Source: Pseudanabaena yagii GIHE-NHR1 (lineage in GTDB: Bacteria > Cyanobacteriota > Cyanobacteriia > Pseudanabaenales > Pseudanabaenaceae). Taken from it: a stretch of DNA of 64,000 nt. Each line of letters opens with the position of its first letter. Position 1 is the stretch's first letter. The translations under genes were made by a program, and so were the position numbers. Shown one piece after another: positions 1-64,000 of the stretch. Location: positions 2,414,001-2,478,000 of the forward strand of contig NZ_JAAVJL010000001.1 in assembly GCF_012863495.1 (NCBI RefSeq), given 5' to 3'. Under the pieces are notes generated by a model. That model was not told where the DNA came from, ran no database searches, and saw nothing but the letters and a program-made list of their open reading frames with translations.

Positions 1-2
1 AT

Positions 3-512
3 ATTGTCGGATTTACGAGTCTATCGTCACGCATGGAACCAATGGAGCTAGTTACGGGACTCAATCAGATTTTTTCGGCTTTTGATAAGTTAACCGAGAA
101 GTATGGTCTAGAAAAAATCAAAACCATCGGTGATGCCTATATGGTTGTGGGCGGTTTACCGATTGCTCGTCCCGATCATGCACAGGCGATCGCCAATATG
201 GCTCTAGATATGCAAGCCTATATGCGAAATTCCCACAGCATTTTAAGCGAATCAATAGAGTTGCGTATAGGCATTAACACAGGTTCCGTTATTGCTGGTG
301 TAATTGGCATTAAGAAATTTATTTATGACCTATGGGGTGATGCGGTTAACATTGCTTCACGCATGGAATCTCATGGTCAAGCGGGTTATATACAGGTGAC
401 AAGCTCTACTTATGAGTGTCTGAAACAAGATTATGTACTAGAGGCAAGGGGAAATATTGAGGTGAAAGGACGTGGCGAAATGATGACCTATTGGTTATTG
501 AGCAAACGATAA
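3..512 (+). CDS. Adenylate/guanylate cyclase catalytic domain protein (5' truncated by window edge)
   Basis: Class III nucleotide cyclase C-terminal part. The frame is open to the window edge and begins with IVGFTSLSSRM, the end of the usual F-A-D-I-V-G-F-T metal-binding strand, so the gene starts upstream and the Met at 33 is internal. Further on, KIKTIGDAYMVVGGLP, the GINTGSVIAGVIG segment and LWGDAVNIASRMESHG are the classical dimer-interface and transition-state motifs (N and R present). The product would make cAMP or cGMP; the substrate-specifying residues cannot be judged with confidence. A strong hairpin follows the stop at 520-579. Family assignment is secure; the N-terminal sensor domains are not visible. 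Confidence 0.93.
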   Translation: MVGFTSLSSRMEPMELVTGLNQIFSAFDKLTEKYGLEKIKTIGDAYMVVGGLPIARPDHAQAIANMALDMQAYMRNSHSILSESIELRIGINTGSVIAGVIGIKKFIYDLWGDAVNIASRMESHGQAGYIQVTSSTYECLKQDYVLEARGNIEVKGRGEMMTYWLLSKR

Positions 513-519
513 AATATTT

Positions 520-579
520 AAGGTCAAGTAAAAGTTTGTTTCTCCACTTCAGTGGAGAAACAAACTTTTACTTGACCTT
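520..579. terminator. 29-bp perfect hairpin between convergent genes
   Basis: Left arm 520-548 and right arm 551-579 are exact reverse complements with a 2-nt loop. It lies between the cyclase stop (512) and the aminotransferase stop (589), so it could terminate both transcripts. Such a long perfect stem is more than a terminator needs. Confidence 0.75.
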
Positions 580-588
580 GAGATAGGG

Positions 589-1767
589 CTAATTTGACGA
601 TGTTTGCAGAAATTGACCGATTTTCATAGCGGCTTTCCTTAATATTTCAGGCGGATATACTAGCGCAAACCTGACATATCCTTCACCATGCTTGCCAAAA
701 CCTGCTCCTGGGGAGAGAGCAATTCCTGTCTCCGCAATTAAATCTAGACAAAATTTGACAGAATCATGGGCATAAACTTCAGGTAATTTTGCCCAAAGAT
801 ACATCGTTGAAGCAGGGCGTGGAATCTGCCAACCAATTGCTTGCAGAGCATCAATCATCACATCACGTCGAGTCTTAAACGTGTCAACTACATGGTCAAT
901 GGAGGTGCGATCGCCTGATAAAGCTTTAATTGCCCCGCGCATAATGCCTTGATATTGATTGAAATCTACTACAGCTTTAATCTGCCGCAAAGCTCTAATT
1001 AATTCGCGATTACCAACGGCAAAACCAACGCGAAAACCGCCCATATTATAGGATTTAGACATGGTAAAAAATTCAATGCTGACTTGGCGATCGCGATCAG
1101 CTTGTAGGAGCGAAGGCTGAATTGAGCCATCAAAGACTAGATCGACATAGGGAAAGTCATGCACTAATGCAAGATTATGATGTTGACAAAATTCCACCGC
1201 AGATTGGAAAAATTCTAAGGAAGCAGTTGCAGTGGTAGGGTTGTGAGGATAGCTCAACACCATCATTTTTGATTGGGCTAATACTGCGGATGGAATATCA
1301 GCAAATACTGGCAAAAAGTTATTCTCAGCAAGTAAGGGCATTCCATAAACTTGACCACTTGCCATGTGAATCCCGCCATAGTGGGAGGGATAGCCGGGGT
1401 CTTGCAAGAGGGCAAAATCATTGGGGTTTAGTAAGGCTAAGGGTAAATGGGCTGTCCCTTCCTGTGAGCCAATGAGCGGTAATACTTCCGTTTCAGGATC
1501 GACAATTACTCCAAATCGTTGTTTGATCCATTTTGCTGCGGCTTCTCGAAAGTCTAATGTACTCCCAAACAGAGAGTAGCCATGAGTACTAGTATCATTC
1601 AATGCTTCAGCGATCGCCTCTAAAATAAATTTATCAGTGGGCAAGTCCGATGAACCCAACGATAGATCAATTACTTGTTTACCTGATGCTTTGACCCGAC
1701 TTTTGGCGTTGTCCATATCGGCAAACACATTGGACTGGAGAGGCTGAAGGCGATCGGCAAATTGCAT
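589..1767 (-). CDS. PLP-dependent class I/II aminotransferase (LL-DAP aminotransferase/AspC-like)
   Basis: 392 residues, full length for fold-type I aminotransferases. Visible marks are the LGSSDLPTD N-terminal substrate strand (about 37-45), SYPHNPT (172-178, PLP-phosphate/Asn contact), HDFPYVDLVFDG (203-214, Asp204 and Tyr207 for the PLP ring) and the SKSYNMGGFRVGF motif with the Schiff-base Lys at 238. Such proteins in cyanobacteria are usually annotated as aspartate, LL-diaminopimelate or succinyl-DAP aminotransferases; sequence alone does not settle the substrate. The ATG at 1767 is the only convincing start. It stands alone and convergent to the cyclase gene. Confidence 0.9.
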   Translation of the reverse strand: MQFADRLQPLQSNVFADMDNAKSRVKASGKQVIDLSLGSSDLPTDKFILEAIAEALNDTSTHGYSLFGSTLDFREAAAKWIKQRFGVIVDPETEVLPLIGSQEGTAHLPLALLNPNDFALLQDPGYPSHYGGIHMASGQVYGMPLLAENNFLPVFADIPSAVLAQSKMMVLSYPHNPTTATASLEFFQSAVEFCQHHNLALVHDFPYVDLVFDGSIQPSLLQADRDRQVSIEFFTMSKSYNMGGFRVGFAVGNRELIRALRQIKAVVDFNQYQGIMRGAIKALSGDRTSIDHVVDTFKTRRDVMIDALQAIGWQIPRPASTMYLWAKLPEVYAHDSVKFCLDLIAETGIALSPGAGFGKHGEGYVRFALVYPPEILRKAAMKIGQFLQTSSN

Positions 1768-1832
1768 AAGACAAGAAAAATCAAGATATAACCAATTTTA
1801 CGTCAACTCCCTCATTCTGGGGGCTATGGCTA

Positions 1833-1862
1833 TTTTCAAATGAGTGTGTACTCATTTGAAAA
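1833..1862. repeat. Perfect 13-bp inverted repeat
   Basis: Arms 1833-1845 and 1850-1862 pair perfectly around GTGT. It lies about 65 bp upstream of the aminotransferase start; an operator or an RNA hairpin are both possible. Confidence 0.5.
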
Positions 1863-1885
1863 CCAAAAACAATCATCATAAAGAT

Positions 1886-1928
1886 ATTGCAGTTGTAATT
1901 TTGCCGTAGGCAAAATTACAACTGCAAT
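1886..1928. repeat. 20-bp perfect hairpin with 3-nt loop
   Basis: Arms 1886-1905 and 1909-1928 are exact complements. It lies in the divergent intergenic region between the aminotransferase and the small gene at 2004, so it is not at a gene end and is unlikely to be a simple terminator. Confidence 0.6.
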
Positions 1929-2003
1929 AAAGGCACACACCACACTTTCTAGATGATTGCGATAACATAGAGGCAGTTGTCGAAATTTTCTGGAGAAAAA
2001 GCT

Positions 2004-2216
2004 ATGGTTTGCTGTAACCCCAAATCTAAACTTGCTAAAGCTGTCAAATTACACCGCAATTTTCATTTCAAAACTGGACTGTTGCTTGATCAAGGTGTCC
2101 GTATCTTTGGTGTGCATAAATTTCCACTGACCAAACCCTTATACAAAGCTGCTAAAGTTGCAGGTTATACCAATGTTGCTCTCGCCAGTATTGCACTTGT
2201 TTTGCTAGAAGACTAA
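2004..2216 (+). CDS. Small conserved-looking basic protein of unknown function
   Basis: 70 residues from the ATG at 2004, preceded by GGAG at 1992-1995; an in-frame TTG at 1977 is less likely. The product starts MVCCNPKSKL, is Lys-rich in its first half, and ends in a hydrophobic stretch (NVALASIALVLL). No family is recognised. It lies 39 bp upstream of an IscA/SufA-type gene in the same direction, so co-transcription and a link to Fe-S biology are possible, but the Cys-Cys pair at the N-terminus alone does not prove metal binding. Confidence 0.6.
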   Translation: MVCCNPKSKLAKAVKLHRNFHFKTGLLLDQGVRIFGVHKFPLTKPLYKAAKVAGYTNVALASIALVLLED

Positions 2217-2255
2217 GATGGCACTTAGCACAATTCGTATATAGGAAAATTTCGT

Positions 2256-2609
2256 ATGATTACATTGACCGATGCCGCGATCGCTCGCGTGAGAAATCTG
2301 CAAAACCAAAGGGCAACTTCAGCACCGTTGCGCCTAGGGATTAAGCAAGGTGGTTGTTCTGGGTTGTCTTACTTGATGGACTTCGCGGAACAATTAGAAA
2401 CTGATGATAACGAGTATGAATACAACGGTGTCAAAATTGTCATCAACAATAGCAATTTGCCTCAGTTGCAAGGTTTAGAACTCGACTATACCGAAGACCT
2501 TTTAGGTGGCGGTTTCCGTTTCCGCAATCCTAATGCTAGCAAGTCTTGCAGTTGTGGAACTTCCTTCGCCACTCCCAAAGAACTTGGAGCACCTGTAGCT
2601 TGTAGCTAA
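2256..2609 (+). CDS. IscA/SufA-type iron-sulfur cluster assembly protein
   Basis: 117 residues, typical of A-type carriers. The three conserved cysteines are present: GGCSGLSY (about residues 32-39) and the C-terminal SCSCGTSF pair. The N-terminal MITLTDAAIARV and the acidic ELDYTEDLLGGGFRFRNPNA segment match the family. A-type proteins accept Fe-S clusters from Suf/Isc scaffolds and pass them on or bind iron. No suf operon is adjacent. The ATG at 2256 is supported by homology of the MI-x-LT N-terminus. A hairpin with T-run follows immediately. Confidence 0.95.
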   Translation: MITLTDAAIARVRNLQNQRATSAPLRLGIKQGGCSGLSYLMDFAEQLETDDNEYEYNGVKIVINNSNLPQLQGLELDYTEDLLGGGFRFRNPNASKSCSCGTSFATPKELGAPVACS

Positions 2610-2618
2610 TCCCCCTCA

Positions 2619-2653
2619 AAAAAAGAAGCCTCGCATTGCGAGGCTTCTTTTTT
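2619..2653. terminator. Bidirectional terminator after iscA-like gene
   Basis: Arms 2619-2634 and 2638-2653 pair perfectly around ATT, with A-tract and T-tract on the two sides. The core GCCTCGCATTGCGAGGC is identical to the one at 10338-10396. The right arm reaches the stop codon of the convergent GFA-type gene. Confidence 0.85.
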
Positions 2654-3047
2654 AAGTAATTTGTTGAATATTTTCTTCCCAATGCTTGCCATCAAAAGGC
2701 ACGATTTCAAAGAGAGACATTGCATCGCCATCTAGACAGCGCACATTTACATCATAATCAATGGGATGCGATCGCGGACGATAAAAGGGATGAATACCAC
2801 AGGTTTTGCAGAAATGATGCTTCGCAATTCCTGTGTTAAAGGTGTAAGTCGATAAGTGATCTTCGCCCTGCAATAGCTCAAAGTCTTCTGGTGGCACAAT
2901 CAAATGCAAAATACCTTTCTTTTGACAAATTGAACAATTGCAATCAAGAGCTTCGTACTTTCTCACGCTCACCCGAAAGCGTATTTTGCCACAGTGACAG
3001 CCGCCTAAAATCTTAGGGCTTGCGGTTGTATTAGTTAATAGGGACAT
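2652..3047 (-). CDS. GFA-domain (CENP-V/GFA fold) zinc-binding protein
   Basis: 131 residues from the ATG at 3047; an in-frame Met 14 codons upstream would add a tail not expected in the family. The cysteine pattern fits the GFA/CENP-V fold: GGCHCGKIRF, then NCSICQKKG, then HHFCKTCGIHPFYRPRS near the C-terminal half. Family members were first described as glutathione-dependent formaldehyde-activating enzymes, but most have unknown substrates and spontaneous hemithioacetal formation has been argued. Here only metal binding can be predicted. Confidence 0.85.
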   Translation of the reverse strand: MSLLTNTTASPKILGGCHCGKIRFRVSVRKYEALDCNCSICQKKGILHLIVPPEDFELLQGEDHLSTYTFNTGIAKHHFCKTCGIHPFYRPRSHPIDYDVNVRCLDGDAMSLFEIVPFDGKHWEENIQQIT

Positions 3048-3122
3048 AATAACTCTGCAATTTAATAAGGACGCAATTTTCGATAGCAAAGCTTCGCCTT
3101 GCTATCAAAAATCTTATTTTAC

Positions 3123-3179
3123 GAAAAAAAACAAAGCTGTAGCGCACGCGGAGCGTGCGCTACAGCTTTGTTTTTTTTC
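3123..3179. repeat. 27-bp perfect hairpin
   Basis: Arms 3123-3149 and 3153-3179 with a 3-nt loop; A-tract on one side and T-tract on the other. It lies upstream of the GFA-type gene and just after the stop (3190) of the minus-strand gene below, so it can terminate that transcript. A smaller palindrome (GATAGCAA / TTGCTATC) lies at 3082-3115. Confidence 0.75.
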
Positions 3180-3189
3180 ACCTTGCTAC

Positions 3190-3729
3190 CTACTGCTTCA
3201 ATAAGTTAGGAGGTACGTTGATTTTGCCTGAATTGTAGTCCTCCCATACTTTAAAAATTAACCTAGCCCTCTTTTCACCCGTTTCTTCATAGGCTTGGAT
3301 TTGTGACCTCAATAACTTTTTCATCAATGGACGCTTGGCTAAATCCAACAATTCCATTAGTTCCATTGCCGAAAAGTTAGCTTCTAAACGGTCAACATAC
3401 TGAGATTCCACATACTTCCACCCAGCAGCCTTGGCAAGCATCTGTTGTAACCATTCACTAAACTTAGTTCTAGTTCCTGTTCCGTAAGCAAGATCAACAC
3501 TGTTCCAGAAAGACAAGTCATACTGCTTGCCGATACCTAATTCAACTAGGAGTTCTCTTGCTAATTGTTTTTTTGATTTGATGGGGACAGTCGTAGATGT
3601 GGGTGCTTGTTGACTATTTTCAGCATTGGCGATCGCTGGTGTTGATATGTAGATAGCCGAGGAAAAAATAGCTAACAAAAATAGGTGCGAGAACTCAGAG
3701 AGTGAAAATTTAGATTTTTTTATATTCAT
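3190..3729 (-). CDS. Secreted protein of unknown function with signal peptide
   Basis: 179 residues if started at the ATG at 3729 (MNIKKSKFSLSEF...), which gives a normal Sec signal peptide: basic n-region, hydrophobic LFLLAIFSSAIYI and a likely cut near AIANAEN. A longer open frame runs to 3945 but its extra 72 residues look like translated non-coding DNA and include a hairpin. The mature part is helical and charged, with KKQLARELLVELGIG and repeated leucine-rich helices, similar in style to DUF2059-like exported proteins, but I do not assign a family firmly. Confidence 0.6.
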   Translation of the reverse strand: MNIKKSKFSLSEFSHLFLLAIFSSAIYISTPAIANAENSQQAPTSTTVPIKSKKQLARELLVELGIGKQYDLSFWNSVDLAYGTGTRTKFSEWLQQMLAKAAGWKYVESQYVDRLEANFSAMELMELLDLAKRPLMKKLLRSQIQAYEETGEKRARLIFKVWEDYNSGKINVPPNLLKQ

Positions 3730-3880
3730 CTCAATTGAAACTAGGAAATTTGTGCAATCACATACTATTTTGAGTTGCGCGATGATGAGAATAGCGATTA
3801 TGGGAATATTTAGTACAAGGTAATGCCAATTCATAAAAATGTTGTCACACTTTTGTGAATTAAAACCCAAACCCAGTAAG

Positions 3881-3925
3881 TTTTTCAAAACTAAAAATAG
3901 CGTAGCCATTTTTAGTTTTGAAAAA
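3881..3925. repeat. 18-bp inverted repeat beside the IS element
   Basis: Arms 3881-3898 and 3908-3925 pair perfectly with a 9-nt loop. It sits 25 bp outside the left end of the IS4-like element, upstream of the secreted-protein gene. Confidence 0.55.
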
Positions 3926-3945
3926 ACCGAGTTTATGAAAATCAC

Positions 3946-5004
3946 CTAAGTACAGGACAAAAATTTAATGGAGTTAAAGAAGGCTTGAGAATTGAGATGT
4001 AAGTCAAAGATGATGTGACGAAGGAAATCAAAACCAAGGCGAAAAATGCTTTTAGGAAGACGACCGTGTTTTTTAGGCTTGAGGGGATTTAGTTGAGCCA
4101 ACCAAAGCCCAGAAGAAAAAGCCCAACATAAAGCCAGAGTAAGCAAAGCAATTAGTTTGGAAAGACGTTCAGGATCTTGAAGATGAGTGGACTCCAAACA
4201 AAAGCCACGGGTTTTAAAGCACCCGAATAAAGTCTCAATAGCCCAACGCTTAGCATAGTCAGCAATAGCCGTATCAGGGTCATGAGTCGTCGCGACAATT
4301 AATAAATCGCCATCATCAAGACGCATAGCGGCTATACGAAGCCAATGGTTCCAAACCTTTCTGGGCTTGGACAATACTTTGGACTGACCAACTTGGAGGT
4401 CTTGAAAACAAATGTCGGCACGCAGTTTTTTCTGCCCGTCATTGAGCAAAGTATTTTTACGGCGGATACGAAAACGGTTACATGGTTCACACAACAAGTA
4501 ATCTAACCAATCCTCACCGACAAACTCTCGGTCTGCACTCAAAAAGTCGATTTTGCGGTCTCCAAATATTTCCAGAAATCGATTACACAATTCACAGCGC
4601 TCACGGGTGTTTGAGTTACCTTTTTTGTCCAGCATCATCCATACCAACGGGAATGCAATACCGTAATGCACTATTCCCAATGTCAGCACATTAAACACGG
4701 TTTTACCGAATTCCCAATCGGTGCGGTCGATAGAAATTACCCAAGGTTCGGGGATTTGCATGACTTTGACGACCATGAGTGCGATCTTTTCATAGTCCAC
4801 TTCAAAGTCTCGAAAAAATCTCTGTAACCTCTTATAGTGTGATTCGACTTTGGCATAACCACTAAATCCTGTGGCAATTTCAGCTAGGTTTACTGTCTTT
4901 ACTCGCATTAGCGCGATCAAGAACATGGACACAAAGGCTAGTCTTGCTCTATTCCATTGCAGATGTTGCTGCAACTTTTCTCGGAATAGGTTAATCTCTT
5001 TCAT
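3946..5004 (-). CDS. IS4-family-like DDE transposase
   Basis: 352 residues. DDE acidic residues are visible in VISIDRTDWEFGK, DFLSADREFVGEDW and the YAKRWAIETLFGCFKTRG segment, which is the Y-(2)-R-(3)-E-(6)-K signature of IS4-type transposases. The ATG at 5004 lies just inside an 11-bp inverted repeat (5005-5015/5036-5046). The last codons are encoded by the inverted repeat, and the TAG stop is not in the element: it is formed by the CTAAG target duplication, read as CTTAG on this strand. The gene looks intact. Confidence 0.92.
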   Translation of the reverse strand: MKEINLFREKLQQHLQWNRARLAFVSMFLIALMRVKTVNLAEIATGFSGYAKVESHYKRLQRFFRDFEVDYEKIALMVVKVMQIPEPWVISIDRTDWEFGKTVFNVLTLGIVHYGIAFPLVWMMLDKKGNSNTRERCELCNRFLEIFGDRKIDFLSADREFVGEDWLDYLLCEPCNRFRIRRKNTLLNDGQKKLRADICFQDLQVGQSKVLSKPRKVWNHWLRIAAMRLDDGDLLIVATTHDPDTAIADYAKRWAIETLFGCFKTRGFCLESTHLQDPERLSKLIALLTLALCWAFSSGLWLAQLNPLKPKKHGRLPKSIFRLGFDFLRHIIFDLHLNSQAFFNSIKFLSCT

Positions 5005-5078
5005 AGGGGTTTTATTTACGATGTGGTTATCTTTTATAAAACCCCTCCCTGCCTACTTTTGCAACTTTTTGTCCTGTA
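3951..5078. mobile_element. Complete IS4-like insertion sequence (1128 bp)
   Basis: Terminal inverted repeats TACAGGACAAAAA (3951-3963) and its complement (5066-5078) bound a single transposase gene. The 5-bp sequence CTAAG is present on both sides (3946-3950 and 5079-5083), the expected target duplication. The flanks also carry GAAAATCAC on each side (3937-3945, 5084-5092). The element sits between the secreted-protein gene and a histidine kinase and seems to interrupt no gene. Confidence 0.9.
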
Positions 5079-5142
5079 CTAAGGAAAATCACTTAAAAAC
5101 TATTCCTACCTTTCGCTATTGATGTCCAAACTTTAGCAGCTT

Positions 5143-7413
5143 ATGTATAAACCTCGCCCTGCCAAGCCACCCAAACATCCCCTGATTTCGATGAGGTTAT
5201 TCCTAATCGCGCCCTTTGCAATACTACTTATTGGAGCGATGGGAGCAGTTGGTTATTTGTCCTTTCGCAATGGGCAGAAGGCAGTTAACGATATTTCAGA
5301 ACAACTTCAACAGGAAATAAATTTTAGGGTTAAGGAGCGCTTTCAGGGTTACTTAAAGGCTCCGCATTTAGCGAATCAATCTAAAGAGCCAATTCGTGAA
5401 TTTTTGCAAACTCTACAGGTTGGTAAATCAGGCTTGGTATTTATACTTGAGCCATCTGGGGAGTTAATAGCCACATCCCTAGACAATCAAGCCATTAACA
5501 AAAATCAAATCAAGGCTCTGGATAGTAAACCTGTCCTAACTCAAAGTGTGCAATCTTTGCGATCGCAGTTTGGTGATTTCGCAAAGATTCAGCAAGCTAC
5601 GCGCTTAGATTTTCAGCTAAATGGCGAAAGGTATTTTCTCGCAGTCTCACCAATTAAAGATGAATACGGGCTGAATTGGCTGGCGGCTGTAGTCATACGT
5701 GAAGCTGATTTCATGGAGCAGATTAACATCAATTCTCGCGATACGATTTTGCTATCGATCGCGGCTTTGAGTTTAGCGCTCAGCATGAGTTTTTTTATTG
5801 CTCGACTCATGTCGCGCTTTGTTCGTGATCTGAACAAGTCTGCTAAAGCAATCGCCAATGGGGAAATGGAGCAGTTTGTAGAAGTAAATGGCTGTGCAGA
5901 ACTGGAAGCTCTGGCAGGTTCGTTTAATCAGATGGCTGGGCAGTTAAAGACCTCTTTTGAAACCCTAGAAAATCGCGTTCAGGAACGCACCAATGAGCTA
6001 GCAGTTGCCAAGGATAAAGCGGAAGTTGCGAACAAGGCAAAAAGTGCGTTTATCGCGAATATGAGTCATGAATTGCGATCGCCACTCAATGCAATTATTG
6101 GCTTTTCTCAGGTAATGCTCCGCACGAAAAACCTATCGCCAGAGCAGTACGAAAACATCAATATCATTCATCGTAGCGGCGAATATTTATTGACACTAAT
6201 TAATAATGTGCTTGATTTTTCTAAAATCGAAGCAGGGAAAATCACGCTCAATCCCCAAGATATTGATTTATATCAATTGCTGGATGATTTAGAAAATATG
6301 CTCCATCTTAGGGCAGTGAACGCTGGCTTGGAGCTAATTTTAGATCGAGGTGATAATTTACCGCGCTACATTCACACTGATGGCGTGAAGCTCCGCCAAG
6401 TTTTACTAAATTTGTTAGGTAATGCCATCAAATTTACCCGTCAAGGTGAAGTGGTAATGAGTATAAGCGCTCTGGAAAGTTCAGAATCTCAAGACTATAC
6501 TTTGAATTTTCAGGTGAGCGATACAGGCGTGGGAATTGCTCCTGAAGAGTTAGATAAATTATTTGAAGTTTTTAGCCAAACCAAATCTGGTCGAGAATCT
6601 CAAGAAGGTACAGGCTTAGGCTTAGCGATTAGTCGCCAGTTTGTGCGGTTAATGGGAGGAGATATTACCGTTATGAGTAAACTTGGTAAAGGCACTACTT
6701 TTAATTTCTCAATTCAAACTCAGCTAGGTAACGAAATAATCGGTGAAACCTTTGACAAGCGCCAAGTCGTTGCCCTTGCTCCCAATCAACCTGACTACAG
6801 GATTTTAGTAGTAGATGATAAGCCAATTAATCGTCAATTATTAGTGAGATTGCTTGCTCCGCTTGGGTTTGACATTAAAGAATCAAGTAATGGGCAAGAA
6901 GCGATCGTCATGTGGGAAACATGGCAACCCCATTTAATTTGGATGGATATGCGGATGCCTGTAATGGATGGTTATGAGGCAACTAAGTACATCAAATCCA
7001 CAACTCAAGGCAATGCGACCGCGATCATTGCGCTAACGGCTAGTGTCTTAGAACAGGAAAGAGCGATTATTTTATCGGCAGGGTGTGATGATTTTATGCG
7101 TAAACCTTTTAAAGAGCGGGCAATTTTTGCCGCCTTAACAAAACATCTAGGGGTGAAATATACCTATTCTGATTCTGCTAATGACCAAGTAGACACTGCG
7201 TTTGATTCGGCAACACCCTTAGATTTATCGGTGATGTCCGACGAATGGCGATCGCAAATACACGAAGTTGCCCTAGAGGGTGATAGTAATCGAGTTACTC
7301 AATTACTTAGAGAAATACCTGATCAAGAAGCCGCGATCGTCAAAGCTCTAGAAAGATATGCTCACCAGTTTCAATTTGATGAAATGCTCGAATTGATCAG
7401 TAGCTTGGCATAG
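5143..7413 (+). CDS. Hybrid sensor histidine kinase (Cache-like sensor-HAMP-HisKA-HATPase-REC)
   Basis: 756 residues. TM1 about 19-40; a short extracytoplasmic sensor 41-200 with the Cache-like [18 protein letters not shown]2 202-222; HAMP 223-275; coiled coil; HisKA with phospho-acceptor His309 in [16 protein letters not shown]; ATPase domain with [17 protein letters not shown] and EGTGLGLAI; receiver 553-670 with Asp602 in [11 protein letters not shown] and Lys654. About 85 residues after the receiver are helical, without an Hpt histidine I can recognise. The REC-GGDEF gene 139 bp downstream is a plausible phosphorelay partner. The ATG lies 64 bp beyond the IS end, so the promoter may be affected by that insertion. 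Confidence 0.93.
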
Positions 7414-7552
7414 GCAATCTATCACAGATAATTTGTAATAATATTTAAGTAGTTCAGCTTAGGTGAAATTTAAACCTAAAATCGTTGTATTGCTTGCGAT
7501 ATAACCCTTACAGAAGCTGAGCTACTCATTAAGTTATCTCAATAAGTCTTTT

Positions 7553-8545
7553 GTGAATTCAAACTCTTCATTAGAAACTAAAGGCAATATTCTTTTAATA
7601 GATGATTTGCCAGAAAATTTAAAGCTATTAACTGAATTACTTTCTAATCTTGGTTATACGGTTCGTAGTGCCATTAGTGGAAGTAGAGCGCTCAAAAGTG
7701 CAAGAGTCAAACTTCCTGATATCGTGCTACTTGATATCCAAATGCCTGAGATGGATGGTTATCAAGTTTGTCAAGGTTTTAAGGCTGATCCCGATCTCTG
7801 TGATATTCCGATTCTTTTCATTAGCGCATTAGATGAAACCTTTGATAAATTAAAAGCCTTTCAAGTTGGTGGTGTTGACTACATTACGAAACCATTTCAA
7901 CTTGAAGAAGTTGTTGCTCGCCTAGAAACTCACCTAACGATTCAGAGACAGAAGAAACAATTACAAGATGAAATCGCTAAACGTAAGCAAACTGAACTGA
8001 TTTTGCAGGAAGCAAATCGCAAGTTAGAGTTAATGGCTAACTTAGATGGGTTAACGCAAATTGCTAATCGCCGATGCTTTGATAGCCATCTCAATCGCGA
8101 ATGGCAACGTCATCAAAGAGAACAAAATCCTCTGGCACTAATCCTGATTGATATCGACTATTTCAAGCGTTATAACGATAGTTACGGACATCAAGGTGGT
8201 GATGATTGCTTAATTCGAGTTGCCAAAGCGATCGCCCAAGTTCCCAAACGTTCTACAGATTTAACGGCAAGGTATGGTGGTGAAGAGTTTGTAGTGGTTC
8301 TTTGTAATACAGATAAGGAAGGAGCGCTAAAAATTGCTGCTGAAATCCAAACAGCGATCGCCAATCTTGCTATTGCTCACCAAAGTTCAGATGTTCATAA
8401 CTACGTCACCCTGAGCATGGGAATTGTTAGCCTGATTCCCACAGTAGAAAAAAGTGTAGAAACTCTGATTGCCTTCGCTGATCAATCTTTGTATGTGGCT
8501 AAGGAGCAGGGACGCAATCGGGCGATCGCTTACCTTGTTACATAA
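7553..8545 (+). CDS. REC-GGDEF response regulator, probable diguanylate cyclase
   Basis: 330 residues from a GTG start at 7553. Receiver about 12-128 with Asp61 in LLDIQMPEMDG and TKP at 112-114; a short coiled coil (about 130-160); GGDEF domain 160-328. The active-site loop is GGEEF (242-246), catalytically competent, and an RxxD inhibitory c-di-GMP site (Arg233-Asp236) stands five residues upstream. DIDYFKRYNDSYGHQGGD carries the Mg/GTP residues. Expected to make c-di-GMP on phosphorylation, perhaps by the hybrid kinase just upstream. Confidence 0.93.
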   Translation: MNSNSSLETKGNILLIDDLPENLKLLTELLSNLGYTVRSAISGSRALKSARVKLPDIVLLDIQMPEMDGYQVCQGFKADPDLCDIPILFISALDETFDKLKAFQVGGVDYITKPFQLEEVVARLETHLTIQRQKKQLQDEIAKRKQTELILQEANRKLELMANLDGLTQIANRRCFDSHLNREWQRHQREQNPLALILIDIDYFKRYNDSYGHQGGDDCLIRVAKAIAQVPKRSTDLTARYGGEEFVVVLCNTDKEGALKIAAEIQTAIANLAIAHQSSDVHNYVTLSMGIVSLIPTVEKSVETLIAFADQSLYVAKEQGRNRAIAYLVT

Positions 8546-8586
8546 TTACGACATTGTGAGAAGATTGAGCAGTATTAAAAACAGTT

Positions 8587-10272
8587 ATGTTTTCGGCTAA
8601 TAAATCAATCAAGAGATCAATGAGATATTTGCTGCGTCGCTTTTTGGCTTGGTTTGCGATCGCTCTATTGTTATTAACTGCTCTTTGGGGCTGCACTAAT
8701 GGTAAAGCTATTAATGCAAATAAATTTGGCATAACCGATCGCACAGAGGAGCGCATCGTTTTAGGTACAACCAGCAAAATCCGTACCCTTGATCCTGCCG
8801 ATGCTAATGAATTTTTTATCAGCAATGTCTTTTACAATACTCTCGAACGCCTTTACACCTACAAAGAAGGCTCCAATGAGGTTGTACCGCAATTAGCGAC
8901 AGATATGCCCAAAGTTAGCGATGATGGCTTAACTTACACCGTACCAGTACGGACAGGCATCAAATTTCACGATCGCACTAACTTTAATGCCTATACGATG
9001 AAATTTGCCTTGGAACGCTTCATCAACTCCAAGGGGACACCAGCCTATATTTTGGGCGATGTAATCGAATCAATTTCTGCTCCTAATGACACCGAGCTAA
9101 TTTTCAAACTCAAACAACCTTTACAATTTTTCCCTAAGTTTTTAGCCTTTACAGGTGCAGCCGCCATTTCACCTCAGGTCTACAAACATATTAAGGATGA
9201 AAAGACAGGTGCGCTGTTATTCCTGCCCGATAAATTAGTAGGTACGGGTCCCTATCAAGTCACCCAGTTTGTAGAAGGTAGTTATTTACGCCTTGATGCT
9301 TTCCCTGACTACTGGGGCAAAAAGCCGATTAACAAGGGCATTGATATCCAGTTTTTCTCATCTAATGCCAACTTGCTCAATGCTTTTAAAACAGGAGCTG
9401 TGGATGTTGCTTTTCAGACACTCACGCCTACGCAAGTCAAGAATGTTGAACTTAACGCCAAGCAGAATGGCTGGACGATCGCTTCAGGACAGGGGGCAAC
9501 GATTCTCTATATGGTTTTGAATACGCAGCAATCACCTCTCAATGATGTGCGTGTGCGTCAAGCCCTTGCTGCGGCGATTGATCGCCCATTACTAGGATCA
9601 CGCATATTTTTTAATCAACGCGCCCCACTCTATAGTTTAATTCCTAGTGCTTTTGCGGACTCTAAGCCTGTATTTGAAAAATATGGCGGCGAAGGCAACG
9701 GCAAGCTCGCAAGACAACTACTCCAAGACGCAGGATATTCCGACGATAAACCCGCTCAAGTTACGATCTGGTATTCGCCGAAATATGGTGGTAATGGAGA
9801 CCTTGTGGCAAGTACTCTCCGCGCCTCCATTCAGAAAAATGTAGGTAAAATTCTGCAAGTTAAGACTGAACGGGTGGAAAATACAGTTGGATATGCGTTC
9901 ATTGACAAAGGTGTATATCCCAGTTACTTACTAGATTGGACTCCCGATATTCTCGATCCTGATAACTACATCAAGCCATTCCTAGACTGTGAAGAGGCGG
10001 AAGGCGAGCGCTGTAAAAAAGGTGGTAGCCAGTTCCAAGGCTCGTTTTATAACAGTCCAAAAATGAATGAGTTAATCGCTAATCAGCGTAAAGAGCGTGA
10101 TGCAGCGAAGCGATCGCAAATGTTGCAACAAATTCAAGACCTGTTAGCTCAAGATGTGCCATTCATTCCTCTGTGGCAAAACAAAGAATATGCCTTTGCT
10201 CAAAAAGGAGTCGATGGAGTCAAAATTGAACCCAACCAACAGCTTCCCTATTGGAATATCTCCAAGTCATGA
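8587..10272 (+). CDS. ABC transporter substrate-binding lipoprotein, family 5 (peptide/nickel type)
   Basis: 561 residues. Lipoprotein signal with lipobox LWGC (Cys36 from the first Met). The Met at 8620 has a better ribosome-binding site (AAGAG) and a compact signal peptide, so it may be the true start. The mature protein has family 5 hallmarks: RIVLGTTSKIRTLDPADAN, ERLYTYKEGSNEVVPQLA, and the SDDGLTYTVPVRTGIKFHD segment. Ligand could be oligopeptides or other solutes; no permease or ATPase genes are nearby, so it must work with a transporter encoded elsewhere. Confidence 0.92.
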   Translation: MFSANKSIKRSMRYLLRRFLAWFAIALLLLTALWGCTNGKAINANKFGITDRTEERIVLGTTSKIRTLDPADANEFFISNVFYNTLERLYTYKEGSNEVVPQLATDMPKVSDDGLTYTVPVRTGIKFHDRTNFNAYTMKFALERFINSKGTPAYILGDVIESISAPNDTELIFKLKQPLQFFPKFLAFTGAAAISPQVYKHIKDEKTGALLFLPDKLVGTGPYQVTQFVEGSYLRLDAFPDYWGKKPINKGIDIQFFSSNANLLNAFKTGAVDVAFQTLTPTQVKNVELNAKQNGWTIASGQGATILYMVLNTQQSPLNDVRVRQALAAAIDRPLLGSRIFFNQRAPLYSLIPSAFADSKPVFEKYGGEGNGKLARQLLQDAGYSDDKPAQVTIWYSPKYGGNGDLVASTLRASIQKNVGKILQVKTERVENTVGYAFIDKGVYPSYLLDWTPDILDPDNYIKPFLDCEEAEGERCKKGGSQFQGSFYNSPKMNELIANQRKERDAAKRSQMLQQIQDLLAQDVPFIPLWQNKEYAFAQKGVDGVKIEPNQQLPYWNISKS

Positions 10273-10276
10273 TAGG

Positions 10277-10311
10277 TAGTGTAAGGCGGCGCGAAGCGCC
10301 GCCTTACACTA
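10277..10311. terminator. 16-bp hairpin with GGCGGCGCGAAGCGCCGCC core
   Basis: Arms 10277-10292 and 10296-10311 with loop GAA, five bases after the binding-protein stop. The same core recurs at 19254-19290 and, degenerated, at 26527-26581 and 50369-50403. Confidence 0.75.
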
Positions 10312-10337
10312 TTTGAAATGGCGACAGCTATAATGCA

Positions 10338-10396
10338 CGAAACTAGTCCATAAAAAAAGCCTCGCATTGCGAGGCTTTTTTTATGGACTAGTTTCG
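10338..10396. terminator. 28-bp hairpin overlapping a gene end
   Basis: Arms 10338-10365 and 10369-10396 pair perfectly around ATT. The outer part of the right arm is the 3' end and stop codon of the minus-strand secreted-protein gene, so the left arm is an inverted copy of coding sequence. The inner core is the same as at 2619-2653. Confidence 0.75.
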
Positions 10397-10833
10397 CTAA
10401 CCGATAATTGATAATTTGCGCGATCGCCATTTGTCGTGCCAACCCAAATTTCATATTGTCCCGATACCCAAGCACCTGACAATTCAGGACTCTTACCACT
10501 GCGACAATAAATCCCATCAGGTCCTTTGACCAATAAAGACAAGTTGCGATCACCCGATACACTCAAGCTTAAAAAACCAAAATTTTTCAAGATTGTTAAA
10601 GTGTGGTTGGGAGATTGATCAGCTAATCCTTGACATGAACCATTAGCTTTACTGGTAGCGATCGCTTGCAAAGGCACATCTCCCCCTGCCTTACCATAAT
10701 AAACTTGAGGATCGGGAGTAAATCTGGGTGAGAGTGGCTTAAGTGTTTCTTGGCTCATGGCTGGAGCGACAGATAACAAAATCGGGACTAAAGCAACTCC
10801 TAGTAAAGTAATTGGCTGTTTCAAGAATTTCAT
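10381..10833 (-). CDS. Secreted protein, paralogue of the upstream gene
   Basis: 150 residues with a Sec signal peptide (KQPITLLGVALVPILLSVAPAMS). It shares a full pattern with the protein encoded directly upstream: F-x-PDP near the mature start, a G-x-GG-D/N-V element, C-x-G, PNHT, VKGP-x-G, and a final G-x-Y-x-VWVG strand. All-beta composition and spacing resemble PPC-like sandwich domains, but the family is not certain. ATG at 10833 overlaps the previous stop by ATGA, giving translational coupling. Probably periplasmic or extracellular. Confidence 0.75.
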   Translation of the reverse strand: MKFLKQPITLLGVALVPILLSVAPAMSQETLKPLSPRFTPDPQVYYGKAGGDVPLQAIATSKANGSCQGLADQSPNHTLTILKNFGFLSLSVSGDRNLSLLVKGPDGIYCRSGKSPELSGAWVSGQYEIWVGTTNGDRANYQLSVSETSP

Positions 10834-11324
10834 TTTTGAACTATTTCACTCAAAGACAACATATAACTAAAAGATTGATTGATATTTTTAGAGCCAACCC
10901 AAACTTGATAAGTACCTTTAGGTAAACGTCGATTGGCTTGTGGATAACGCCCACCTGACTCATCATCGGCACAAATCACAATGCCATTAGGTCCTTTTAC
11001 TAACATGGTTGGGTCATCATTAACATTATTGGTATAAACCAATAGATCTAGCAAAGGAAAATTTTCGTTCAAAGTAATCGTGTGATTTGGTTCAGCATTT
11101 GCGAAACCACGACAATTATCCGCAATTCCCGCAAGACTCGCAAGACTAACATTCCCCCCTCCATTTCCTAGCAACTTTTCAGGATCTGGTCGAAAATTGC
11201 GATCTAGCGTGATCGCACTTTGAGCAAAACTAGGAGCAGCGATCGCCAATGTTACGGCAATTCCTGCCAAGGCTCCCCAGCCTAGATTAGCCATATTCAC
11301 TTGGCAATTCTTATAAATGTCCAT
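10830..11324 (-). CDS. Secreted protein, first of a tandem paralogous pair
   Basis: 164 residues from the ATG at 11324, which has GGAG six bases upstream; an in-frame ATG four codons earlier (11336) has no such site. Signal peptide WGALAGIAVTLAIAAPSFAQ with cleavage after SFA. The mature domain has RNFRPDPEKLLGNGGGNVSL, DNCRGFANAEPNHTITL, MLVKGPNGIVICADD and GTYQVWVGSKN, parallel to its downstream paralogue. Two to three cysteines suggest a disulfide. The pair is an operon made by tandem duplication. Function unknown. Confidence 0.75.
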   Translation of the reverse strand: MDIYKNCQVNMANLGWGALAGIAVTLAIAAPSFAQSAITLDRNFRPDPEKLLGNGGGNVSLASLAGIADNCRGFANAEPNHTITLNENFPLLDLLVYTNNVNDDPTMLVKGPNGIVICADDESGGRYPQANRRLPKGTYQVWVGSKNINQSFSYMLSLSEIVQK

Positions 11325-11514
11325 ACTTGACTCCATTGAGGTCTAGTTACATTAACTTAAATGCACTAATTTGGTACTTGCTGTACTTTCAGGCTTTACT
11401 TCAAGGATGCACTGTACTAAACATCAGGACAAAATAGCAGTAATTTTGTTCCCAATCTCATTCTTTTAACAATTGCAATGCTATATAGAAAAAAGAGTTA
11501 GCGAGTACAAACCA

Positions 11515-11567
11515 AAACCAGAAGATGAGTTGCGGGGTTTTGCCCCGCAACTCATCTTCTGGTTTTA
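11515..11567. repeat. 24-bp perfect hairpin in a divergent intergenic region
   Basis: Arms 11515-11538 and 11544-11567 with loop TTTTG. It is not next to any gene end, so terminator function is doubtful; a dispersed palindrome is more likely. Confidence 0.6.
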
Positions 11568-11646
11568 TGTCCTGAGCAAAACTTGCTTTGCTATAGATCT
11601 ATTGTAACAAAATATTAAGTTATTGCTGTCATGATGGTATGACTCC

Positions 11647-11693
11647 TTGACAGCATCAGATTCTCCCTGTACCTTAGTTGCATACCCGGGTAT
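11647..11693 (+). promoter_or_regulatory. Promoter-like site and 12-bp palindrome upstream of the RHH gene
   Basis: TTGACA at 11647-11652 is followed after 17 bases by TACCTT (11670-11675), a weak -10. A perfect palindrome ATACCCGGGTAT lies at 11682-11693, 18 bases before the RHH start. Ribbon-helix-helix proteins often bind short palindromes in their own promoters, so this is a candidate autoregulatory operator; that is inference. Confidence 0.45.
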
Positions 11694-11711
11694 TCACTGT
11701 TCTTAACCACT

Positions 11712-12029
11712 ATGCAAGACAAGCAAAAGGTAACTTTTTATCTCCCCGAACGACTACATCAGCAGCTTAAGATTCGCTCTGCTATTGATGGTGATTCGAT
11801 GTCAGACTTGGCAGAAAAGGCAATTAGCTTTTACCTATCCCACGCTGACATTGTGGAGTCTTCAGGTATCGGGCATACTCATCAAACTTATAACTGTCCA
11901 AGCTGTTCTCAGACAGTCGTAATCCGTAATGGTGACTTGCTAGCCATCGGGGGCAATCGTACTCAGACTTTACCTGTAACTGTTGGCAAGGCTGATAGCG
12001 CAGGCGAAGAACTAGTATCCATTAACTGA
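11712..12029 (+). CDS. Ribbon-helix-helix DNA-binding protein with C-terminal Cys pair
   Basis: 105 residues. Residues 5-45 fit a CopG/RHH fold: strand KVTFYLPERLHQQLKIRSA, then helix DSMSDLAEKAISFYLSH. The C-terminal part carries CPSC, which could bind metal if dimerised, and then strands VVIRNGDLLAIGG. It lies 74 bp upstream of ycf46 in the same direction. Because no toxin gene follows, it is more likely a small regulator than an antitoxin. Confidence 0.75.
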   Translation: MQDKQKVTFYLPERLHQQLKIRSAIDGDSMSDLAEKAISFYLSHADIVESSGIGHTHQTYNCPSCSQTVVIRNGDLLAIGGNRTQTLPVTVGKADSAGEELVSIN

Positions 12030-12103
12030 ATTTCTAGACTCTAGACCATTAATTTTATCTGTAGACAAGGTGAGGATGGAGGCGTAAACCTCTGTATTAC
12101 TAT

Positions 12104-13618
12104 ATGCAAGAACAACTTAGCATTTTAATTCAAGCCCAATATCCCTTGATCTACCTCAACACCCCAGAGGAAGAAAGAGCAGAACGGGCAATCGCTACCA
12201 TCTCTCAACTCAAACCTGTACGTCGCGTCTTTGTATGGACTTCGACTCGTGGCATTGTTGAGCATGGTCAAGCGACAGCAGCAGCCCAACACAACACCGA
12301 GTCAATCCAAGCAGCTTTGCAATGGGTTATCCGTGCCGATCAAAAAGATCCTGCTATTTACATCTTTAAAGACGCACATCCTTTCTTTGATCATCCCGTA
12401 GCTGTTAGATTCTTACGGGATGCAGTGGCTAACTTTAAGGGCACTCAAAAAACAATCATTTTGATGTCGCCCATTCAAGTAATCCCTGTTGAACTAGAGA
12501 AAGACATCGTTGTACTTGATTTTCCTCTGCCAGATATTAAAGCGATCGAAGAAGTCCTCGACCAACAGCTTGGACAAGTCCGCACTAAGAAGATATCTTC
12601 AGAAACTCGCGAAAAGCTAGTCAGGGCAGCCCTAGGTCTTACTCAAGATGAAGCTGAAAAGGTCTATCGGAAAGCCCAAGTCACCAGTGGTCGGCTTACT
12701 GAAGAAGAAGTTGATATCGTCCTTTCCGAAAAGCAACAACTAATTCGGCGCAATGGCATTCTCGAATATATCGAAGATGAAGAAGATTTAGATGCAGTTG
12801 GGGGACTAGAAGAGTTAAAGCACTGGTTGCAACAGCGATCGAATGCCTTTAGCCAAAGAGCCAGAAACTATGGATTACCTCAACCGAAGGGAATGCTGAT
12901 TCTCGGTGTCCCCGGTTGTGGAAAATCCTTAATTGCCAAGACTACGGCTCGACTATGGTCGCTACCACTTATTCGCCTTGATATGGGTCGCGTTTATGAT
13001 GGTTCTACTGTAGGTAAGTCAGAAGCAAATTTACGCAATGCCCTCAAAGTTGCCGAGTCGATTTCACCAATGATTCTATTTATTGATGAACTAGATAAAG
13101 CCTTTGCTGGTGGTGCAGGTTCGGCAGATTCCGATGGTGGTACATCATCACGAATCTTTGGTACGTTCCTAACATGGATGCAGGAAAAGAAATCACCTGT
13201 ATTTGTTATGGCAACTGCCAATCGTATCGAAAAGTTACCGGGGGAATTTCTTCGGAAGGGGCGTTTTGACGAGTTATTCTTCGTTGATTTACCTAATTCC
13301 GAAGAACGGAGAGATATCTTCCGAATTCATTTACGGAAGCGTCGTCCAGATTTAGAAAGGTTCGATCTTGAGCAGCTATCGAAAGTAAGCGATGGTTTTT
13401 CGGGGGCAGAGATCGAGCAAGCGGTAATAGCCGCTATGTATGAAGCTTTTGCCCAAGATCGGGAGTTTACACAGCTAGATATCATTTCGGCTGTGAAATC
13501 TACAACTCCCCTCTCACGCACAATGACTGAGCAGGTTGCTGCTCTGCGTGACTGGGCAAGGATGCGGGCAAGACCCGCCGCCACCTCTGTCGCTGAATAT
13601 CAGCGTATGGAGTTTTAA
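12104..13618 (+). CDS. ycf46: Ycf46-type AAA ATPase
   Basis: 504 residues, the usual length of Ycf46. The N-terminal 230 residues are the family-specific domain (QAQYPLIYLNTPEEERAE); the AAA module follows with Walker A GVPGCGKS (268-275), Walker B ILFIDELD (324-331), sensor 1 MATANRIEKLP and the GRFDELFFVDLP second region of homology with arginine finger. Ycf46 is found in cyanobacteria and red-algal plastids; work in Synechocystis has linked it to inorganic carbon uptake or stress, but its substrate is unsettled. ATG at 12104. Confidence 0.95.
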   Translation: MQEQLSILIQAQYPLIYLNTPEEERAERAIATISQLKPVRRVFVWTSTRGIVEHGQATAAAQHNTESIQAALQWVIRADQKDPAIYIFKDAHPFFDHPVAVRFLRDAVANFKGTQKTIILMSPIQVIPVELEKDIVVLDFPLPDIKAIEEVLDQQLGQVRTKKISSETREKLVRAALGLTQDEAEKVYRKAQVTSGRLTEEEVDIVLSEKQQLIRRNGILEYIEDEEDLDAVGGLEELKHWLQQRSNAFSQRARNYGLPQPKGMLILGVPGCGKSLIAKTTARLWSLPLIRLDMGRVYDGSTVGKSEANLRNALKVAESISPMILFIDELDKAFAGGAGSADSDGGTSSRIFGTFLTWMQEKKSPVFVMATANRIEKLPGEFLRKGRFDELFFVDLPNSEERRDIFRIHLRKRRPDLERFDLEQLSKVSDGFSGAEIEQAVIAAMYEAFAQDREFTQLDIISAVKSTTPLSRTMTEQVAALRDWARMRARPAATSVAEYQRMEF

Positions 13619-13792
13619 AAAGCTTATCCTACTGTTTTGCAGGCAGTAGGGTTAAGGCTAGATTCTAAAGAATGTCTTCTTAAAAGACCTTTAGGCTAGC
13701 AGCTAACATAGGAGTAAGAACCACCAAAACTCTTATGTTTCACGTCCGAGTTAACAGTTGAGTTCACAATTATTTACAGGAGCTACACTATT

Positions 13793-14143
13793 ATGTCTCA
13801 TTTCAGCACTCTTCGCACAAAAATTACTGATGCCGAAGTCCTCAAGTCGTCTTTGCGCGATCTGGGTATTACCGTTAATACTGAAGCTGATGTTCGTGGC
13901 TATAACAGCCAACGCATCCGTGCCGACATTGTAGCGACTCTTGAAGGTGACTATGATCTAGGTTGGTCACGCAATGCTGATGGATCTTTTGATCTAATTG
14001 CTGATCTCTGGGGTGTTGCGAAAAAGCACAATCAGACTGAACTGATCAATTCGATCAATCAAAAGTATGCAGTGAACAAGGCTCTAGCTGAAGTGAAGCG
14101 TCCTGGTCTAAACAATGCAAACGTCAAACTCGTCTTGCAGTAA
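13793..14143 (+). CDS. ycf35: Ycf35 family protein (DUF1257)
   Basis: 116 residues starting MSHFSTLRTKITDAEVL, the canonical Ycf35 N-terminus, and including LGITVNTEADVRGYNSQ and DYDLGWSRNADGSFDLIADLWG. The family is conserved in cyanobacteria and some plastids; function is unknown. A good ribosome-binding site (CAGGAG) lies 12 bases before the ATG. The 174-bp gap after ycf46 contains only weak hairpins, so the two may be separately transcribed. Confidence 0.95.
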   Translation: MSHFSTLRTKITDAEVLKSSLRDLGITVNTEADVRGYNSQRIRADIVATLEGDYDLGWSRNADGSFDLIADLWGVAKKHNQTELINSINQKYAVNKALAEVKRPGLNNANVKLVLQ

Positions 14144-14175
14144 GGTGTCGAATCTTGCGAGTTAAATATGCAACT

Positions 14176-14211
14176 AACGGGCTAGTCATATCCTTGGCTA
14201 GCCTGTTTTTT
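14176..14211 (+). terminator. Terminator after ycf35
   Basis: Stem AACGGGCTAG / CTAGCCTGTT (one G-T-type mismatch) with a 12-nt loop and a T-tract after it, 33 bases past the stop. Confidence 0.7.
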
Positions 14212-14283
14212 GGGTTTCTAGCTTCACATTTCTCGATTTTAAATGTAAGATACTGATACATAATTTGAGCTAACATCGCCCTA

Positions 14284-14952
14284 ATGGAAATTGCGATCGC
14301 CCTCTTGCAACATTACAGTTTCGATCTTGGTGGCTATACCATCAATGATTTAACTCGTGAATGGAACAAGTTCAAGCCTGAGTGGGTGCGTCAAGCAGTA
14401 ATCGAAGCACTGTTTCAAGGAAGATATAAAGCTGTTTCTGTTAGCCAAATTTTGCAGCTATGGGAACGTAAGGGAGAACCCAATTGTCGCTACAATCGTG
14501 AGTTTGAGCGACTGGTATGTGGTGATGTAGCCGTAATTTATGAAGATAGAATTTACTATACGCCGCCTCGTACTGCTTCTCGCGAAGTACCGATTACCGA
14601 AATAACTCCCTTTGCTCCAGCAGAAAAAACTACTTCGCCGATTCCATTTCCTCGTCGTTCCAAGGTCGCAGGTATTCCGATCGCTTCAACGCCTCAACCT
14701 AAGCCACAAAGATATCCTGACCGTCTGGCTGCTTTGCCATCAGGAACGACTGCATCTACTCAAGTTTATCCACCAATCCTAAATGTAGAATATTCAGAAG
14801 CCTATCGATCTGCCTATGAGAACATGACTTTGTTGGCGGAGACTTCAATATTTGTCGATAAGTTGCGGTCAATGTGTAGCGATCGCTTAGTTTTACCTGT
14901 TCCTGAATTTATCACCGAGCAGGAGAAGGTAGAAATCACTGCTGACAGCTAA
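14284..14952 (+). CDS. Conserved-looking cyanobacterial protein of unknown function
   Basis: 222 residues. The first 90 form a compact domain with DLTREWNKFKPEWVRQAVIEALFQGRYKAVSV and SQILQLWERKGEPNCRYN, followed by a Pro/Ser/Thr-rich linker (about 95-165) and a short C-terminal helix-rich segment ending in LPVPEFITEQ. No TM or signal peptide. The arrangement suggests a folded nucleic-acid- or protein-binding head plus disordered tail, but I do not recognise a named family. ATG at 14284 begins right after an AT-rich promoter-like region. Confidence 0.65.
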   Translation: MEIAIALLQHYSFDLGGYTINDLTREWNKFKPEWVRQAVIEALFQGRYKAVSVSQILQLWERKGEPNCRYNREFERLVCGDVAVIYEDRIYYTPPRTASREVPITEITPFAPAEKTTSPIPFPRRSKVAGIPIASTPQPKPQRYPDRLAALPSGTTASTQVYPPILNVEYSEAYRSAYENMTLLAETSIFVDKLRSMCSDRLVLPVPEFITEQEKVEITADS

Positions 14953-15338
14953 ATTTAAGGCATTGCATAGAGCGTAAACTTTGGCGGGAAAAACTTGATT
15001 CTATATAGTGGTTTATATTCTCAACCCTAAAAGAGATGATCTGCTATGCAAACCATCTCTCTTAGCCCAAAAGTAAAAGCCTTGCTACGCAAGGCTTTTA
15101 CTTTTGGGCTTTTAAAACTTATCAGCTTAACCCGAACTGAGGTTAAAGTTAGGGATTCGGGGTTGAGAATATGAATAAAATATAATATTGGCTGAGCGAA
15201 ACCAAAGCTACCCAAATTACAAATGGTTTAAGATCTCTATAAATTACGGTTTCTCGCTAAAGTGGATAAGCACAACACCTCCAAACCATCAAGAAATTGT
15301 GAGGAATTTTGGATTGCTTTCAAAAATTCCTGTAATTT
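14953..15338. other. Intergenic region dominated by a palindromic element
   Basis: No gene is supported. It holds a MITE-like repeat (15042-15143) nested inside a wider imperfect palindrome: ATATTCTCAACCC near 15015 is mirrored by GGGGTTGAGAATAT near 15157. Confidence 0.5.
15042..15143. repeat. MITE-like palindromic repeat, copy A
   Basis: The right two thirds match the element inserted in the antitoxin gene near 62085-62188: TGCTA.GCAAACC, then a CCCAAAAGTAAAAGCC hairpin (15064-15085 / 15089-15110, loop TAC), TTTTAAAA, and the end CTTAACCCGAACTGA.GT. Its left end is not clear. On the minus strand it reads as the same spurious peptide (VRVKL..FK..KVKAL..KAFTFG) that tails the broken antitoxin. 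Confidence 0.7.
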
Positions 15339-16910
15339 ATGTTTATGAGATCAACCCCATTTATTCCTATTGCCGTATTTATCCTTACCCTTGCCCTGAT
15401 CGGTTGGGGATACATCCGATCGCGCAAATTTGGCAAACTCGGACTACTTTCTTGGCTGCAATTCGTAGCCTTGATGTCGCCTTGGTTAGTTTACTTTGGC
15501 TTGTTTGTCTCAGGTGTTTTTATTAATTTCACAACGCTATTGTTTCTATTACTCGGTTCGACGATCGCCTATGTGGCGATCGGCAACCAATTGCGTAAGG
15601 TGGCTACTGCTGAGAGATCAGAGATCGAACAAAAGCTAAAACGGGATCTTGAAGCTAGTAGCGATCGCGCTAATTTGCAGAGCGATTCGGCAAATAATCA
15701 ATCCCCAACTCAACCTGTAAATACGCCCATTGCTGTAGCCATGTCTCAGGGGAAGACACAGCTAAGACTGTTTAAAGCGCTCCCTCCCGAAGACCTGAAG
15801 CTGATACAGGGTATTTTTGGGATTGAAACCTATTACCTCACCGAGACGATTCCCTATCAAGAGGGAGCCATTTTTAAAGGTAATTTGCGCGGTGAGCCTG
15901 ATGTTGTCCACGATCGCTTAACGACATCTTTGCGCGATCGTCTTGGTAATAAATACAATCTATTTTTGGTAGAAGGTCAAGACCGCAAGCCTGTGGTGAT
16001 TGTGCTGCCACATCGAGATATTGCCGTTGATAATGACACAATTCCTCAAAGGATTTTGATTGCGGTATTGATTTTTGCAAATGCTTATACAGCCTTGAGT
16101 TTAGGAGCACAGGTAGCTGGTATTCCCGCCGCACAGACTGCTCAAGACTATTTAGCAGGATTGCCCTTTGCCCTTGGTGTTGCCACGATTTTAGGCATTC
16201 GTGAACTTGCAATGCGATTTATGGCAAATAAATATAAAGTCAAGCTGAGTTTGCCATTTCTCTTGCCTTCATCACAATTAGGCTCCTTTGGTGCATTTAG
16301 CCGCATTTTTTCACCCCTGCCAAATCGTCAGGCTCTATTCGATATTGCGATCGCCCCAGCAGTTGCTAGTGGCTTGTTATCTTTAATCGTACTGATTGCA
16401 GGTTTATATCTATCGGCGATCGGTATGGGTAGTATTGAGATCCCTAGCCAGATTTTCCAAGCTTCGGTATTAGCAGGAACCCTTGCCAAGCTATTTCTCG
16501 GTGATGCGCTCCATAATAATTTGATCTCAATTCATCCTCTAGTAATTTTGGGTTGGCTTGGTTCCGCGATTACGGCTCTAAACTTGATGCCTGCGGGACA
16601 GTTGGATGGTGGTCGCATTGTCCAATCCGTTTATGGACGGAGGATCGCTAGTTGGACAACGGTATTAACGCTAATTTTCTTGGTAATTGCCACGGTGATT
16701 AATCCCCTTGCGCTCTATTGGGGCGGTATTGTCTTAATTCTCTTGCGCGATCTCGAACGTCCAATGCTGAATGAATTGTCAGAACTAGATGGCGATCGCG
16801 AGGCTTTAGGAGTTGTGGCTTTGTTTTGGATGGTGGTGACTTTATTACCGCTTACTTCTGGTGTAGCAGAGAGGCTCGGCATCGGTAGTGGTGGCGGGCT
16901 AATTCCTTAA
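15339..16910 (+). CDS. EGY-like site-2 protease family protein, HExxH motif lost
   Basis: 523 residues, multi-pass membrane protein: TMs near 8-25, 38-60 and 62-85, a soluble region about 90-235 (with EDLKLIQGIFGIETYYLTETIPYQEGAIF, typical of EGY relatives), and six or more TMs after 236. The second metal motif NLMPAGQLDGG (415-425) is kept, but the first, normally HELGH, reads RELAM (288-292): both zinc histidines are replaced while Glu289 remains. It should therefore be a non-proteolytic S2P relative, comparable to plant EGY3. Start ATG 15339 or 15345. Ends at a strong terminator. Confidence 0.85.
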   Translation: MFMRSTPFIPIAVFILTLALIGWGYIRSRKFGKLGLLSWLQFVALMSPWLVYFGLFVSGVFINFTTLLFLLLGSTIAYVAIGNQLRKVATAERSEIEQKLKRDLEASSDRANLQSDSANNQSPTQPVNTPIAVAMSQGKTQLRLFKALPPEDLKLIQGIFGIETYYLTETIPYQEGAIFKGNLRGEPDVVHDRLTTSLRDRLGNKYNLFLVEGQDRKPVVIVLPHRDIAVDNDTIPQRILIAVLIFANAYTALSLGAQVAGIPAAQTAQDYLAGLPFALGVATILGIRELAMRFMANKYKVKLSLPFLLPSSQLGSFGAFSRIFSPLPNRQALFDIAIAPAVASGLLSLIVLIAGLYLSAIGMGSIEIPSQIFQASVLAGTLAKLFLGDALHNNLISIHPLVILGWLGSAITALNLMPAGQLDGGRIVQSVYGRRIASWTTVLTLIFLVIATVINPLALYWGGIVLILLRDLERPMLNELSELDGDREALGVVALFWMVVTLLPLTSGVAERLGIGSGGGLIP

Positions 16911-16945
16911 AAAAGAAGCGCACCCAAAGGGTGCGCTTCTTTTTT
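16909..16945 (+). terminator. 17-bp terminator hairpin
   Basis: Arms 16909-16925 and 16929-16945 with a 3-nt loop and T-tract; starts at the stop codon of the site-2-protease-like gene. Confidence 0.85.
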
Positions 16946-17056
16946 GGATTATTGAACTGTAGAGAGCGTAACAACAACGTTTTGTCCCAAGTCATTGGTA
17001 AAGAATTCTGTGGGCTTTTCGTGACAAGTTATAGCAGTTCTAAATAAGTTAAAAGA

Positions 17057-17110
17057 GGCTTCGACTCCGCTCAGTCAAAGTATTATAGATGGCTGAGCGG
17101 AGTCGAAGCC
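17057..17110. repeat. Dispersed palindrome, CTTCGACTCCGCTCAG type
   Basis: Arms 17057-17074 and 17093-17110 are perfect complements with an 18-nt loop, followed by a T-tract. The same arm sequence is at 20930-20973. This kind of palindrome is common between cyanobacterial genes. Confidence 0.7.
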
Positions 17111-17163
17111 CTATTTTTTATTTGAATTATCTATATAAAAGAATAGATGACAGATTACAAATC

Positions 17164-18198
17164 CTATTCTTGGGGAGGTGGAGTAAATTTCTCGTTATCT
17201 GATGGTGGATTAAAGGGTTTAATTTCAGGTAACGGGGGTTTAGATTCAGGCAAATTGCGTAGGGTTGGGGGAATGTTGCTAACGGCTCCAAAGGGTTGCT
17301 TAGCGATCACCTCAGCCATCTTGTTATCAGTCATCGCTAATAAAGATTGAATTGCCCCTGGTATGGAATGGGGGTCCATAAACAAAACTTTACTACTCGG
17401 ACTTTGACCGATCGCCTGACCCATTTCTAGATATTTCTGAGCTAATAAATATTGCACTGCATCCCTGCCATGAGTATGATTAGCGATCGCCTCAGCAATT
17501 CGCTCGATCGATAAAGCCATTGCCTCAGCCTGTTCTAGCTGCACCTGACGCTCTGATTCGGCAAGGACTTTATTGGAGAGAGCTTCCGCCTCCGCTTTTT
17601 TGATTTCGGAAGTTTTTTCACCTTCAGACAGCGAGATCATGGCTTTTTTCTCGATTTCAGCAGCCTTTTGCTTTTCCATCGATTGCAGTACTGAGGTCGG
17701 GATCGTGATTTCGCCTAGTCTGACCCGTAAAACTTTAATGCCCCAGTCCTTTGTGTCACTAGATATGCCTTCTAAAATTTCGTCGTTAATCCGCTCTTGC
17801 CCACCAATGATGTTATCCAGATCGCATCGCCCAATCTGAGTTTGGATTTGGGTGGCAAGGGAAACAACGAGAGATTTATCCACATTCTCAATATTGTATC
17901 TCGCCTGTTTGAGATCCGTAATTTGCCAATACATTACTCCACTGACGCTGACACTGACGCTATCGGAGGTGGTGCAGGGTTGTGGTGAAATTTCTAAAAC
18001 CTGTTCGCGGGCGCTTTTAATGAGAGTAACGCGATCGAGAAATGGGAGAACGATGTTAATCCCCGGTTCCATCGTTTTTTGATATTTACCGAATCTCTCT
18101 ACCAGTGCAATTTGCCCTTCTTCAATAATCCGAAAGGAGCGATAGATATAAGTGCCACTTAAAAGAGCGAAAACAATACTGAAAATAGTTGCTTCCAT
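17164..18198 (-). CDS. SPFH/Band 7 (stomatin/prohibitin-like) membrane protein
   Basis: 344 residues from the ATG at 18198, which has AAGG at suitable distance; an in-frame ATG nine codons upstream is less likely. One N-terminal TM (TIFSIVFALLSGTYIYRSF), then the Band 7 domain with QIALVERFGKYQKTMEPGINIVLPFLDRV, then a long Glu/Ala-rich coiled coil (EIEKKAMISLSEGEKTSEIKKAEAEAL) and a Pro-rich tail. Family members form membrane-associated rings that organise proteases or lipid microdomains. No NfeD-type partner is adjacent. Convergent with the palindrome at 17057. Confidence 0.92.
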   Translation of the reverse strand: MEATIFSIVFALLSGTYIYRSFRIIEEGQIALVERFGKYQKTMEPGINIVLPFLDRVTLIKSAREQVLEISPQPCTTSDSVSVSVSGVMYWQITDLKQARYNIENVDKSLVVSLATQIQTQIGRCDLDNIIGGQERINDEILEGISSDTKDWGIKVLRVRLGEITIPTSVLQSMEKQKAAEIEKKAMISLSEGEKTSEIKKAEAEALSNKVLAESERQVQLEQAEAMALSIERIAEAIANHTHGRDAVQYLLAQKYLEMGQAIGQSPSSKVLFMDPHSIPGAIQSLLAMTDNKMAEVIAKQPFGAVSNIPPTLRNLPESKPPLPEIKPFNPPSDNEKFTPPPQE

Positions 18199-18289
18199 AG
18201 ATAAACCTTTTAATGGAGTATGCACTCATTTGCAGATCGCTATATAGCAATACGATCTGCACAAAGTACAGATCGTGGTTAGGTTTGAG

Positions 18290-18514
18290 TTAGCTGACTA
18301 ATTCTATTTCATGATCACTTAAATGTGTCACAAATCTAGGTGTAAATCTCACTTCATAGGGATAGTTGGGGCTGATCGGACGACCATGCCACTCTGTATG
18401 TATACGCACAACTTCTCCTTCTAGTCCTGTAATCTCAAAGGAGTTACCCTTGTGTTCAGGATGATGAAAGACACTGAGTTGTGTCTTTACACGAACGCGA
18501 TCGCCAACCTTCAT
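18290..18514 (-). CDS. ftrV: Ferredoxin-thioredoxin reductase variable subunit
   Basis: 74 residues, the normal length. MKVGDRVRVKTQLSVFHHPEHKG, GLEGEVVRIHTEWHGRPISPNYPYEVRF form the SH3-like barrel of the FTR variable chain. It stabilises the catalytic subunit, which passes electrons from photosynthetically reduced ferredoxin to thioredoxin. The catalytic subunit gene is not in this window. ATG at 18514. Confidence 0.93.
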   Translation of the reverse strand: MKVGDRVRVKTQLSVFHHPEHKGNSFEITGLEGEVVRIHTEWHGRPISPNYPYEVRFTPRFVTHLSDHEIELVS

Positions 18515-18625
18515 AAATTCTGATGTATCCCAATGTAAACGATATTTCTCAATTATCGCTTGTTGAGGTTGTCAATGCCAATTAATAAAATTCAATGCTT
18601 TGCATCACATTTTTATAGCAATTTA

Positions 18626-18674
18626 CCCAAGAGGATAGTGGGCGGAGCTTAGCTCCACCCACTATCCTCTTGGG
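18626..18674. terminator. 24-bp hairpin downstream of rsfS
   Basis: Arms 18626-18649 and 18651-18674, one mismatch. Lies between the ftrV start and the rsfS stop, both on the minus strand, so it may terminate rsfS. Confidence 0.65.
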
Positions 18675-18726
18675 CTTACTCGTAGAAAGCACCATTAATC
18701 GCTTACTTGAAAAGCACTATATTTGG

Positions 18727-19146
18727 CTATTCTGCAACAGGAAAAGCCACTTCTAACTTTGGTGCATGTCCCCAAAATGCCTCTAGGTCATAATATTCAC
18801 GTTCCTGAGCCATCATTGCATGGACAATCACATCACCATAGTCCAGCAAAATCCATGTGCCATCCTGTTCACCTGCGATATGTCTAGGCTTACGTCCAAA
18901 CTTTTCTTCGATCGCCTCTTCGGTAGCACCTGCGATCGCCCGTACCTGTGCCTTAGAAAATCCTGAGGCAATGACAAAATACTCTGCCAAACTAGAAACT
19001 TCACCGATCGCTAGCAAAACGATATTCTCTCCCTTGCGATCGTCAGCAGCGATCGCCGCCGCCTTGGCGATTTGATAGCTTTGTTCTTGTTCTCTTTGAC
19101 TAAGTTGGAGATCTGGGGAGGTAGGGATATCGGTGGCGATGGTCAT
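18727..19146 (-). CDS. rsfS: Ribosome silencing factor RsfS (Iojap)
   Basis: 139 residues. Core DDRKGENIVLLAIGEVSSLAEYFVIASGFSKAQVRAIA, then EQDGTWILLDYGDVIVHAMMAQEREYYDLEAFWGHAP, the RsfS/Iojap signature. The family binds ribosomal protein uL14 and blocks joining of subunits under nutrient stress. ATG at 19146; the first 25 residues are a variable Gln-rich lead. Confidence 0.95.
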   Translation of the reverse strand: MTIATDIPTSPDLQLSQREQEQSYQIAKAAAIAADDRKGENIVLLAIGEVSSLAEYFVIASGFSKAQVRAIAGATEEAIEEKFGRKPRHIAGEQDGTWILLDYGDVIVHAMMAQEREYYDLEAFWGHAPKLEVAFPVAE

Positions 19147-19253
19147 AGTTGACAGATGTACTCCTGATAAATTATTTCAGCACAGCTATATTGTAACTTG
19201 ATTACCAATAAAGGCGGCGCGAAGCACATCAGATAGATTTGTTGTGTCGTAAC

Positions 19254-19290
19254 GTAAGGATGGGCGGCGCGAAGCGCCGCCCATCCTTAC
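19254..19290. terminator. 17-bp hairpin after the GNAT gene
   Basis: Arms 19254-19270 and 19274-19290, loop GAA; carries the GGCGGCGCGAAGCGCCGCC core seen after the binding-protein gene. A second fragment of the core (GGCGGCGCGAAGC) lies at 19213-19225. The right arm ends one base before the GNAT gene's stop codon. Confidence 0.75.
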
Positions 19291-19893
19291 CTATTTAGTA
19301 GCACCAATTTTTTTCTGTAATAAAAATCTTCTAGGCTGCCCCAGTAGCCAATAATTGAAGGCACCTTCTTGGTCATGGATGCGATAACCAATCTCATCAT
19401 ACAGATTACGCGCTGGATGATTATCCTCTAGCACATGCATATACAATCGCGAAAACCCCCATTGTTTTACGGTTTGCTCGGCGGCTCGGAGCAGTTGCTT
19501 TGCCACCCCCCTTCGTCGCCATTTTGGATGCACTGCTAAGTTAAAAATATAGGGATATTGCTGCATGGTGCGCCCGAGCCAAAAGCCGCGATAGGATTTT
19601 GTTGGTACATAGCGCATACAAATTTCTAATGAAGCGATCGCTTGGGACTTGTTGGCAGTATGAGTAGCGACAAGACAGGCATAGCAAGGTGTTTGCTCAC
19701 TAAAGCGACTATTGAGATCGAGCATAATTCCATAGCGCAACAGTGGATAGACTAAATCCGTAAAATAGCGCAGCAAAAAATTGACTTTGTGATCGTGTCT
19801 CCGATAAAAGCTTTCGGTCAAAATGTCTGACACATGACCAACATCCCTAGAACTAGCGTGACGAATGATAAACGAGGAAGATTGTCTTTGCAC
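19291..19893 (-). CDS. GNAT family N-acetyltransferase
   Basis: 200 residues. N-terminal FIIRHASSRDVGHVSDILTESFYRR; acetyl-CoA-binding motif A in YIFNLAVHPKWRRRGVAKQLLRAAEQ (R-R-x-G-x-A); motif B DNHPARNLYDEIGYRIHD. Similar architecture to cyanobacterial and plastid GNAT enzymes; the acceptor could be a protein N-terminus, lysine or small amine and is not predictable. ATG at 19893; divergent from ksgA across a 180-bp region full of GATAAT/ATTATC-type short repeats. Confidence 0.88.
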   Translation of the reverse strand: MQRQSSSFIIRHASSRDVGHVSDILTESFYRRHDHKVNFLLRYFTDLVYPLLRYGIMLDLNSRFSEQTPCYACLVATHTANKSQAIASLEICMRYVPTKSYRGFWLGRTMQQYPYIFNLAVHPKWRRRGVAKQLLRAAEQTVKQWGFSRLYMHVLEDNHPARNLYDEIGYRIHDQEGAFNYWLLGQPRRFLLQKKIGATK

Positions 19894-20072
19894 ATTCAGC
19901 GCTAATAACTTAGCAATAATAATTTGGCAATGATAATTTGGCGATCATGGTCTAGCGATCATTATCTAGCGATAATAACTTAAGTACATTAGCTAGCATC
20001 CAATCAAAAAATTTTAGTGCCTACAATACTAAAGAATTTGGTGGATGCAAAGCACCTAATTTAGCGATCGCA

Positions 20073-20897
20073 ATGACCAATCTCGATAAACCCATTGATA
20101 GCTCGAACAAAATCCGCCCACGTAAACAATTTGGACAACATTGGTTGCGGAGTGATGCGGTACTTAACAAAATTTTGCGAGCGGGACAATTACAACCAAG
20201 CGATCGCATTTTAGAAATTGGACCAGGGACGGGCAATCTTACCCGTTTGCTACTGCCCTTTGTGGAGTCACTGACAGCAGTAGAAATTGATCGCGATCTT
20301 TGTGCAAAGCTTCGTAACACCATGAAGCAGCCAAATTTTCAATTAATTGAAGGTAGCATTCTGGAGATTCCCCTTCCTTCCCAAACTAATAAAGTCATTG
20401 CCAATATTCCCTACAACATCACAGGGGAAATCCTCAAAAAGCTATTAGGAACTCTCGCCGAACCAGTGCAGCAATTTGAGCAAATTGTCTTGCTAGTGCA
20501 AAAGGAAATCGGCGATCGCCTTGCCGCTAAAGCAGGACACAAAGCCTACAATGCCCTCAGTGTCAGGATTCAATATCTTGCGGATTGTCAATTTATTTGT
20601 GATGTCCCTGCCTCGGCATTCTATCCACCACCAAAGGTCAATTCGGCAGTTGTTCGCATTATTCCGCGCCCACCAATCACACCCGCCAGTGATCCTAAAT
20701 TTCTAGAGCGCTTGATTACCCTTGGTTTTGCCACGAAACGCAAGATGCTCCGCAACAATCTCATCTCAGAAATCGCTCGAGATCGCTTAGTTGAAATTTT
20801 AGAAGCAATGGGAATCAACGCACAGGTACGCGCCGAAGATCTAGATGTAGCTCAGTGGGTAGCCCTCGGTGAAGCTGTTCTCAAAACCAAAGCATAA
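20073..20897 (+). CDS. rsmA: 16S rRNA dimethyladenosine transferase KsgA/RsmA
   Basis: 274 residues. RPRKQFGQHWL (N-terminal family motif), SAM-binding ILEIGPGTGNLTRLLL (about 46-61), acidic VEIDRDL, and the N6-adenine methyltransferase motif NIPYNITGEI. It dimethylates two adjacent adenines in helix 45 of 16S rRNA during 30S maturation. ATG at 20073 is supported by the conserved distance to the FGQ motif. Confidence 0.96.
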   Translation: MTNLDKPIDSSNKIRPRKQFGQHWLRSDAVLNKILRAGQLQPSDRILEIGPGTGNLTRLLLPFVESLTAVEIDRDLCAKLRNTMKQPNFQLIEGSILEIPLPSQTNKVIANIPYNITGEILKKLLGTLAEPVQQFEQIVLLVQKEIGDRLAAKAGHKAYNALSVRIQYLADCQFICDVPASAFYPPPKVNSAVVRIIPRPPITPASDPKFLERLITLGFATKRKMLRNNLISEIARDRLVEILEAMGINAQVRAEDLDVAQWVALGEAVLKTKA

Positions 20898-20929
20898 TTA
20901 GGGACTTGCGATTAATTAAAGTACCTGTG

Positions 20930-20973
20930 GCTTCGACTCCGCTCAGCCAACGTTAGCTGAGCGAAGTCGAAGC
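20930..20973. repeat. Dispersed palindrome, second CTTCGACTCCGCTCAG copy
   Basis: Arms 20930-20947 and 20956-20973 pair with one mismatch around an 8-nt loop. Same arm as at 17057-17110. It follows the ksgA stop by 32 bases. Confidence 0.7.
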
Positions 20974-21020
20974 TAGATAACTTTGGAGGGACATTTTTTA
21001 TCCGCAAGAGCCTTATGCTA

Positions 21021-21061
21021 AAAAATGAAGAAAGCGGGCTTAGCCCGCTTTCTTCATTTTT
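21021..21061. terminator. 19-bp terminator between ksgA and the DUF815 gene
   Basis: Arms 21021-21039 and 21043-21061 with TTA loop. The right arm covers the TGA stop and last codon bases of the minus-strand DUF815 gene. Confidence 0.8.
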
Positions 21062-22424
21062 GAATTCCGAGATCTGCTTGTAAAAAGTCGATAAATTGTT
21101 GGGCAGTGCGTCCTGATTGACCATTATTGCGAGTTGCCCATTGCAATGCACGAAAATCAAGATCTTCAATTGGTAATGTAATGCCTGCTCGTTTCGCGAG
21201 GTGATGTACGATTTTGAGGTAAATTTCTTGATCCGCTTTGAGGAAGGTCAAGGTCAAGCCAAAGCGATCGCTTAAGGACAATTTTTCTTGAACTGTATCC
21301 CAAGGATTAACCTCTTCACTATTACTCAAGGTTTTGAGCGTTGGGCGATCGCTAAAGTATTCACGCAATAGATGGCGGCGATTAGAAGTGGCATAAACCA
21401 ATAGATTGTGGGGCTGAGCCGATAGATTGCCCTCCAAAACTACCTTGAGCGCCTTATAGTCCTCACTTTCTTCTTCAAAGGATAAATCATCAACAAAGAT
21501 AATGAACTTCTGAGGAACTTTTCGCAGGACTTCCGCAATGATTGGTAAGTCCTTGAGATCGTCCTTGGCAACCTCGACTAGACGTAGTCCGCGATCGCGA
21601 TAGGCATAGAGCAGAGACTTCACCATAGAGGATTTGCCCGTACCACGGCTGCCATAAAGCAGGACATGGAGAGCATGATAACCAACTAGAAATGCTTCTG
21701 TATTTTTGTAAAGTACCTGACGCTGGTTCTCATAGCCAACAAGATCTGATAACAGCACCAGATCAGGATAGGATATTCCCTCTAAATGACCTTTGCGCCA
21801 ACGGAAAGCTTCATAATCGGTGAATATACCTGTGCCTGAATGCTTGTAATAATCGGCAAGTTCAGGTAAAAGTTGCGTCCAATCATCGGTTGCTTGAAAT
21901 TTGAGAATTAGCGATCGCTTAGATTCCGAAAGTCTCGATAAATCACTGGGACACAATTGCCAAGACACATGGTTATTGCTCGCAGAACTCACAAAATCAA
22001 CCAGTTTATCTCCACCCCATAAACTCATCTCTTCTAAGATTTTGAGATCATGCTTGACCGCAGAAATTAAGGACATCGGCAGTTGTGAGAAATCCTTAAC
22101 TTGAGCTAATTGGCTAAACGGATTCTCAGAAGTCAAGATTTGCAAAATCACATAGTCGCGCCAGTTATAGCCTGTCGCGGCGATCGCTCGAAACCACTGA
22201 CCATAGGCAAAGAGGTAACTAAGCTGTCGTGAACTATTTTCATGACCATCTAGAGCGTAGTTTGCTAGCGACTTCAACAGTTTTTCGTAGGCTTCCCAAG
22301 GTGCTTGATCTAAGACATTTTGATAGAGCAATAGCGAAGCAATTCTCACCTGCCGCGTATAAATAAATTCCCTTGTTTCGTCAAGCATATTTCTCAAGTT
22401 CATTTGGTGAGGAGCATTGCTCAC
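21054..22424 (-). CDS. DUF815-family AAA+ ATPase
   Basis: 456 residues. The C-terminal half is an AAA module: Walker A GSRGTGKS (258-265), Walker B FIIFVDDLSF, sensor ATSNRRHLL, then DRFGLTLTF and the helical lid ending NNGQSGRTAQQFIDFL, matching DUF815 (COG2607). The N-terminal 200 residues are helical and family-variable. Cellular role unknown. Start is GTG at 22424, overlapping the previous gene's TGA (GTGA), which indicates translational coupling; in-frame ATGs follow at codons 8 and 13 as alternatives. Confidence 0.88.
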   Translation of the reverse strand: MSNAPHQMNLRNMLDETREFIYTRQVRIASLLLYQNVLDQAPWEAYEKLLKSLANYALDGHENSSRQLSYLFAYGQWFRAIAATGYNWRDYVILQILTSENPFSQLAQVKDFSQLPMSLISAVKHDLKILEEMSLWGGDKLVDFVSSASNNHVSWQLCPSDLSRLSESKRSLILKFQATDDWTQLLPELADYYKHSGTGIFTDYEAFRWRKGHLEGISYPDLVLLSDLVGYENQRQVLYKNTEAFLVGYHALHVLLYGSRGTGKSSMVKSLLYAYRDRGLRLVEVAKDDLKDLPIIAEVLRKVPQKFIIFVDDLSFEEESEDYKALKVVLEGNLSAQPHNLLVYATSNRRHLLREYFSDRPTLKTLSNSEEVNPWDTVQEKLSLSDRFGLTLTFLKADQEIYLKIVHHLAKRAGITLPIEDLDFRALQWATRNNGQSGRTAQQFIDFLQADLGIQK

Positions 22425-22705
22425 AAATAATCTTTAAACTCTTCCCATGTTATCCCTTGTTGGATGTAATTAGGATGATTTGGTTTGTAGGGCGCGGTGA
22501 GGCGATCAATGGTGATAATTTCAGCATGATCAGGAATTACGGGGACATCAGGATCAAAGGCAGTCGATCGCACTAAAGAACTCGAAAACCCCTTAAAAAC
22601 CATGACTTCATCGAGTTCGTCAGCAATTTTTAATTTGACGAGCAGGACTTCCTGAGGATGTTGACTGCTATATACTTCTAGCTGTTGACCCTGATTTATA
22701 GACAT
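22421..22705 (-). CDS. Small protein of unknown function coupled to the DUF815 ATPase
   Basis: 94 residues, soluble, acidic. Contains VYSSQHPQEVLLVKLKIADELDEVMVFKGFSSSLVRSTAFDPDVPVIP and ends ITWEEFKDYL. The shape resembles small beta-rich cyanobacterial/plastid proteins of unknown function. It is the first gene of a two-gene operon with a 4-base stop/start overlap; this suggests that it works with, or regulates, the ATPase. ATG at 22705. Confidence 0.7.
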   Translation of the reverse strand: MSINQGQQLEVYSSQHPQEVLLVKLKIADELDEVMVFKGFSSSLVRSTAFDPDVPVIPDHAEIITIDRLTAPYKPNHPNYIQQGITWEEFKDYL

Positions 22706-22800
22706 AAATTTGCAGACATAATTGCTTAGTTTAAGGTAATAATTGGAACTCAGTTTGCCCCATGCTTGTCAACAGCAACAAACAATCCTAATTCTGCTAT

Positions 22801-22823
22801 TTTTTGGTGTGGCGCACCAAAAA
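22801..22823. repeat. Short hairpin upstream of the Gly-rich protein gene
   Basis: TTTTTGGTG and CACCAAAAA flank a 5-nt loop, followed by A-run. Located 52 bases before the next plus-strand start. Confidence 0.4.
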
Positions 22824-22874
22824 AATTGTTTTTTAGCTTTAACTGATTTCTTATAGATTTTATAGGCTTTGCAT

Positions 22875-24425
22875 ATGCTAAACACACGATCGCTGATTCA
22901 AGCTGTACCAATTGCAATCCTGACATGGCAACTTATGAGTTTTACGGCGATCGCCCAAAACACCTTTGGGGTGACAGGACAGGATGGTGATCGTGGTCGT
23001 GATGGTCGGAGTGGTCGTGATGGGCAAGATCTTAAAGTTGTTGGTGATGGTAAACCTGCTGCCTATGACCTCACGGGGACAATCGGCGAAGATGGCGAAG
23101 ATGGAACCGCAGGGCGATCGGCTAGTAGTTGTGAGCAGCCCTATCGCCCTGCCAATTCTCTGATCGGAGCGTTGGGTGGGCGTGGTGGCAATGGCGGTAA
23201 TGGCGGACGTGGCGGTAATGGCGGCAATGTCACCATTTTTTATACAGATATTGCCAACCTTAAACAACTCGAAATTCGTAATGCTGGCGGCAAGGGGGGC
23301 AGAAATGGGCGAGGAGCTGTCAGTGGTAAGGGATGTGAATGTCGAGAAGCAGAATGGCGCGTTAAGTATTGCAATGTGCAGATCGAGCGCAGACCCTACA
23401 GTGATCCCAAGGCAGCGTGGCAATATTATTCCAGTGAAACGCGTTTATGCGGACGTTCCAGTGATGGATTTGAGATCGATTTTGATAGTTTATTTTCTAA
23501 GTCTTCTGAATATCGTAAAGATGACTGGCTATATCGACGCACCAATAAGGGAGTTTCGCGTTCAGACTACTATTCCTGTCAAAATGGACGGGATGGTGAA
23601 CCCAGCAGCAATGGACGTAATGGCGAAACTGGTAGCTATGGCAAGGTAACGCTGGTTCCTCGTTTAGATATTCCTGTGGAAATTACTAGCGATCGCGCAC
23701 CACTCGCCGCCGCTTTGGGCAAAAAAGTTAACCTCATCAAAAATATTTGGGTAGAAAGGAGTGGGTTATCGCGTTTACTCCGTCCTAGCTCCGATGTTGC
23801 TGATACATATACCTATCTCAAAGATACCGCCCGTTTATTTTATCGATTTGAGTGGGCGGCTCCCGAATCACCGACAGCCTTAGGGGTTGATCGCGTGGAA
23901 ATCGGTGGCACAGTTAATATCCGCAATGAAAATGCTGAAATTCAATATCAGTTACCAGGAACATTGGAATATCAAGTGCTTCCTGCTAACAATGTGGAGA
24001 ATCTGCAAGTGGTCAAGATCATAGGGGGCTTCAATCCCGATCGCGTGAGTTCTTTTCAATTGCAGAGTATTTCAGGTGTGGGGACAGAAAATCAGCTTGT
24101 CCTGAGCGATCGCGGTAAGGTGCGAGAACTGCTCAAAGATACTCAAATCGAGGTGCAATGTCTGAGTAAGCAATCAGCAACGGGCGTAGTGGCTAGCGAT
24201 TATGTCAAGCGTCGCACCGTCACCTTCAAAATTCCACCCAAAATGACTCCCAGTGAAGGCGCGATCGTCAATGACCATATCTACACCTTACCTGTGGGGC
24301 GTTATTGCTCACCTTGGCTACGTGCTGATAATGAGGCTACCTATGAGATTGTGATCGCTCAAACCACGAAAAGTGGTGCAAAGTACACCCAAAATCTCAA
24401 ATCTAGCTTTGTTGTTGGGAAGTAA
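22875..24425 (+). CDS. Secreted Gly-rich, collagen-like repeat protein
   Basis: 516 residues from the ATG at 22875. Signal peptide IPIAILTW... ending near TAIAQ. Residues about 30-150 are rich in G-x-x triplets (GQDGDRGRDGRSGRDGQD; GGRGGNGGNGGRGGNGGN), a flexible or collagen-like surface segment; Cys pairs occur in SSCEQ, CECREAEW, YCNV. After a second short Gly/Asn patch the C-terminal 280 residues form a beta-rich domain with TYEIVIAQ near the end. Probably a cell-surface or sheath protein; no enzymatic motif seen. Confidence 0.75.
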   Translation: MLNTRSLIQAVPIAILTWQLMSFTAIAQNTFGVTGQDGDRGRDGRSGRDGQDLKVVGDGKPAAYDLTGTIGEDGEDGTAGRSASSCEQPYRPANSLIGALGGRGGNGGNGGRGGNGGNVTIFYTDIANLKQLEIRNAGGKGGRNGRGAVSGKGCECREAEWRVKYCNVQIERRPYSDPKAAWQYYSSETRLCGRSSDGFEIDFDSLFSKSSEYRKDDWLYRRTNKGVSRSDYYSCQNGRDGEPSSNGRNGETGSYGKVTLVPRLDIPVEITSDRAPLAAALGKKVNLIKNIWVERSGLSRLLRPSSDVADTYTYLKDTARLFYRFEWAAPESPTALGVDRVEIGGTVNIRNENAEIQYQLPGTLEYQVLPANNVENLQVVKIIGGFNPDRVSSFQLQSISGVGTENQLVLSDRGKVRELLKDTQIEVQCLSKQSATGVVASDYVKRRTVTFKIPPKMTPSEGAIVNDHIYTLPVGRYCSPWLRADNEATYEIVIAQTTKSGAKYTQNLKSSFVVGK

Positions 24426-24460
24426 TCCAAAAGTGCCACGCTTTGCGTGGCACTTTTGGA
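24426..24460. terminator. 16-bp terminator between convergent genes
   Basis: Arms 24426-24441 and 24445-24460 with a TTT loop, exactly filling the gap between the Gly-rich protein stop and the RNase Z stop. Confidence 0.8.
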
Positions 24461-24462
24461 AT

Positions 24463-25398
24463 TCAAGACTGCGAAGGCATAATTTCGTAGGTCATAAAAT
24501 CATGGGCAGGAATTGTATTTGCAAAAATCATCCTTGCCTCATTTACCAGATCTTCCAATAGAATTGCATTGCCGGGGGCATAGCGTGGACTGAAATGGGT
24601 CATGATTAATTGCTTTACATTCGCCAAAAGTGCCACTTGGGCTGCCATCGTACTAGTGGAGTGCAAACGCTGAAAAGCCATATCGGAATCTTGATGAGCG
24701 AAAGTAGTCTCATGAATTAGAACATCAGCATTTTGCGCTAACTCCACCGAACTATCACAAAAGATCGTATCCGTGCAATAGGCAATCTTCCGTCCAATCT
24801 GAGGAGCACCGCAGAATTCCTTACCATCGATTTTGCGTCCATCAGGTAGGGTAACAATCTTGCCCTGTTTCAATTCACCAAAAATTGGACCTGCGGGAAT
24901 ATTCATGGCGATCGCCTTATCGACATCAAACTTACCTGCGCGATCTCGTTCTACTAAACGATAACCATGGGCTGTTACCTTATGTTTGAGAGGGGCTGCC
25001 ATCATATAGAATTCTGAATCTTCGCAGACTATACCAGTCTTCACTCGATGTACTTTGATCGAATAGGATAGTCTTGTCTCGCTATAGCGTAAACAAGCGT
25101 CGAGATATTCCCCCAAACCCGAAGGACCATAAATATCAATATGGCTGACATTGCCTGCCATACCACAACTAGCTAATAGTCCCGGTAAACCAAAAATGTG
25201 ATCACCATGCATATGCGTGATGAAAATTTTGGTGATTTGGCTAATTTTCACATCACTTCTGAGTAACTGGTGTTGAGTTGCCTCGCCGCAGTCGAGCAAC
25301 CATACCTCAGCACGTTGAGGTAAACGCACTGCCACACTAGAGACATTGCGTCCGCGAGTGGGAACCCCCGAACTAGTACCGAGAAAAGTGATCTGCAT
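24463..25398 (-). CDS. rnz: Ribonuclease Z (tRNA 3' endonuclease)
   Basis: 311 residues, short-form RNase Z. FLGTSSGVPTRGRNVSS N-terminus, metal motif HMHGDH (His62-His67 region) in ITHMHGDHIFGLPGLL, YGPSGL, YCTDTIFCDSS, and HETTFAHQD with MTHFSPRY. It trims tRNA precursors 3' of the discriminator base. The gene starts 2 bases after the stop of the OmpA-like gene upstream, so the two are probably co-transcribed. Confidence 0.96.
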   Translation of the reverse strand: MQITFLGTSSGVPTRGRNVSSVAVRLPQRAEVWLLDCGEATQHQLLRSDVKISQITKIFITHMHGDHIFGLPGLLASCGMAGNVSHIDIYGPSGLGEYLDACLRYSETRLSYSIKVHRVKTGIVCEDSEFYMMAAPLKHKVTAHGYRLVERDRAGKFDVDKAIAMNIPAGPIFGELKQGKIVTLPDGRKIDGKEFCGAPQIGRKIAYCTDTIFCDSSVELAQNADVLIHETTFAHQDSDMAFQRLHSTSTMAAQVALLANVKQLIMTHFSPRYAPGNAILLEDLVNEARMIFANTIPAHDFMTYEIMPSQS

Positions 25399-25400
25399 AT

Positions 25401-26015
25401 CTAGTCATCTACAAAAATCTCGATGCGGCGATTACTTTTGCTGTTGCCTTCACCAGCACTACTAGCCAGAGGACGGGTTGTCCCATAACCGATCACCATC
25501 CAATAGTAGTTTTGCTCACCACGCAGTCTAGCCAAATAATCTCTAACCGCCGAAGCCCGCAAATAGGACAAAGTTAGAGCATTCCCCGTAGCCGCATCCA
25601 CATGTCCATTAATTCTCACTCGCTTGCCTTTGTCTAGGGGTAATTGCGCCGCCACCTCATCGAGCAAACGAAAACTTTCGGGACGGATGCTTGCCTTATC
25701 TACATCAAACAAAGCCTCTGATGAGAGCGTAAATTGCTGCTTCTTATAGTTTAAAAAGTTAAATGAGGGTTGCCATACTAAATCTGGGCGCAGAAAGGCG
25801 ATCGCTAATCCAGTGACAATTCCTGCGATCGCACCTACACCTAAAACTGCACCGCGCACGAGCAAAGTCAACAGAGGATGATCCGCTTGTTGCGAATTAC
25901 CCGAAGGTTTACTGATTGATTTATCTGGAGTTGGTGAATTTGTCACAGCAACCGCACAATATCCTTGCTCAATATCAAATCCACAATTGAGCATACGCTT
26001 AATTGTGGATCTCAT
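25401..26015 (-). CDS. OmpA-like C-terminal domain protein with one TM
   Basis: 204 residues. An N-terminal ~60-residue cytosolic lead, one TM (LLVRGAVLGVGAIAGIVTGLAIAFL), then an OmpA_C-like peptidoglycan-associated domain: LFDVDKASIRPESFRLLDEVAAQL, RVRINGHVDAATGNALTLSYLRASAVRDYL, IGYGTTRPLASSAGEGNSKSNRRIEIFVDD. The GHVDA and NRR(I/V) motifs are diagnostic. It likely anchors the inner membrane to the cell wall. ATG at 26015. Confidence 0.88.
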   Translation of the reverse strand: MRSTIKRMLNCGFDIEQGYCAVAVTNSPTPDKSISKPSGNSQQADHPLLTLLVRGAVLGVGAIAGIVTGLAIAFLRPDLVWQPSFNFLNYKKQQFTLSSEALFDVDKASIRPESFRLLDEVAAQLPLDKGKRVRINGHVDAATGNALTLSYLRASAVRDYLARLRGEQNYYWMVIGYGTTRPLASSAGEGNSKSNRRIEIFVDD

Positions 26016-26132
26016 ACAAATCTAAAAGTAAGTTTTTTAGATTTTAATTATCTAGCGATGAGGAGGGATTAATCCTCGTACCATCTGTCCTATATCTATA
26101 GACACAGCGCTCTGCGCTGACTTGAAACCGAG

Positions 26133-26177
26133 AGAAATGCTTGAAAGAGCAGCTTTGCCGTACTTTCAAGCATTTCT
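26133..26177. terminator. 15-bp hairpin with AGCAGCTTTGCC loop
   Basis: Arms 26133-26147 and 26163-26177. Loop and stem outline resemble the hairpin at 50042-50090 (both have GCTTTGCC in the loop and an AGAAAT...TTGAAA stem). Located five bases beyond the ndhS stop. Confidence 0.65.
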
Positions 26178-26181
26178 TATA

Positions 26182-26391
26182 TTATTTTTTCTTAGCTTTA
26201 GAACTAACAGTCGTATCGATCAGTTCTAACTCATTAGTGCGAAATGACACAATCTTTTCCCAGTTACCACCACCAAAAATCACGGCAACTCGACCATCAG
26301 TCACACGCTGTACTTGACCTTGAAATCCGTAATAGGTGTCACCCTCATTTACAACCCGCACTGCTGAACCCGGAAAAATGATTGGCTGCAT
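26182..26391 (-). CDS. ndhS: NDH-1 ferredoxin-docking subunit NdhS
   Basis: 69 residues with an SH3-like core: [55 protein letters not shown]. NdhS is a peripheral subunit of the photosynthetic NDH-1 complex involved in ferredoxin binding for cyclic electron flow. The Lys-rich C-terminal tail is as expected. It is unlinked to the ndhHAIGE operon 3.3 kb away. ATG at 26391 with a GGAG-type site (AAGGAG) upstream. Confidence 0.93.
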
Positions 26392-26526
26392 ATTTTCTTG
26401 AAACTCCTTGCTGTGGTTTTGACTAGGTTTATTCTATATCCTTTGACGATCTGCCCCTATTGCTTTTTTCAATGATTACCAGTTGGATTAGATTGCTATA
26501 GCAATCTAAAGATTTGCTTAGGACAT

Positions 26527-26581
26527 AAAACCCAAATAAGTGAAGGCGGCACGAAGTGCCGCCTTCACTTATTTGGGTTTT
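26527..26581. terminator. 26-bp perfect hairpin
   Basis: Arms 26527-26552 and 26556-26581, loop GAA. Inner core GGCGGCACGAAGTGCCGCC is a variant of the GGCGGCGCGAAGCGCCGCC family with both arms co-changed. It follows the Uma2 gene stop by 20 bases. Confidence 0.75.
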
Positions 26582-26600
26582 GACTTGCTATGCAGCTTTA

Positions 26601-27185
26601 TCAAGATGACCAAATATTTTCTAAATTCAGCACAAATCCTGATAACACATCTTCCCCAGACAAACTTACAGGTGTTTCGAGAATTTCTACAGGTTGACCT
26701 AACCGATAAATCGCTACACGCTTACTTTCAGGATCGATCAACCAACCTAGACGACAACCATTATCTTGATATTCCTGCATCTTTGCCAAACCTTTAATCC
26801 ATGAATCCGTTGGCGACAAAAGCTCAATCACAAAATCTGGACATAGTGGCAAAAACTTCTTGCGTTGTTCAGGACTAAGAGCATTCCATTTTTCAATGGG
26901 TATCCATGCTGCATCTGGTGAGCGATCGCTACCTCTAGGCAAAGAAAATCCCCCAGAAGAATCGAAAACCTTACCAAGTCGCTCCTGACGATTCCAGATA
27001 CTTAGATCAGTATTTAGATCAGAATTCCAAGCGCTAGTTTCACCGCCAGTGGGGGACATAATTACGAGTTCTCCATTTGCATTGCGCTCTAGTTTAAGTT
27101 CAGGGTTTGCCGCACATAGATCGTAAAACTGCTCTCTGGTCAGTTTCACAATCGGATCGAGATTGATTGTATAAGCGGTCATCAT
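26601..27185 (-). CDS. Uma2 family (DUF820) PD-(D/E)xK endonuclease-like protein
   Basis: 194 residues from the ATG at 27185, which has GGAG six bases upstream. Family features: LTREQFYDLCAANPELKLERNANGELVIMSPTGGETS at the N-terminus, SPDAAWI (nuclease Asp), LCPDFVIELLSPTDS (the D-x-V-I-E-L motif), then EYQDNGCRLGWLIDPESKRVAIYR. Uma2 proteins are abundant in cyanobacteria; a nuclease fold is established by comparison but biological roles are mostly unknown, some linked to mobile elements. Good match over full length. Confidence 0.92.
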   Translation of the reverse strand: MMTAYTINLDPIVKLTREQFYDLCAANPELKLERNANGELVIMSPTGGETSAWNSDLNTDLSIWNRQERLGKVFDSSGGFSLPRGSDRSPDAAWIPIEKWNALSPEQRKKFLPLCPDFVIELLSPTDSWIKGLAKMQEYQDNGCRLGWLIDPESKRVAIYRLGQPVEILETPVSLSGEDVLSGFVLNLENIWSS

Positions 27186-27265
27186 CTTCACTCCGCAAAG
27201 CAACTTTGAGATCTATTCTAAGGAAATGCTCTAGCAAAAATCATCAGATCAGCGATCGCCCAGTC

Positions 27266-27523
27266 TCACATAATTTCTTCAGCCAAAAGCTTCCCCTTGA
27301 CCCGTTCATATTCATCTTCCAGAAACCATTCTTGGGCGGCTTGATAATTCGAGTGAGAGACCACCAGGTTGTAATCTGCGGCAGGATTGAAAACATTACA
27401 TTTGCCATCATGATCAACCACAAGCATCAAAACTTTTGGTGGAAAGGGTATGGGATCAACCCAAAGTTCGATAAATTTCCAAGTTTTAGCCAGTTTTTCG
27501 AGGGCTGGTGCGAGGGATTGCAT
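27266..27523 (-). CDS. Small partner protein overlapping the IS-interrupted gene
   Basis: 85 residues from the ATG at 27523 (GGTGAG five bases before it); a GTG three codons upstream is possible. Soluble: ALAPALEKLAKTW..., VDPIPFPPKVLMLVVDHDGKCNVFNPAADYNLVVSHSNYQAAQEWFLEDEYERVKG. No known domain recognised. Its 5' end overlaps the 3' end of the broken gene (stop at 27486) by 38 bases in another frame, so the two were expressed as a pair, as in many toxin/immunity-like modules. The IS now lies upstream and may separate it from its promoter. Confidence 0.65.
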   Translation of the reverse strand: MQSLAPALEKLAKTWKFIELWVDPIPFPPKVLMLVVDHDGKCNVFNPAADYNLVVSHSNYQAAQEWFLEDEYERVKGKLLAEEIM

Positions 27524-27657
27524 GATACTCACCTGTAGCTTTTAGGACTTTGATCTCACCATAATAAAGAGGTGTTTCGCTGCCATCTAATCTAATTATG
27601 CAACCAATTGGCTCGGCAAAATATAGTCCATACCTCTCATAGTCATCGGTTTCATCA

Positions 27658-29075
27658 CAGCAATTCTCATTATGAAAAATTAACTACTGTTGGGAGGGAG
27701 ATCTAACTCCAAACCTTGAATCATAAAAGTCAAAAGATGATCCCAACTATCAAAAACAAGATATCGAGTCAAGGCGCGTAAATCGTTAAAAAAGGTTTTG
27801 CGGGTTGGCAAATGAGAGCGCAATAACTGGTACTTGTCATCGACCAATTCCAATAACGTGTGAAATAGTAGGGACAAAATATTGAGGGTGGCTAGGAATG
27901 AAGCAAGATGCTCCTTGCCATGTCCAAAGTTGTGTTCTAGGTTGTAGCCCTTAGTTTTGAGAGTATTGTTATTCTCATTTTCCACTTTCCAACGAGTACG
28001 ACCAGCCAGCACGATTTCCACCACTGTTTGCTCAGTAATCAGGTGATTGGTGGCAAAAGAGTTTTTGTAAACTACCTTGCCATCAGGTCTAGTCACAGTT
28101 AGTTCACACCAGTTAACCAGCAAAGCATCGTCACCATCTTTGATAGGTAGCCCATTGACATATTGGTAGGTATAGGTCTCTTGAACTTTCCCTGTCCACT
28201 TATTGACAACCACCGTTGGCAAAGCAATCCCTTCTATATGCTCATAGATAGTGGGGTGAGATTCGGGGCGGCAGACTAAGATGAAGTTGAACTGTTGCTC
28301 TAATAGCATTTGGCAGAGGGGTTGGCGAGAATAAAGGTCATCACCCAAAACAGTTACCTTGAATGCACTGTACTTACTGCCATGTTGTAACAACCATCTT
28401 TTGGCGGCTGTATTCTCACAGTCTTGCTTGTCATTTCCATCCTGCGGCACAATAAATTCTGGTACTAGGGGAATCACTTGCGATTGATGTGGACTGACGA
28501 TAACTGGCGTAACTACGCTATGAAAATAATGAATTTCTCCTGATTTCATTTTCCTACTCGAACAATGGTGACAGTGTATTTGTTTTGAACTAAAGTACTC
28601 TGTCCCATCTAGCGCCATTAATAGATTGTTGGCGAATCCTCGAAATCCTTGCAGTTTCCCCTTTTGCTCTATCGTCTCCAAGATTGTCTCGAACACTGGA
28701 AACATTTCTTTAGGTTGCACTGGGTCTAGCAAGTCTCGGATATGGTTATCCGTTGGTATTTTATGCACCCCAAATAAACTTTGGGCGTTGCTTCGCCCTT
28801 TTGTCTGCTCCATTGTCCGCTGGTAAGACAAGAATGATGGACTTTGAGTGAAAAATACACTGAATGCACTCATGGCTGCATCTTCCATGCCATAGCGACT
28901 ATTTTTGCCTGTCCGCTTGTCTGGCAATGATTCTAGTTGTTGTCGGAAAATTTCTACAATTCTGTCGAATGAGCCTTGTGCTTTCAAAGCTCTTCCCCTA
29001 AATCAATCATCATGTTATTTACAATATCCCTATATCAACGGTTTGACTAGCCTTCGTTCATAATGAGAATTGCTG
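27658..29075. mobile_element. 1418-bp insertion sequence, copy 1
   Basis: Ends are CAGCAATTCTCATTATGAA (27658-27676) and its exact complement (29057-29075). Flanked by a perfect 9-bp target duplication GTTTCATCA (27649-27657 and 29076-29084). Encodes one transposase on the minus strand. The same element occurs at 60169-61586, with an identical transposase sequence, so both insertions are recent. Confidence 0.95.
27680..28987 (-). CDS. DDE transposase of the 1418-bp IS (copy 1)
   Basis: 435 residues. NNLLMALDGTEYFSS holds the first catalytic Asp; VTVLGDDLYSRQPLCQMLLE the second; RTRWKVENENNNTLKTKGYNLEHNFGHG resembles the IS4-type Y/R-E-K helix. A CHHC zinc-ribbon-like piece (HCHHCSSRK) follows the first Asp. 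It resembles cyanobacterial transposases filed under IS4/ISNCY-type groups; the 9-bp target duplication fits an IS4-like mechanism. The start reads TTG at 28987 (AGCTTTGAAAGCAC on this strand, GGGGAAGAG upstream as RBS). Intact and identical to copy 2. Confidence 0.92.
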   Translation of the reverse strand: MKAQGSFDRIVEIFRQQLESLPDKRTGKNSRYGMEDAAMSAFSVFFTQSPSFLSYQRTMEQTKGRSNAQSLFGVHKIPTDNHIRDLLDPVQPKEMFPVFETILETIEQKGKLQGFRGFANNLLMALDGTEYFSSKQIHCHHCSSRKMKSGEIHYFHSVVTPVIVSPHQSQVIPLVPEFIVPQDGNDKQDCENTAAKRWLLQHGSKYSAFKVTVLGDDLYSRQPLCQMLLEQQFNFILVCRPESHPTIYEHIEGIALPTVVVNKWTGKVQETYTYQYVNGLPIKDGDDALLVNWCELTVTRPDGKVVYKNSFATNHLITEQTVVEIVLAGRTRWKVENENNNTLKTKGYNLEHNFGHGKEHLASFLATLNILSLLFHTLLELVDDKYQLLRSHLPTRKTFFNDLRALTRYLVFDSWDHLLTFMIQGLELDLPPNSS

Positions 29076-29272
29076 GTTTCATCATCAATGCCAGTGCGTT
29101 CTCCATCTAAGATGATAGCCTGAATAACTTTTTCTAAGGTTTCGCGATCGCTAAAAATATGCGCCCTCCCTTCCCTTCTTAGCAATCGTTGAACTTGAGT
29201 CGTATTTGGCAAATGTTTATCAATCAAACTTGATCTAGGATCGGGAGCAATACGTCGTTTTATTCCTGCCAT

Positions 29273-29736
29273 GAATATTTAGTAACTAAATTGGGTTACT
29301 TTCAACGTAATTTATCTCTCGATAAAAGTCTTAAGTTTGGTGTATTTTTTGCACTATTAAATTGATTTTCGCAACCTAATTAACAACCGTATGGATGATA
29401 AGCGTGCACAAATTGTCATAGTAATTAGTCAATGATTTATGGCATAGTACTAGATTTAAATCTATAATCATCATAAAATAATATATTGCTAAAATTACCG
29501 ATTTGCTAGTTTCTAACACATATTCCCGCCCCAACATGGCGATATACTGAGAACCATCAAGGTATATCTACTTAAACAACATAACCAATAGAGTCATTTG
29601 CTAAAGCAATCGCTCAAGCAGTGACTTAAAATAACAAAGATTTAATGTGTCTAGCGCTTAGCGCAACCCACATTAATTAAAACTAGCACTAATAACCAGA
29701 GCAACAGTTTACAGAGTAAAGAGGCGATCGCAAATC
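29273..29736. other. Intergenic region upstream of ndhH
   Basis: AT-rich, no gene seen. A short inverted repeat TTAATGTG...CACATTAA lies at 29641-29677, about 60 bp before the ndhH start; it should contain the promoter and leader of the ndhHAIGE operon. Confidence 0.5.
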
Positions 29737-30918
29737 ATGGTGATGATTGAAACCAAAGCCGAACGCATGGTCATAAATATGGGACCTCACCACCCATCCA
29801 TGCACGGCGTACTTAGACTTATCGTCACGCTCGATGGCGAAAACGTAGTCGATTGCGAACCAGTACTAGGGTACTTGCATCGCTCGATGGAAAAAATCGC
29901 CGAAAGTCGCACGATTATTCAATATCTCCCCTACGTGACCCGATGGGATTACCTCGCAACCATGTTTACCGAGGCAATCACCGTCAATGCCCCTGAAAAG
30001 CTAGCCAATGTGCCAGTGCCAAGACGCGCCAGCTACATCCGCATGATCATGCTAGAACTGAGCCGCATCGCCTCTCACCTCCTGTGGCTCGGCACATTCG
30101 TTGCAGACATCGGCGCACAAACCCCATTTTTCTACGTTTTCCGCGAACGGGAAATGATCTATGACCTGTTCGAGGCAGCAACAGGGATGCGGATGATGCA
30201 CAACTATTTCCGTATTGGGGGAGTTGCCGCCGACCTACCCTACGGCTGGAATGAAAAATGCGAAGACTTTTGCAACTACTTCCTCCCTGTCATTGACGAA
30301 TACGAAAAATTAATCACCAATAACCCCATTTTCCGCAAACGGGTCGAAGGATTAGGCACAATCACCCGTGACGAAGCCATCAGTTGGGGCCTATCAGGAC
30401 CCATGTTACGCGGTTCAGGTGTAAAGCTAGATTTACGCAAAGTCGATCATTATGAACTCTACGACGAACTCGACTGGAACGTGCAGTGGGAAACTGGCGG
30501 CGACTGTCTAGCCCGTTACCTCGTGCGAGTTCGAGAAATGCGTGAGTCCACAAAGATGGTGCTGCAATGTCTGAAGCAGATTCCCGGCGGATCTTACGAA
30601 AACCTCGAAGCTCAACGAGTTCTCGCAGGACCTAAGAGTGAATGGAACTCCCTAGATTATCAGTTCATCAGCAAAAAGCCATCTCCTACCTTCAAAGTTG
30701 CCTCAGGCGAGCATTATGTTCGTGTTGAAGCGCCTAAGGGTGAACTCGGTGTCTATATTATTGGTGAAGATAGCGTCTTCCCTTGGCGTTTCAAGATTCG
30801 TCCACCTGGATTTATTAATTTGCAAATCTTGCCCGAACTAGTACGGGGCATGAAGATCGCCGACATCATGGCGATTTTAGGAAGTGTGGACATTATTATG
30901 GGTGAGGTCGATCGCTAA
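29737..30918 (+). CDS. ndhH: NAD(P)H-quinone oxidoreductase subunit H (49-kDa type)
   Basis: 393 residues, full length. Starts [28 protein letters not shown], with the conserved GPHHPS of the quinone site; also [27 protein letters not shown], and the C-terminal [12 protein letters not shown]. It forms the Q-module of NDH-1 with NdhK/J, used in respiration, cyclic electron flow and CO2 uptake. Its TAA overlaps the ndhA ATG by one base (TAATG). Confidence 0.97.
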
Positions 30919-32036
30919 TGTACGGTGGAATTGATTTACAAAGATCTTTAATTGAAATCCTGACAGGGCTGGGCTTACCTGCCGATGTCGCCAAAGTAAT
31001 TTGGATGTTATTGCCAATGGCAGTAATGGTTTTAGGTGTAACTGTGGGCGCACTCGTCTGCACATGGCTTGAGCGCAAAATCTCCGCCGCCGCCCAACAA
31101 CGGATTGGTCCCGAATATGCAGGTCCTTTTGGATTGCTGATCCCCCTCGCAGACGTGGGCAAGCTGTTAATTAAGCAAGGCACAATCCCCGCTAAAGCCG
31201 ATCCTTTGCTCTATACGATTGGCCCCGCTTTAGTTTTCATCTCCGTCTTTTTATGTTATCTAGTCATTCCCTTTGGTCAAAACTTAATTATTTCTGACAT
31301 TGGCACAGGCGTATTCTTCATCATTGCCATTTCCAGCGTAGCCCCAATTGGCTTGCTGATGGCAGGTTACTCTTCAAATAACAAATACTCACTGCTTGGT
31401 GGTTTACGGGCTGCCGCACAGTCAATCAGTTACGAAATTCCTCTGGCTCTAGCTGTATTAGCGATCGCCTTAATGACCAATGGACTCAGCACCATTGATA
31501 TCGTTAATCAGCAAGCCGAATACGGAATTCTGTCATGGAATATTTGGCGGCAACCAATTGGGTTTGTCATCTTTATCATTGCGGCTTTGGCGGAATGTGA
31601 GCGCCTACCCTTTGACTTACCAGAAGCAGAAGAAGAACTTGTTGCTGGTTATCAAACTGAATATTCAGGGATCAGATTCGCCTTTTTCTATGGTGGTTCC
31701 TATGCCAACCTATTGCTAGCAGGTTTACTTGCATCAATCCTTTATCTCGGTGGATGGGAATTACCTTTCCCCATTGACAAAATTAGCGCTGCCCTAGGCA
31801 TCGAAGCAAACACCGCATGGTGGCAAGTTATCGCCGCTTTCATCGGTTTAACTTCAACCCTTGTCAAAACCTATGCCTTTATCTTCTTTGCGATCCTCTT
31901 GCGTTGGACAGTTCCCCGCGTTCGGATCGACCAATTGCTAGATCTAGGTTGGAAATTCCTACTGCCCATTGGCTTAGCGAATTTACTAATTACCGCAGCA
32001 TTGAAACTAGCTTTTCCCTTTGCGTTTGGCGGATAG
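30918..32036 (+). CDS. ndhA: NAD(P)H-quinone oxidoreductase subunit 1
   Basis: 372 residues, eight TMs, quinone-site membrane anchor of NDH-1. Characteristic segments: [80 protein letters not shown]-like stretch and [19 protein letters not shown]. Overlaps the ndhH stop codon, so translation is coupled. Second gene of ndhHAIGE. Confidence 0.97.
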
Positions 32037-32038
32037 TA

Positions 32039-32168
32039 GTTAGCTGTTAGCTGTTAGCGATTAGCTTTTGGCTTTTGGAACTAGTTGATTTTGTAGATTT
32101 AGGTTTTTAACATGATCTAAATTTGCTCAGAAAGCCAATAGCTAACAGCTAATCGCTAACAGCCAAAA
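32039..32168. repeat. Inverted repeat block of GTTAGC units between ndhA and ndhI
   Basis: GTTAGCTGTTAGCGATTAGC-type units at 32039-32078 are mirrored at 32131-32168, around a 50-bp spacer. This could form a large imperfect hairpin in the operon mRNA and reduce read-through or stabilise the 5' part. The repeat type is common in cyanobacterial spacers. Confidence 0.6.
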
Positions 32169-32206
32169 TCCCCCAATTCAAAATTTTCTACAACAATCAA
32201 AACACC

Positions 32207-32797
32207 ATGCTGAAATTTCTAAATAAAGTTGGTGAATACACCAAAGAAGCGGTACAAGCGGCTAAATATATCGGACAAGGGATGTCGGTAACTTTTGACC
32301 ATATGCGTCGTCGCCCGATTACAGTGCAGTATCCTTACGAAAAATTGATTCCTTCTGAGCGTTTTCGTGGACGGATTCACTTTGAGTTTGATAAATGTAT
32401 TTCCTGCGAAGTTTGTGTGCGCGTATGTCCGATTAACTTGCCTGTAGTGGATTGGAAATTCAACTCAGAGATCAAGAAGAAAGAACTCAAAAGTTACAGT
32501 ATTGACTTTGGAGTATGTATTTTCTGTGGTAACTGTGTGGAATACTGCCCCACTAATGCTCTGTCGATGACGGAAGAATATGATCTATCTACCTTCGATC
32601 GCCACGAATTAAACTTTGATAGCGTCGCCCTCGGACGAATGCCCACCAAGGTAACTGACGATCCTTTAGTGACTCCAATTCGCGAATTGGCTTATTTGCC
32701 TAAGGGTGTCATCGAGGGGCATGAAGTACCACATACCGCTAAACGTGCAGGTCTCCGCCCTGAAGAAATTGCTGAAGCGGCTTCGGAGCAAAAATAA
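32207..32797 (+). CDS. ndhI: NDH-1 subunit I, two [4Fe-4S] ferredoxin-type
   Basis: 196 residues. Two canonical clusters: [16 protein letters not shown] and [16 protein letters not shown], carrying N6a/N6b centres that pass electrons to the quinone site. N-terminal amphipathic helix [36 protein letters not shown] is typical. The C-terminal tail ([18 protein letters not shown]) is cyanobacterial. ATG at 32207. Confidence 0.97.
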
Positions 32798-32803
32798 CTT
32801 TAC

Positions 32804-32826
32804 AAAACGATGCGATGCATCGTTTT
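32804..32826. repeat. Short perfect hairpin between ndhI and ndhG
   Basis: AAAACGATGC / GCATCGTTTT with a GAT loop, directly after the ndhI stop; may be an intra-operon attenuator or mRNA end. Confidence 0.5.
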
Positions 32827-32865
32827 GTCTGGTTTTAAGATTAGGACTAATAAAGGAAATTTAGA

Positions 32866-33474
32866 ATGAACAATATTGGTTTAGGTGATGGTTCACAAAC
32901 CGTATCTCTAGTGGTGTTAGCTGCCATGCTAACCGCTTCGGCAATGGGTGTGGTGCTATTGCAAAATATCGTTTACGCAGCATTTTTACTTGGTGCTACT
33001 TTTATCAGCGTGGCGGGACTGTATTTGTTGCTTAATGCTGATTTTGTAGCGGCGGCGCAGGTTTTAATCTATGTTGGGGCGGTCAATATCTTGATTCTGT
33101 TTGCGATCATGTTGGTCAATAAGCGCCAAGATTACCAAGATGTGAAGTATGGGGCTTTACGCAGTGTAGTCACAGGCGTTGTCTGTTTAGGCTTGTTTGC
33201 ACTTTTAGGAGTGACAGTTACTTCGACTAATTGGGCAATTACCCCGACGATCGCAAAACTTCCCTCAACAATGGTCGTTATTGGTCAGCATTTCTTTAGT
33301 GACTATCTACTACCCTTTGAATTAGCTTCGGTATTGTTATTAGTTGCCCTAATTGGTGCGATCGTGCTTGCCCGTCGCGAGTTTATTCCCGATACCGTTA
33401 AATCTCAGGCGGATTCTGAGGAGTCTCTCGAATTGTTAGAAAAGCCCAAAGAGCAACTTGTTGCTTCTAAATAA
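32866..33474 (+). CDS. ndhG: NAD(P)H-quinone oxidoreductase subunit 6
   Basis: 202 residues, five TMs. NIVYAAFLLGATFISVAGLYLLLNADFVAAAQVLIYVGAVNILILFAIMLV is the NuoJ/ND6 core. Fourth gene of ndhHAIGE; AAGGA upstream of the ATG at 32866. The C-terminal tail is acidic and cytosolic. Confidence 0.97.
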   Translation: MNNIGLGDGSQTVSLVVLAAMLTASAMGVVLLQNIVYAAFLLGATFISVAGLYLLLNADFVAAAQVLIYVGAVNILILFAIMLVNKRQDYQDVKYGALRSVVTGVVCLGLFALLGVTVTSTNWAITPTIAKLPSTMVVIGQHFFSDYLLPFELASVLLLVALIGAIVLARREFIPDTVKSQADSEESLELLEKPKEQLVASK

Positions 33475-33512
33475 ATCATCAACGCCCTAATTGCAATTGA
33501 TAGTAACCAGAT

Positions 33513-33818
33513 ATGACTTTAGAACCTTTTTTGATTATTGCTGCGGCTCTATTTTGCATTGGCATTTATGGCTTAATTACTAGCCGTAACGCAGTGCGCG
33601 TATTAATGTCTGTGGAATTAATGCTCAATGCTGTGAACTTGAATTTGATGGCTTTTTCTAATTTCTTAGATTCCGCCAGTATTCGTGGTCAAGTATTTAC
33701 GATTTTCGTAATCTCGATCGCTGCTGCGGAAGCTGCCGTAGGTCTAGCGATCGTCCTATCGATCTATCGCAGTCGCGATACTGTGGATATGGAGCAATTT
33801 AACTTGCTACGTTGGTAG
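33513..33818 (+). CDS. ndhE: NAD(P)H-quinone oxidoreductase subunit 4L
   Basis: 101 residues, three TMs, NuoK/ND4L family. [30 protein letters not shown] contains the conserved membrane Glu of the proton channel, and [16 protein letters not shown] the second. Last gene of ndhHAIGE; a hairpin follows. Confidence 0.97.
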
Positions 33819-33823
33819 TTTTA

Positions 33824-33848
33824 AATCTATGGCGTTGCGCCATAGATT
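33824..33848 (+). terminator. Hairpin after ndhE
   Basis: AATCTATGGC / GCCATAGATT with 5-nt loop, six bases after the stop. Confidence 0.6.
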
Positions 33849-33892
33849 CATTTGATTGCACCCAGCTACTTCATAAATTTTCTAATAGCGAT

Positions 33893-33943
33893 CGCAATTG
33901 CGGAAACTTAGTCAACTAAGATATTCCGTGATTGCTTTTTTAT
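33893..33943 (+). terminator. Imperfect hairpin with T-run between ndhE and the next gene
   Basis: Stem GCAATTGCGGAA / TTCCGTGATTGC with an inner CTTAGT/ACTAAG, then a run of T. Likely the main terminator of the ndh operon. Confidence 0.6.
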
Positions 33944-33959
33944 TTTAGGAGTTTTAAAT

Positions 33960-34403
33960 ATGACCCCTTATAAAATCGGTTATTTAGTGGGAACCCTGAT
34001 CAGTCCACTGTTGCTGATGTTGATTATTGGGACTATTTACTACTTCATTAAAGGGCGTAGTATTCCTTATTGGAAAGCCGTCTTTAGTCGGTGGGTAATT
34101 ATATCAAGCTTGATTTTAGCTCTCATCAGCTTTGTGGGGCGCTTTAGCTCAGATATGCAACAAGACGCTAGTCACGTCTATCCTGAAAGAGATGTTAAAG
34201 CCTTTACAGAGGGTTGCCTAAGTGGTGCGAAAGGCAAAAAGGTAGACATTAAAGTAGCTGAAAAGCTCTGCTCATGCTCAATTACCGAAATTCAAAAAGC
34301 CTATACCTATGGCGAATTCAAAAAAATAGATCTAGAAATGCAGAACAGTAAGTCTATCCCTTCTGGTTTTAGAAATATTGTTACTTCATGCGCTCAAAAA
34401 TAA
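33960..34403 (+). CDS. Two-TM membrane protein with Cys-rich C-terminal domain, unknown function
   Basis: 147 residues. TM1 about 8-29 (LVGTLISPLLLMLIIGTIYYFI), TM2 about 44-60; the following domain has four Cys (GCLSGAKG, KLCSCSI, VTSCAQK) and is likely periplasmic or luminal if the first loop is cytosolic. AGGAG precedes the ATG at a good distance. The next gene, 36 bp downstream, encodes a membrane C39-like peptidase; substrate, partner or unrelated neighbour are all possible. No family recognised. Confidence 0.65.
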   Translation: MTPYKIGYLVGTLISPLLLMLIIGTIYYFIKGRSIPYWKAVFSRWVIISSLILALISFVGRFSSDMQQDASHVYPERDVKAFTEGCLSGAKGKKVDIKVAEKLCSCSITEIQKAYTYGEFKKIDLEMQNSKSIPSGFRNIVTSCAQK

Positions 34404-34421
34404 TTTTAGAGCGCATGAAGT
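34383..34421. repeat. 13-bp inverted repeat at the gene junction
   Basis: Arms 34383-34395 and 34409-34421 pair perfectly; the left arm is the 3' end of the preceding coding region and the loop contains its stop codon. Confidence 0.6.
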
Positions 34422-34439
34422 CCTGACATTAATGAACTA

Positions 34440-35291
34440 ATGGTTTTACCGATCGCTATTTGTATATCTTTCTTGGTAGGCGCATACTTTGGTAGATATT
34501 TCGCCCAAAAAGGTCTAACTGCCAACAACGCTTTGCAGCAGCATCAAAAGCAAGTTTACTTACTTAGTTGCATCACTCTTGGAATCATTACATTGATCGC
34601 CATTTTGATGACATCTGGCAGAAATATTCCTTGGGTTCCTGCTTTTATTTCACTTTATCTGGGAGCTTATGCATGGCAAGGTATTTTGCTCATCTGTATC
34701 TTTTGTATGGGACTAATGCTTTTGCTAGAAATACCTGCTTGGAAAGACCGACAGCGACTACAGCAGTTAATTCTTTTTCTAGTCATTAGTATTTCATCAG
34801 TGCTGTTGTTGATTTATCAAAATTTACCGATTACTGATTTGATTGAATCTCCCCGAATTTTAAAGGGAATAGTATTGCAGACGACTCCCTATAGTTGTGC
34901 TGCCGCTACAATTGCGACATTGTCACGCCAGTTCAATCCTGCACTAGACACTACAGAGTTGGATGTTGTTAAGCTTGCAGGAACGAGTCGCCAAGGCACT
35001 AATATCCTCTCAGAAATTCAAGCAATGGAGAAATTGGGGCTTGCACCTCAGTATGAACGGAACTTGACGATCGCAGATTTAGTAAAGCGCCGCCAAATGG
35101 CAGTTTTGCATGTGATGGAGCCAGTATCGGGTACAAGAATTCAACATGCGATCGCGTTATTGGCGATCGACCCCGTTAAGGAAAAAATAACTGTGGCGAA
35201 TCCCTTATACGGAATCCAAGATAAAAAATTCATTGACATGAAAGACTATTGGCTCGAAGACGCTATTTTTGTGACAGCATCACAAAAATGA
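34440..35291 (+). CDS. Membrane-anchored C39-like cysteine peptidase
   Basis: 283 residues. Four TMs in the first 128 residues, then a C39-like domain: Gln147 and Cys153 in VLQTTPYSCAAATIATLSR, His236 in RIQHAIALLAID, Asn254 in VANPLYG, i.e. the oxyanion Gln and Cys-His-Asn/Asp triad order of the family. Such domains cleave double-glycine leaders when fused to ABC exporters, but this one has no ATPase and is fused to its own membrane part. The 3' end overlaps the convergent kinase gene by 12 bases. Confidence 0.82.
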   Translation: MVLPIAICISFLVGAYFGRYFAQKGLTANNALQQHQKQVYLLSCITLGIITLIAILMTSGRNIPWVPAFISLYLGAYAWQGILLICIFCMGLMLLLEIPAWKDRQRLQQLILFLVISISSVLLLIYQNLPITDLIESPRILKGIVLQTTPYSCAAATIATLSRQFNPALDTTELDVVKLAGTSRQGTNILSEIQAMEKLGLAPQYERNLTIADLVKRRQMAVLHVMEPVSGTRIQHAIALLAIDPVKEKITVANPLYGIQDKKFIDMKDYWLEDAIFVTASQK

Positions 35292-35969
35292 TTGTAATAC
35301 ATAGCTTAAAGCTGCACTAGATAAGGGAACTGAGAGATTATCTGTGCCTCCGGGGGAATAGGCTTCGAGTAAAGCCGCGATCGCGGCAACAGGTATTGCT
35401 ACACCCAGATCTCTAGGTTGAATACCGTGAGTAATACCAAAAATACCAAGAATTACGATCAAGCTTGTGGCAAACATGGCAAAGGAGCCTTCATAACTAC
35501 GTTTATTGCCCAAATGCACAAAGATATGTGTACCAAATCTTTTACCAATTAGTGCTGCCATCCCATCCCCCCAAGACATCACCATCGCGCCAATTACTGC
35601 ATATTGAGGATAGTTCTCCCAGAGCAGAGTTACTAAAATTGTGATACTAAGCGCGTAGTAAAACACCCCATAGGTTTTGCGCCCCACATCATCGAGCATC
35701 GGCAAAATATTAATGCGGTGAGATGCTAGGGCGATCGCGCTAAATGTCACACCTGCGGTAATACATAACCATGTAGGGATATGTAACCACCATGAGATCA
35801 GTAATACATTGCCCGTACCGATATGCACAACCTTGCGAACTAATTCAGGATCTTGCTTGAGGCGATGCAAGATTTCTGAAGTCAGAAATACTAGACCAAG
35901 CCAAGTTAAGACTGCACCAATTTGGATTGCCAGAGTAGTTGTCTGAGAAATATCGCTAGTTATGGGCAT
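35280..35969 (-). CDS. Phytol/polyprenol kinase family protein (VTE5/DGK1-like)
   Basis: 229 residues, about seven TMs. RKVVHIGTGNVLLISWW and MSWGDGMAALIGKRFG...KRSYEGSFAMFATS are the conserved CTP-dependent kinase motifs of the CDP-diglyceride-synthase-like superfamily that includes VTE5 phytol kinase. In cyanobacteria such proteins recycle phytol from chlorophyll for tocopherol; dolichol- or diacylglycerol-kinase activity is the alternative. ATG at 35969. Confidence 0.85.
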   Translation of the reverse strand: MPITSDISQTTTLAIQIGAVLTWLGLVFLTSEILHRLKQDPELVRKVVHIGTGNVLLISWWLHIPTWLCITAGVTFSAIALASHRINILPMLDDVGRKTYGVFYYALSITILVTLLWENYPQYAVIGAMVMSWGDGMAALIGKRFGTHIFVHLGNKRSYEGSFAMFATSLIVILGIFGITHGIQPRDLGVAIPVAAIAALLEAYSPGGTDNLSVPLSSAALSYVLQSFL

Positions 35970-36108
35970 AGGACAAACAGCAAATAAGCGTGTAATTGCT
36001 TATGGTATCGCAACTTCTAGGCACAATTTTAGGTATATATAGCGTTTCCCAGTTTTGTGAAGTACGGTTTTGTTTTCCCACCTTCGACGGAAAAACAAAC
36101 CTCTATAA

Positions 36109-37854
36109 CTAGCCTACTAGTGCTGCAATCAATGAGGTAGCATCTTCAGCATTAATTGGGCGCGAAAATAAAAAGCCTTGTCCATAGTCACAATCAAGGG
36201 AACGTAAAATTTCTACGTGAATTTCTTTCTCTAAACCTTCAGCAACTACCTTCAGACCTAATCGCTTCGCTAATTCAATAATTGTGGAAGTAATTTCTAG
36301 ATTAGTTTGATTAGTTTCAATATTCTGAATAAAGGAGCGATCTATTTTTAAAGTGGTGAGCGGTAGAGATTGAAGATAGGATAGAGAGGAATAGCCTGTT
36401 CCGAAATCATCAATCGATAAACCAATGCGGCGTTCACGCAAATCGCGCAAAATATCAAAAGCTTCACGAATATTCTCCATCAATACAGTTTCTGTAATCT
36501 CAAGAACTAAGTTCTCACCACTGATGCCAGCATCCTTGAGATTTTGATCAATATTTTTCAGTAATGTGGGGCTGACTAATTGCAATCCTGATAAATTAAC
36601 ACTCATTTTGGCAGGACAGGCAACACCAAATAGTTTTTGCCATCTTCCCATCTGTTGACAAGCTTCTTCGAGAACCCAGTTTCCTAAACGGACAATCAAT
36701 CCCGTTTCCTCCGCTAAGGGAATGAATTTAAGAGGAGAGATCCATCCTTGGGTGGGATGTTGCCAGCGCACTAGAGCCTCAAAGCCAATTAAATTATCTG
36801 TACTGAGTAAAAAGATGGGCTGATAATGAACTTGTAAAAGTTGGGATTTAATCGCTTCTTGGAGATTTATTTCGAGATTTAATCTCTGCAAAGCAATCTG
36901 CTGCATATTCGTGTCAAAGAAGACGGTGCGCGTTCCTGAACCCTGTTTGGCATAGTGGCTGGCAGTATCAGCAGCACGTAGAATATCTTCAGGTTGATCA
37001 TAGGGAAGATCACTCGTCGCAATTCCCACATGAATTAAGGAAGATATCGTAATTTCATCTAATTGAATGGGAGTTTCAAAGAGTTGATGTAATTGTTTGA
37101 TATAAACTAATAAGCTCGTAGGGGTTTCTAGTTCCTGAAATAAAATTGCAAATTCATTATTTTCTAGACGCGCAACTACTTTAGCTGGAACTTCCCAACG
37201 CTCTAATCGACGCGCAACTTCGATTAATAGGCGATCGCTTAAAGCGTGACCAAATCCAGATTTAATAATCGAATATCTGGCTACATCTAGAGTTAATAGG
37301 GCAAAGGAACTACCTTGAGCTTGTTTTCGAGCAATATTCTTCGCAATTTTTTGGATTAGCCCATTACGATTAGGCATCCCCGTTAATTGATCGTAAAAGA
37401 CTAAATTATGCAGTTTATCCAATGCTTCTTGCAGTTTCTGCTCCTGCTCTTGCAATTGGTGGACAACTTCTAAGGTTTTATTAATGGTAATTTCGAGGTC
37501 TTCAAAATCAATTGGTTTTGTTAAAAAATCAAATGCCCCACAGTTCATTGCTGTCCGAATGTTTTTCATATCCCCATAGGCAGAAACGACGACTGCCTTA
37601 AGTGGGCGATCGAACTCGGATAAGTTGGATAATAACGTCAAGCCATCCATTTCTGGCATTCTGATATCCGTAAGAATCACATCGATCGCGTCAGAGTTAC
37701 GTAAAATTTGCAGTGCTTCTAGACCATTTTGGGCAAATTGAAAAGAAAGCTCTCCCGTTTGAATTTTTTTTCTAAACCGTTGTTGCATGAGACGTTGAAC
37801 CTCAATCTCATCATCAACCACCAAAATCAGGTTTGACTTGTTTGTATTTTTCAT
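36109..37854 (-). CDS. REC-GGDEF-EAL protein, probable c-di-GMP phosphodiesterase
   Basis: 581 residues. Receiver 8-130 with Asp63 in [11 protein letters not shown]; a coiled coil; GGDEF domain 152-310 in which the signature reads ENNEF (231-235), so cyclase activity is lost; EAL domain 330-575 with EALVRWQHP (359-367), NLSGLQL, LEITETV, IDDFGTGYSSL, LKIDRSFI, VAEGLE and YGQGFLF, i.e. all metal and catalytic residues kept. It should degrade c-di-GMP, with the degenerate GGDEF perhaps sensing GTP. Its receiver is a close paralogue of the one in the hybrid kinase at 50517. Confidence 0.93.
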   Translation of the reverse strand: MKNTNKSNLILVVDDEIEVQRLMQQRFRKKIQTGELSFQFAQNGLEALQILRNSDAIDVILTDIRMPEMDGLTLLSNLSEFDRPLKAVVVSAYGDMKNIRTAMNCGAFDFLTKPIDFEDLEITINKTLEVVHQLQEQEQKLQEALDKLHNLVFYDQLTGMPNRNGLIQKIAKNIARKQAQGSSFALLTLDVARYSIIKSGFGHALSDRLLIEVARRLERWEVPAKVVARLENNEFAILFQELETPTSLLVYIKQLHQLFETPIQLDEITISSLIHVGIATSDLPYDQPEDILRAADTASHYAKQGSGTRTVFFDTNMQQIALQRLNLEINLQEAIKSQLLQVHYQPIFLLSTDNLIGFEALVRWQHPTQGWISPLKFIPLAEETGLIVRLGNWVLEEACQQMGRWQKLFGVACPAKMSVNLSGLQLVSPTLLKNIDQNLKDAGISGENLVLEITETVLMENIREAFDILRDLRERRIGLSIDDFGTGYSSLSYLQSLPLTTLKIDRSFIQNIETNQTNLEITSTIIELAKRLGLKVVAEGLEKEIHVEILRSLDCDYGQGFLFSRPINAEDATSLIAALVG

Positions 37855-37949
37855 AAATTCAGTAAAGACTTATTCTAAGCACCCCACCAACACAACTATA
37901 TAGCAAGCCTTGGTTAGTTTTAATCCCATCCTTGGTAGTAAATTGCAGT

Positions 37950-40900
37950 TTAATTAAACCCCGTCATAACTAACGGTATTGTGACAATAGTTTCGGTAAA
38001 TTCGCCAAGATTGCTATTAACCTTTAAGTCTCCTTGATGTTGCTTCACGATAATGTCATGGGTGAGCGATAGCCCCAGTCCTGTACCTGAGCCAGGTGGT
38101 TTAGTAGTAAAGAAGGGGTCAAGAATTCTCGACTGAATTTTGGGATCAATTCCACAACCATTATCACGAATATGAATTTCTACCCTATTACCTACTAATT
38201 GGGTCGCAATCATCAGCTTAGGGACATAGACGGAACCATCTCTATTGTTCGCAAAATTTTGTTTTTTACCCCACATGGCATCACAGGCATTGTCAATTAA
38301 GTTAATGAAAGCTCGGATTAGATTATTAGGAATTACTTCCACAAGTCCGATTTCTGGGGCATATTTAGTCTCAATGACGGTTTGGAAACTACTATGCTGC
38401 AATTCTTTACTCTGATAGGCTAGTTTCAAGGCTTCATTGAGTAGATCATGTAGTAAGGTCGGATGCATAGTAGTTTGCTCGTTTTCGGTACGGGCATGTT
38501 GCATCATGCTTGTAATAATCTTGTCTGCCCTTTGGCTATGGTCACGGATGGTGGTCGCGTTTTCTTGCAAATCTGCAATTAATGCTTCGATGAGTTGATT
38601 GTTTTCAGAGGTGTGAGATTGCATCACTGGTTGCAAGATCTCCATGAGATCTTGTGTCAGCTCGATGGAACCTTCAGCATAGTTTTTAACAAAGTTAAGA
38701 GGATTGCGAATTTCATGGGCAATCCCAGCCGTGAGCGTACCAAGGGAGACTAGTTTCTCTTGGGCAAGAATCCGCTCTTGAGCAACTTGCAGTTCAGTGG
38801 TTCTCTCCTCTACCCGTTGTTCAAGAGTTTGTGAATATGCACCTAATTGTTGGTTTGCTTGTTCCAGTTCGATATTCAACTGCGATAAGTTTTGTAAGAG
38901 ATGCTCGCGTTCTAATTCTGCATGTTTGCGATCGCTAATATCTTCGACGACACCGATTAGTTGTCGGTTCGGATTCTGATGAATGATGCCCCATACCGCA
39001 ATCCAACGTAGTTCGCCATCTAGCCGCCGAATCCGATATTCAATTTGGTAGGGTGCTCCTGTGGAAAAGGTATGATCGATTGCTTGAACTACCCGATCGT
39101 AGTCATCGGGATAGACCATCGCCAGAAATGTATCGCGATCGCCGGGGAAAGTCCCGGGGACAAAGCCAAAAACTTCCTGAGCACGATCTGACCAAAAGAG
39201 CTGTCCCGTTTGGAGATTGCAGCCCCAACAGCCCATTTGAGCGGCATCAAGGGCTAGTTGGAGTCGCAGTCTTTCTTCCTGAAGTTTGCTCTCAGCAAGT
39301 TTGCGATCGCTAATATCTTGAACTACTCCGAGTAGATATTCAGGACTGCCATCAAATTTATGAACTAGAGATACATTCAAGTTTGTCCAAATAATGTGAC
39401 CATCTTTATGGATATAGCACTTTTCTATAAAAAATGCTTGTATTTCACCTGTTAAAAGCTTATTAATCTGCTCCTCATCTTTGGCAAAGTCATCAGGACC
39501 ACTAATTTCCCTAAGAGATTTAGATAATAGTTCTGTTTCTGTGTAGCCGAGAATATCACATAATTTCTGGTTTACATTGGCGAAATAGCCATTTAAATCA
39601 ACTTGTCCAATGCCTACAGCAGCTTGCTCAAAGGCAGCCCGAAAACGTTCTTCACTAACTATTAGAGCAGATTCCACCTGTTTGCGCTCGGTGATATCTT
39701 CAGAAATACAGATTAAATAATCAGGCTGCCCCTGCTCATCAAAAACAGGCACTTTGATCGTATGTAAGATTCTTCTACCAAGGGTCAGGCTATCAATTGG
39801 TTCTTCAGGAATATCCTCTGTTTGACCAAATAGAAAGGAATTGCGATCTTTCGCATGAAAGAAATCAGATTGTTCTTTAGGGAAAAAGTCATAAACTGAT
39901 TTACCAATGGCTTGCTCTTTCGTGCAGCCGAACATGATTTCACTGGTCTTATTCCATAGCAAAAACTCACCAAACTTATTGGCTTTGCCATTTTTAACAA
40001 ATAGTGCCACTGGTAAATTTTCAATAATCGCTTCGAGAAAATTCCGCGTTTGCGATAGCTCTTTTGTCCGTTCCTGTACCCGCCGTTCTAGTTCTGCATT
40101 CAGGTTTTGCAGGTCTTCCAGAGCCTGCATCCTTTCTAGCTCAGCGATCGCCCTCGCCCCAAAAATATGCAGTAACATTTCTGCATGTTTCTGATTAGAT
40201 AATGGTTGGCGATCTAGCACACAAAGTACCCCCAGTTTCTTGCCTTCTGCATTTTGCAAGGCAACACCAAGATAGCTATCGATATCTGCTCCGACTAAAT
40301 GCTCATTAAGCGAAAATAGCTGTTTTACATTTGAACAGCAATAGCTCCCTTCGCGTAGGGTCACTTCGCAAGGTGTATTCGCAATTTTGTAGACAAACTT
40401 GGATTGCAATTGTTGATCGGCATACCATGCAAGTGTTTCTAAACAATCGCCAACCTGTTTGTCCAGATAAACATGGGAAACTCCAAGGGCGATCGCAATT
40501 TGTTTAACGAGTTCAGGGAAAAACTCTTTGCCTGTAACGTAAGCAGTGCCATGCAACAAGCTTTGTAGTGCTAAGTCTGCTTGTTTGCGATCGGTAATAT
40601 CAATTGCAATGCCAGCCGTTCCAATTGACTCATTGGATTCATCAATCACTGGTGCTTTAAATGTCTCGAGCCATTTTACTTTCCCCTCGGCGGTAACTAG
40701 TCTTTCTTCAAGCTGTTTACGTTGCCTAGATTGCATGACATCCAGATCGTCACGACGATAGGACTCTGCTAACTCAGGAGTCCAGATATCTAGATCAGTC
40801 AGTCCAACCAATTGAGCAGGCTCATAGCCACAGGATTGAGCAAATGGCTGATTAACCGCCAAAAATCGCCCATCTAGATCTTTCAGCCATGCAATATGGG

Positions 40901-42614
40901 GAATATTGTTAATCAGGGAGTAAACCTGTCGTGATTTGGTGTCTGAGATCTTTTTACTGACTTTGAGTGCGCGTTCGGACTGTTTGCGATCGCTAATATC
41001 ACGACCTACAATCAGCACATCATTGTCACTGCAAACTACAACTCGACATTCCTCAGTTTGCAATGCACCATCCACCCAAAGTTCTTGCTCATAGATTTGC
41101 ATTTTTTTAGTTGCAAGGGCTGCATGTATTGCATTCATTCGTCTTGCTGCCAAATCAGGAGGTAAACTTTCCTCTATTTTTGTACCTATCAGCTTTTGAG
41201 CATCTCCTAACACCTTAAACGTATCAGTTGAGATGAAATCAAGGTATACGCCATCTCGACTAACGCGCATAATCAAATCGGGCAAAGCATTGATCAAAGC
41301 TCTCTGTTTGGCTTCAATTTGGCGCAAAGCTTCTTCAACTTGTTTACGATTAGTAATATCTAGTACTGAACCGATAAATCCTATTAATTCCCCATGAATA
41401 TCGCGTTCAGGAACCGCTTGAACAAACATCCATTTAATAGAACCATCAGGATAAATATAGCGATGCTCGACTTCATATTCCGTATCACAGCCTAAATTCG
41501 ATAGTTCGATAAAATTGTTCCAAGCCGCAGACATCTGATCTCGATCATCAGGATGCAGATTCTTAGTCCATCCTTCACCAAGGTTGTCCTCTAAACTTAA
41601 GCCTGTAATTTCGAGGGTTTTAGCATTAGCATAAGTGGAAACTCCCTGAGCATCATAATGAAAAATGCCAATAGGACTAATTTCTGATAGCAACCGATAA
41701 CGCTCTTCACTTTCTTGGAGAGCATTTTCAGTACGAATGCGATCGCTAATAATTTCACCAAAGATAATAACGCCAGCAACATTATCATCATCGTCATACC
41801 AAGGCAGGACTTCCCACCGTAGCCATTCCTCTCTACCATCAGGGAGAATGCAATGATCTTTTTCATTTCGCGTTACAACTCCCTGTAGTCCCCTTTGATG
41901 TGCCTCGCGCCATGAATCAGAAATATTAGAAAAAAGATCGTAATGACATTTGCCAATAATCGAGCCGTCTAATTCATTTGATCGCTCCATTAATTGATAA
42001 TCATTAATCCAACGATGGCTAGCGATCACATAGTTCATGTGGCGATCGAACATTGCCACACCCACAGGTGTATGTTCGATAAATAAACGTAATTGCCTCT
42101 CATTTTGACGTAGTTGCTGCGTACGTTCCTGTATCTGTTGTTCTAAACTCGCATTCAACCTTTCTAGCTCACGATTGGCTTGTTCTAGTTCTAGTTGCTT
42201 TTGGGTAAGTTGTTGTTCTTTGTGATAGCATCGCAAAGCCTCTGTCACCGTGAGTTGCAGATCAATCTCATTCCAAGGCTTTGACATAAAGCGATAGAGA
42301 TTTCCGCGATTAACCACATTTCCCACATCTTCGGCGCGAGCCTCTCCTGTCAACATCACTTTTAAAATTTGAGGATGCCGCTGATGCAACTCAATGAGAA
42401 CTTGATCGCCCTTCATTCCTGGCATAATCTGATCCGCAATCACCAAGGGGATTTCTACGCCATCGTTTAAGAGTTCCTCTACTACTATTAAGGCTTCAGT
42501 CCCACTTTCAGCAATTTCGATCGCATAGTCGGGGAAATATCGCATTAACTGTGTTCGCAACGTTAACAAAACATTGCGTTCATCATCAACACAAAGGATC
42601 GTAGGAGTACTCAT
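37950..42614 (-). CDS. Large REC-multiPAS-GAF sensor histidine kinase
   Basis: 1554 residues. N-terminal receiver with Asp61 (VIADQIMPGMKG); Gln/Glu-rich coiled coil; about four PAS/PAC units (RLFIEHTPVGVAMFD, YRLLSEISPIGIFHYD, ALINALPDLIMRV, YSLINNIPHIAWL); a GAF domain around 690-835 (YCCSNVKQLFSLNE); three more PAS/PAC units; then a HisKA with LVSLGTLTAGIAHEIRNPLN and an ATPase with NLIDNACDAM, DNGCGID and PGSGTGLGLSLTHD. No C-terminal receiver or TM, so it is a soluble multi-input kinase. Downstream of the REC-EAL gene start by 95 bp, same strand, probable operon order 42614 to 36109. Confidence 0.93.
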   Translation of the reverse strand: MSTPTILCVDDERNVLLTLRTQLMRYFPDYAIEIAESGTEALIVVEELLNDGVEIPLVIADQIMPGMKGDQVLIELHQRHPQILKVMLTGEARAEDVGNVVNRGNLYRFMSKPWNEIDLQLTVTEALRCYHKEQQLTQKQLELEQANRELERLNASLEQQIQERTQQLRQNERQLRLFIEHTPVGVAMFDRHMNYVIASHRWINDYQLMERSNELDGSIIGKCHYDLFSNISDSWREAHQRGLQGVVTRNEKDHCILPDGREEWLRWEVLPWYDDDDNVAGVIIFGEIISDRIRTENALQESEERYRLLSEISPIGIFHYDAQGVSTYANAKTLEITGLSLEDNLGEGWTKNLHPDDRDQMSAAWNNFIELSNLGCDTEYEVEHRYIYPDGSIKWMFVQAVPERDIHGELIGFIGSVLDITNRKQVEEALRQIEAKQRALINALPDLIMRVSRDGVYLDFISTDTFKVLGDAQKLIGTKIEESLPPDLAARRMNAIHAALATKKMQIYEQELWVDGALQTEECRVVVCSDNDVLIVGRDISDRKQSERALKVSKKISDTKSRQVYSLINNIPHIAWLKDLDGRFLAVNQPFAQSCGYEPAQLVGLTDLDIWTPELAESYRRDDLDVMQSRQRKQLEERLVTAEGKVKWLETFKAPVIDESNESIGTAGIAIDITDRKQADLALQSLLHGTAYVTGKEFFPELVKQIAIALGVSHVYLDKQVGDCLETLAWYADQQLQSKFVYKIANTPCEVTLREGSYCCSNVKQLFSLNEHLVGADIDSYLGVALQNAEGKKLGVLCVLDRQPLSNQKHAEMLLHIFGARAIAELERMQALEDLQNLNAELERRVQERTKELSQTRNFLEAIIENLPVALFVKNGKANKFGEFLLWNKTSEIMFGCTKEQAIGKSVYDFFPKEQSDFFHAKDRNSFLFGQTEDIPEEPIDSLTLGRRILHTIKVPVFDEQGQPDYLICISEDITERKQVESALIVSEERFRAAFEQAAVGIGQVDLNGYFANVNQKLCDILGYTETELLSKSLREISGPDDFAKDEEQINKLLTGEIQAFFIEKCYIHKDGHIIWTNLNVSLVHKFDGSPEYLLGVVQDISDRKLAESKLQEERLRLQLALDAAQMGCWGCNLQTGQLFWSDRAQEVFGFVPGTFPGDRDTFLAMVYPDDYDRVVQAIDHTFSTGAPYQIEYRIRRLDGELRWIAVWGIIHQNPNRQLIGVVEDISDRKHAELEREHLLQNLSQLNIELEQANQQLGAYSQTLEQRVEERTTELQVAQERILAQEKLVSLGTLTAGIAHEIRNPLNFVKNYAEGSIELTQDLMEILQPVMQSHTSENNQLIEALIADLQENATTIRDHSQRADKIITSMMQHARTENEQTTMHPTLLHDLLNEALKLAYQSKELQHSSFQTVIETKYAPEIGLVEVIPNNLIRAFINLIDNACDAMWGKKQNFANNRDGSVYVPKLMIATQLVGNRVEIHIRDNGCGIDPKIQSRILDPFFTTKPPGSGTGLGLSLTHDIIVKQHQGDLKVNSNLGEFTETIVTIPLVMTGFN

Positions 42615-42674
42615 AGGTAATTTGGCGATAAGAATTTTTATGGAATTAAGTGGGTGATAGGCGGGTTCCCATAG

Positions 42675-44195
42675 TTATGGCGATCGCGGCTCTAATAGCA
42701 ATAGGGGCAATCTTACTGTGAAGATCGTCTGACCAACTTGGCTATGCACGAAAATTTCACCTAAATGCTTATGTACAATCTGACGCACAATATCTAGACC
42801 CAAGCCACTACCCTCACCACGTGACTTCGTAGTAAAAAATGGTTCAAAAATCTGTTCTTGTAAATCTTCAGGAATCCCCCCACCAGAATCAATGATCTTG
42901 ACTACTATATATTCGGCTTGCTGGAAGACATGAATCTCCAATTTGCCCTGCTGCCCGATCGCATAAATAGCATTATCGATCAAATTTACCCAAACTTGGG
43001 TCATCTCATCATGATTACAGAAAATGGGCGGAACTTCTTCATAATACCGATATAATTCTATATCTTGTTTAAGGCGGCTGTGGTAAAGCGTTAAGGCGAC
43101 TTCAATACTATCGATAATTGGAGTCAGACTTTTATCCTGTTCGTGGCTATGATGGCTATAGTTTTTTAGCGCAAAGACTATTTTCGCAGCCCGATCTACT
43201 TCACTTTGAATGCTATCTACACTTTGATGTTGCAAGACTAGATAATAAGCCATTTGCAAAATGTCATAACAGCGAGCATCCTGCAAAATTGATTGATAGA
43301 GACATAGGTTTTCTCTAATTTGCATATAACTGAGCTTTGAGGCAAGTTCCACCGCATCATTGAGTCCTTGGAGCATCAGTTCACTTTGGATCTGTCGCCG
43401 TAGTTGGCGTTCCTCGGTTGTAGAGAGAGCTTGATAGTTGCTAATAGCATTCTTGACTAAGGATTGAAACTCAACCTGTTGCTGTGGCGATAGGCTTTGG
43501 ATGAGCTGCGGTAGTTGTCGGAGTGAGATCTGAATGGCAGCAACCAGATTGCTCGCTGCATTACGGATTACGCTAAGTGGATTATTAATTTCATGGGCAA
43601 CGCTTGCCGTAAGTTGTCCAAGCGCCGACATTTTCTCCGATTGAATGAGTTCCTGTTGCATTGACTGCAATTCCATCAAAGTTTTGGAGAGTTCCTGAGT
43701 CCGCACTTCGACAGATCGCTCTAGGGTTTGGGAATAGTCAGCTAGTTTTTGATTTGCTAATTCCAGATCATGGGTACGCTGGGCAATTTGTTTTTCTAAA
43801 TTTTTCGTCAACTGCCGCAGTTGTAAATGGGTACGCACCCTTGCTAGCACTTCTAGCTCTTGAAAAGGCTTAGTGATGTAATCGACGGCTCCTAGCTGAA
43901 AACCTTTAGCTTTACTATCAACATCCACGAGGGAAGTCATAAAAATAACTGGAATATTCCTATATTCCTCTGTATTTTTTAGGCATTGGCAGATTTCAAA
44001 TCCATCCATCACTGGCATTTGGACATCTAGCAAAATTAAATCTGGCAAATGCAATTTCAATTGCTTAAACAGCATCTCTCCACTAGTAGCGATCGCTACC
44101 TCAAAGCCTTCATCCATTAATACATTGGAAATTACATGCAAGTTTACAGGGGTATCGTCAACGATCAAAATTACTTCAGAGCTAGAAGAGAGCAT
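42675..44195 (-). CDS. REC-histidine kinase with long dimerisation-domain insert
   Basis: 506 residues. Receiver 8-125 with Asp57 ([11 protein letters not shown]) and TKP at 108-110; coiled coil to 185; His201 in [20 protein letters not shown]; then an unusual stretch of about 120 residues ([20 protein letters not shown]..., [13 protein letters not shown]..., [19 protein letters not shown]) before the ATPase domain ([35 protein letters not shown]). The whole kinase core is clearly paralogous to the C-terminus of the Ser/Thr-kinase fusion encoded upstream, so the two may share an origin and targets. Confidence 0.93.
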
Positions 44196-44254
44196 AGGTA
44201 AATTTTTGACTTAAATCAGATGTGACTTAAACCAGATAAGTTACCAGAAATATC

Positions 44255-44350
44255 TTAAGAAATATGTTTTTCTAACAATTGTTCTAAGGATTCTATTTGA
44301 AAATTTTTAGCTAATGGTTTATGGAAGTGCACCCCGAAGGGGTGCACTTC
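44255..44350 (-). pseudogene. Possible receiver-domain C-terminal remnant
   Basis: A 32-codon frame (ATG 44350, TAA 44255) ends FHKPLAKNFQIESLEQLLEK, which looks like the K-P-x motif and last helix of a response regulator receiver. Its 5' part lies inside the hairpin 44316-44358. No more of a receiver is visible upstream. Chance or a decayed gene end cannot be told apart by eye. Confidence 0.3.
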
Positions 44351-44358
44351 CATAAACC
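44316..44358. terminator. 20-bp perfect hairpin downstream of the fusion kinase
   Basis: Arms 44316-44335 and 44339-44358, loop GAA, 40 bases beyond the stop at 44398 on the minus strand. Without a clear T-tract. Confidence 0.6.
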
Positions 44359-44397
44359 CAAAAATCTCTTGGTTTGGGGTTGCGGCGCAAATCGTCA

Positions 44398-47300
44398 CTA
44401 TTCAAGCGGTAGAGGTAACATGACCGTAAAAACAGTGCCATCGCTGCCACTCTGTACCTGAATTTCACCGTGATGTTTCTGCACAATCTGTCGCACAATA
44501 TCCAAGCCTAATCCACTACCTTCTCCTCTTGGCTTACTCGTAAAAAACGGCTCAAAAATTTTGGATTGGATCTCTGGCGACATCCCACATCCCGAATCAG
44601 CGATCGCCACCACCACATAACCCGCCTGAGTAGTGATCGCAATTTCTAGAGTTCCTCCATTCCCCATCGCATAAATCGCATTGTCAATTAAATTTACCCA
44701 TACCTGTGTGAGTTCATCGGGATTACAAAGGATTTCAGGAATCTCATCATTATAGCGACGGATGACCTCAATGCTATGTTTCAGACGATTATGGTAGAGG
44801 GTTAGCACCACCTCAATGCTATCGTTCACTTTTGCAAGGATTTGCTCACTATTGTGACTGTGATGGCTATATGCCTTCAGGGCAAATACGATTTTGGCAG
44901 CGCGATCTACTTCCTGTTGAATACTTCGAGTACTGTGATGTTGCATTACCAATGCATAGGCTACCTGTAAAATTTGCTCACATTTTGGATCTTGGAGGAG
45001 CGAAAGATAAAGATTTAGCCCCGAAACTATTTGCATCTGACTGAGTTGGGTGGCAATATCGATCGCATTAGGAATCCCTTGGTCTAATAGAGTGCTTTGT
45101 AGTTGCCGTCGTAGTTGCCGTTCCTCTCGCGTTGATAAAGACTGGTGTGATTGCAAAGCCACATGGATTAAAGCCCGAAACTCTTGTTGCTGTTGAGGAG
45201 ACAGGCTTTGCATGATTCGGGGCAATTGCTGAAGGGTCACATGATTTGCCGTCACAATATTGCTAGTAGCGCTGCGAATTACGCCAAGGGGAGTATTAAT
45301 TTCATGGGCAATACTGGCAATCAGTTGCCCCAATGCAGCCATTTTTTCAGACTGGATTAATTCCTGTTGTGTAGATTGCAGATTACTTAAGGCTTGTGAA
45401 AGTTCTTGAGTCCTCTCTACAACTTTTTGCTCAAGGGTGCTATACAGATGAGCATTCTCTAGGGAAATGGCGGCTTGGGTGCATAACAAATTCAAGAGTT
45501 GTAAGCGATCGCTTGTAAACGTACTTACTGCAAAATTATTCTCTAAATATAAAATCCCTAGTAACTGTCCTTGTTTCAAGATAGGACTACAAAACATACT
45601 TTTGGGCTGATGCTGAATCATGTAACGATCGCCTGCAAATTGAGAGTTTTCTCGTGCGTCGTTGAGAACCAGTGTTTCTAAACTGTTCTTTACCCAATTA
45701 ATTACACTAGTTGGTACATCGTTACTCGTTTCTAATGGTATTGGTGTCGTAAGTATTTGTGTTTGCTGTTCGGATTTGGCGATCGCCACAATCTGCAAAT
45801 TTTGATTGGGTTGTAAGAGCAGGACACATTTATCCGCACCAGCATTAGCAATCAGGATGTTTAACAGCGTTTCTAAAAGCTTATCGAGTTCGATTTCTTG
45901 TGAAATTGTCTGTGAAGCCTTGAGCAAGGTTTCGAGATCGAGAATAGTGGAGTGATTGTAGAAAGATTCGAGCGATAATTTCTGATCAAATCTATGTGTA
46001 TCAGTTTGCTGCCTCAAGGAAACGAGCAATTGTGGATAACGGTTTTCTAAATCGATGACTTTGGCTGTCGCTCCCCAACGCGCATAGGCATAATAGGCTT
46101 CATTCATATAGACTTGAGCTATTTTTTCTTTTCCCAATACTAGATAAAACTTTGCGGCAAGTTCGTTGGCTAAGGCTTCCTCTTGGAGATAGCCATTGTT
46201 TTTAGCTCCAGTGATCGCGCGATCGTACCAATCTCCAGCTAGATTAAATTTCCCCACAACTCGGAGTCGCTCAGCTTCTACTAGAGCTACCTTGTGCTGA
46301 TAATTCATGGGAGCTGATTTAGCGAATTTAGCCAAATATTTGCGAGTAGCTATGACTTTATCTAGATATGCTCTTTGTTGCTTTGGCTTGAGATGAGGGT
46401 ATTGCGACAATCTTACGAGAGCATCATAGAAATAGATCAGCGTTTTCACGAAGGTTCCATCGACAATGGAGAGCATAGATTCAATGATCGCGATCTGCTC
46501 CATTGCTAGTGAGTATTTTTCAAACAAGAGCGCAAGTTGAAGTTTCCGTAGGCTTGTATAAATCTGTAGTTGTCGATCGCTTTTAGAGATTGCAGTTTCA
46601 TCAAAAAAGCGCCCAGTAATTTGGCAAGCATCATTAGGCTCGGTCGTGAGATTTTCCAAAATCTGGCAATTCAGATCATGCATATCCAACATCGAGAGCT
46701 GTTGAAGTTTCTGCAAGGTAGGACGACTAGCGATCGCTTCCCTTTTCAAATCCATGAGATTTTGAGTGGTCCAATAGGATTGGGTGAAGTATACACAGAG
46801 ACTATAAGCAGCATACTCAGTATCACCCACCTCTAAGCTCACTTGATAGGCTTCCATTAATAGGGGTAATGAATTCTGAAGTGATTCCTTTCGATAGGCA
46901 ATAAAGCGAGTCCAGAGAAACAAAGTAGGAGCCAAGGCTTTTTTGGATGCGTGCTGATGACAAAGAGCGATCGCCGCTTTCCCAATAGCATAGCCTTGAT
47001 CTATTTTTCCAAGCTTCTCACAAAGCAAAAAAGCATAGATCGTATAAGCCATTGATGATTTGGGAATATTGCCATAACGTAGATAGATAGAAATACCAAT
47101 AAAGGTCATAAAAGGAAGAATTTCGGGCACACTGCTTTGCGCGGCTGCACCAACTGCGTTAAAAAGATTACAGGCGGCAAGTTTATAAGGATCAGACATA
47201 GGAGGGAGGGCAAGCAGATCCTTAGGGCTTGTGCCAATCATGCGATAGACCGTAGTAAAAAAGCCAAGGACTGTTTGCAATTTGGATGGCTTTTGGGGAA

Positions 47301-47826
47301 TCTGAACACCAAAATAGGGCAACACCTGACGGGCATAGGCGATCGCTGCACGGGCTTGATTTTGCGCTACCATCGCCAAAATCTGAATCTCATAGAATTT
47401 AGCGCGATCTAATTGATTCTTCGCCTGTTGTAATCCAATCCCTATGAGAGTTTCCATCTCGGCATAGATACCTGATAGGTAAGCTACTTCAGCAGCCTGT
47501 TGATGTAGACCTAAACTCAGGTCATATTGATTACGCCAACATTGCGCTGATAAAAGCTGTAACCCTGTCTTCAGATAACTCATCGCTGCTTCATACGCTG
47601 ATGATGCCCGTGCTTTTTTGCCAGCACGCCAATTAAGCTGGGCGAGTTCCTCTCGTTCTTTTGCTTGATCAATCAGAGAAATACCACAATTAAGTTGATT
47701 GACAATATGGAAAAGCTGCAACTCCTGTTCATGGCTAGAGTAGCGATTTAGGAGCAATCTGCCAATATCAAGATGCACTGCTTCCTTTTGGGAATTGGGG
47801 ATGAGTGAGTAGGCAGCCTGTTGCAC
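44398..47826 (-). CDS. C-terminal fragment of Ser/Thr kinase-AAA-GAF-histidine kinase (frameshifted)
   Basis: 1142 residues if initiated at GTG 47826, but homologous coding continues upstream to about 47917: the frame reads PKFEGNSVNIPEFWNWESGY, then FRFLHDRVQQAAYSLIP, the canonical continuation of these fusion proteins. So this is the C-terminal part of the gene at 47748-49937, separated by a one-base loss. Content: a long TPR/helical region (to about 640), GAF domain (TLLNILIANAGADKCVLLLQP...MFCSPILKQGQLLGILYLEN), HisKA with ALGQLIASIAHEINTPLGV, a ~120-residue insert, and ATPase ([31 protein letters not shown]). The kinase core matches the neighbour at 42675. Confidence 0.88.
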   Translation of the reverse strand: MQQAAYSLIPNSQKEAVHLDIGRLLLNRYSSHEQELQLFHIVNQLNCGISLIDQAKEREELAQLNWRAGKKARASSAYEAAMSYLKTGLQLLSAQCWRNQYDLSLGLHQQAAEVAYLSGIYAEMETLIGIGLQQAKNQLDRAKFYEIQILAMVAQNQARAAIAYARQVLPYFGVQIPQKPSKLQTVLGFFTTVYRMIGTSPKDLLALPPMSDPYKLAACNLFNAVGAAAQSSVPEILPFMTFIGISIYLRYGNIPKSSMAYTIYAFLLCEKLGKIDQGYAIGKAAIALCHQHASKKALAPTLFLWTRFIAYRKESLQNSLPLLMEAYQVSLEVGDTEYAAYSLCVYFTQSYWTTQNLMDLKREAIASRPTLQKLQQLSMLDMHDLNCQILENLTTEPNDACQITGRFFDETAISKSDRQLQIYTSLRKLQLALLFEKYSLAMEQIAIIESMLSIVDGTFVKTLIYFYDALVRLSQYPHLKPKQQRAYLDKVIATRKYLAKFAKSAPMNYQHKVALVEAERLRVVGKFNLAGDWYDRAITGAKNNGYLQEEALANELAAKFYLVLGKEKIAQVYMNEAYYAYARWGATAKVIDLENRYPQLLVSLRQQTDTHRFDQKLSLESFYNHSTILDLETLLKASQTISQEIELDKLLETLLNILIANAGADKCVLLLQPNQNLQIVAIAKSEQQTQILTTPIPLETSNDVPTSVINWVKNSLETLVLNDARENSQFAGDRYMIQHQPKSMFCSPILKQGQLLGILYLENNFAVSTFTSDRLQLLNLLCTQAAISLENAHLYSTLEQKVVERTQELSQALSNLQSTQQELIQSEKMAALGQLIASIAHEINTPLGVIRSATSNIVTANHVTLQQLPRIMQSLSPQQQQEFRALIHVALQSHQSLSTREERQLRRQLQSTLLDQGIPNAIDIATQLSQMQIVSGLNLYLSLLQDPKCEQILQVAYALVMQHHSTRSIQQEVDRAAKIVFALKAYSHHSHNSEQILAKVNDSIEVVLTLYHNRLKHSIEVIRRYNDEIPEILCNPDELTQVWVNLIDNAIYAMGNGGTLEIAITTQAGYVVVAIADSGCGMSPEIQSKIFEPFFTSKPRGEGSGLGLDIVRQIVQKHHGEIQVQSGSDGTVFTVMLPLPLE

Positions 47827-49937
47827 ACGATCATGGAGAAATCGAAAAGAACAGTAACCCGATTCCCAATTCCAGAATTCAGGGATATTGACGCTATTGC
47901 CTTCAAATTTCGGTTGAAAAATTTATAAATTTGATTGAGAGGAACTAGTAATCCTTCCTGCAAAGCTTGCCATAAAGCCATTGCTGTCTCGATGCCCGAT
48001 TGGGAAGAGCCGATCGCTAATGTCTGCAAATCAAACTGTGTACCAATGCAAGCAGCCAATTTCAATATTGATTGCGTGCTCGGGGATAGTTTTTGTAACT
48101 GTTGCGCGATGAAGACTACCACATCATCAGTCAAGCTTTGGAATTTGATTTGGCTGAGGTCGCATAGCCAATAGCCTGTATCCCTATTGAACTGGATTAA
48201 TCCATCTTGATGTAAGGTCTTGAGAAATTGGGTGGTAAAAAAAGGATTTCCTTGGGTCTTTTGATAGACTAACTCGGTTAATGGTTGAGCAAGGGCGCGA
48301 TCGCAACTCAAGGTCTCCGCCACCAATTGATTGATATCGGATGGGAGCAACGCTTGTAGGGCGATCGTCTTGATTGTGGTTTCTAACTTTTCTAATTCGC
48401 GCACCGTCAGCATCAGGGGGTGAGCTGGTGTTACTTCGTTATCGCGATATGCACCTAGAACTAGCAGATACCTGACATCCTGCATTAATAGTTTTAATAA
48501 TTGCAAGGATGCCGAATCTGCCCACTGAAGGTCATCAAGAAAGATCACTAGTGGATGCTCTGCGGTTGTAAAAACTTGAATGAATTTCTGAAAGAGTAAG
48601 TTGAAGCGATTTTGCGCGGCATTGCCAGATAATTCAGTTGCTGGAGGCTGTTCTCCGATAATTCGCTCTAGTTCAGGGAGCATTTGGATAATGATCTGAC
48701 CATTCTCCCCCAATGCCTTGAGGATTTCGTTTTTCCAGAGATTGAGTTGAGCATCACTCTCACTCATAAGCTGTCCCATCAAATCGCGGAAAGCCTGTAC
48801 AAAAGCCGAAAATGGGATATTACGATTGAATTGGTCAAACTTGCCTTTGATGAAGTAACCATGTTTTCGCACGATCGGTTTATGGACTTCATTCACCACA
48901 AAGGTTTTGCCAATGCCAGAAAAACCCGCGACAAGCATCAGTTCGACATTTCCCTGTGAGACCCGCTCAAAAGCGTCTAGCAAAGTCTTTGTTTCCGCGT
49001 CCCGCCCGTAGAGTTTTTCAGGAATGATAAAGCGATCGCTGCGATCCGTTGAAGCAATCGCAAATGGGGTAATGGTTCCTGTGGTGCTAAGTTGCTCTAG
49101 GGCAAGCTCTAAGTCATACTTCAGCCCCAATGCACTCTGATAGCGATCTTCGGCATTTTTTGCCATCAGTTTGGCGACAATCTGCTCAATTGGCACAGGA
49201 ATATCAGATTGTAATTTGCTAACCTTAGGAATCGGCTTTGCTAAGTGACAATGCATTAACTCCAAGAGATCGTCTGTTTGATAGGGTAATTCCCCTGTCA
49301 ATAGTTCAAAGAAGGTGATCCCCAATGCATAAAAGTCCGAGCGGTAGTCGATCCCCCGATTCATCCTCCCTGTTTGTTCTGGAGCAATGTAAGCTAAGGT
49401 TCCTTCTAAAACATTAGGATGTTTTATTTCCTCAGTTTCCTTAGGTAAGAGCGTGGCAATGCTAAAGTCGGTTAATTGGATTTGCTGAGATACAGGATCG
49501 ATGAGGATATTGGCTGGTTTAATATCTTTATGGATTATTCTCTGTTGATAGAGATAATGCAAAATATCCGCTAATTGAATTGCGATCGCCAAAAACTCGG
49601 AGATGCTTAAAGTATTAACAGCAATATATTCCTGAAGTGGACAAAAACCTTGATCGGCGGTAACTAAGATATATCCATTACTATAAGGTTCTAAGGCAAG
49701 GGGTTGTGATATTCCTGAGAAATTTAGGTTTTTGGTAATTGTGTAGTGGTTATGTAGCCTTAACAGTTCATTGAGCGTTGGGCGATCACTTTTGAGCATT
49801 TTCAGGATTACAGGCTGCTGATCAACTAAACGCACAGCGCGATAAACCAAGGTACGGCTACCTGCATATACCTGTTCGCCAATATGGTAACCATCAAGTT
49901 TGGGCAAGCGATCGCGGTGATTTGTACTTGATTGCAT
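47748..49937 (-). CDS. N-terminal fragment of Ser/Thr kinase-AAA-GAF-histidine kinase (frameshifted)
   Basis: 729 residues as read, of which about the first 673 are genuine. Ser/Thr kinase domain 14-290: ILKML (Lys), IIHKDIKPANILID (catalytic loop), DFSIATLL (DFG as DFS), GTLAYIAPEQTGRMNRGIDYRSDFYALG. AAA/STAND ATPase from about 310: Walker A GFSGIGKT, LVIFLDDLQWAD. At 47917-47921 the T-run of the coding strand has five T; a sixth would keep ...YKFFQPKFEG in frame into the downstream part. With it the gene (44398-49937) encodes 1846 residues, the usual size of this cyanobacterial/proteobacterial fusion. Kinase may still be made alone. Confidence 0.88.
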   Translation of the reverse strand: MQSSTNHRDRLPKLDGYHIGEQVYAGSRTLVYRAVRLVDQQPVILKMLKSDRPTLNELLRLHNHYTITKNLNFSGISQPLALEPYSNGYILVTADQGFCPLQEYIAVNTLSISEFLAIAIQLADILHYLYQQRIIHKDIKPANILIDPVSQQIQLTDFSIATLLPKETEEIKHPNVLEGTLAYIAPEQTGRMNRGIDYRSDFYALGITFFELLTGELPYQTDDLLELMHCHLAKPIPKVSKLQSDIPVPIEQIVAKLMAKNAEDRYQSALGLKYDLELALEQLSTTGTITPFAIASTDRSDRFIIPEKLYGRDAETKTLLDAFERVSQGNVELMLVAGFSGIGKTFVVNEVHKPIVRKHGYFIKGKFDQFNRNIPFSAFVQAFRDLMGQLMSESDAQLNLWKNEILKALGENGQIIIQMLPELERIIGEQPPATELSGNAAQNRFNLLFQKFIQVFTTAEHPLVIFLDDLQWADSASLQLLKLLMQDVRYLLVLGAYRDNEVTPAHPLMLTVRELEKLETTIKTIALQALLPSDINQLVAETLSCDRALAQPLTELVYQKTQGNPFFTTQFLKTLHQDGLIQFNRDTGYWLCDLSQIKFQSLTDDVVVFIAQQLQKLSPSTQSILKLAACIGTQFDLQTLAIGSSQSGIETAMALWQALQEGLLVPLNQIYKFFNRNLKAIASISLNSGIGNRVTVLFDFSMIVCNRLPTHSSPIPKRKQCILILADCS

Positions 49938-50041
49938 AACTATAATCCCCTTGATACATCAATCTCCCCAAAACATGATCAATTGTACTTCACAGGAAAC
50001 AGGGCAATTAAGTTACAACCTGTTGAAGCTTGAAATAGTAC

Positions 50042-50090
50042 AGAGAAATTTTTGAAAACGCTGCTTTGCCACACTTTCAAAAATTTCTCT
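50042..50090. repeat. 16-bp hairpin with GCTTTGCC loop
   Basis: Arms 50042-50057 and 50075-50090; loop ACGCTGCTTTGCCACAC resembles the loop of the hairpin after ndhS, followed by ATTTTTT. Confidence 0.6.
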
Positions 50091-50234
50091 ATTTTTTAAT
50101 TTGGGGCAATGAGCTGGAGCATCTCATCCCATTCATCAAGCGATCAAGCTCATAAAATTAGCGCATGGGGGATCGCTGAAACCCCATGCAATACGCAGAT
50201 TTTGGTAAGTATCTGAGCGCAATTAAATATAAAA

Positions 50235-50291
50235 AGCCAAAACCTGTAGCGTTTGTTGCAATTGCGCTACAGGTTTTGGCTCTGTTTTTTT
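50235..50291 (+). repeat. 17-bp hairpin followed by T-run
   Basis: Arms 50235-50251 and 50265-50281 with a 13-nt loop, then CTGTTTTTTT. Looks like a terminator but no plus-strand gene precedes it; may end an unrecognised RNA or be a dispersed repeat. Confidence 0.5.
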
Positions 50292-50368
50292 ATTATGCCT
50301 AGCAACTTAAGCTAAAAATTACATAGAGTCTGATTAGGTAGTCCTAAACAGGAAAAGATTTATTTTGG

Positions 50369-50403
50369 TAAGGATGGGTGGCACGTCGCGCCGCCCATCC
50401 TTA
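50369..50403. repeat. Decayed GGCGGCGC-type palindrome
   Basis: TAAGGATGGGTGGCACG is mirrored by CGCGCCGCCCATCCTTA with two mismatches; a degenerate copy of the palindrome at 19254-19290. Confidence 0.55.
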
Positions 50404-50516
50404 TATATTTAGCGCTACCTCTGATTAGATACAAAGGGCTATCAATAGTGACAGAAGATAATCTATTTTTAATTTGCAATTAAATTAGTTAAACTTAAAT
50501 TAGTTAGACTGATGTT

Positions 50517-52217
50517 ATGCAAAAAAAAGTAAATTTAATTTTAGTAGTTGATGATGAAGTTGAAGTTCAACGACTTTTTCAGCAACGATTTAGGAAGCGG
50601 ATTCAATCTGGAGAACTTGCATTTCAGTTTGCATCAAATGGAGTAGAGGCTCTTAAAGTTCTACAGGAAAATACTTCTATTTCCATGATTCTTACTGACA
50701 TCAGAATGCCAGAGATGGATGGGTTATCGCTAATCTCTAAATTGGTAGAGCTAGAAGCTCCGCCCAAAGCTGTAGTGCTCTCTGCCTATGGGGATATGCA
50801 AAACATTCGGATGGCAATGAATTATGGTGCTTTTGATTTTATAACTAAGCCCATTGATTTTACAGATCTCGAAATTACGATTGATAAGACACTTGCATTT
50901 GTTAATCACATAGAAGAACAACAACGCAAGCTTGATGAAGCTCAACAACAACTCCGCGCCCATGAACAACAGGAGATTGCTTTAGCCCAAGCCAAAGAAA
51001 TTGCCGAGTCAGCCAATAAAGCTAAAAGTGCTTTTCTTGCCAGTATGAGTCATGAAATTCGTACTCCAATGAATGGCGTATTAGGAATGGTACAACTGCT
51101 AGCAACTACCGAGCTAACTCCAGAGCAGAGAAATTACTTAGAAATAATTGGCAATAGTGGTAATGCTCTTTTAAAAATTATTAATGATATTCTTGATTTT
51201 TCTAAAATTGAAGCAGGCATGATCGACATAGAAAAAGAGCCTCTTATTTTAGAAGATGTGATGAAGTCTGTATGCGAAATTCTTGGTAAACAGGCAACCG
51301 ATCGCGATATTCATCTGCAATATTATATAAATCCTGATATTCCCAAAACTTTACTAGGCGATAGTGCACGTCTTCGCCAAATATTAATTAATTTATTAGC
51401 TAATGCCATTAAATTCACAAAGCATGGAAATGTCTCTCTCTCTGTTAATCCCTACATTCTCTATGATGCTGACCCAAATCATTATGGATTAGTTTTTATA
51501 GTTGAGGATACGGGTATCGGTATTCGTCGCGATCGCTTACATCTATTATTTCAACCTTTTAGCCAAGGCGATTCTTCGATTAGTCGTAAATATGGTGGTA
51601 CAGGATTAGGTTTAGTTATTTGCAAACGCCTAGTGGAATTAATGGGAGGGACAATTTGGGTTGAGAGTCAGGGAAATATGGGTGGCAATCCTCCCGCAGA
51701 ATATTTATCCAATCCAGAATCTACGCCCAACCAAGGTTCTAAATTTTCCTTTACGATCATCGCCGATAAAGCGTTAGAGAGCTTTACTCCTAATTTAATT
51801 AACCTTCCTAGAATGAGACCAGCGATCGCAGATAGCTCTCCTAAAAGAGATCTCAAAATTTTGTTAGCCGAAGATGACCTCACTAGTCAAAAAATATTTA
51901 ATCTCTTCATGAAAAGAATCGGTTATCGAGTGGACATAGCTAATAATGGATTAGAAGCGATCGAAATGTTGCAGCGTCAATCCTATCAAATAATTTTTAT
52001 GGATGTCCAAATGCCTGAAATGGATGGGATCACTGCTACTCAAAAAATACGCCAAGAAATTGAGGCGCAGCCTTGGATTATCGCATTAACTGCAAATGCT
52101 TTTTCTGAAGATCAACAAGCATGTTTTGATGCAGGAATGAATGACTTTCTCACAAAACCAGTTCAGCTTGACAATATCATCCATGTAGTTAATCGCTATA
52201 CTCAGCAATCTCACTAA
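50517..52217 (+). CDS. REC-HisKA-HATPase-REC hybrid kinase
   Basis: 566 residues. First receiver 6-128 with Asp61 ([11 protein letters not shown]); coiled coil ([21 protein letters not shown]); HisKA with His179 in [18 protein letters not shown]; ATPase with [17 protein letters not shown] and [11 protein letters not shown]; second receiver about 445-560 with [13 protein letters not shown]. The first receiver is about as close to that of the REC-GGDEF-EAL protein at 36109 as a recent duplicate (shared VQRL.QQRFRK, SAYGDM.NIR, GAFDF.TKPIDF), so both may be read by one upstream kinase. No TM. Confidence 0.93.
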
Positions 52218-52367
52218 TAAGAATGGGCAATGCGATGCGTCACCCATTCGATACTCTGGCGAAATGTATCCTATTTATCAAAGCGATCGCGATACACTTG
52301 TCTAGGTAATAGTTTGATCAAGTCTGCCTAAACTCGATCAAATGATAAATATGATCTAGTACTGCAA

Positions 52368-54149
52368 ATGTCTGTCCATCCCTTTATTCGACTGACCCGA
52401 TACGCACGCAACTACCGCCGCCAAATTTGGACGGCAACCACTTGTTCTATTCTCAATAAGTTCTTTGATCTTGCGCCACCAGTTTTAATTGGAGCAGCGA
52501 TCGATCTGGTATTACAGAAAGAGAACTTCTGGGCAAATCCCTTTGGTGTCCAAGGGCTAGCCGCACAGCTATTCGTACTTTCGGCGATCAGTGGCGTGAT
52601 TTGGGGATTGGAATCAATTTTTGAATATGCCTATGCGCTGCAATGGCGTAACCTCGCTCAGACGGTACAGCATGATCTCCGCCTTGATGCCTATCAACAT
52701 TTACAGGAATTAGAACTTGCCTTTTTTGAGGAACGGAGTTCAGGCGGGTTAATGTCAATTTTGAGTGATGATGTTAATCAATTGGAACGCTTTCTCGATG
52801 GCGGCGCTAATGAAGTTATTCAAGTTTCGGCGACGATACTCCTAATTGGCGGTGCATTTTTTGTAATTACGCCCAATGTGGCTTGGTTGGCACTATCACC
52901 GATGCCTTTTATTCTCTGGGGTTCCGTTTGGTTTCAGAAATTTCTTGCACCACGCTATGCCGATGTGCGGGAAAAAGTGGGTTTACTCAATGGTCAGTTG
53001 TCCAATAATATTGGCGGTATCACCACGATTAAAGCCTTTGTCACTGAGGATTACGAACGTAAGCGCATTGAGAAAGAAAGTAATCGCTATCGCCAAAGTA
53101 ATCGTCGTGCGATCGCCTATAGTGCTGCCTTCGTTCCCTTAATCCGCATTTTAATCTTTATCGGTTTTATCGCAATTCTGTATTATGGCGGTTTGGAAGT
53201 GCAAGCTCAAAGATTATCAGTCGGTAACTATTCCGTCATGGTCTATCTAATTCAGCGCTTGCTCTGGCCCCTGACGCGCTTAGGTGAAACCCTTGACCAA
53301 TACCAAAGAGCTATGGCATCTACCAATCGTATTCTCGATTTGCTGGATACCCCGATCGCCATTCATTCAGGCTCAAAGGTTTTGCCATCGCCAGCACTAG
53401 TACAAGGCGAGATCCAGCTCAAAGATGTCACCTTTGGCTATAACCCTAGTTTCCCAATTGTCGAAAATCTATCCTTGGACATTGCGGCTAATAAAACTAC
53501 GGCGATTGTCGGTGCGACGGGTTCAGGTAAAAGTACCTTAGTGAAGTTGCTTTTACGCTTATACGAAATCCAATCGGGCAATATCTTTTTAGATGGTATC
53601 GAGATTCGTGAACTCGAATTGCGATCGCTACGTTCCTGCATTGGTTGGGTGAGCCAAGATGTGTTTCTATTTCATGGTTCTGTTTTGGAAAACATTGCCT
53701 ATGGTTCCTTTGATGCAACAGTTGAACAAATTGTAGCAGCCGCGAAGATTGCTGAGGCTCATGAGTTTATCCAAGCCTTACCTCAGGGTTACGATACGAT
53801 TGTGGGTGAGCGTGGTCAAAAGCTCTCAGGTGGACAGCGACAAAGAATTGCGATCGCTCGTGCAGTACTACGAAATCCGCCGATCTTGATTCTCGATGAG
53901 GCGACTTCGGCAGTAGATAATGAAACTGAGGCTGCCATTCAAAAATCCCTCGATCAGATTACGAAAAACCGCACAACGATCGCGATTGCCCATCGTCTCT
54001 CGACGATTCGCAATGCTGATCGCATTTATGTAATGGATCATGGCAAGGTCGTTGAGACAGGAACCCATGATCAGTTAGTTGCCCTAAATGGTATTTACAC
54101 TGGCTTGTGGAATCTACAAACTGGACAAACTCATGGGTTTGTAGCGTAA
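52368..54149 (+). CDS. ABC exporter, fused membrane and ATPase domains (MsbA/LmrA-like)
   Basis: 593 residues. Six TMs in residues 20-320, then the nucleotide-binding domain: Walker A GATGSGKST, Q-loop WVSQDVFLFHG, signature LSGGQRQRIAIARA, Walker B ILILDEATSAVD, H-loop IAHRLSTI. Half-size exporter that should form a homodimer; the cargo may be lipid, drug or peptide. ATG at 52368 stands 150 bp after the hybrid kinase. Followed by a HIP1-rich spacer. Confidence 0.95.
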   Translation: MSVHPFIRLTRYARNYRRQIWTATTCSILNKFFDLAPPVLIGAAIDLVLQKENFWANPFGVQGLAAQLFVLSAISGVIWGLESIFEYAYALQWRNLAQTVQHDLRLDAYQHLQELELAFFEERSSGGLMSILSDDVNQLERFLDGGANEVIQVSATILLIGGAFFVITPNVAWLALSPMPFILWGSVWFQKFLAPRYADVREKVGLLNGQLSNNIGGITTIKAFVTEDYERKRIEKESNRYRQSNRRAIAYSAAFVPLIRILIFIGFIAILYYGGLEVQAQRLSVGNYSVMVYLIQRLLWPLTRLGETLDQYQRAMASTNRILDLLDTPIAIHSGSKVLPSPALVQGEIQLKDVTFGYNPSFPIVENLSLDIAANKTTAIVGATGSGKSTLVKLLLRLYEIQSGNIFLDGIEIRELELRSLRSCIGWVSQDVFLFHGSVLENIAYGSFDATVEQIVAAAKIAEAHEFIQALPQGYDTIVGERGQKLSGGQRQRIAIARAVLRNPPILILDEATSAVDNETEAAIQKSLDQITKNRTTIAIAHRLSTIRNADRIYVMDHGKVVETGTHDQLVALNGIYTGLWNLQTGQTHGFVA

Positions 54150-54255
54150 ACTCATATGGGGAATCTGATGAAGTTCAGGTTTCCCTAAATCTTCAATTAA
54201 GAGTCAGTGATCGCCCCTAATCTCTCTCCATTAATAAAGCGATCACCAGATTTTG

Positions 54256-54513
54256 CTATTCATAATGTGACCATACAGAAACAACTCTGATGGTTTTAGT
54301 TTCCTCATTGATTGAGTAAACCAAACGATGTTTGATATTGATTCGTCTTGAGAAATATCCTTTCAAATTGCCTGATAGTTTCTCATAGGGAGGCTCATAA
54401 GGATTCTGTTTGAGAATTTCTAGCAAAGATTTGAGGTTAGAGTCCAAATTAGCAGACTTCAATTTTTTGGCATCCTTAATCACATTTCGACTAAATTCAA
54501 TCTTCCAATCCAT
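54256..54513 (-). CDS. yoeB: YoeB-family mRNA interferase toxin
   Basis: 85 residues, normal for Txe/YoeB. MDWKIEFSRNVIKDAKKLKSANL start, LKQNPYEPPYEKLSGNLKGYFSRRINIKHRLVYSIN core, and the C-terminal VVSVWSHYE with the catalytic His/Tyr. Ribosome-dependent RNase of the RelE superfamily. It overlaps the antitoxin gene by 17 bases, antitoxin first, as expected for yefM-yoeB. Confidence 0.93.
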   Translation of the reverse strand: MDWKIEFSRNVIKDAKKLKSANLDSNLKSLLEILKQNPYEPPYEKLSGNLKGYFSRRINIKHRLVYSINEETKTIRVVSVWSHYE

Positions 54514-54760
54514 TCAAGGCTCCTAAGAAATCATCTTCAGAAACCCAATCATTCGCTTGTTCGGCGGATCTAATTGACTCAACTAGATTAGGAATAGACT
54601 GTAGATAGAGAGTTTCCTGTATACTTTCCCAATCAGATTTAGATAGCAATACTGCGTCACCTTGCCGACTCGTAATAAATCTTGGTAAATGGTCTTTGTT
54701 GACTTGCTCAACTAAGCTGAAAAAGTTGGCTCGTGCTTCACTCGCATTGAGAATTTTCAT
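54497..54760 (-). CDS. yefM: YefM/Phd-family antitoxin
   Basis: 87 residues from the ATG at 54760 (an in-frame ATG four codons upstream is not favoured). MKILNASEARANFFSLVEQVNKDHLPRFITSRQGDAVLLSKSDWESIQETLYL is the Phd/YefM DNA-binding and dimerisation domain; the C-terminal half (SAEQANDWVSEDDFL-like) wraps the toxin. Autoregulates the operon. Confidence 0.93.
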   Translation of the reverse strand: MKILNASEARANFFSLVEQVNKDHLPRFITSRQGDAVLLSKSDWESIQETLYLQSIPNLVESIRSAEQANDWVSEDDFLGALNGLED

Positions 54761-55144
54761 TAATAAATCCAAACTCGTACAATTTATCGTACCACTTTTT
54801 TCTAAAGCGATCGCCCCTAATCTCAGCCAAAAAGCGATCGCCTAAATACCCACACTTCCACCACGCAAGTGATCGCCCCTCAACAAACCAACAACATCAA
54901 ACAGCGATCGCCCCTAATCTCATCAAAAAGCGATCGCTTAAATCATCCACACTTCCGTCATACAAGCAATCTCCTCTCAATTAAAAAGAGATCATACTAA
55001 GGCGCATAAAATATTCGCATAAATAAGAGCTTAGTACAACCTCAAAACACCTACATATCAAGTCAAATAGCCCAAATGGCTCGAAACCCTTTGATTAATC
55101 AGTTATGGTAAAATACTTTAAAACACCTAAAATATTAGTGGAAT
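54761..55144. other. Intergenic region with HIP1-rich direct repeats and promoter of the CHAT operon
   Basis: Holds two ~80-bp direct repeats (listed) and, at the right end, an AT-rich stretch with a possible -10 (TAAAAT or TATTAG) just before the EACC1-like gene. No gene seen. Confidence 0.5.
54806..54984. repeat. Direct repeat units built from HIP1 octamers
   Basis: AGCGATCGCCCCTAATCTCA.(C)AAAAAGCGATCGC(T/C)TAAAT...CCACACTTCC occurs at 54806 and again at 54903, period about 97 bp. Four GCGATCGC copies fall within 130 bp. A related piece (GATCGCCCCTAATCTC) lies at 54209, before yoeB's stop side. Confidence 0.7.
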
Positions 55145-55471
55145 ATGGTAGAAATTAAACTGTCTCTTGAAGGTGAAGATGTTGATGTTGCTGCTGAGAG
55201 GCTATTTGAAACCACAGGCTTACAAGGTACTTGGGAAGTCGCAAATACTTCTCAGCCGACAAAGGAAGGAACATTAGCAGTAATAGGTACTGTAGTTGGA
55301 ATTGTCGGTGGTTTAGTCGCAGTAGCCGAACAAATCAGAAAGTGGTATTTGGAATACAAGAAATCAAAAAAGAAATTTGATGTAGTACTTGTGGCTAAAG
55401 ATGTTCGAGTTTTTTTAGAGGATGCGACGGTTGAAGATATTTGTGCTGTACTAGAAGAACTGGAGAATTAG
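55145..55471 (+). CDS. EACC1-like small effector-associated component
   Basis: 108 residues. N-terminal strand MVEIKLSLEGEDVD, helix to ETTGLQG, strand TWEVANTSQ, a hydrophobic Gly/Val/Ala segment (LAVIGTVVGIVGGLVAVAEQI) followed by a basic IRKWYLEYKKSKKKF, and a C-terminal strand-helix (VRVFLEDATVEDICAVLEELEN). This order of elements matches the effector-associated constant component EACC1 defined for NTP-dependent conflict systems, where it is paired with peptidase or other effectors. The match is by architecture, not by computed similarity. One base separates its TAG from the GTG of the CHAT gene, so they are coupled. Confidence 0.6.
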   Translation: MVEIKLSLEGEDVDVAAERLFETTGLQGTWEVANTSQPTKEGTLAVIGTVVGIVGGLVAVAEQIRKWYLEYKKSKKKFDVVLVAKDVRVFLEDATVEDICAVLEELEN

Positions 55472-55472
55472 A

Positions 55473-58400
55473 GTGCAGACACTTTACATCAAGTTAGTAC
55501 CGCTTGAAAAACAGTTTGTAGAACTGCGTTATGCTTTTGGAGAGCCAGCTAAGTATGAAATTCAACGACTTGATGTATCGTCTATAAACAGCTTAATCCA
55601 AAAATCAAGAAGCAGCTATTACATGTTAGTGCCTGATTTAAAAGGTATTGGATATCAATTATTCTGTTGGCTAGATGGTAATGGTAGGTGGTTAAGTCGA
55701 GCAATTAAAAACTGTAGAGATGAAGGGCTAACTTTAGCAATAGATGTTCGTGAACGTTTAGGGTATTTGCCTTGGGAGACTTTACACGATGGGACGCAAT
55801 TTCTTGTAGAGCGTGTCAATCCAGTAATCGTTCCAATACGTTGGGTCGATAGACCTCTTCAAGATTTAAACGATATACAACAACGACCTTTGCGACTTTT
55901 ATTCATGGCAACGTCGCCAGACAATGTCGAACCGTCACTTGATTTTGAACAAGAAGAAGCCCAAATTTTAACCGCAACTAGAGATATTCCTCTCGATTTA
56001 CGAGTTGAAGAAAGTGGTTGTATTACAGAATTAAGTAAGCTTTGGGGTCGTTATACAGACACAATTGATGTATTTCATTTAACAGGACACGCATCTATTG
56101 AAGATGGACAACCCTTCTTTAGAACAGAAACAGAAACTGGAGAATGTCATAATGCTTATGCACCAGAAATTGCCACGGCTTTGCGTTTTCGTAGACCTCA
56201 ATTAGTTTTTTTATCAGGTTGTAGAACAGGAGAATCGCCGAATAATGGAGCAATATTCTCTTTGTCGGAATCATTAATTGAGCGTGGGGGATGTAGAGCT
56301 GTTTTAGGCTGGGGCAGAGCAGTTATAGATGTAACCGCAACAAAAGCTGCCGCACATCTCTACAGTAAGCTTGCTGCTGGATATCAAGTTGCGGAAGCTT
56401 TAGCAAGTACTTATCAACATTTAATAAACGCTAAAGTTGAAGATTGGCATCTATTAAGGCTTTATGTTGAGGGGCAATGTCCAAAAGCATTGGTCAAACC
56501 ATTAGGCGATCAGGTATGGTTGCCAGAAGAACCAATCCATGAGCAGTTTTTGGATTCGCAAGGAATTGTTAGAGTTGCTACTGCTCAAGAATTTGTAGGA
56601 CGACGGCGAATCATACAACGTAGCTTGAAGGCTTTACGAGTAGCAGATAAGTTAGGGATAATTATTCATGGGTTGGGGGGTATAGGGAAAAGTAGTGTCG
56701 CTGCGAGGCTTTTAGAGCGTTTACATGGCTATGATGAAATCTTTATCTATCGTCAATTAGACGAGGATAAACTATTAAGGCAACTTGCAGAACAATGTCT
56801 ATCTGAGTCTGGACAAGACATACTACAAGGCAAACTTCCACTAACACAAAAGTTAACTAAGTTCCTTCAAGAAGGTTTAAACAAACCAGAGCAAAGGCTA
56901 ATTTTTGTTGTTGATGACTTTGAAGCAAATTTAGAACTTAGAACAGATGGTATCGCTGTTTTAAAGCCTGATGTTGTAACGGTTTTAATAGCTTTGCTGA
57001 AGTCGATCAGCCAGTCTCGCTTGCCACATAGAGTAATTATTACATCTAGATATAATTTTTCAATTTCAGAGTTAGATCAACGATTACACAGAGAGCAGGT
57101 AACATCTCTTACAGGTACAGACTTACAAAAGAAATGTAAGCGTCTAATATCTTTTGCTCCAAACTCTGAAGTTGCACATGAGCTACAAATAAAGGCTTTA
57201 GATACTTCATCTGGCAATCCTCGCTTATTGGAATGGTTAGACAAATTACTACAAGTGCCACACCTCAATAAAGAGAAAATTTTGGAAGAGGTAGAAAAAA
57301 GTAGTACAGAGTTTCGTGAGAGCATTTTGGCTGAAGAATTACTAAATCGACAATCAACTAAATTGCGTCGAATGCTTGGATTTTGTTTAGTTTATAAGTT
57401 GCCAGTGCCTGAGTCAGCTATCAAAGTTCTATGTCCAACAACTTTTGATATAGATAGTTATATTTCCATTTCTGTTTCAATTGGATTACTTGAACAAATC
57501 CATAGCAAAGAAAGTGTTTTATATTATGTCCCCCGAATTCTAGAGCCAATTCTTACTTTTCCTGAAGATTCAATAGAGCTATATCAAACTGCGGTAGAAC
57601 ATTTAGATAAAATATGGTTTGTCAAAGGTTTTCAGCATGGTTTAGAGATACGCAAAGACTCGCCAGAAATCCTTAAAACTGATATGTTTTTCGAGAATAG
57701 CATATCAACAGATAGATTGTTTGAATTATACCGACTTGCAACCGAGGGATTAAGACCAGATGTGTTAGTTAGCGTAAACTGGCTTTTAATTATGCGTTTC
57801 AATCAGCAGAGACGCTATAGAGAAGTAATTATGCTATGTAAATTTGTTTGTGACGGTGCATTTGGTCACTTAGGTATTCATCTCGTGTCTCCTAGTATTT
57901 TGTACTATATGGCAAAAGCACAAGAACATATAGGTGAAGTAGAAGATGCTTTACAGAAATATAAAGAGGCATTAAATTTATGCTCTGAACAGTGTAAAAC
58001 TCAAGAAGATTCTGAAGTTCACAGAACTCTTAGAGCTTCAATACTGCATGATTTAGCGGATTTATATGAAAAGCAAGGGAATTATCAAGAGGCTTTCAAA
58101 CTTTGCGCCCAAGTCATTAAGATTGAAGAGTTTACTGATGATTACGCGAGTAAAGCTAAATCTTTCAATCAGTTGGCTAACATTATGCGAGGGTTAGGCA
58201 AAAAAGAAGAAGCACTAAAAATATTTAAAGAAGCATACAAATTTGCTCAAAAATCAGAAGATCAGACGACTCTTTATGCCGTACAAAATAATTTGTCAAA
58301 TCTTCAATTTGAAATGGGGGAAATAGATGCATGGGATAACTTTTTTGAAGATGTAGTTTCACATGAAGCTATATCTCAGGATATTGAAGTTAAAATTTCT

Positions 58401-59993
58401 CTCCTAAACAATGCTGCTGCTTTACATCTCAAGAAAGGAGAAATAGAAAATGCCAGAGAAATATTTAATGAATTAAATGATCTGCTACCTAAAATTGATG
58501 ATACTTGGAAAAAAGCTGCATTTTTGCATAATATAGCCACTTTTCGTTCAGATTGTGGTGATCGAGAAATTGCCTTGAATCTCTACAATCAAGCTTTAGA
58601 ACTTCATGAGAAAAATGGTGATCAAATCCATCAAGCAATTACACTTCAAGAAATAGGAACCTTATATGATCGCGAAAATAATATTGATAAAGCGTTGAAA
58701 TTTCTAGAAGAATCATACCAATTATCATTAAAAATCCCAAATGAAGATATTCAAGCTAATGTCTTACTAAGAATCGCAGGTATACTAATCAATCAAGACA
58801 GACTTGATAGTGCTGAAGAGAAAATAAATATAGTTTTAGGATTACCCAATACAGTTAAAGTTCCTGAACGGTACGCACTTGCTTTAAGTGATATGGGAAG
58901 AATTCAAATAAAGCTGAAAAACTATAATGCGGGAGAAAGTTTTTTAAGACAAGCTTTAGAAAAATGTAGCTTAGTTATAAATGTTATTCTCCGAGCCAGT
59001 ATTCTCAAGCTTTTAGGACAAGTTTTATCTTTCAAAGGTGAAGTAGATGAGTCTCTTAAGTACTTAACAGAGAGTCTAGATATTTATCGCAAAATCAATT
59101 TGATTGAAGATATAGAAGAAGTCCAAGAAATGATTATGGATACTTATTCTCATAAAGCTTTTATAATATACGAGATGGCAGTTACACAGGCTGATCAAGG
59201 TAATGGAGAAACAGCAATTGAATTGATTTCACAAGCTCTATACATAGTTGAAAAGTCTAAAGATGAGGAACTTAAAGCATGTATGTTATTGTCATGGGAG
59301 AACCTTTTAATAGATAAAGAGGATTTTGAAATAGGTATAAGTAAAGTATCTCAAGCACTTGAAATAGCCGAGGAACAAAATCTATCCAGAAAGCAAGAAC
59401 TGCAAGATATGGCTTTCGTAGCACAATATGGAAAAGCAAGAGAACTGATTGAATTGTCTCAAGAAAAATGTGAAAACAAAGATTTTGATGCTGCAATTGC
59501 TGCCGCACAAAAATGTTTGACCTTAGCAGAATTAACAAAAAATATTAATTGGGCTTCTCAATCTCTATCATGGATTGGACAGATAAAGACTCATCTGGGA
59601 GATTATGAAAATGGAATACAATATCTTGAAAGAGCAATTGCTTTAGTTCAAGAAAATTATCTTGATGGAGTTGAAGATTTACAGGAAATAATTTTTAAAG
59701 TAAATAACTACGAGGCAGTTCGATTATACGAACAAGCTCTTGCTACTGCCTGTCCAGAAAATGTAGAAGAGGCTATTAAACTCGCTAAAAAAGCATATGA
59801 ATTTCAATGTAGTGTTAATAATAAAGAAACTCAACCTGCTACTTTATGCTTGCTAGGGCAGCTTTTATTTGCATATAATCAGCCAGAAGAAGGATTAAAG
59901 AATTTATACCAAGCATTAGATATCGCTAGAGAACTACAAGATCAAGACATCGTAGATCAGGTTCAGTCAAAGATTACAAACTTCACTGTATAA
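55473..59993 (+). CDS. CHAT protease-STAND NTPase-TPR protein
   Basis: 1506 residues from GTG 55473 (GGAG eight bases upstream). N-terminal ~130 residues with LGYLPWETLHDG; CHAT caspase-like domain about 135-340 with catalytic His206 (FHLTGHASIEDG) and Cys250 (LVFLSGCRTGES); NTPase from about 370: EFVGRRRIIQ, Walker A GLGGIGKS (400-407), Walker B LIFVVDDFE (476-484), VIITSRYN (sensor/GxP region); winged-helix-like part; then TPR and TPR-like helices from about 780 to the end (e.g. EDALQKYKEALNLCSE, REIALNLYNQALELHEKNGD). An inducible protease held off by its NTPase and TPR sensor is the expected design; target and trigger are unknown. AT-rich relative to neighbours. Confidence 0.88.
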   Translation: MQTLYIKLVPLEKQFVELRYAFGEPAKYEIQRLDVSSINSLIQKSRSSYYMLVPDLKGIGYQLFCWLDGNGRWLSRAIKNCRDEGLTLAIDVRERLGYLPWETLHDGTQFLVERVNPVIVPIRWVDRPLQDLNDIQQRPLRLLFMATSPDNVEPSLDFEQEEAQILTATRDIPLDLRVEESGCITELSKLWGRYTDTIDVFHLTGHASIEDGQPFFRTETETGECHNAYAPEIATALRFRRPQLVFLSGCRTGESPNNGAIFSLSESLIERGGCRAVLGWGRAVIDVTATKAAAHLYSKLAAGYQVAEALASTYQHLINAKVEDWHLLRLYVEGQCPKALVKPLGDQVWLPEEPIHEQFLDSQGIVRVATAQEFVGRRRIIQRSLKALRVADKLGIIIHGLGGIGKSSVAARLLERLHGYDEIFIYRQLDEDKLLRQLAEQCLSESGQDILQGKLPLTQKLTKFLQEGLNKPEQRLIFVVDDFEANLELRTDGIAVLKPDVVTVLIALLKSISQSRLPHRVIITSRYNFSISELDQRLHREQVTSLTGTDLQKKCKRLISFAPNSEVAHELQIKALDTSSGNPRLLEWLDKLLQVPHLNKEKILEEVEKSSTEFRESILAEELLNRQSTKLRRMLGFCLVYKLPVPESAIKVLCPTTFDIDSYISISVSIGLLEQIHSKESVLYYVPRILEPILTFPEDSIELYQTAVEHLDKIWFVKGFQHGLEIRKDSPEILKTDMFFENSISTDRLFELYRLATEGLRPDVLVSVNWLLIMRFNQQRRYREVIMLCKFVCDGAFGHLGIHLVSPSILYYMAKAQEHIGEVEDALQKYKEALNLCSEQCKTQEDSEVHRTLRASILHDLADLYEKQGNYQEAFKLCAQVIKIEEFTDDYASKAKSFNQLANIMRGLGKKEEALKIFKEAYKFAQKSEDQTTLYAVQNNLSNLQFEMGEIDAWDNFFEDVVSHEAISQDIEVKISLLNNAAALHLKKGEIENAREIFNELNDLLPKIDDTWKKAAFLHNIATFRSDCGDREIALNLYNQALELHEKNGDQIHQAITLQEIGTLYDRENNIDKALKFLEESYQLSLKIPNEDIQANVLLRIAGILINQDRLDSAEEKINIVLGLPNTVKVPERYALALSDMGRIQIKLKNYNAGESFLRQALEKCSLVINVILRASILKLLGQVLSFKGEVDESLKYLTESLDIYRKINLIEDIEEVQEMIMDTYSHKAFIIYEMAVTQADQGNGETAIELISQALYIVEKSKDEELKACMLLSWENLLIDKEDFEIGISKVSQALEIAEEQNLSRKQELQDMAFVAQYGKARELIELSQEKCENKDFDAAIAAAQKCLTLAELTKNINWASQSLSWIGQIKTHLGDYENGIQYLERAIALVQENYLDGVEDLQEIIFKVNNYEAVRLYEQALATACPENVEEAIKLAKKAYEFQCSVNNKETQPATLCLLGQLLFAYNQPEEGLKNLYQALDIARELQDQDIVDQVQSKITNFTV

Positions 59994-60168
59994 TGATTGC
60001 CAAAAAATTCTAATTTAATTGCCTCATAGTAGTTTCAAAATAATTATCATAGGCGATCGCATGAAGTAGCACTCAAGAATTGATAGTAACTCTTTCTAAT
60101 TTTTCAGCAAGCCAAAACTTTATTATAACGCGAGTTCGGGATAATTTGAAACGGGCATTGGGAGGGGT

Positions 60169-61586
60169 CAGCAATTCTCATTATGAACGAAGGCTAGTCA
60201 AACCGTTGATATAGGGATATTGTAAATAACATGATGATTGATTTAGGGGAAGAGCTTTGAAAGCACAAGGCTCATTCGACAGAATTGTAGAAATTTTCCG
60301 ACAACAACTAGAATCATTGCCAGACAAGCGGACAGGCAAAAATAGTCGCTATGGCATGGAAGATGCAGCCATGAGTGCATTCAGTGTATTTTTCACTCAA
60401 AGTCCATCATTCTTGTCTTACCAGCGGACAATGGAGCAGACAAAAGGGCGAAGCAACGCCCAAAGTTTATTTGGGGTGCATAAAATACCAACGGATAACC
60501 ATATCCGAGACTTGCTAGACCCAGTGCAACCTAAAGAAATGTTTCCAGTGTTCGAGACAATCTTGGAGACGATAGAGCAAAAGGGGAAACTGCAAGGATT
60601 TCGAGGATTCGCCAACAATCTATTAATGGCGCTAGATGGGACAGAGTACTTTAGTTCAAAACAAATACACTGTCACCATTGTTCGAGTAGGAAAATGAAA
60701 TCAGGAGAAATTCATTATTTTCATAGCGTAGTTACGCCAGTTATCGTCAGTCCACATCAATCGCAAGTGATTCCCCTAGTACCAGAATTTATTGTGCCGC
60801 AGGATGGAAATGACAAGCAAGACTGTGAGAATACAGCCGCCAAAAGATGGTTGTTACAACATGGCAGTAAGTACAGTGCATTCAAGGTAACTGTTTTGGG
60901 TGATGACCTTTATTCTCGCCAACCCCTCTGCCAAATGCTATTAGAGCAACAGTTCAACTTCATCTTAGTCTGCCGCCCCGAATCTCACCCCACTATCTAT
61001 GAGCATATAGAAGGGATTGCTTTGCCAACGGTGGTTGTCAATAAGTGGACAGGGAAAGTTCAAGAGACCTATACCTACCAATATGTCAATGGGCTACCTA
61101 TCAAAGATGGTGACGATGCTTTGCTGGTTAACTGGTGTGAACTAACTGTGACTAGACCTGATGGCAAGGTAGTTTACAAAAACTCTTTTGCCACCAATCA
61201 CCTGATTACTGAGCAAACAGTGGTGGAAATCGTGCTGGCTGGTCGTACTCGTTGGAAAGTGGAAAATGAGAATAACAATACTCTCAAAACTAAGGGCTAC
61301 AACCTAGAACACAACTTTGGACATGGCAAGGAGCATCTTGCTTCATTCCTAGCCACCCTCAATATTTTGTCCCTACTATTTCACACGTTATTGGAATTGG
61401 TCGATGACAAGTACCAGTTATTGCGCTCTCATTTGCCAACCCGCAAAACCTTTTTTAACGATTTACGCGCCTTGACTCGATATCTTGTTTTTGATAGTTG
61501 GGATCATCTTTTGACTTTTATGATTCAAGGTTTGGAGTTAGATCTCCCTCCCAACAGTAGTTAATTTTTCATAATGAGAATTGCTG
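60169..61586. mobile_element. 1418-bp insertion sequence, copy 2
   Basis: Same ends and length as copy 1, opposite orientation. Left target flank GGGAGGGGT (60160-60168); the matching flank GGGAGGGGG is not at 61587 but at 62076-62084, after the tandem 3' duplication. Encoded protein identical to copy 1. Confidence 0.95.
60257..61564 (+). CDS. DDE transposase of the 1418-bp IS (copy 2)
   Basis: 435 residues, identical in every residue to the product at 27680-28987. Same TTG start with GGGGAAGAG upstream, same stop before the right inverted repeat. Intact, thus a potential source of transposition activity for both copies. Confidence 0.92.
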   Translation: MKAQGSFDRIVEIFRQQLESLPDKRTGKNSRYGMEDAAMSAFSVFFTQSPSFLSYQRTMEQTKGRSNAQSLFGVHKIPTDNHIRDLLDPVQPKEMFPVFETILETIEQKGKLQGFRGFANNLLMALDGTEYFSSKQIHCHHCSSRKMKSGEIHYFHSVVTPVIVSPHQSQVIPLVPEFIVPQDGNDKQDCENTAAKRWLLQHGSKYSAFKVTVLGDDLYSRQPLCQMLLEQQFNFILVCRPESHPTIYEHIEGIALPTVVVNKWTGKVQETYTYQYVNGLPIKDGDDALLVNWCELTVTRPDGKVVYKNSFATNHLITEQTVVEIVLAGRTRWKVENENNNTLKTKGYNLEHNFGHGKEHLASFLATLNILSLLFHTLLELVDDKYQLLRSHLPTRKTFFNDLRALTRYLVFDSWDHLLTFMIQGLELDLPPNSS

Positions 61587-62075
61587 CTATCAAAGATGGT
61601 GACGATGCTTTGCTGGTTAACTGGTGTGAACTAACTGTGACTAGACCTGATGGCAAGGTAGTTTACAAAAACTCTTTTGCCACCAATCACCTGATTACTG
61701 AGCAAACAGTGGTGGAAATCGTGCTGGCTGGTCGTACTCGTTGGAAAGTGGAAAATGAGAATAACAATACTCTCAAAACTAAGGGCTACAACCTAGAACA
61801 CAACTTTGGACATGGCAAGGAGCATCTTGCTTCATTCCTAGCCACCCTCAATATTTTGTCCCTACTATTTCACACGTTATTGGAATTGGTCGATGACAAG
61901 TACCAGTTATTGCGCTCTCATTTGCCAACCCGCAAAACCTTTTTTAACGATTTACGCGCCTTGACTCGATATCTTGTTTTTGATAGTTGGGATCATCTTT
62001 TGACTTTTATGATTCAAGGTTTGGAGTTAGATCTCCCTCCCAACAGTAGTTAATTTTTCATAATGAGAATTGCTG
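61587..62075 (+). repeat. 489-bp tandem duplication of the IS 3' end
   Basis: Repeats 61098-61586 exactly as far as can be followed by eye, including the right inverted repeat (62057-62075). It contains the last ~155 codons of the transposase; an ATG inside the preceding inverted repeat (61574) opens a 159-codon frame into it. Junction CTG|CTATC. Not a complete element and not itself flanked by a target duplication. Confidence 0.93.
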
Positions 62076-62383
62076 GGGAGGGGGGGTGCTACACAAACCC
62101 TCTCCCAATGCCCAAAAGTAAAAGCCTTGTGTAGTAAGGCTTTTACTTTTGAGATTTTAAAATTTGAAAGCTTAACCCGAACTGACGTTATTATAGATTG
62201 ACGGTCTACGTCTAACCTTACAGACTCTCTATCAAGGGCAGCAATCATCCACTGGGGTAAATTGATAGAAACAGACTGAGTTTCTAAAGCAGGGCGTTTT
62301 AATGTAGATAGATCGAACAAATCTAAAACATCTTCACCATCATCAAACTTTTTATCTAACTCTTCAGCTTTCATATAAATTGG

Positions 62384-62605
62384 CTAAGCTAGTTGCAATA
62401 CTTGAGGTGATGGCAAGGGTTTACCCGTTGCTTCGTAGTCTTCGATTAAAAGTTCTAATACCTCCTCTGCATTAGCGATCGCCTCTGCATAAGTATCTCC
62501 ATGCGTAAAGTATCGCTGCAAGTCATTGGAAAACTCAGGTAATTCCACCAGATAACAGTTGTCTTCATCTGACCAAACAAGATTAACGCGATACTTATAT
62601 TTCAT
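62384..62605 (-). CDS. HicB-like antitoxin
   Basis: 73 residues. MKYKYRVNLVWSDEDNCYLVELPEFSNDLQRYFTHGDTYAEAIANAEEVLELLIEDYEATGKPLPSP is the HicB/DUF1902-like partial RNase H fold. There is no C-terminal DNA-binding helix-turn-helix and no HicA toxin beside it, so it may be a solitary antitoxin-like protein. The stop is nine bases before the BrnA-like ATG; both lie in one transcript. Confidence 0.88.
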   Translation of the reverse strand: MKYKYRVNLVWSDEDNCYLVELPEFSNDLQRYFTHGDTYAEAIANAEEVLELLIEDYEATGKPLPSPQVLQLA

Positions 62606-62741
62606 AATTTAAGCTCTTAGCTTCACTGCGATTAGCAAAACGATTGGGCTTAGCCTTCTGATAATTAAAGCTATATTCAGGCAAAAGCTCATCATCAGAA
62701 TTTAGTTGATTCTCAAAAGCATTGCTGCTCATAGTTTTCAT
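62595..62741 (-). CDS. 48-residue antitoxin-like small protein overlapping the HicB-like gene
   Basis: Open frame from ATG 62741 to TAA 62595 (a second ATG at 62732). It contains DDELLPEYSFNYQKAKPNRFA, a recurring motif of small cyanobacterial proteins encoded next to toxin genes. It overlaps the HicB-like gene's start by 11 bases in another frame, which suggests coupling. Function inferred from motif and position only; a typical toxin partner would be expected to follow, and the HicB-like protein takes that place here. Confidence 0.7.
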   Translation of the reverse strand: MKTMSSNAFENQLNSDDELLPEYSFNYQKAKPNRFANRSEAKSLNYEI

Positions 62742-62784
62742 GCTCTTTTCTAGCGGCTAAACGGGCGCTAATAATCCGAATGAG

Positions 62785-62812
62785 AAAACAAGGGGCGCAA
62801 GCCCCTTGTTTT
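62785..62812. terminator. 12-bp terminator after glutamate synthase
   Basis: Arms 62785-62796 and 62801-62812, loop GCAA; A- and T-tracts on both sides; seven bases beyond the stop of the minus-strand glutamate synthase gene. Confidence 0.75.
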
Positions 62813-62819
62813 TTGCTAT

Positions 62820-64000
62820 TTAGCTGCCACCGATGCGAGCGACATCGCGAGAGTTGGCTTCAAAGGCGGCGTTGAGGGCATCATCACCACTCAGACCATC
62901 TTCTAAGGCTTCCTTAATCGCTTGCAATACCCGCTTGTAATCCTTGGGCATTACCTTCACAAATTTAGGAACACTCGCATTCCAATCAGCGAGAACCTTC
63001 GCCCCCTTAGCGCTTTCTGTATAGTCAACGTGCTGCTGAATCAACTGCTTCAGATCCTTGATTTCTTCGGGATCTTCGAGTTTCTCTAAGCCGACCATAG
63101 AAGTATTGCAACGGGTTGCAAAATCGCCCGATTCATCGAGAATGTAGGCAACACCTCCACTCATACCTGCGGCGAAGTTCCGTCCTGTTAAACCGAGAAC
63201 GACGACTTTTCCGCCAGTCATATATTCGCAACCGTGATCGCCGATGCCTTCGACTACGGTATTTACGCCAGAGTTCCGCACCGCAAAGCGTTCGCCAGCG
63301 ATACCGCGAATGTAGACTTCGCCACTGGTTGCACCGTAGAGAGCGACGTTACCTGCGATGATATTCTCTTCAGCGACAAAGGTAGAAGATTTGTGGGGAT
63401 AGAGAATGATCTTACCGCCGCTCAGTCCTTTACCGAGATAGTCATTGGTATCGCCTTCCAGTTCAAGGGTGACACCTGATGGAACAAATGCACCGAAGCT
63501 TTGACCAGCCGTGCCTTGGAAATGCAGATGTACGGTGTCATCGGGCAATCCTTCCCAATGGCGCTTGGTGATTTCGTTGCCGAGGATGGTTCCGACAGCG
63601 CGATTGATGTTCTTGATGGGAACTGTGGCGTGAACAGGCTCACCATCAACGATCGCCGCTTGACATAAATCTAACAACACCGTCATATCAAGGGACTTAT
63701 CTAAACCGTGATCCTGTGGAATTTGGGCATAGCGTCCGACATCTTCACCGACTTCGGGCTGATAGAGAATCTTGGAGAAGTCTAAGCCTTTCGCTTTCCA
63801 ATGTTCCACTGCTTGCTTGGCTTCGAGGACATCAGTGCGACCAACCATTTCATCGAGAGTGCGGAAGCCTAACTGTGCCATCAGTTCACGCACTTCTTGA
63901 GAGATGAAGGTCATGAAGTTGACGGTGTGGGCAGGATCGCCTGTGAACTTCTCGCGCAATTGAGGGTCTTGAGTGGCAACTCCGACGGGGCAGGTGTTGA
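62820..64000 (-). CDS. Glutamate synthase large subunit, C-terminal part (5' cut by window edge)
   Basis: At least 393 residues; the frame is open through the window edge with the segment [16 protein letters not shown], so the gene begins beyond 64000 and the apparent start at 63959 is internal. Contains the end of the FMN/3Fe-4S domain and the C-terminal beta-helix (GXGXG-type: [84 protein letters not shown]). GOGAT makes two glutamates from glutamine and 2-oxoglutarate. Ferredoxin- versus NADH-type cannot be decided from this part. Confidence 0.95.

Follow-up and report, generated by a model that had tools for sequence, protein, structure and literature searches.

An EGY-type site-2 protease homologue retained without its zinc site in the cyanobacterial order Pseudanabaenales

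The stretch of DNA analysed here (the window, 64,000 nt of the Pseudanabaena yagii GIHE-NHR1 genome) encodes an EGY-type site-2 protease (S2P) homologue, which we call EGY-A, whose zinc-binding histidines are missing. Both histidines are likewise missing from all 35 distinct EGY-A sequences that we collected from the order Pseudanabaenales, and we regard loss of the zinc site in the order's EGY-A as near certain. The state, first predicted from the letters of the window, is no single oddity: all the order members that we read show it, and it affects both of the order's EGY paralogues. On balance, we think it probable that EGY-A is an ancient, fixed pseudoprotease, maintained by selection, whose role is to bind membrane partners and leave them uncut, with a core in which an arginine takes the place of zinc.

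The EGY-A frame, at 15339-16910 on the forward strand, runs uninterrupted from ATG to stop in the ORF listing and its translation and specifies 523 residues, in keeping with the full-length protein that had been predicted. Peptidase_M50 (PF02163) is its sole Pfam match, at 41.4 bits against a cut-off of 27.2, and NCBIfam gives it no match. A GNLR signature, which the available portion of one account calls unique to EGY proteins (PMC6131628), lies at residues 181-184 (15879-15890, forward strand, as are the other motifs given here). The same portion names three positions, two histidines and an aspartate, as the zinc ligands of the M50 family (PMC6131628). At the place of the first motif, HExxH, both the codons at 16200-16214 and the alignment give the degenerate RELAM (residues 288-292), exactly as first read. 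The sequence I-A-P-A (residues 338-341, 16350-16361) is aligned at the place of the GP motif. The second motif, NLMPAGQLDGGR (N-L-M-P-A-G-Q-L-D-G-G-R; residues 415-426, 16581-16616), is kept in the alignment and puts D423 at the third zinc-ligand position; its first eleven residues, NLMPAGQLDGG (415-425), follow the NxxPxxxLDG pattern of EGY-type S2Ps, so the claim that this motif is preserved also stands. An intact HExxH elsewhere in the protein was looked for as well, and a whole-frame motif search found no H[DE]xxH in the rest of the EGY-A frame. Because HExxH is missing, from the window protein as from each of the 35 order sequences, we file the window protein as a non-peptidase homologue and not as a peptidase. 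A tRNA scan of the window found none, a result that is irrelevant to EGY-A.

A family profile searched against the PDB found a single solved relative, the M. jannaschii S2P (3b4r, E 1.2e-4); phmmer with the single protein found no match among PDB chains. In the profile alignment to 3b4r, R288 falls on the first histidine, M292 on the second and D423 on the aspartate of the LDG-type motif. Pfam, the GNLR signature and this alignment therefore agree on an EGY-type S2P homologue without zinc-binding histidines, which is what the original prediction had proposed. The AlphaFold2 model of EGY-A is weak (mean pLDDT 61, with most core segments at about 70-87), and since that of an intact orthologue, used as a control, is only slightly better (mean pLDDT 66), a shallow alignment is a likely cause. 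Foldseek searches of the PDB gave nothing at E <= 0.001 for either model, with no S2P among the best 50 rows for the weak EGY-A model and with 3b4r as the first row, at E 0.058, for the intact control. Re-ranking with VIA-align put 3b4r at the top for the weak EGY-A model (Z 10.9 over 187 residues at 4.7 Å), followed by SpoIVFB (9.6 and 8.6) and RseP (7.7), so that the top four are all S2Ps, with an unrelated row next at 7.2; for the intact control, 3b4r leads at Z 7.8. Where proteins are helical, Z values below about 13 can be of little significance. These model-based comparisons suggest, and do not prove, that EGY-A may retain the S2P core.

Our search of the order covered 38 genomes, 26 of Pseudanabaena and 12 of related genera in its family. 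A separate search, over another set of 38 genomes that included P. yagii and 23 Pseudanabaena genomes, matched EGY-A in 37. Order sequences were taken from these 23 genus genomes, from named loci and from the 12 other-genus genomes. Once identical rows and ORFs shorter than 300 aa had been dropped, the genus accounted for 24 of the 35 distinct sequences and other genera for 11, the twelfth other-genus genome having only an N-terminal fragment that does not cover the motif (L156). R288, E289 and P418 are each present in 35 of 35, position 292 is variable (M in 22, L in 5, Q in 4, I in 2, W in 2), and position 423 is D in 32 sequences and E in 3. R293 is also present in all 35, at a position where W, R or Q is usual among intact relatives, and altogether 81 positions are invariant in the order, R288, E289 and R293 among them. 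GNLR is conserved to about the same degree as in intact relatives: G181, N182 and R184 occur in 35/35 order sequences and in 151/151 intact relatives, with L183 present as L in 32 of the order sequences and as M in 3. We also checked the closest orthologues for HExxH, and found that the nearest ones, which among named loci belong mostly to Pseudanabaena, are without it too; sequencing error or decay in a single strain is ruled out by the absence of both histidines from the whole set.

Selection on the protein was measured as median pairwise dN/dS within the genus Pseudanabaena, using only pairs with dS of 0.1-1.5. For EGY-A the median is 0.075 (139 of 231 pairs used), which bears out the earlier view that the protein is being kept, under selection, rather than decaying. 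The second EGY paralogue, EGY-B, is under weaker constraint, at 0.196 (83 of 190 pairs); the CBS-type S2P gives 0.079 (12 of 45) and the intact RseP 0.039 (103 of 153). Codon 288 in the order's EGY-A is CGT in 15 sequences, CGG in 9, CGA in 8 and CGC in 3, and the Arg288 codons of the order's EGY-B are AGR in 19 of 24, with CGN found too. The occurrence of all four CGN codons in EGY-A, and of both AGR and CGN in EGY-B, thus indicates that it is the residue, and not the codon, that is maintained. There are 77 positions at which intact EGY-A is conserved to at least 97%; in the order the majority residue is unchanged at 69 of them and different at 8, five of the latter being H288, H292, G340, P341 and G344. 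Among conserved positions, then, change in EGY-A is concentrated at the active site.

Sequences from outside the order came from a class-wide sample, from the separate search that matched 37 of 38 genomes and from named loci. The class-wide sample spanned 145 genomes (order members included); EGY-A was matched at E <= 1e-60 in 122 of these, each of which supplied its motif region. HExxH is kept in 151 of the 167 distinct EGY-A sequences outside Pseudanabaenales. The other 16 include seven from one genus (g35) that read RExGH with LDGG, two from another (g12) that read RELAH with LSGG, two with TEIAH and LNGG, one apiece with GEIAR, NEIGR and YEGGR, and two with HDLGH, in which both histidines are retained. 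The g35 proteins (L297, L298, L300, L302, L305, L308 and L311) show the change of histidine to arginine with the second histidine kept in 7/7, an independent loss. The RELAH pair (L169 and L316, one genus) has serine in place of the aspartate, so an Arg-Asp pair is impossible there; EGY-B is intact in both genomes. More widely, wherever an outside-order genome has both an EGY-A without the first histidine and a second EGY, the second EGY is intact (13 of 13), and one further genome with such an EGY-A (G036) yielded a single EGY.

We placed 101 of the 258 distinct EGY-A and EGY-B rows on a tree from which the motif columns had been excluded (IQ-TREE). The order's EGY-A forms one clade (SH-aLRT 100), as do g35 EGY-A (100) and the RELAH pair (100), both of the latter nested among intact relatives. 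IQ-TREE joins the order's clade to intact clades at a fork close to the EGY-A base that it leaves unresolved; FastTree makes it the sister group of the remaining EGY-A and has the order's fast-evolving EGY-B in the outgroup. Since intact EGY-A, intact EGY-B and other M50 proteins carry HExxH, we read the arginine state as derived under either tree. Parsimony on one tree requires at least 8 changes to account for HExxH versus its absence and at least 7 to account for the residue at the first ligand position. We conclude that the first histidine of EGY-A has been lost about seven times in the sampled cyanobacteria, three times to arginine and in the remaining four cases to Y, G, T or N. As a sign of a preference for arginine, three of about seven is suggestive only. 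The original prediction, that a non-proteolytic role could be old or have evolved twice, proves to be an underestimate, given about seven losses of this histidine and an order in which both paralogues are affected.

The EGY-B of the P. yagii genome itself reads RAIAQ, with LDGG. Order EGY-B sequences come from 21 of the 26 genus genomes and 7 of the 12 others (28 distinct), and HExxH is missing from every one of them. At position 288 they have R in 24 cases, N in 2, K in 1 and H in 1, the last reading HQIAR, and Glu289 is kept in 7 of the 28. Outside the order, EGY-B is intact in 25 of 28 rows. The other three (L175, L177 and L186) read HEWTR, HKFSQ and YHFSQ, and the EGY-A of the same genomes (L170, L028 and L174) is intact. 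A careful tree of 43 rows, again without motif columns, took in seven of the order's 28 EGY-B rows, the three of genus g18 not among them; in it the order's EGY-B groups with intact EGY-B at 100/100. The idea that the order's EGY-B is a copy of the dead EGY-A was rejected, as a joint clade has a p-AU of 6e-67. The tree thus implies two separate losses of an EGY active site in the order, one in each paralogue, barring the transfer of a short stretch from one paralogue to the other.

The GP motif at 340-341 was also followed across these sets. It is present in 150 of 151 intact EGY-A sequences (the exception being a gap) and in 25 of 25 intact EGY-B, and is missing from all 35 of the order's EGY-A. 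Position 340 has proline in 34/35 order EGY-A and in 25/28 order EGY-B, a replacement of glycine that requires two nucleotide substitutions. Beyond the order, the site reads GA or GS in the g35, TEIAH and GEIAR rows; GP is retained in the RELAH pair, in the NEIGR, YEGGR and HDLGH rows and in all three degenerate EGY-B. Loss of GP thus tends to accompany loss of the zinc site, without being a rule.

An active paralogue in the same genome was among the things to be checked, and the answer was stronger than expected. A search with the Pfam model found four M50 homologues in the P. yagii genome, and only the RseP type, with HELGH, is intact. The CBS-domain S2P, which we take to be Sll0528-like, is degenerate, reading NKVAH and FEGG (L003:820-2085). 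CBS-type rows were obtained from this genome, from nine (L208-L216) of the 25 other genus genomes and from 11 of the 12 other-genus genomes: in Pseudanabaena the first histidine and the aspartate of motif 2 are lost and the second histidine is kept (10 of 10 rows), and in the other genera of the family the protein is intact (11 of 11 rows fetched). As the CBS type and both EGY proteins are degenerate, no intact zinc site is left among the EGY- and CBS-type S2Ps found in the genome. RseP is intact in 30 of the 30 order rows read, with 38 genomes searched.

The genes upstream of EGY-A encode an AAA ATPase, a DUF1257 protein and a product of 222 aa that has no Pfam match; those downstream of it, which run on the opposite strand, encode a Band_7/SPFH protein, RsfS and an acetyltransferase. 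The gene for the 222-aa protein (14284-14952), between the DUF1257 gene and EGY-A, also adjoins EGY-A in the nearest relative (L035). A conserved operon was considered and rejected, as the Band_7/SPFH neighbour is found in 5 of the 20 order loci L035-L054, several of which end at contig ends. In 16 of the 20 order loci (among L036-L054) the gene for an ABC-type ATP-binding protein is found close to EGY-A; none is among the listed window ORFs at 11000-21000. Because the window's neighbours accompany EGY-A in some named loci and not in others, we derive no function from them.

Without the two histidines, zinc and its water are unheld, so hydrolysis is not expected, and EGY-A is probably free of both zinc and activity. 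Strong constraint on a dead enzyme points to a non-catalytic job, of which binding to membrane partners would be the simplest. The zinc site has been given up, the first histidine going to arginine and the second to a variable residue, mostly methionine, and the soluble region bearing GNLR, the NxxPxGQLDGG stretch and the transmembrane core have been kept. In the mechanism we propose, EGY-A most probably binds membrane proteins and leaves them uncut, acting as a scaffold, a stabiliser or a partner-retaining factor in the thylakoid or plasma membrane, and this role would draw on a part of EGY function that never depended on proteolysis. The guanidinium group of Arg288 probably stands in for the metal, pairing with Glu289 and with Asp or Glu423 and so holding the core closed and non-hydrolytic. 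Both the scaffold role with its membrane and the salt bridge are readings of sequence. Against the replacement of zinc by arginine count the RELAH pair, which has no Asp423, the loss of Glu289 from most EGY-B and the other losses, to Y, G, T or N.

Other explanations have to be set against this one. EGY-A might serve as a regulatory decoy or subunit for another intramembrane protease, pairing with the intact RseP type or competing with it for substrates, or might work together with the dead EGY-B in the manner of iRhoms. RseP is indeed intact at all 30 order loci read, the two EGY paralogues of the order have died with the same kinds of residue change, as partners would, and the iRhoms offer a precedent (in the part of PMC3149277 available). 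However, the two paralogues differ in constraint (dN/dS 0.075 vs 0.196), and the intact second EGY of the 13 outside genomes means that pairing of dead with dead is not general; we consider this account unlikely, though not negligible. That EGY-A is still a peptidase or a metal-binder, with a site altered to use E289, D423 and another ligand, is very improbable. Such a site could be seen in E289 (35/35) and in position 423 (32 D and 3 E), as well as in the second histidine and LDGG of the seven g35 rows, yet position 292 may be M, L, Q, I or W and GP is missing from 35/35 order rows. Moreover, we know of no metalloprotease with an arginine as zinc ligand. As for a relaxed gene on its way to loss, the missing catalytic residues are what it would predict, whereas the full length, the dN/dS of about 0.075 and the 81 invariant positions of the order contradict it; conservation refutes this idea, and we give it practically no credence.

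A separate question is whether the parallel deaths of EGY-A and EGY-B were two events or one, with part of the core carried across by gene conversion. At residues 331-350 the order's EGY-B (seven other-genus rows) is nearer the order's EGY-A (0.45) than intact EGY-B (0.37), as conversion would have it, but this excess includes the changed motif itself, and the flanking residues 271-287 (0.18 vs 0.29) and 351-400 (0.23 vs 0.28) are nearer intact EGY-B. The arginine codons also differ, all being CGN in EGY-A and 19/24 AGR in EGY-B, although both have had time to drift, and the whole-gene tree without motif columns keeps the order's EGY-B with intact EGY-B at 100/100. We therefore judge conversion improbable.

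A broader reading can be put forward, tentatively and as something we think less likely than not to hold in full: that EGY proteins have a protease-independent function, separable from proteolysis and perhaps older than it; that the site has been shut down repeatedly, with arginine and the change of glycine to proline reached twice; that the result may be a metal-free core pinned by arginine; and that plant EGY3 would be one more instance. Under this protease-independent reading, a function that does not involve cutting would make the catalytic site dispensable, so that it would be lost time and again. The loss of the site with the remainder nearly unchanged suggests a second, non-cutting EGY job that evolution can keep alone. 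An order that has retained EGY proteins, with no intact EGY found in it, is a natural experiment that parts proteolytic from non-proteolytic functions, and the question is made testable by two outside lineages in which an EGY-A without the first histidine, alongside an intact EGY-B, permits comparison. The parallel changes to arginine and proline also suggest a structural route from a zinc intramembrane protease to a stable non-enzyme.

The nearest known systems are the intact EGY S2Ps of cyanobacteria, which are orthologous to EGY-A, with about 37-51% identity outside the order, and have GNLR, GQLDGG and the transmembrane core in common with it. The order's EGY-A differs from them in having no zinc histidines, in the replacement of GP at 340-341 and in the arginine fixed at 288. 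Slr0643 and Sll0862 are presumably EGY-type, and we take plant EGY1 and EGY2 to be of the same type. The available part of one paper treats the four Synechocystis homologues as S2Ps (PMC4284730), and our literature search, over titles and the openings of abstracts, found nothing on dead cyanobacterial S2Ps, although PMC3005775 and PMC3486370 may mention them. The solved relative 3b4r, unlike EGY-A, has an intact HELGH, DGG and GP motif, in a chain of 224 residues without the EGY soluble part. The iRhoms are unrelated to S2Ps in fold and chemistry. By working analogy they may be likened to EGY-A, as their catalytic residues are missing and they act on protein partners (according to the part of PMC3149277 available).

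Plant EGY3 is the closest parallel in kind, and we regard it as a probable analogue of EGY-A: it is an S2P homologue without HExxH that has a non-proteolytic role (in the available parts of PMC9355673 and PMC10978774). In these partial texts EGY3 is stress-induced and stabilises other chloroplast proteins (PMC9355673, PMC10978774), and binding to a partner, CSD2, is reported (PMC9355673). According to the available text of PMC9355673, no other pseudoenzyme is homologous to the S2P family, and EGY3 has been identified in plant cells alone, whereas the EGY-A set is bacterial and has several independent origins. What is new in comparison with EGY3 is a group of EGY pseudoproteases that is bacterial and recurrent, takes in two paralogues of a single order and carries a fixed Arg/Pro signature.
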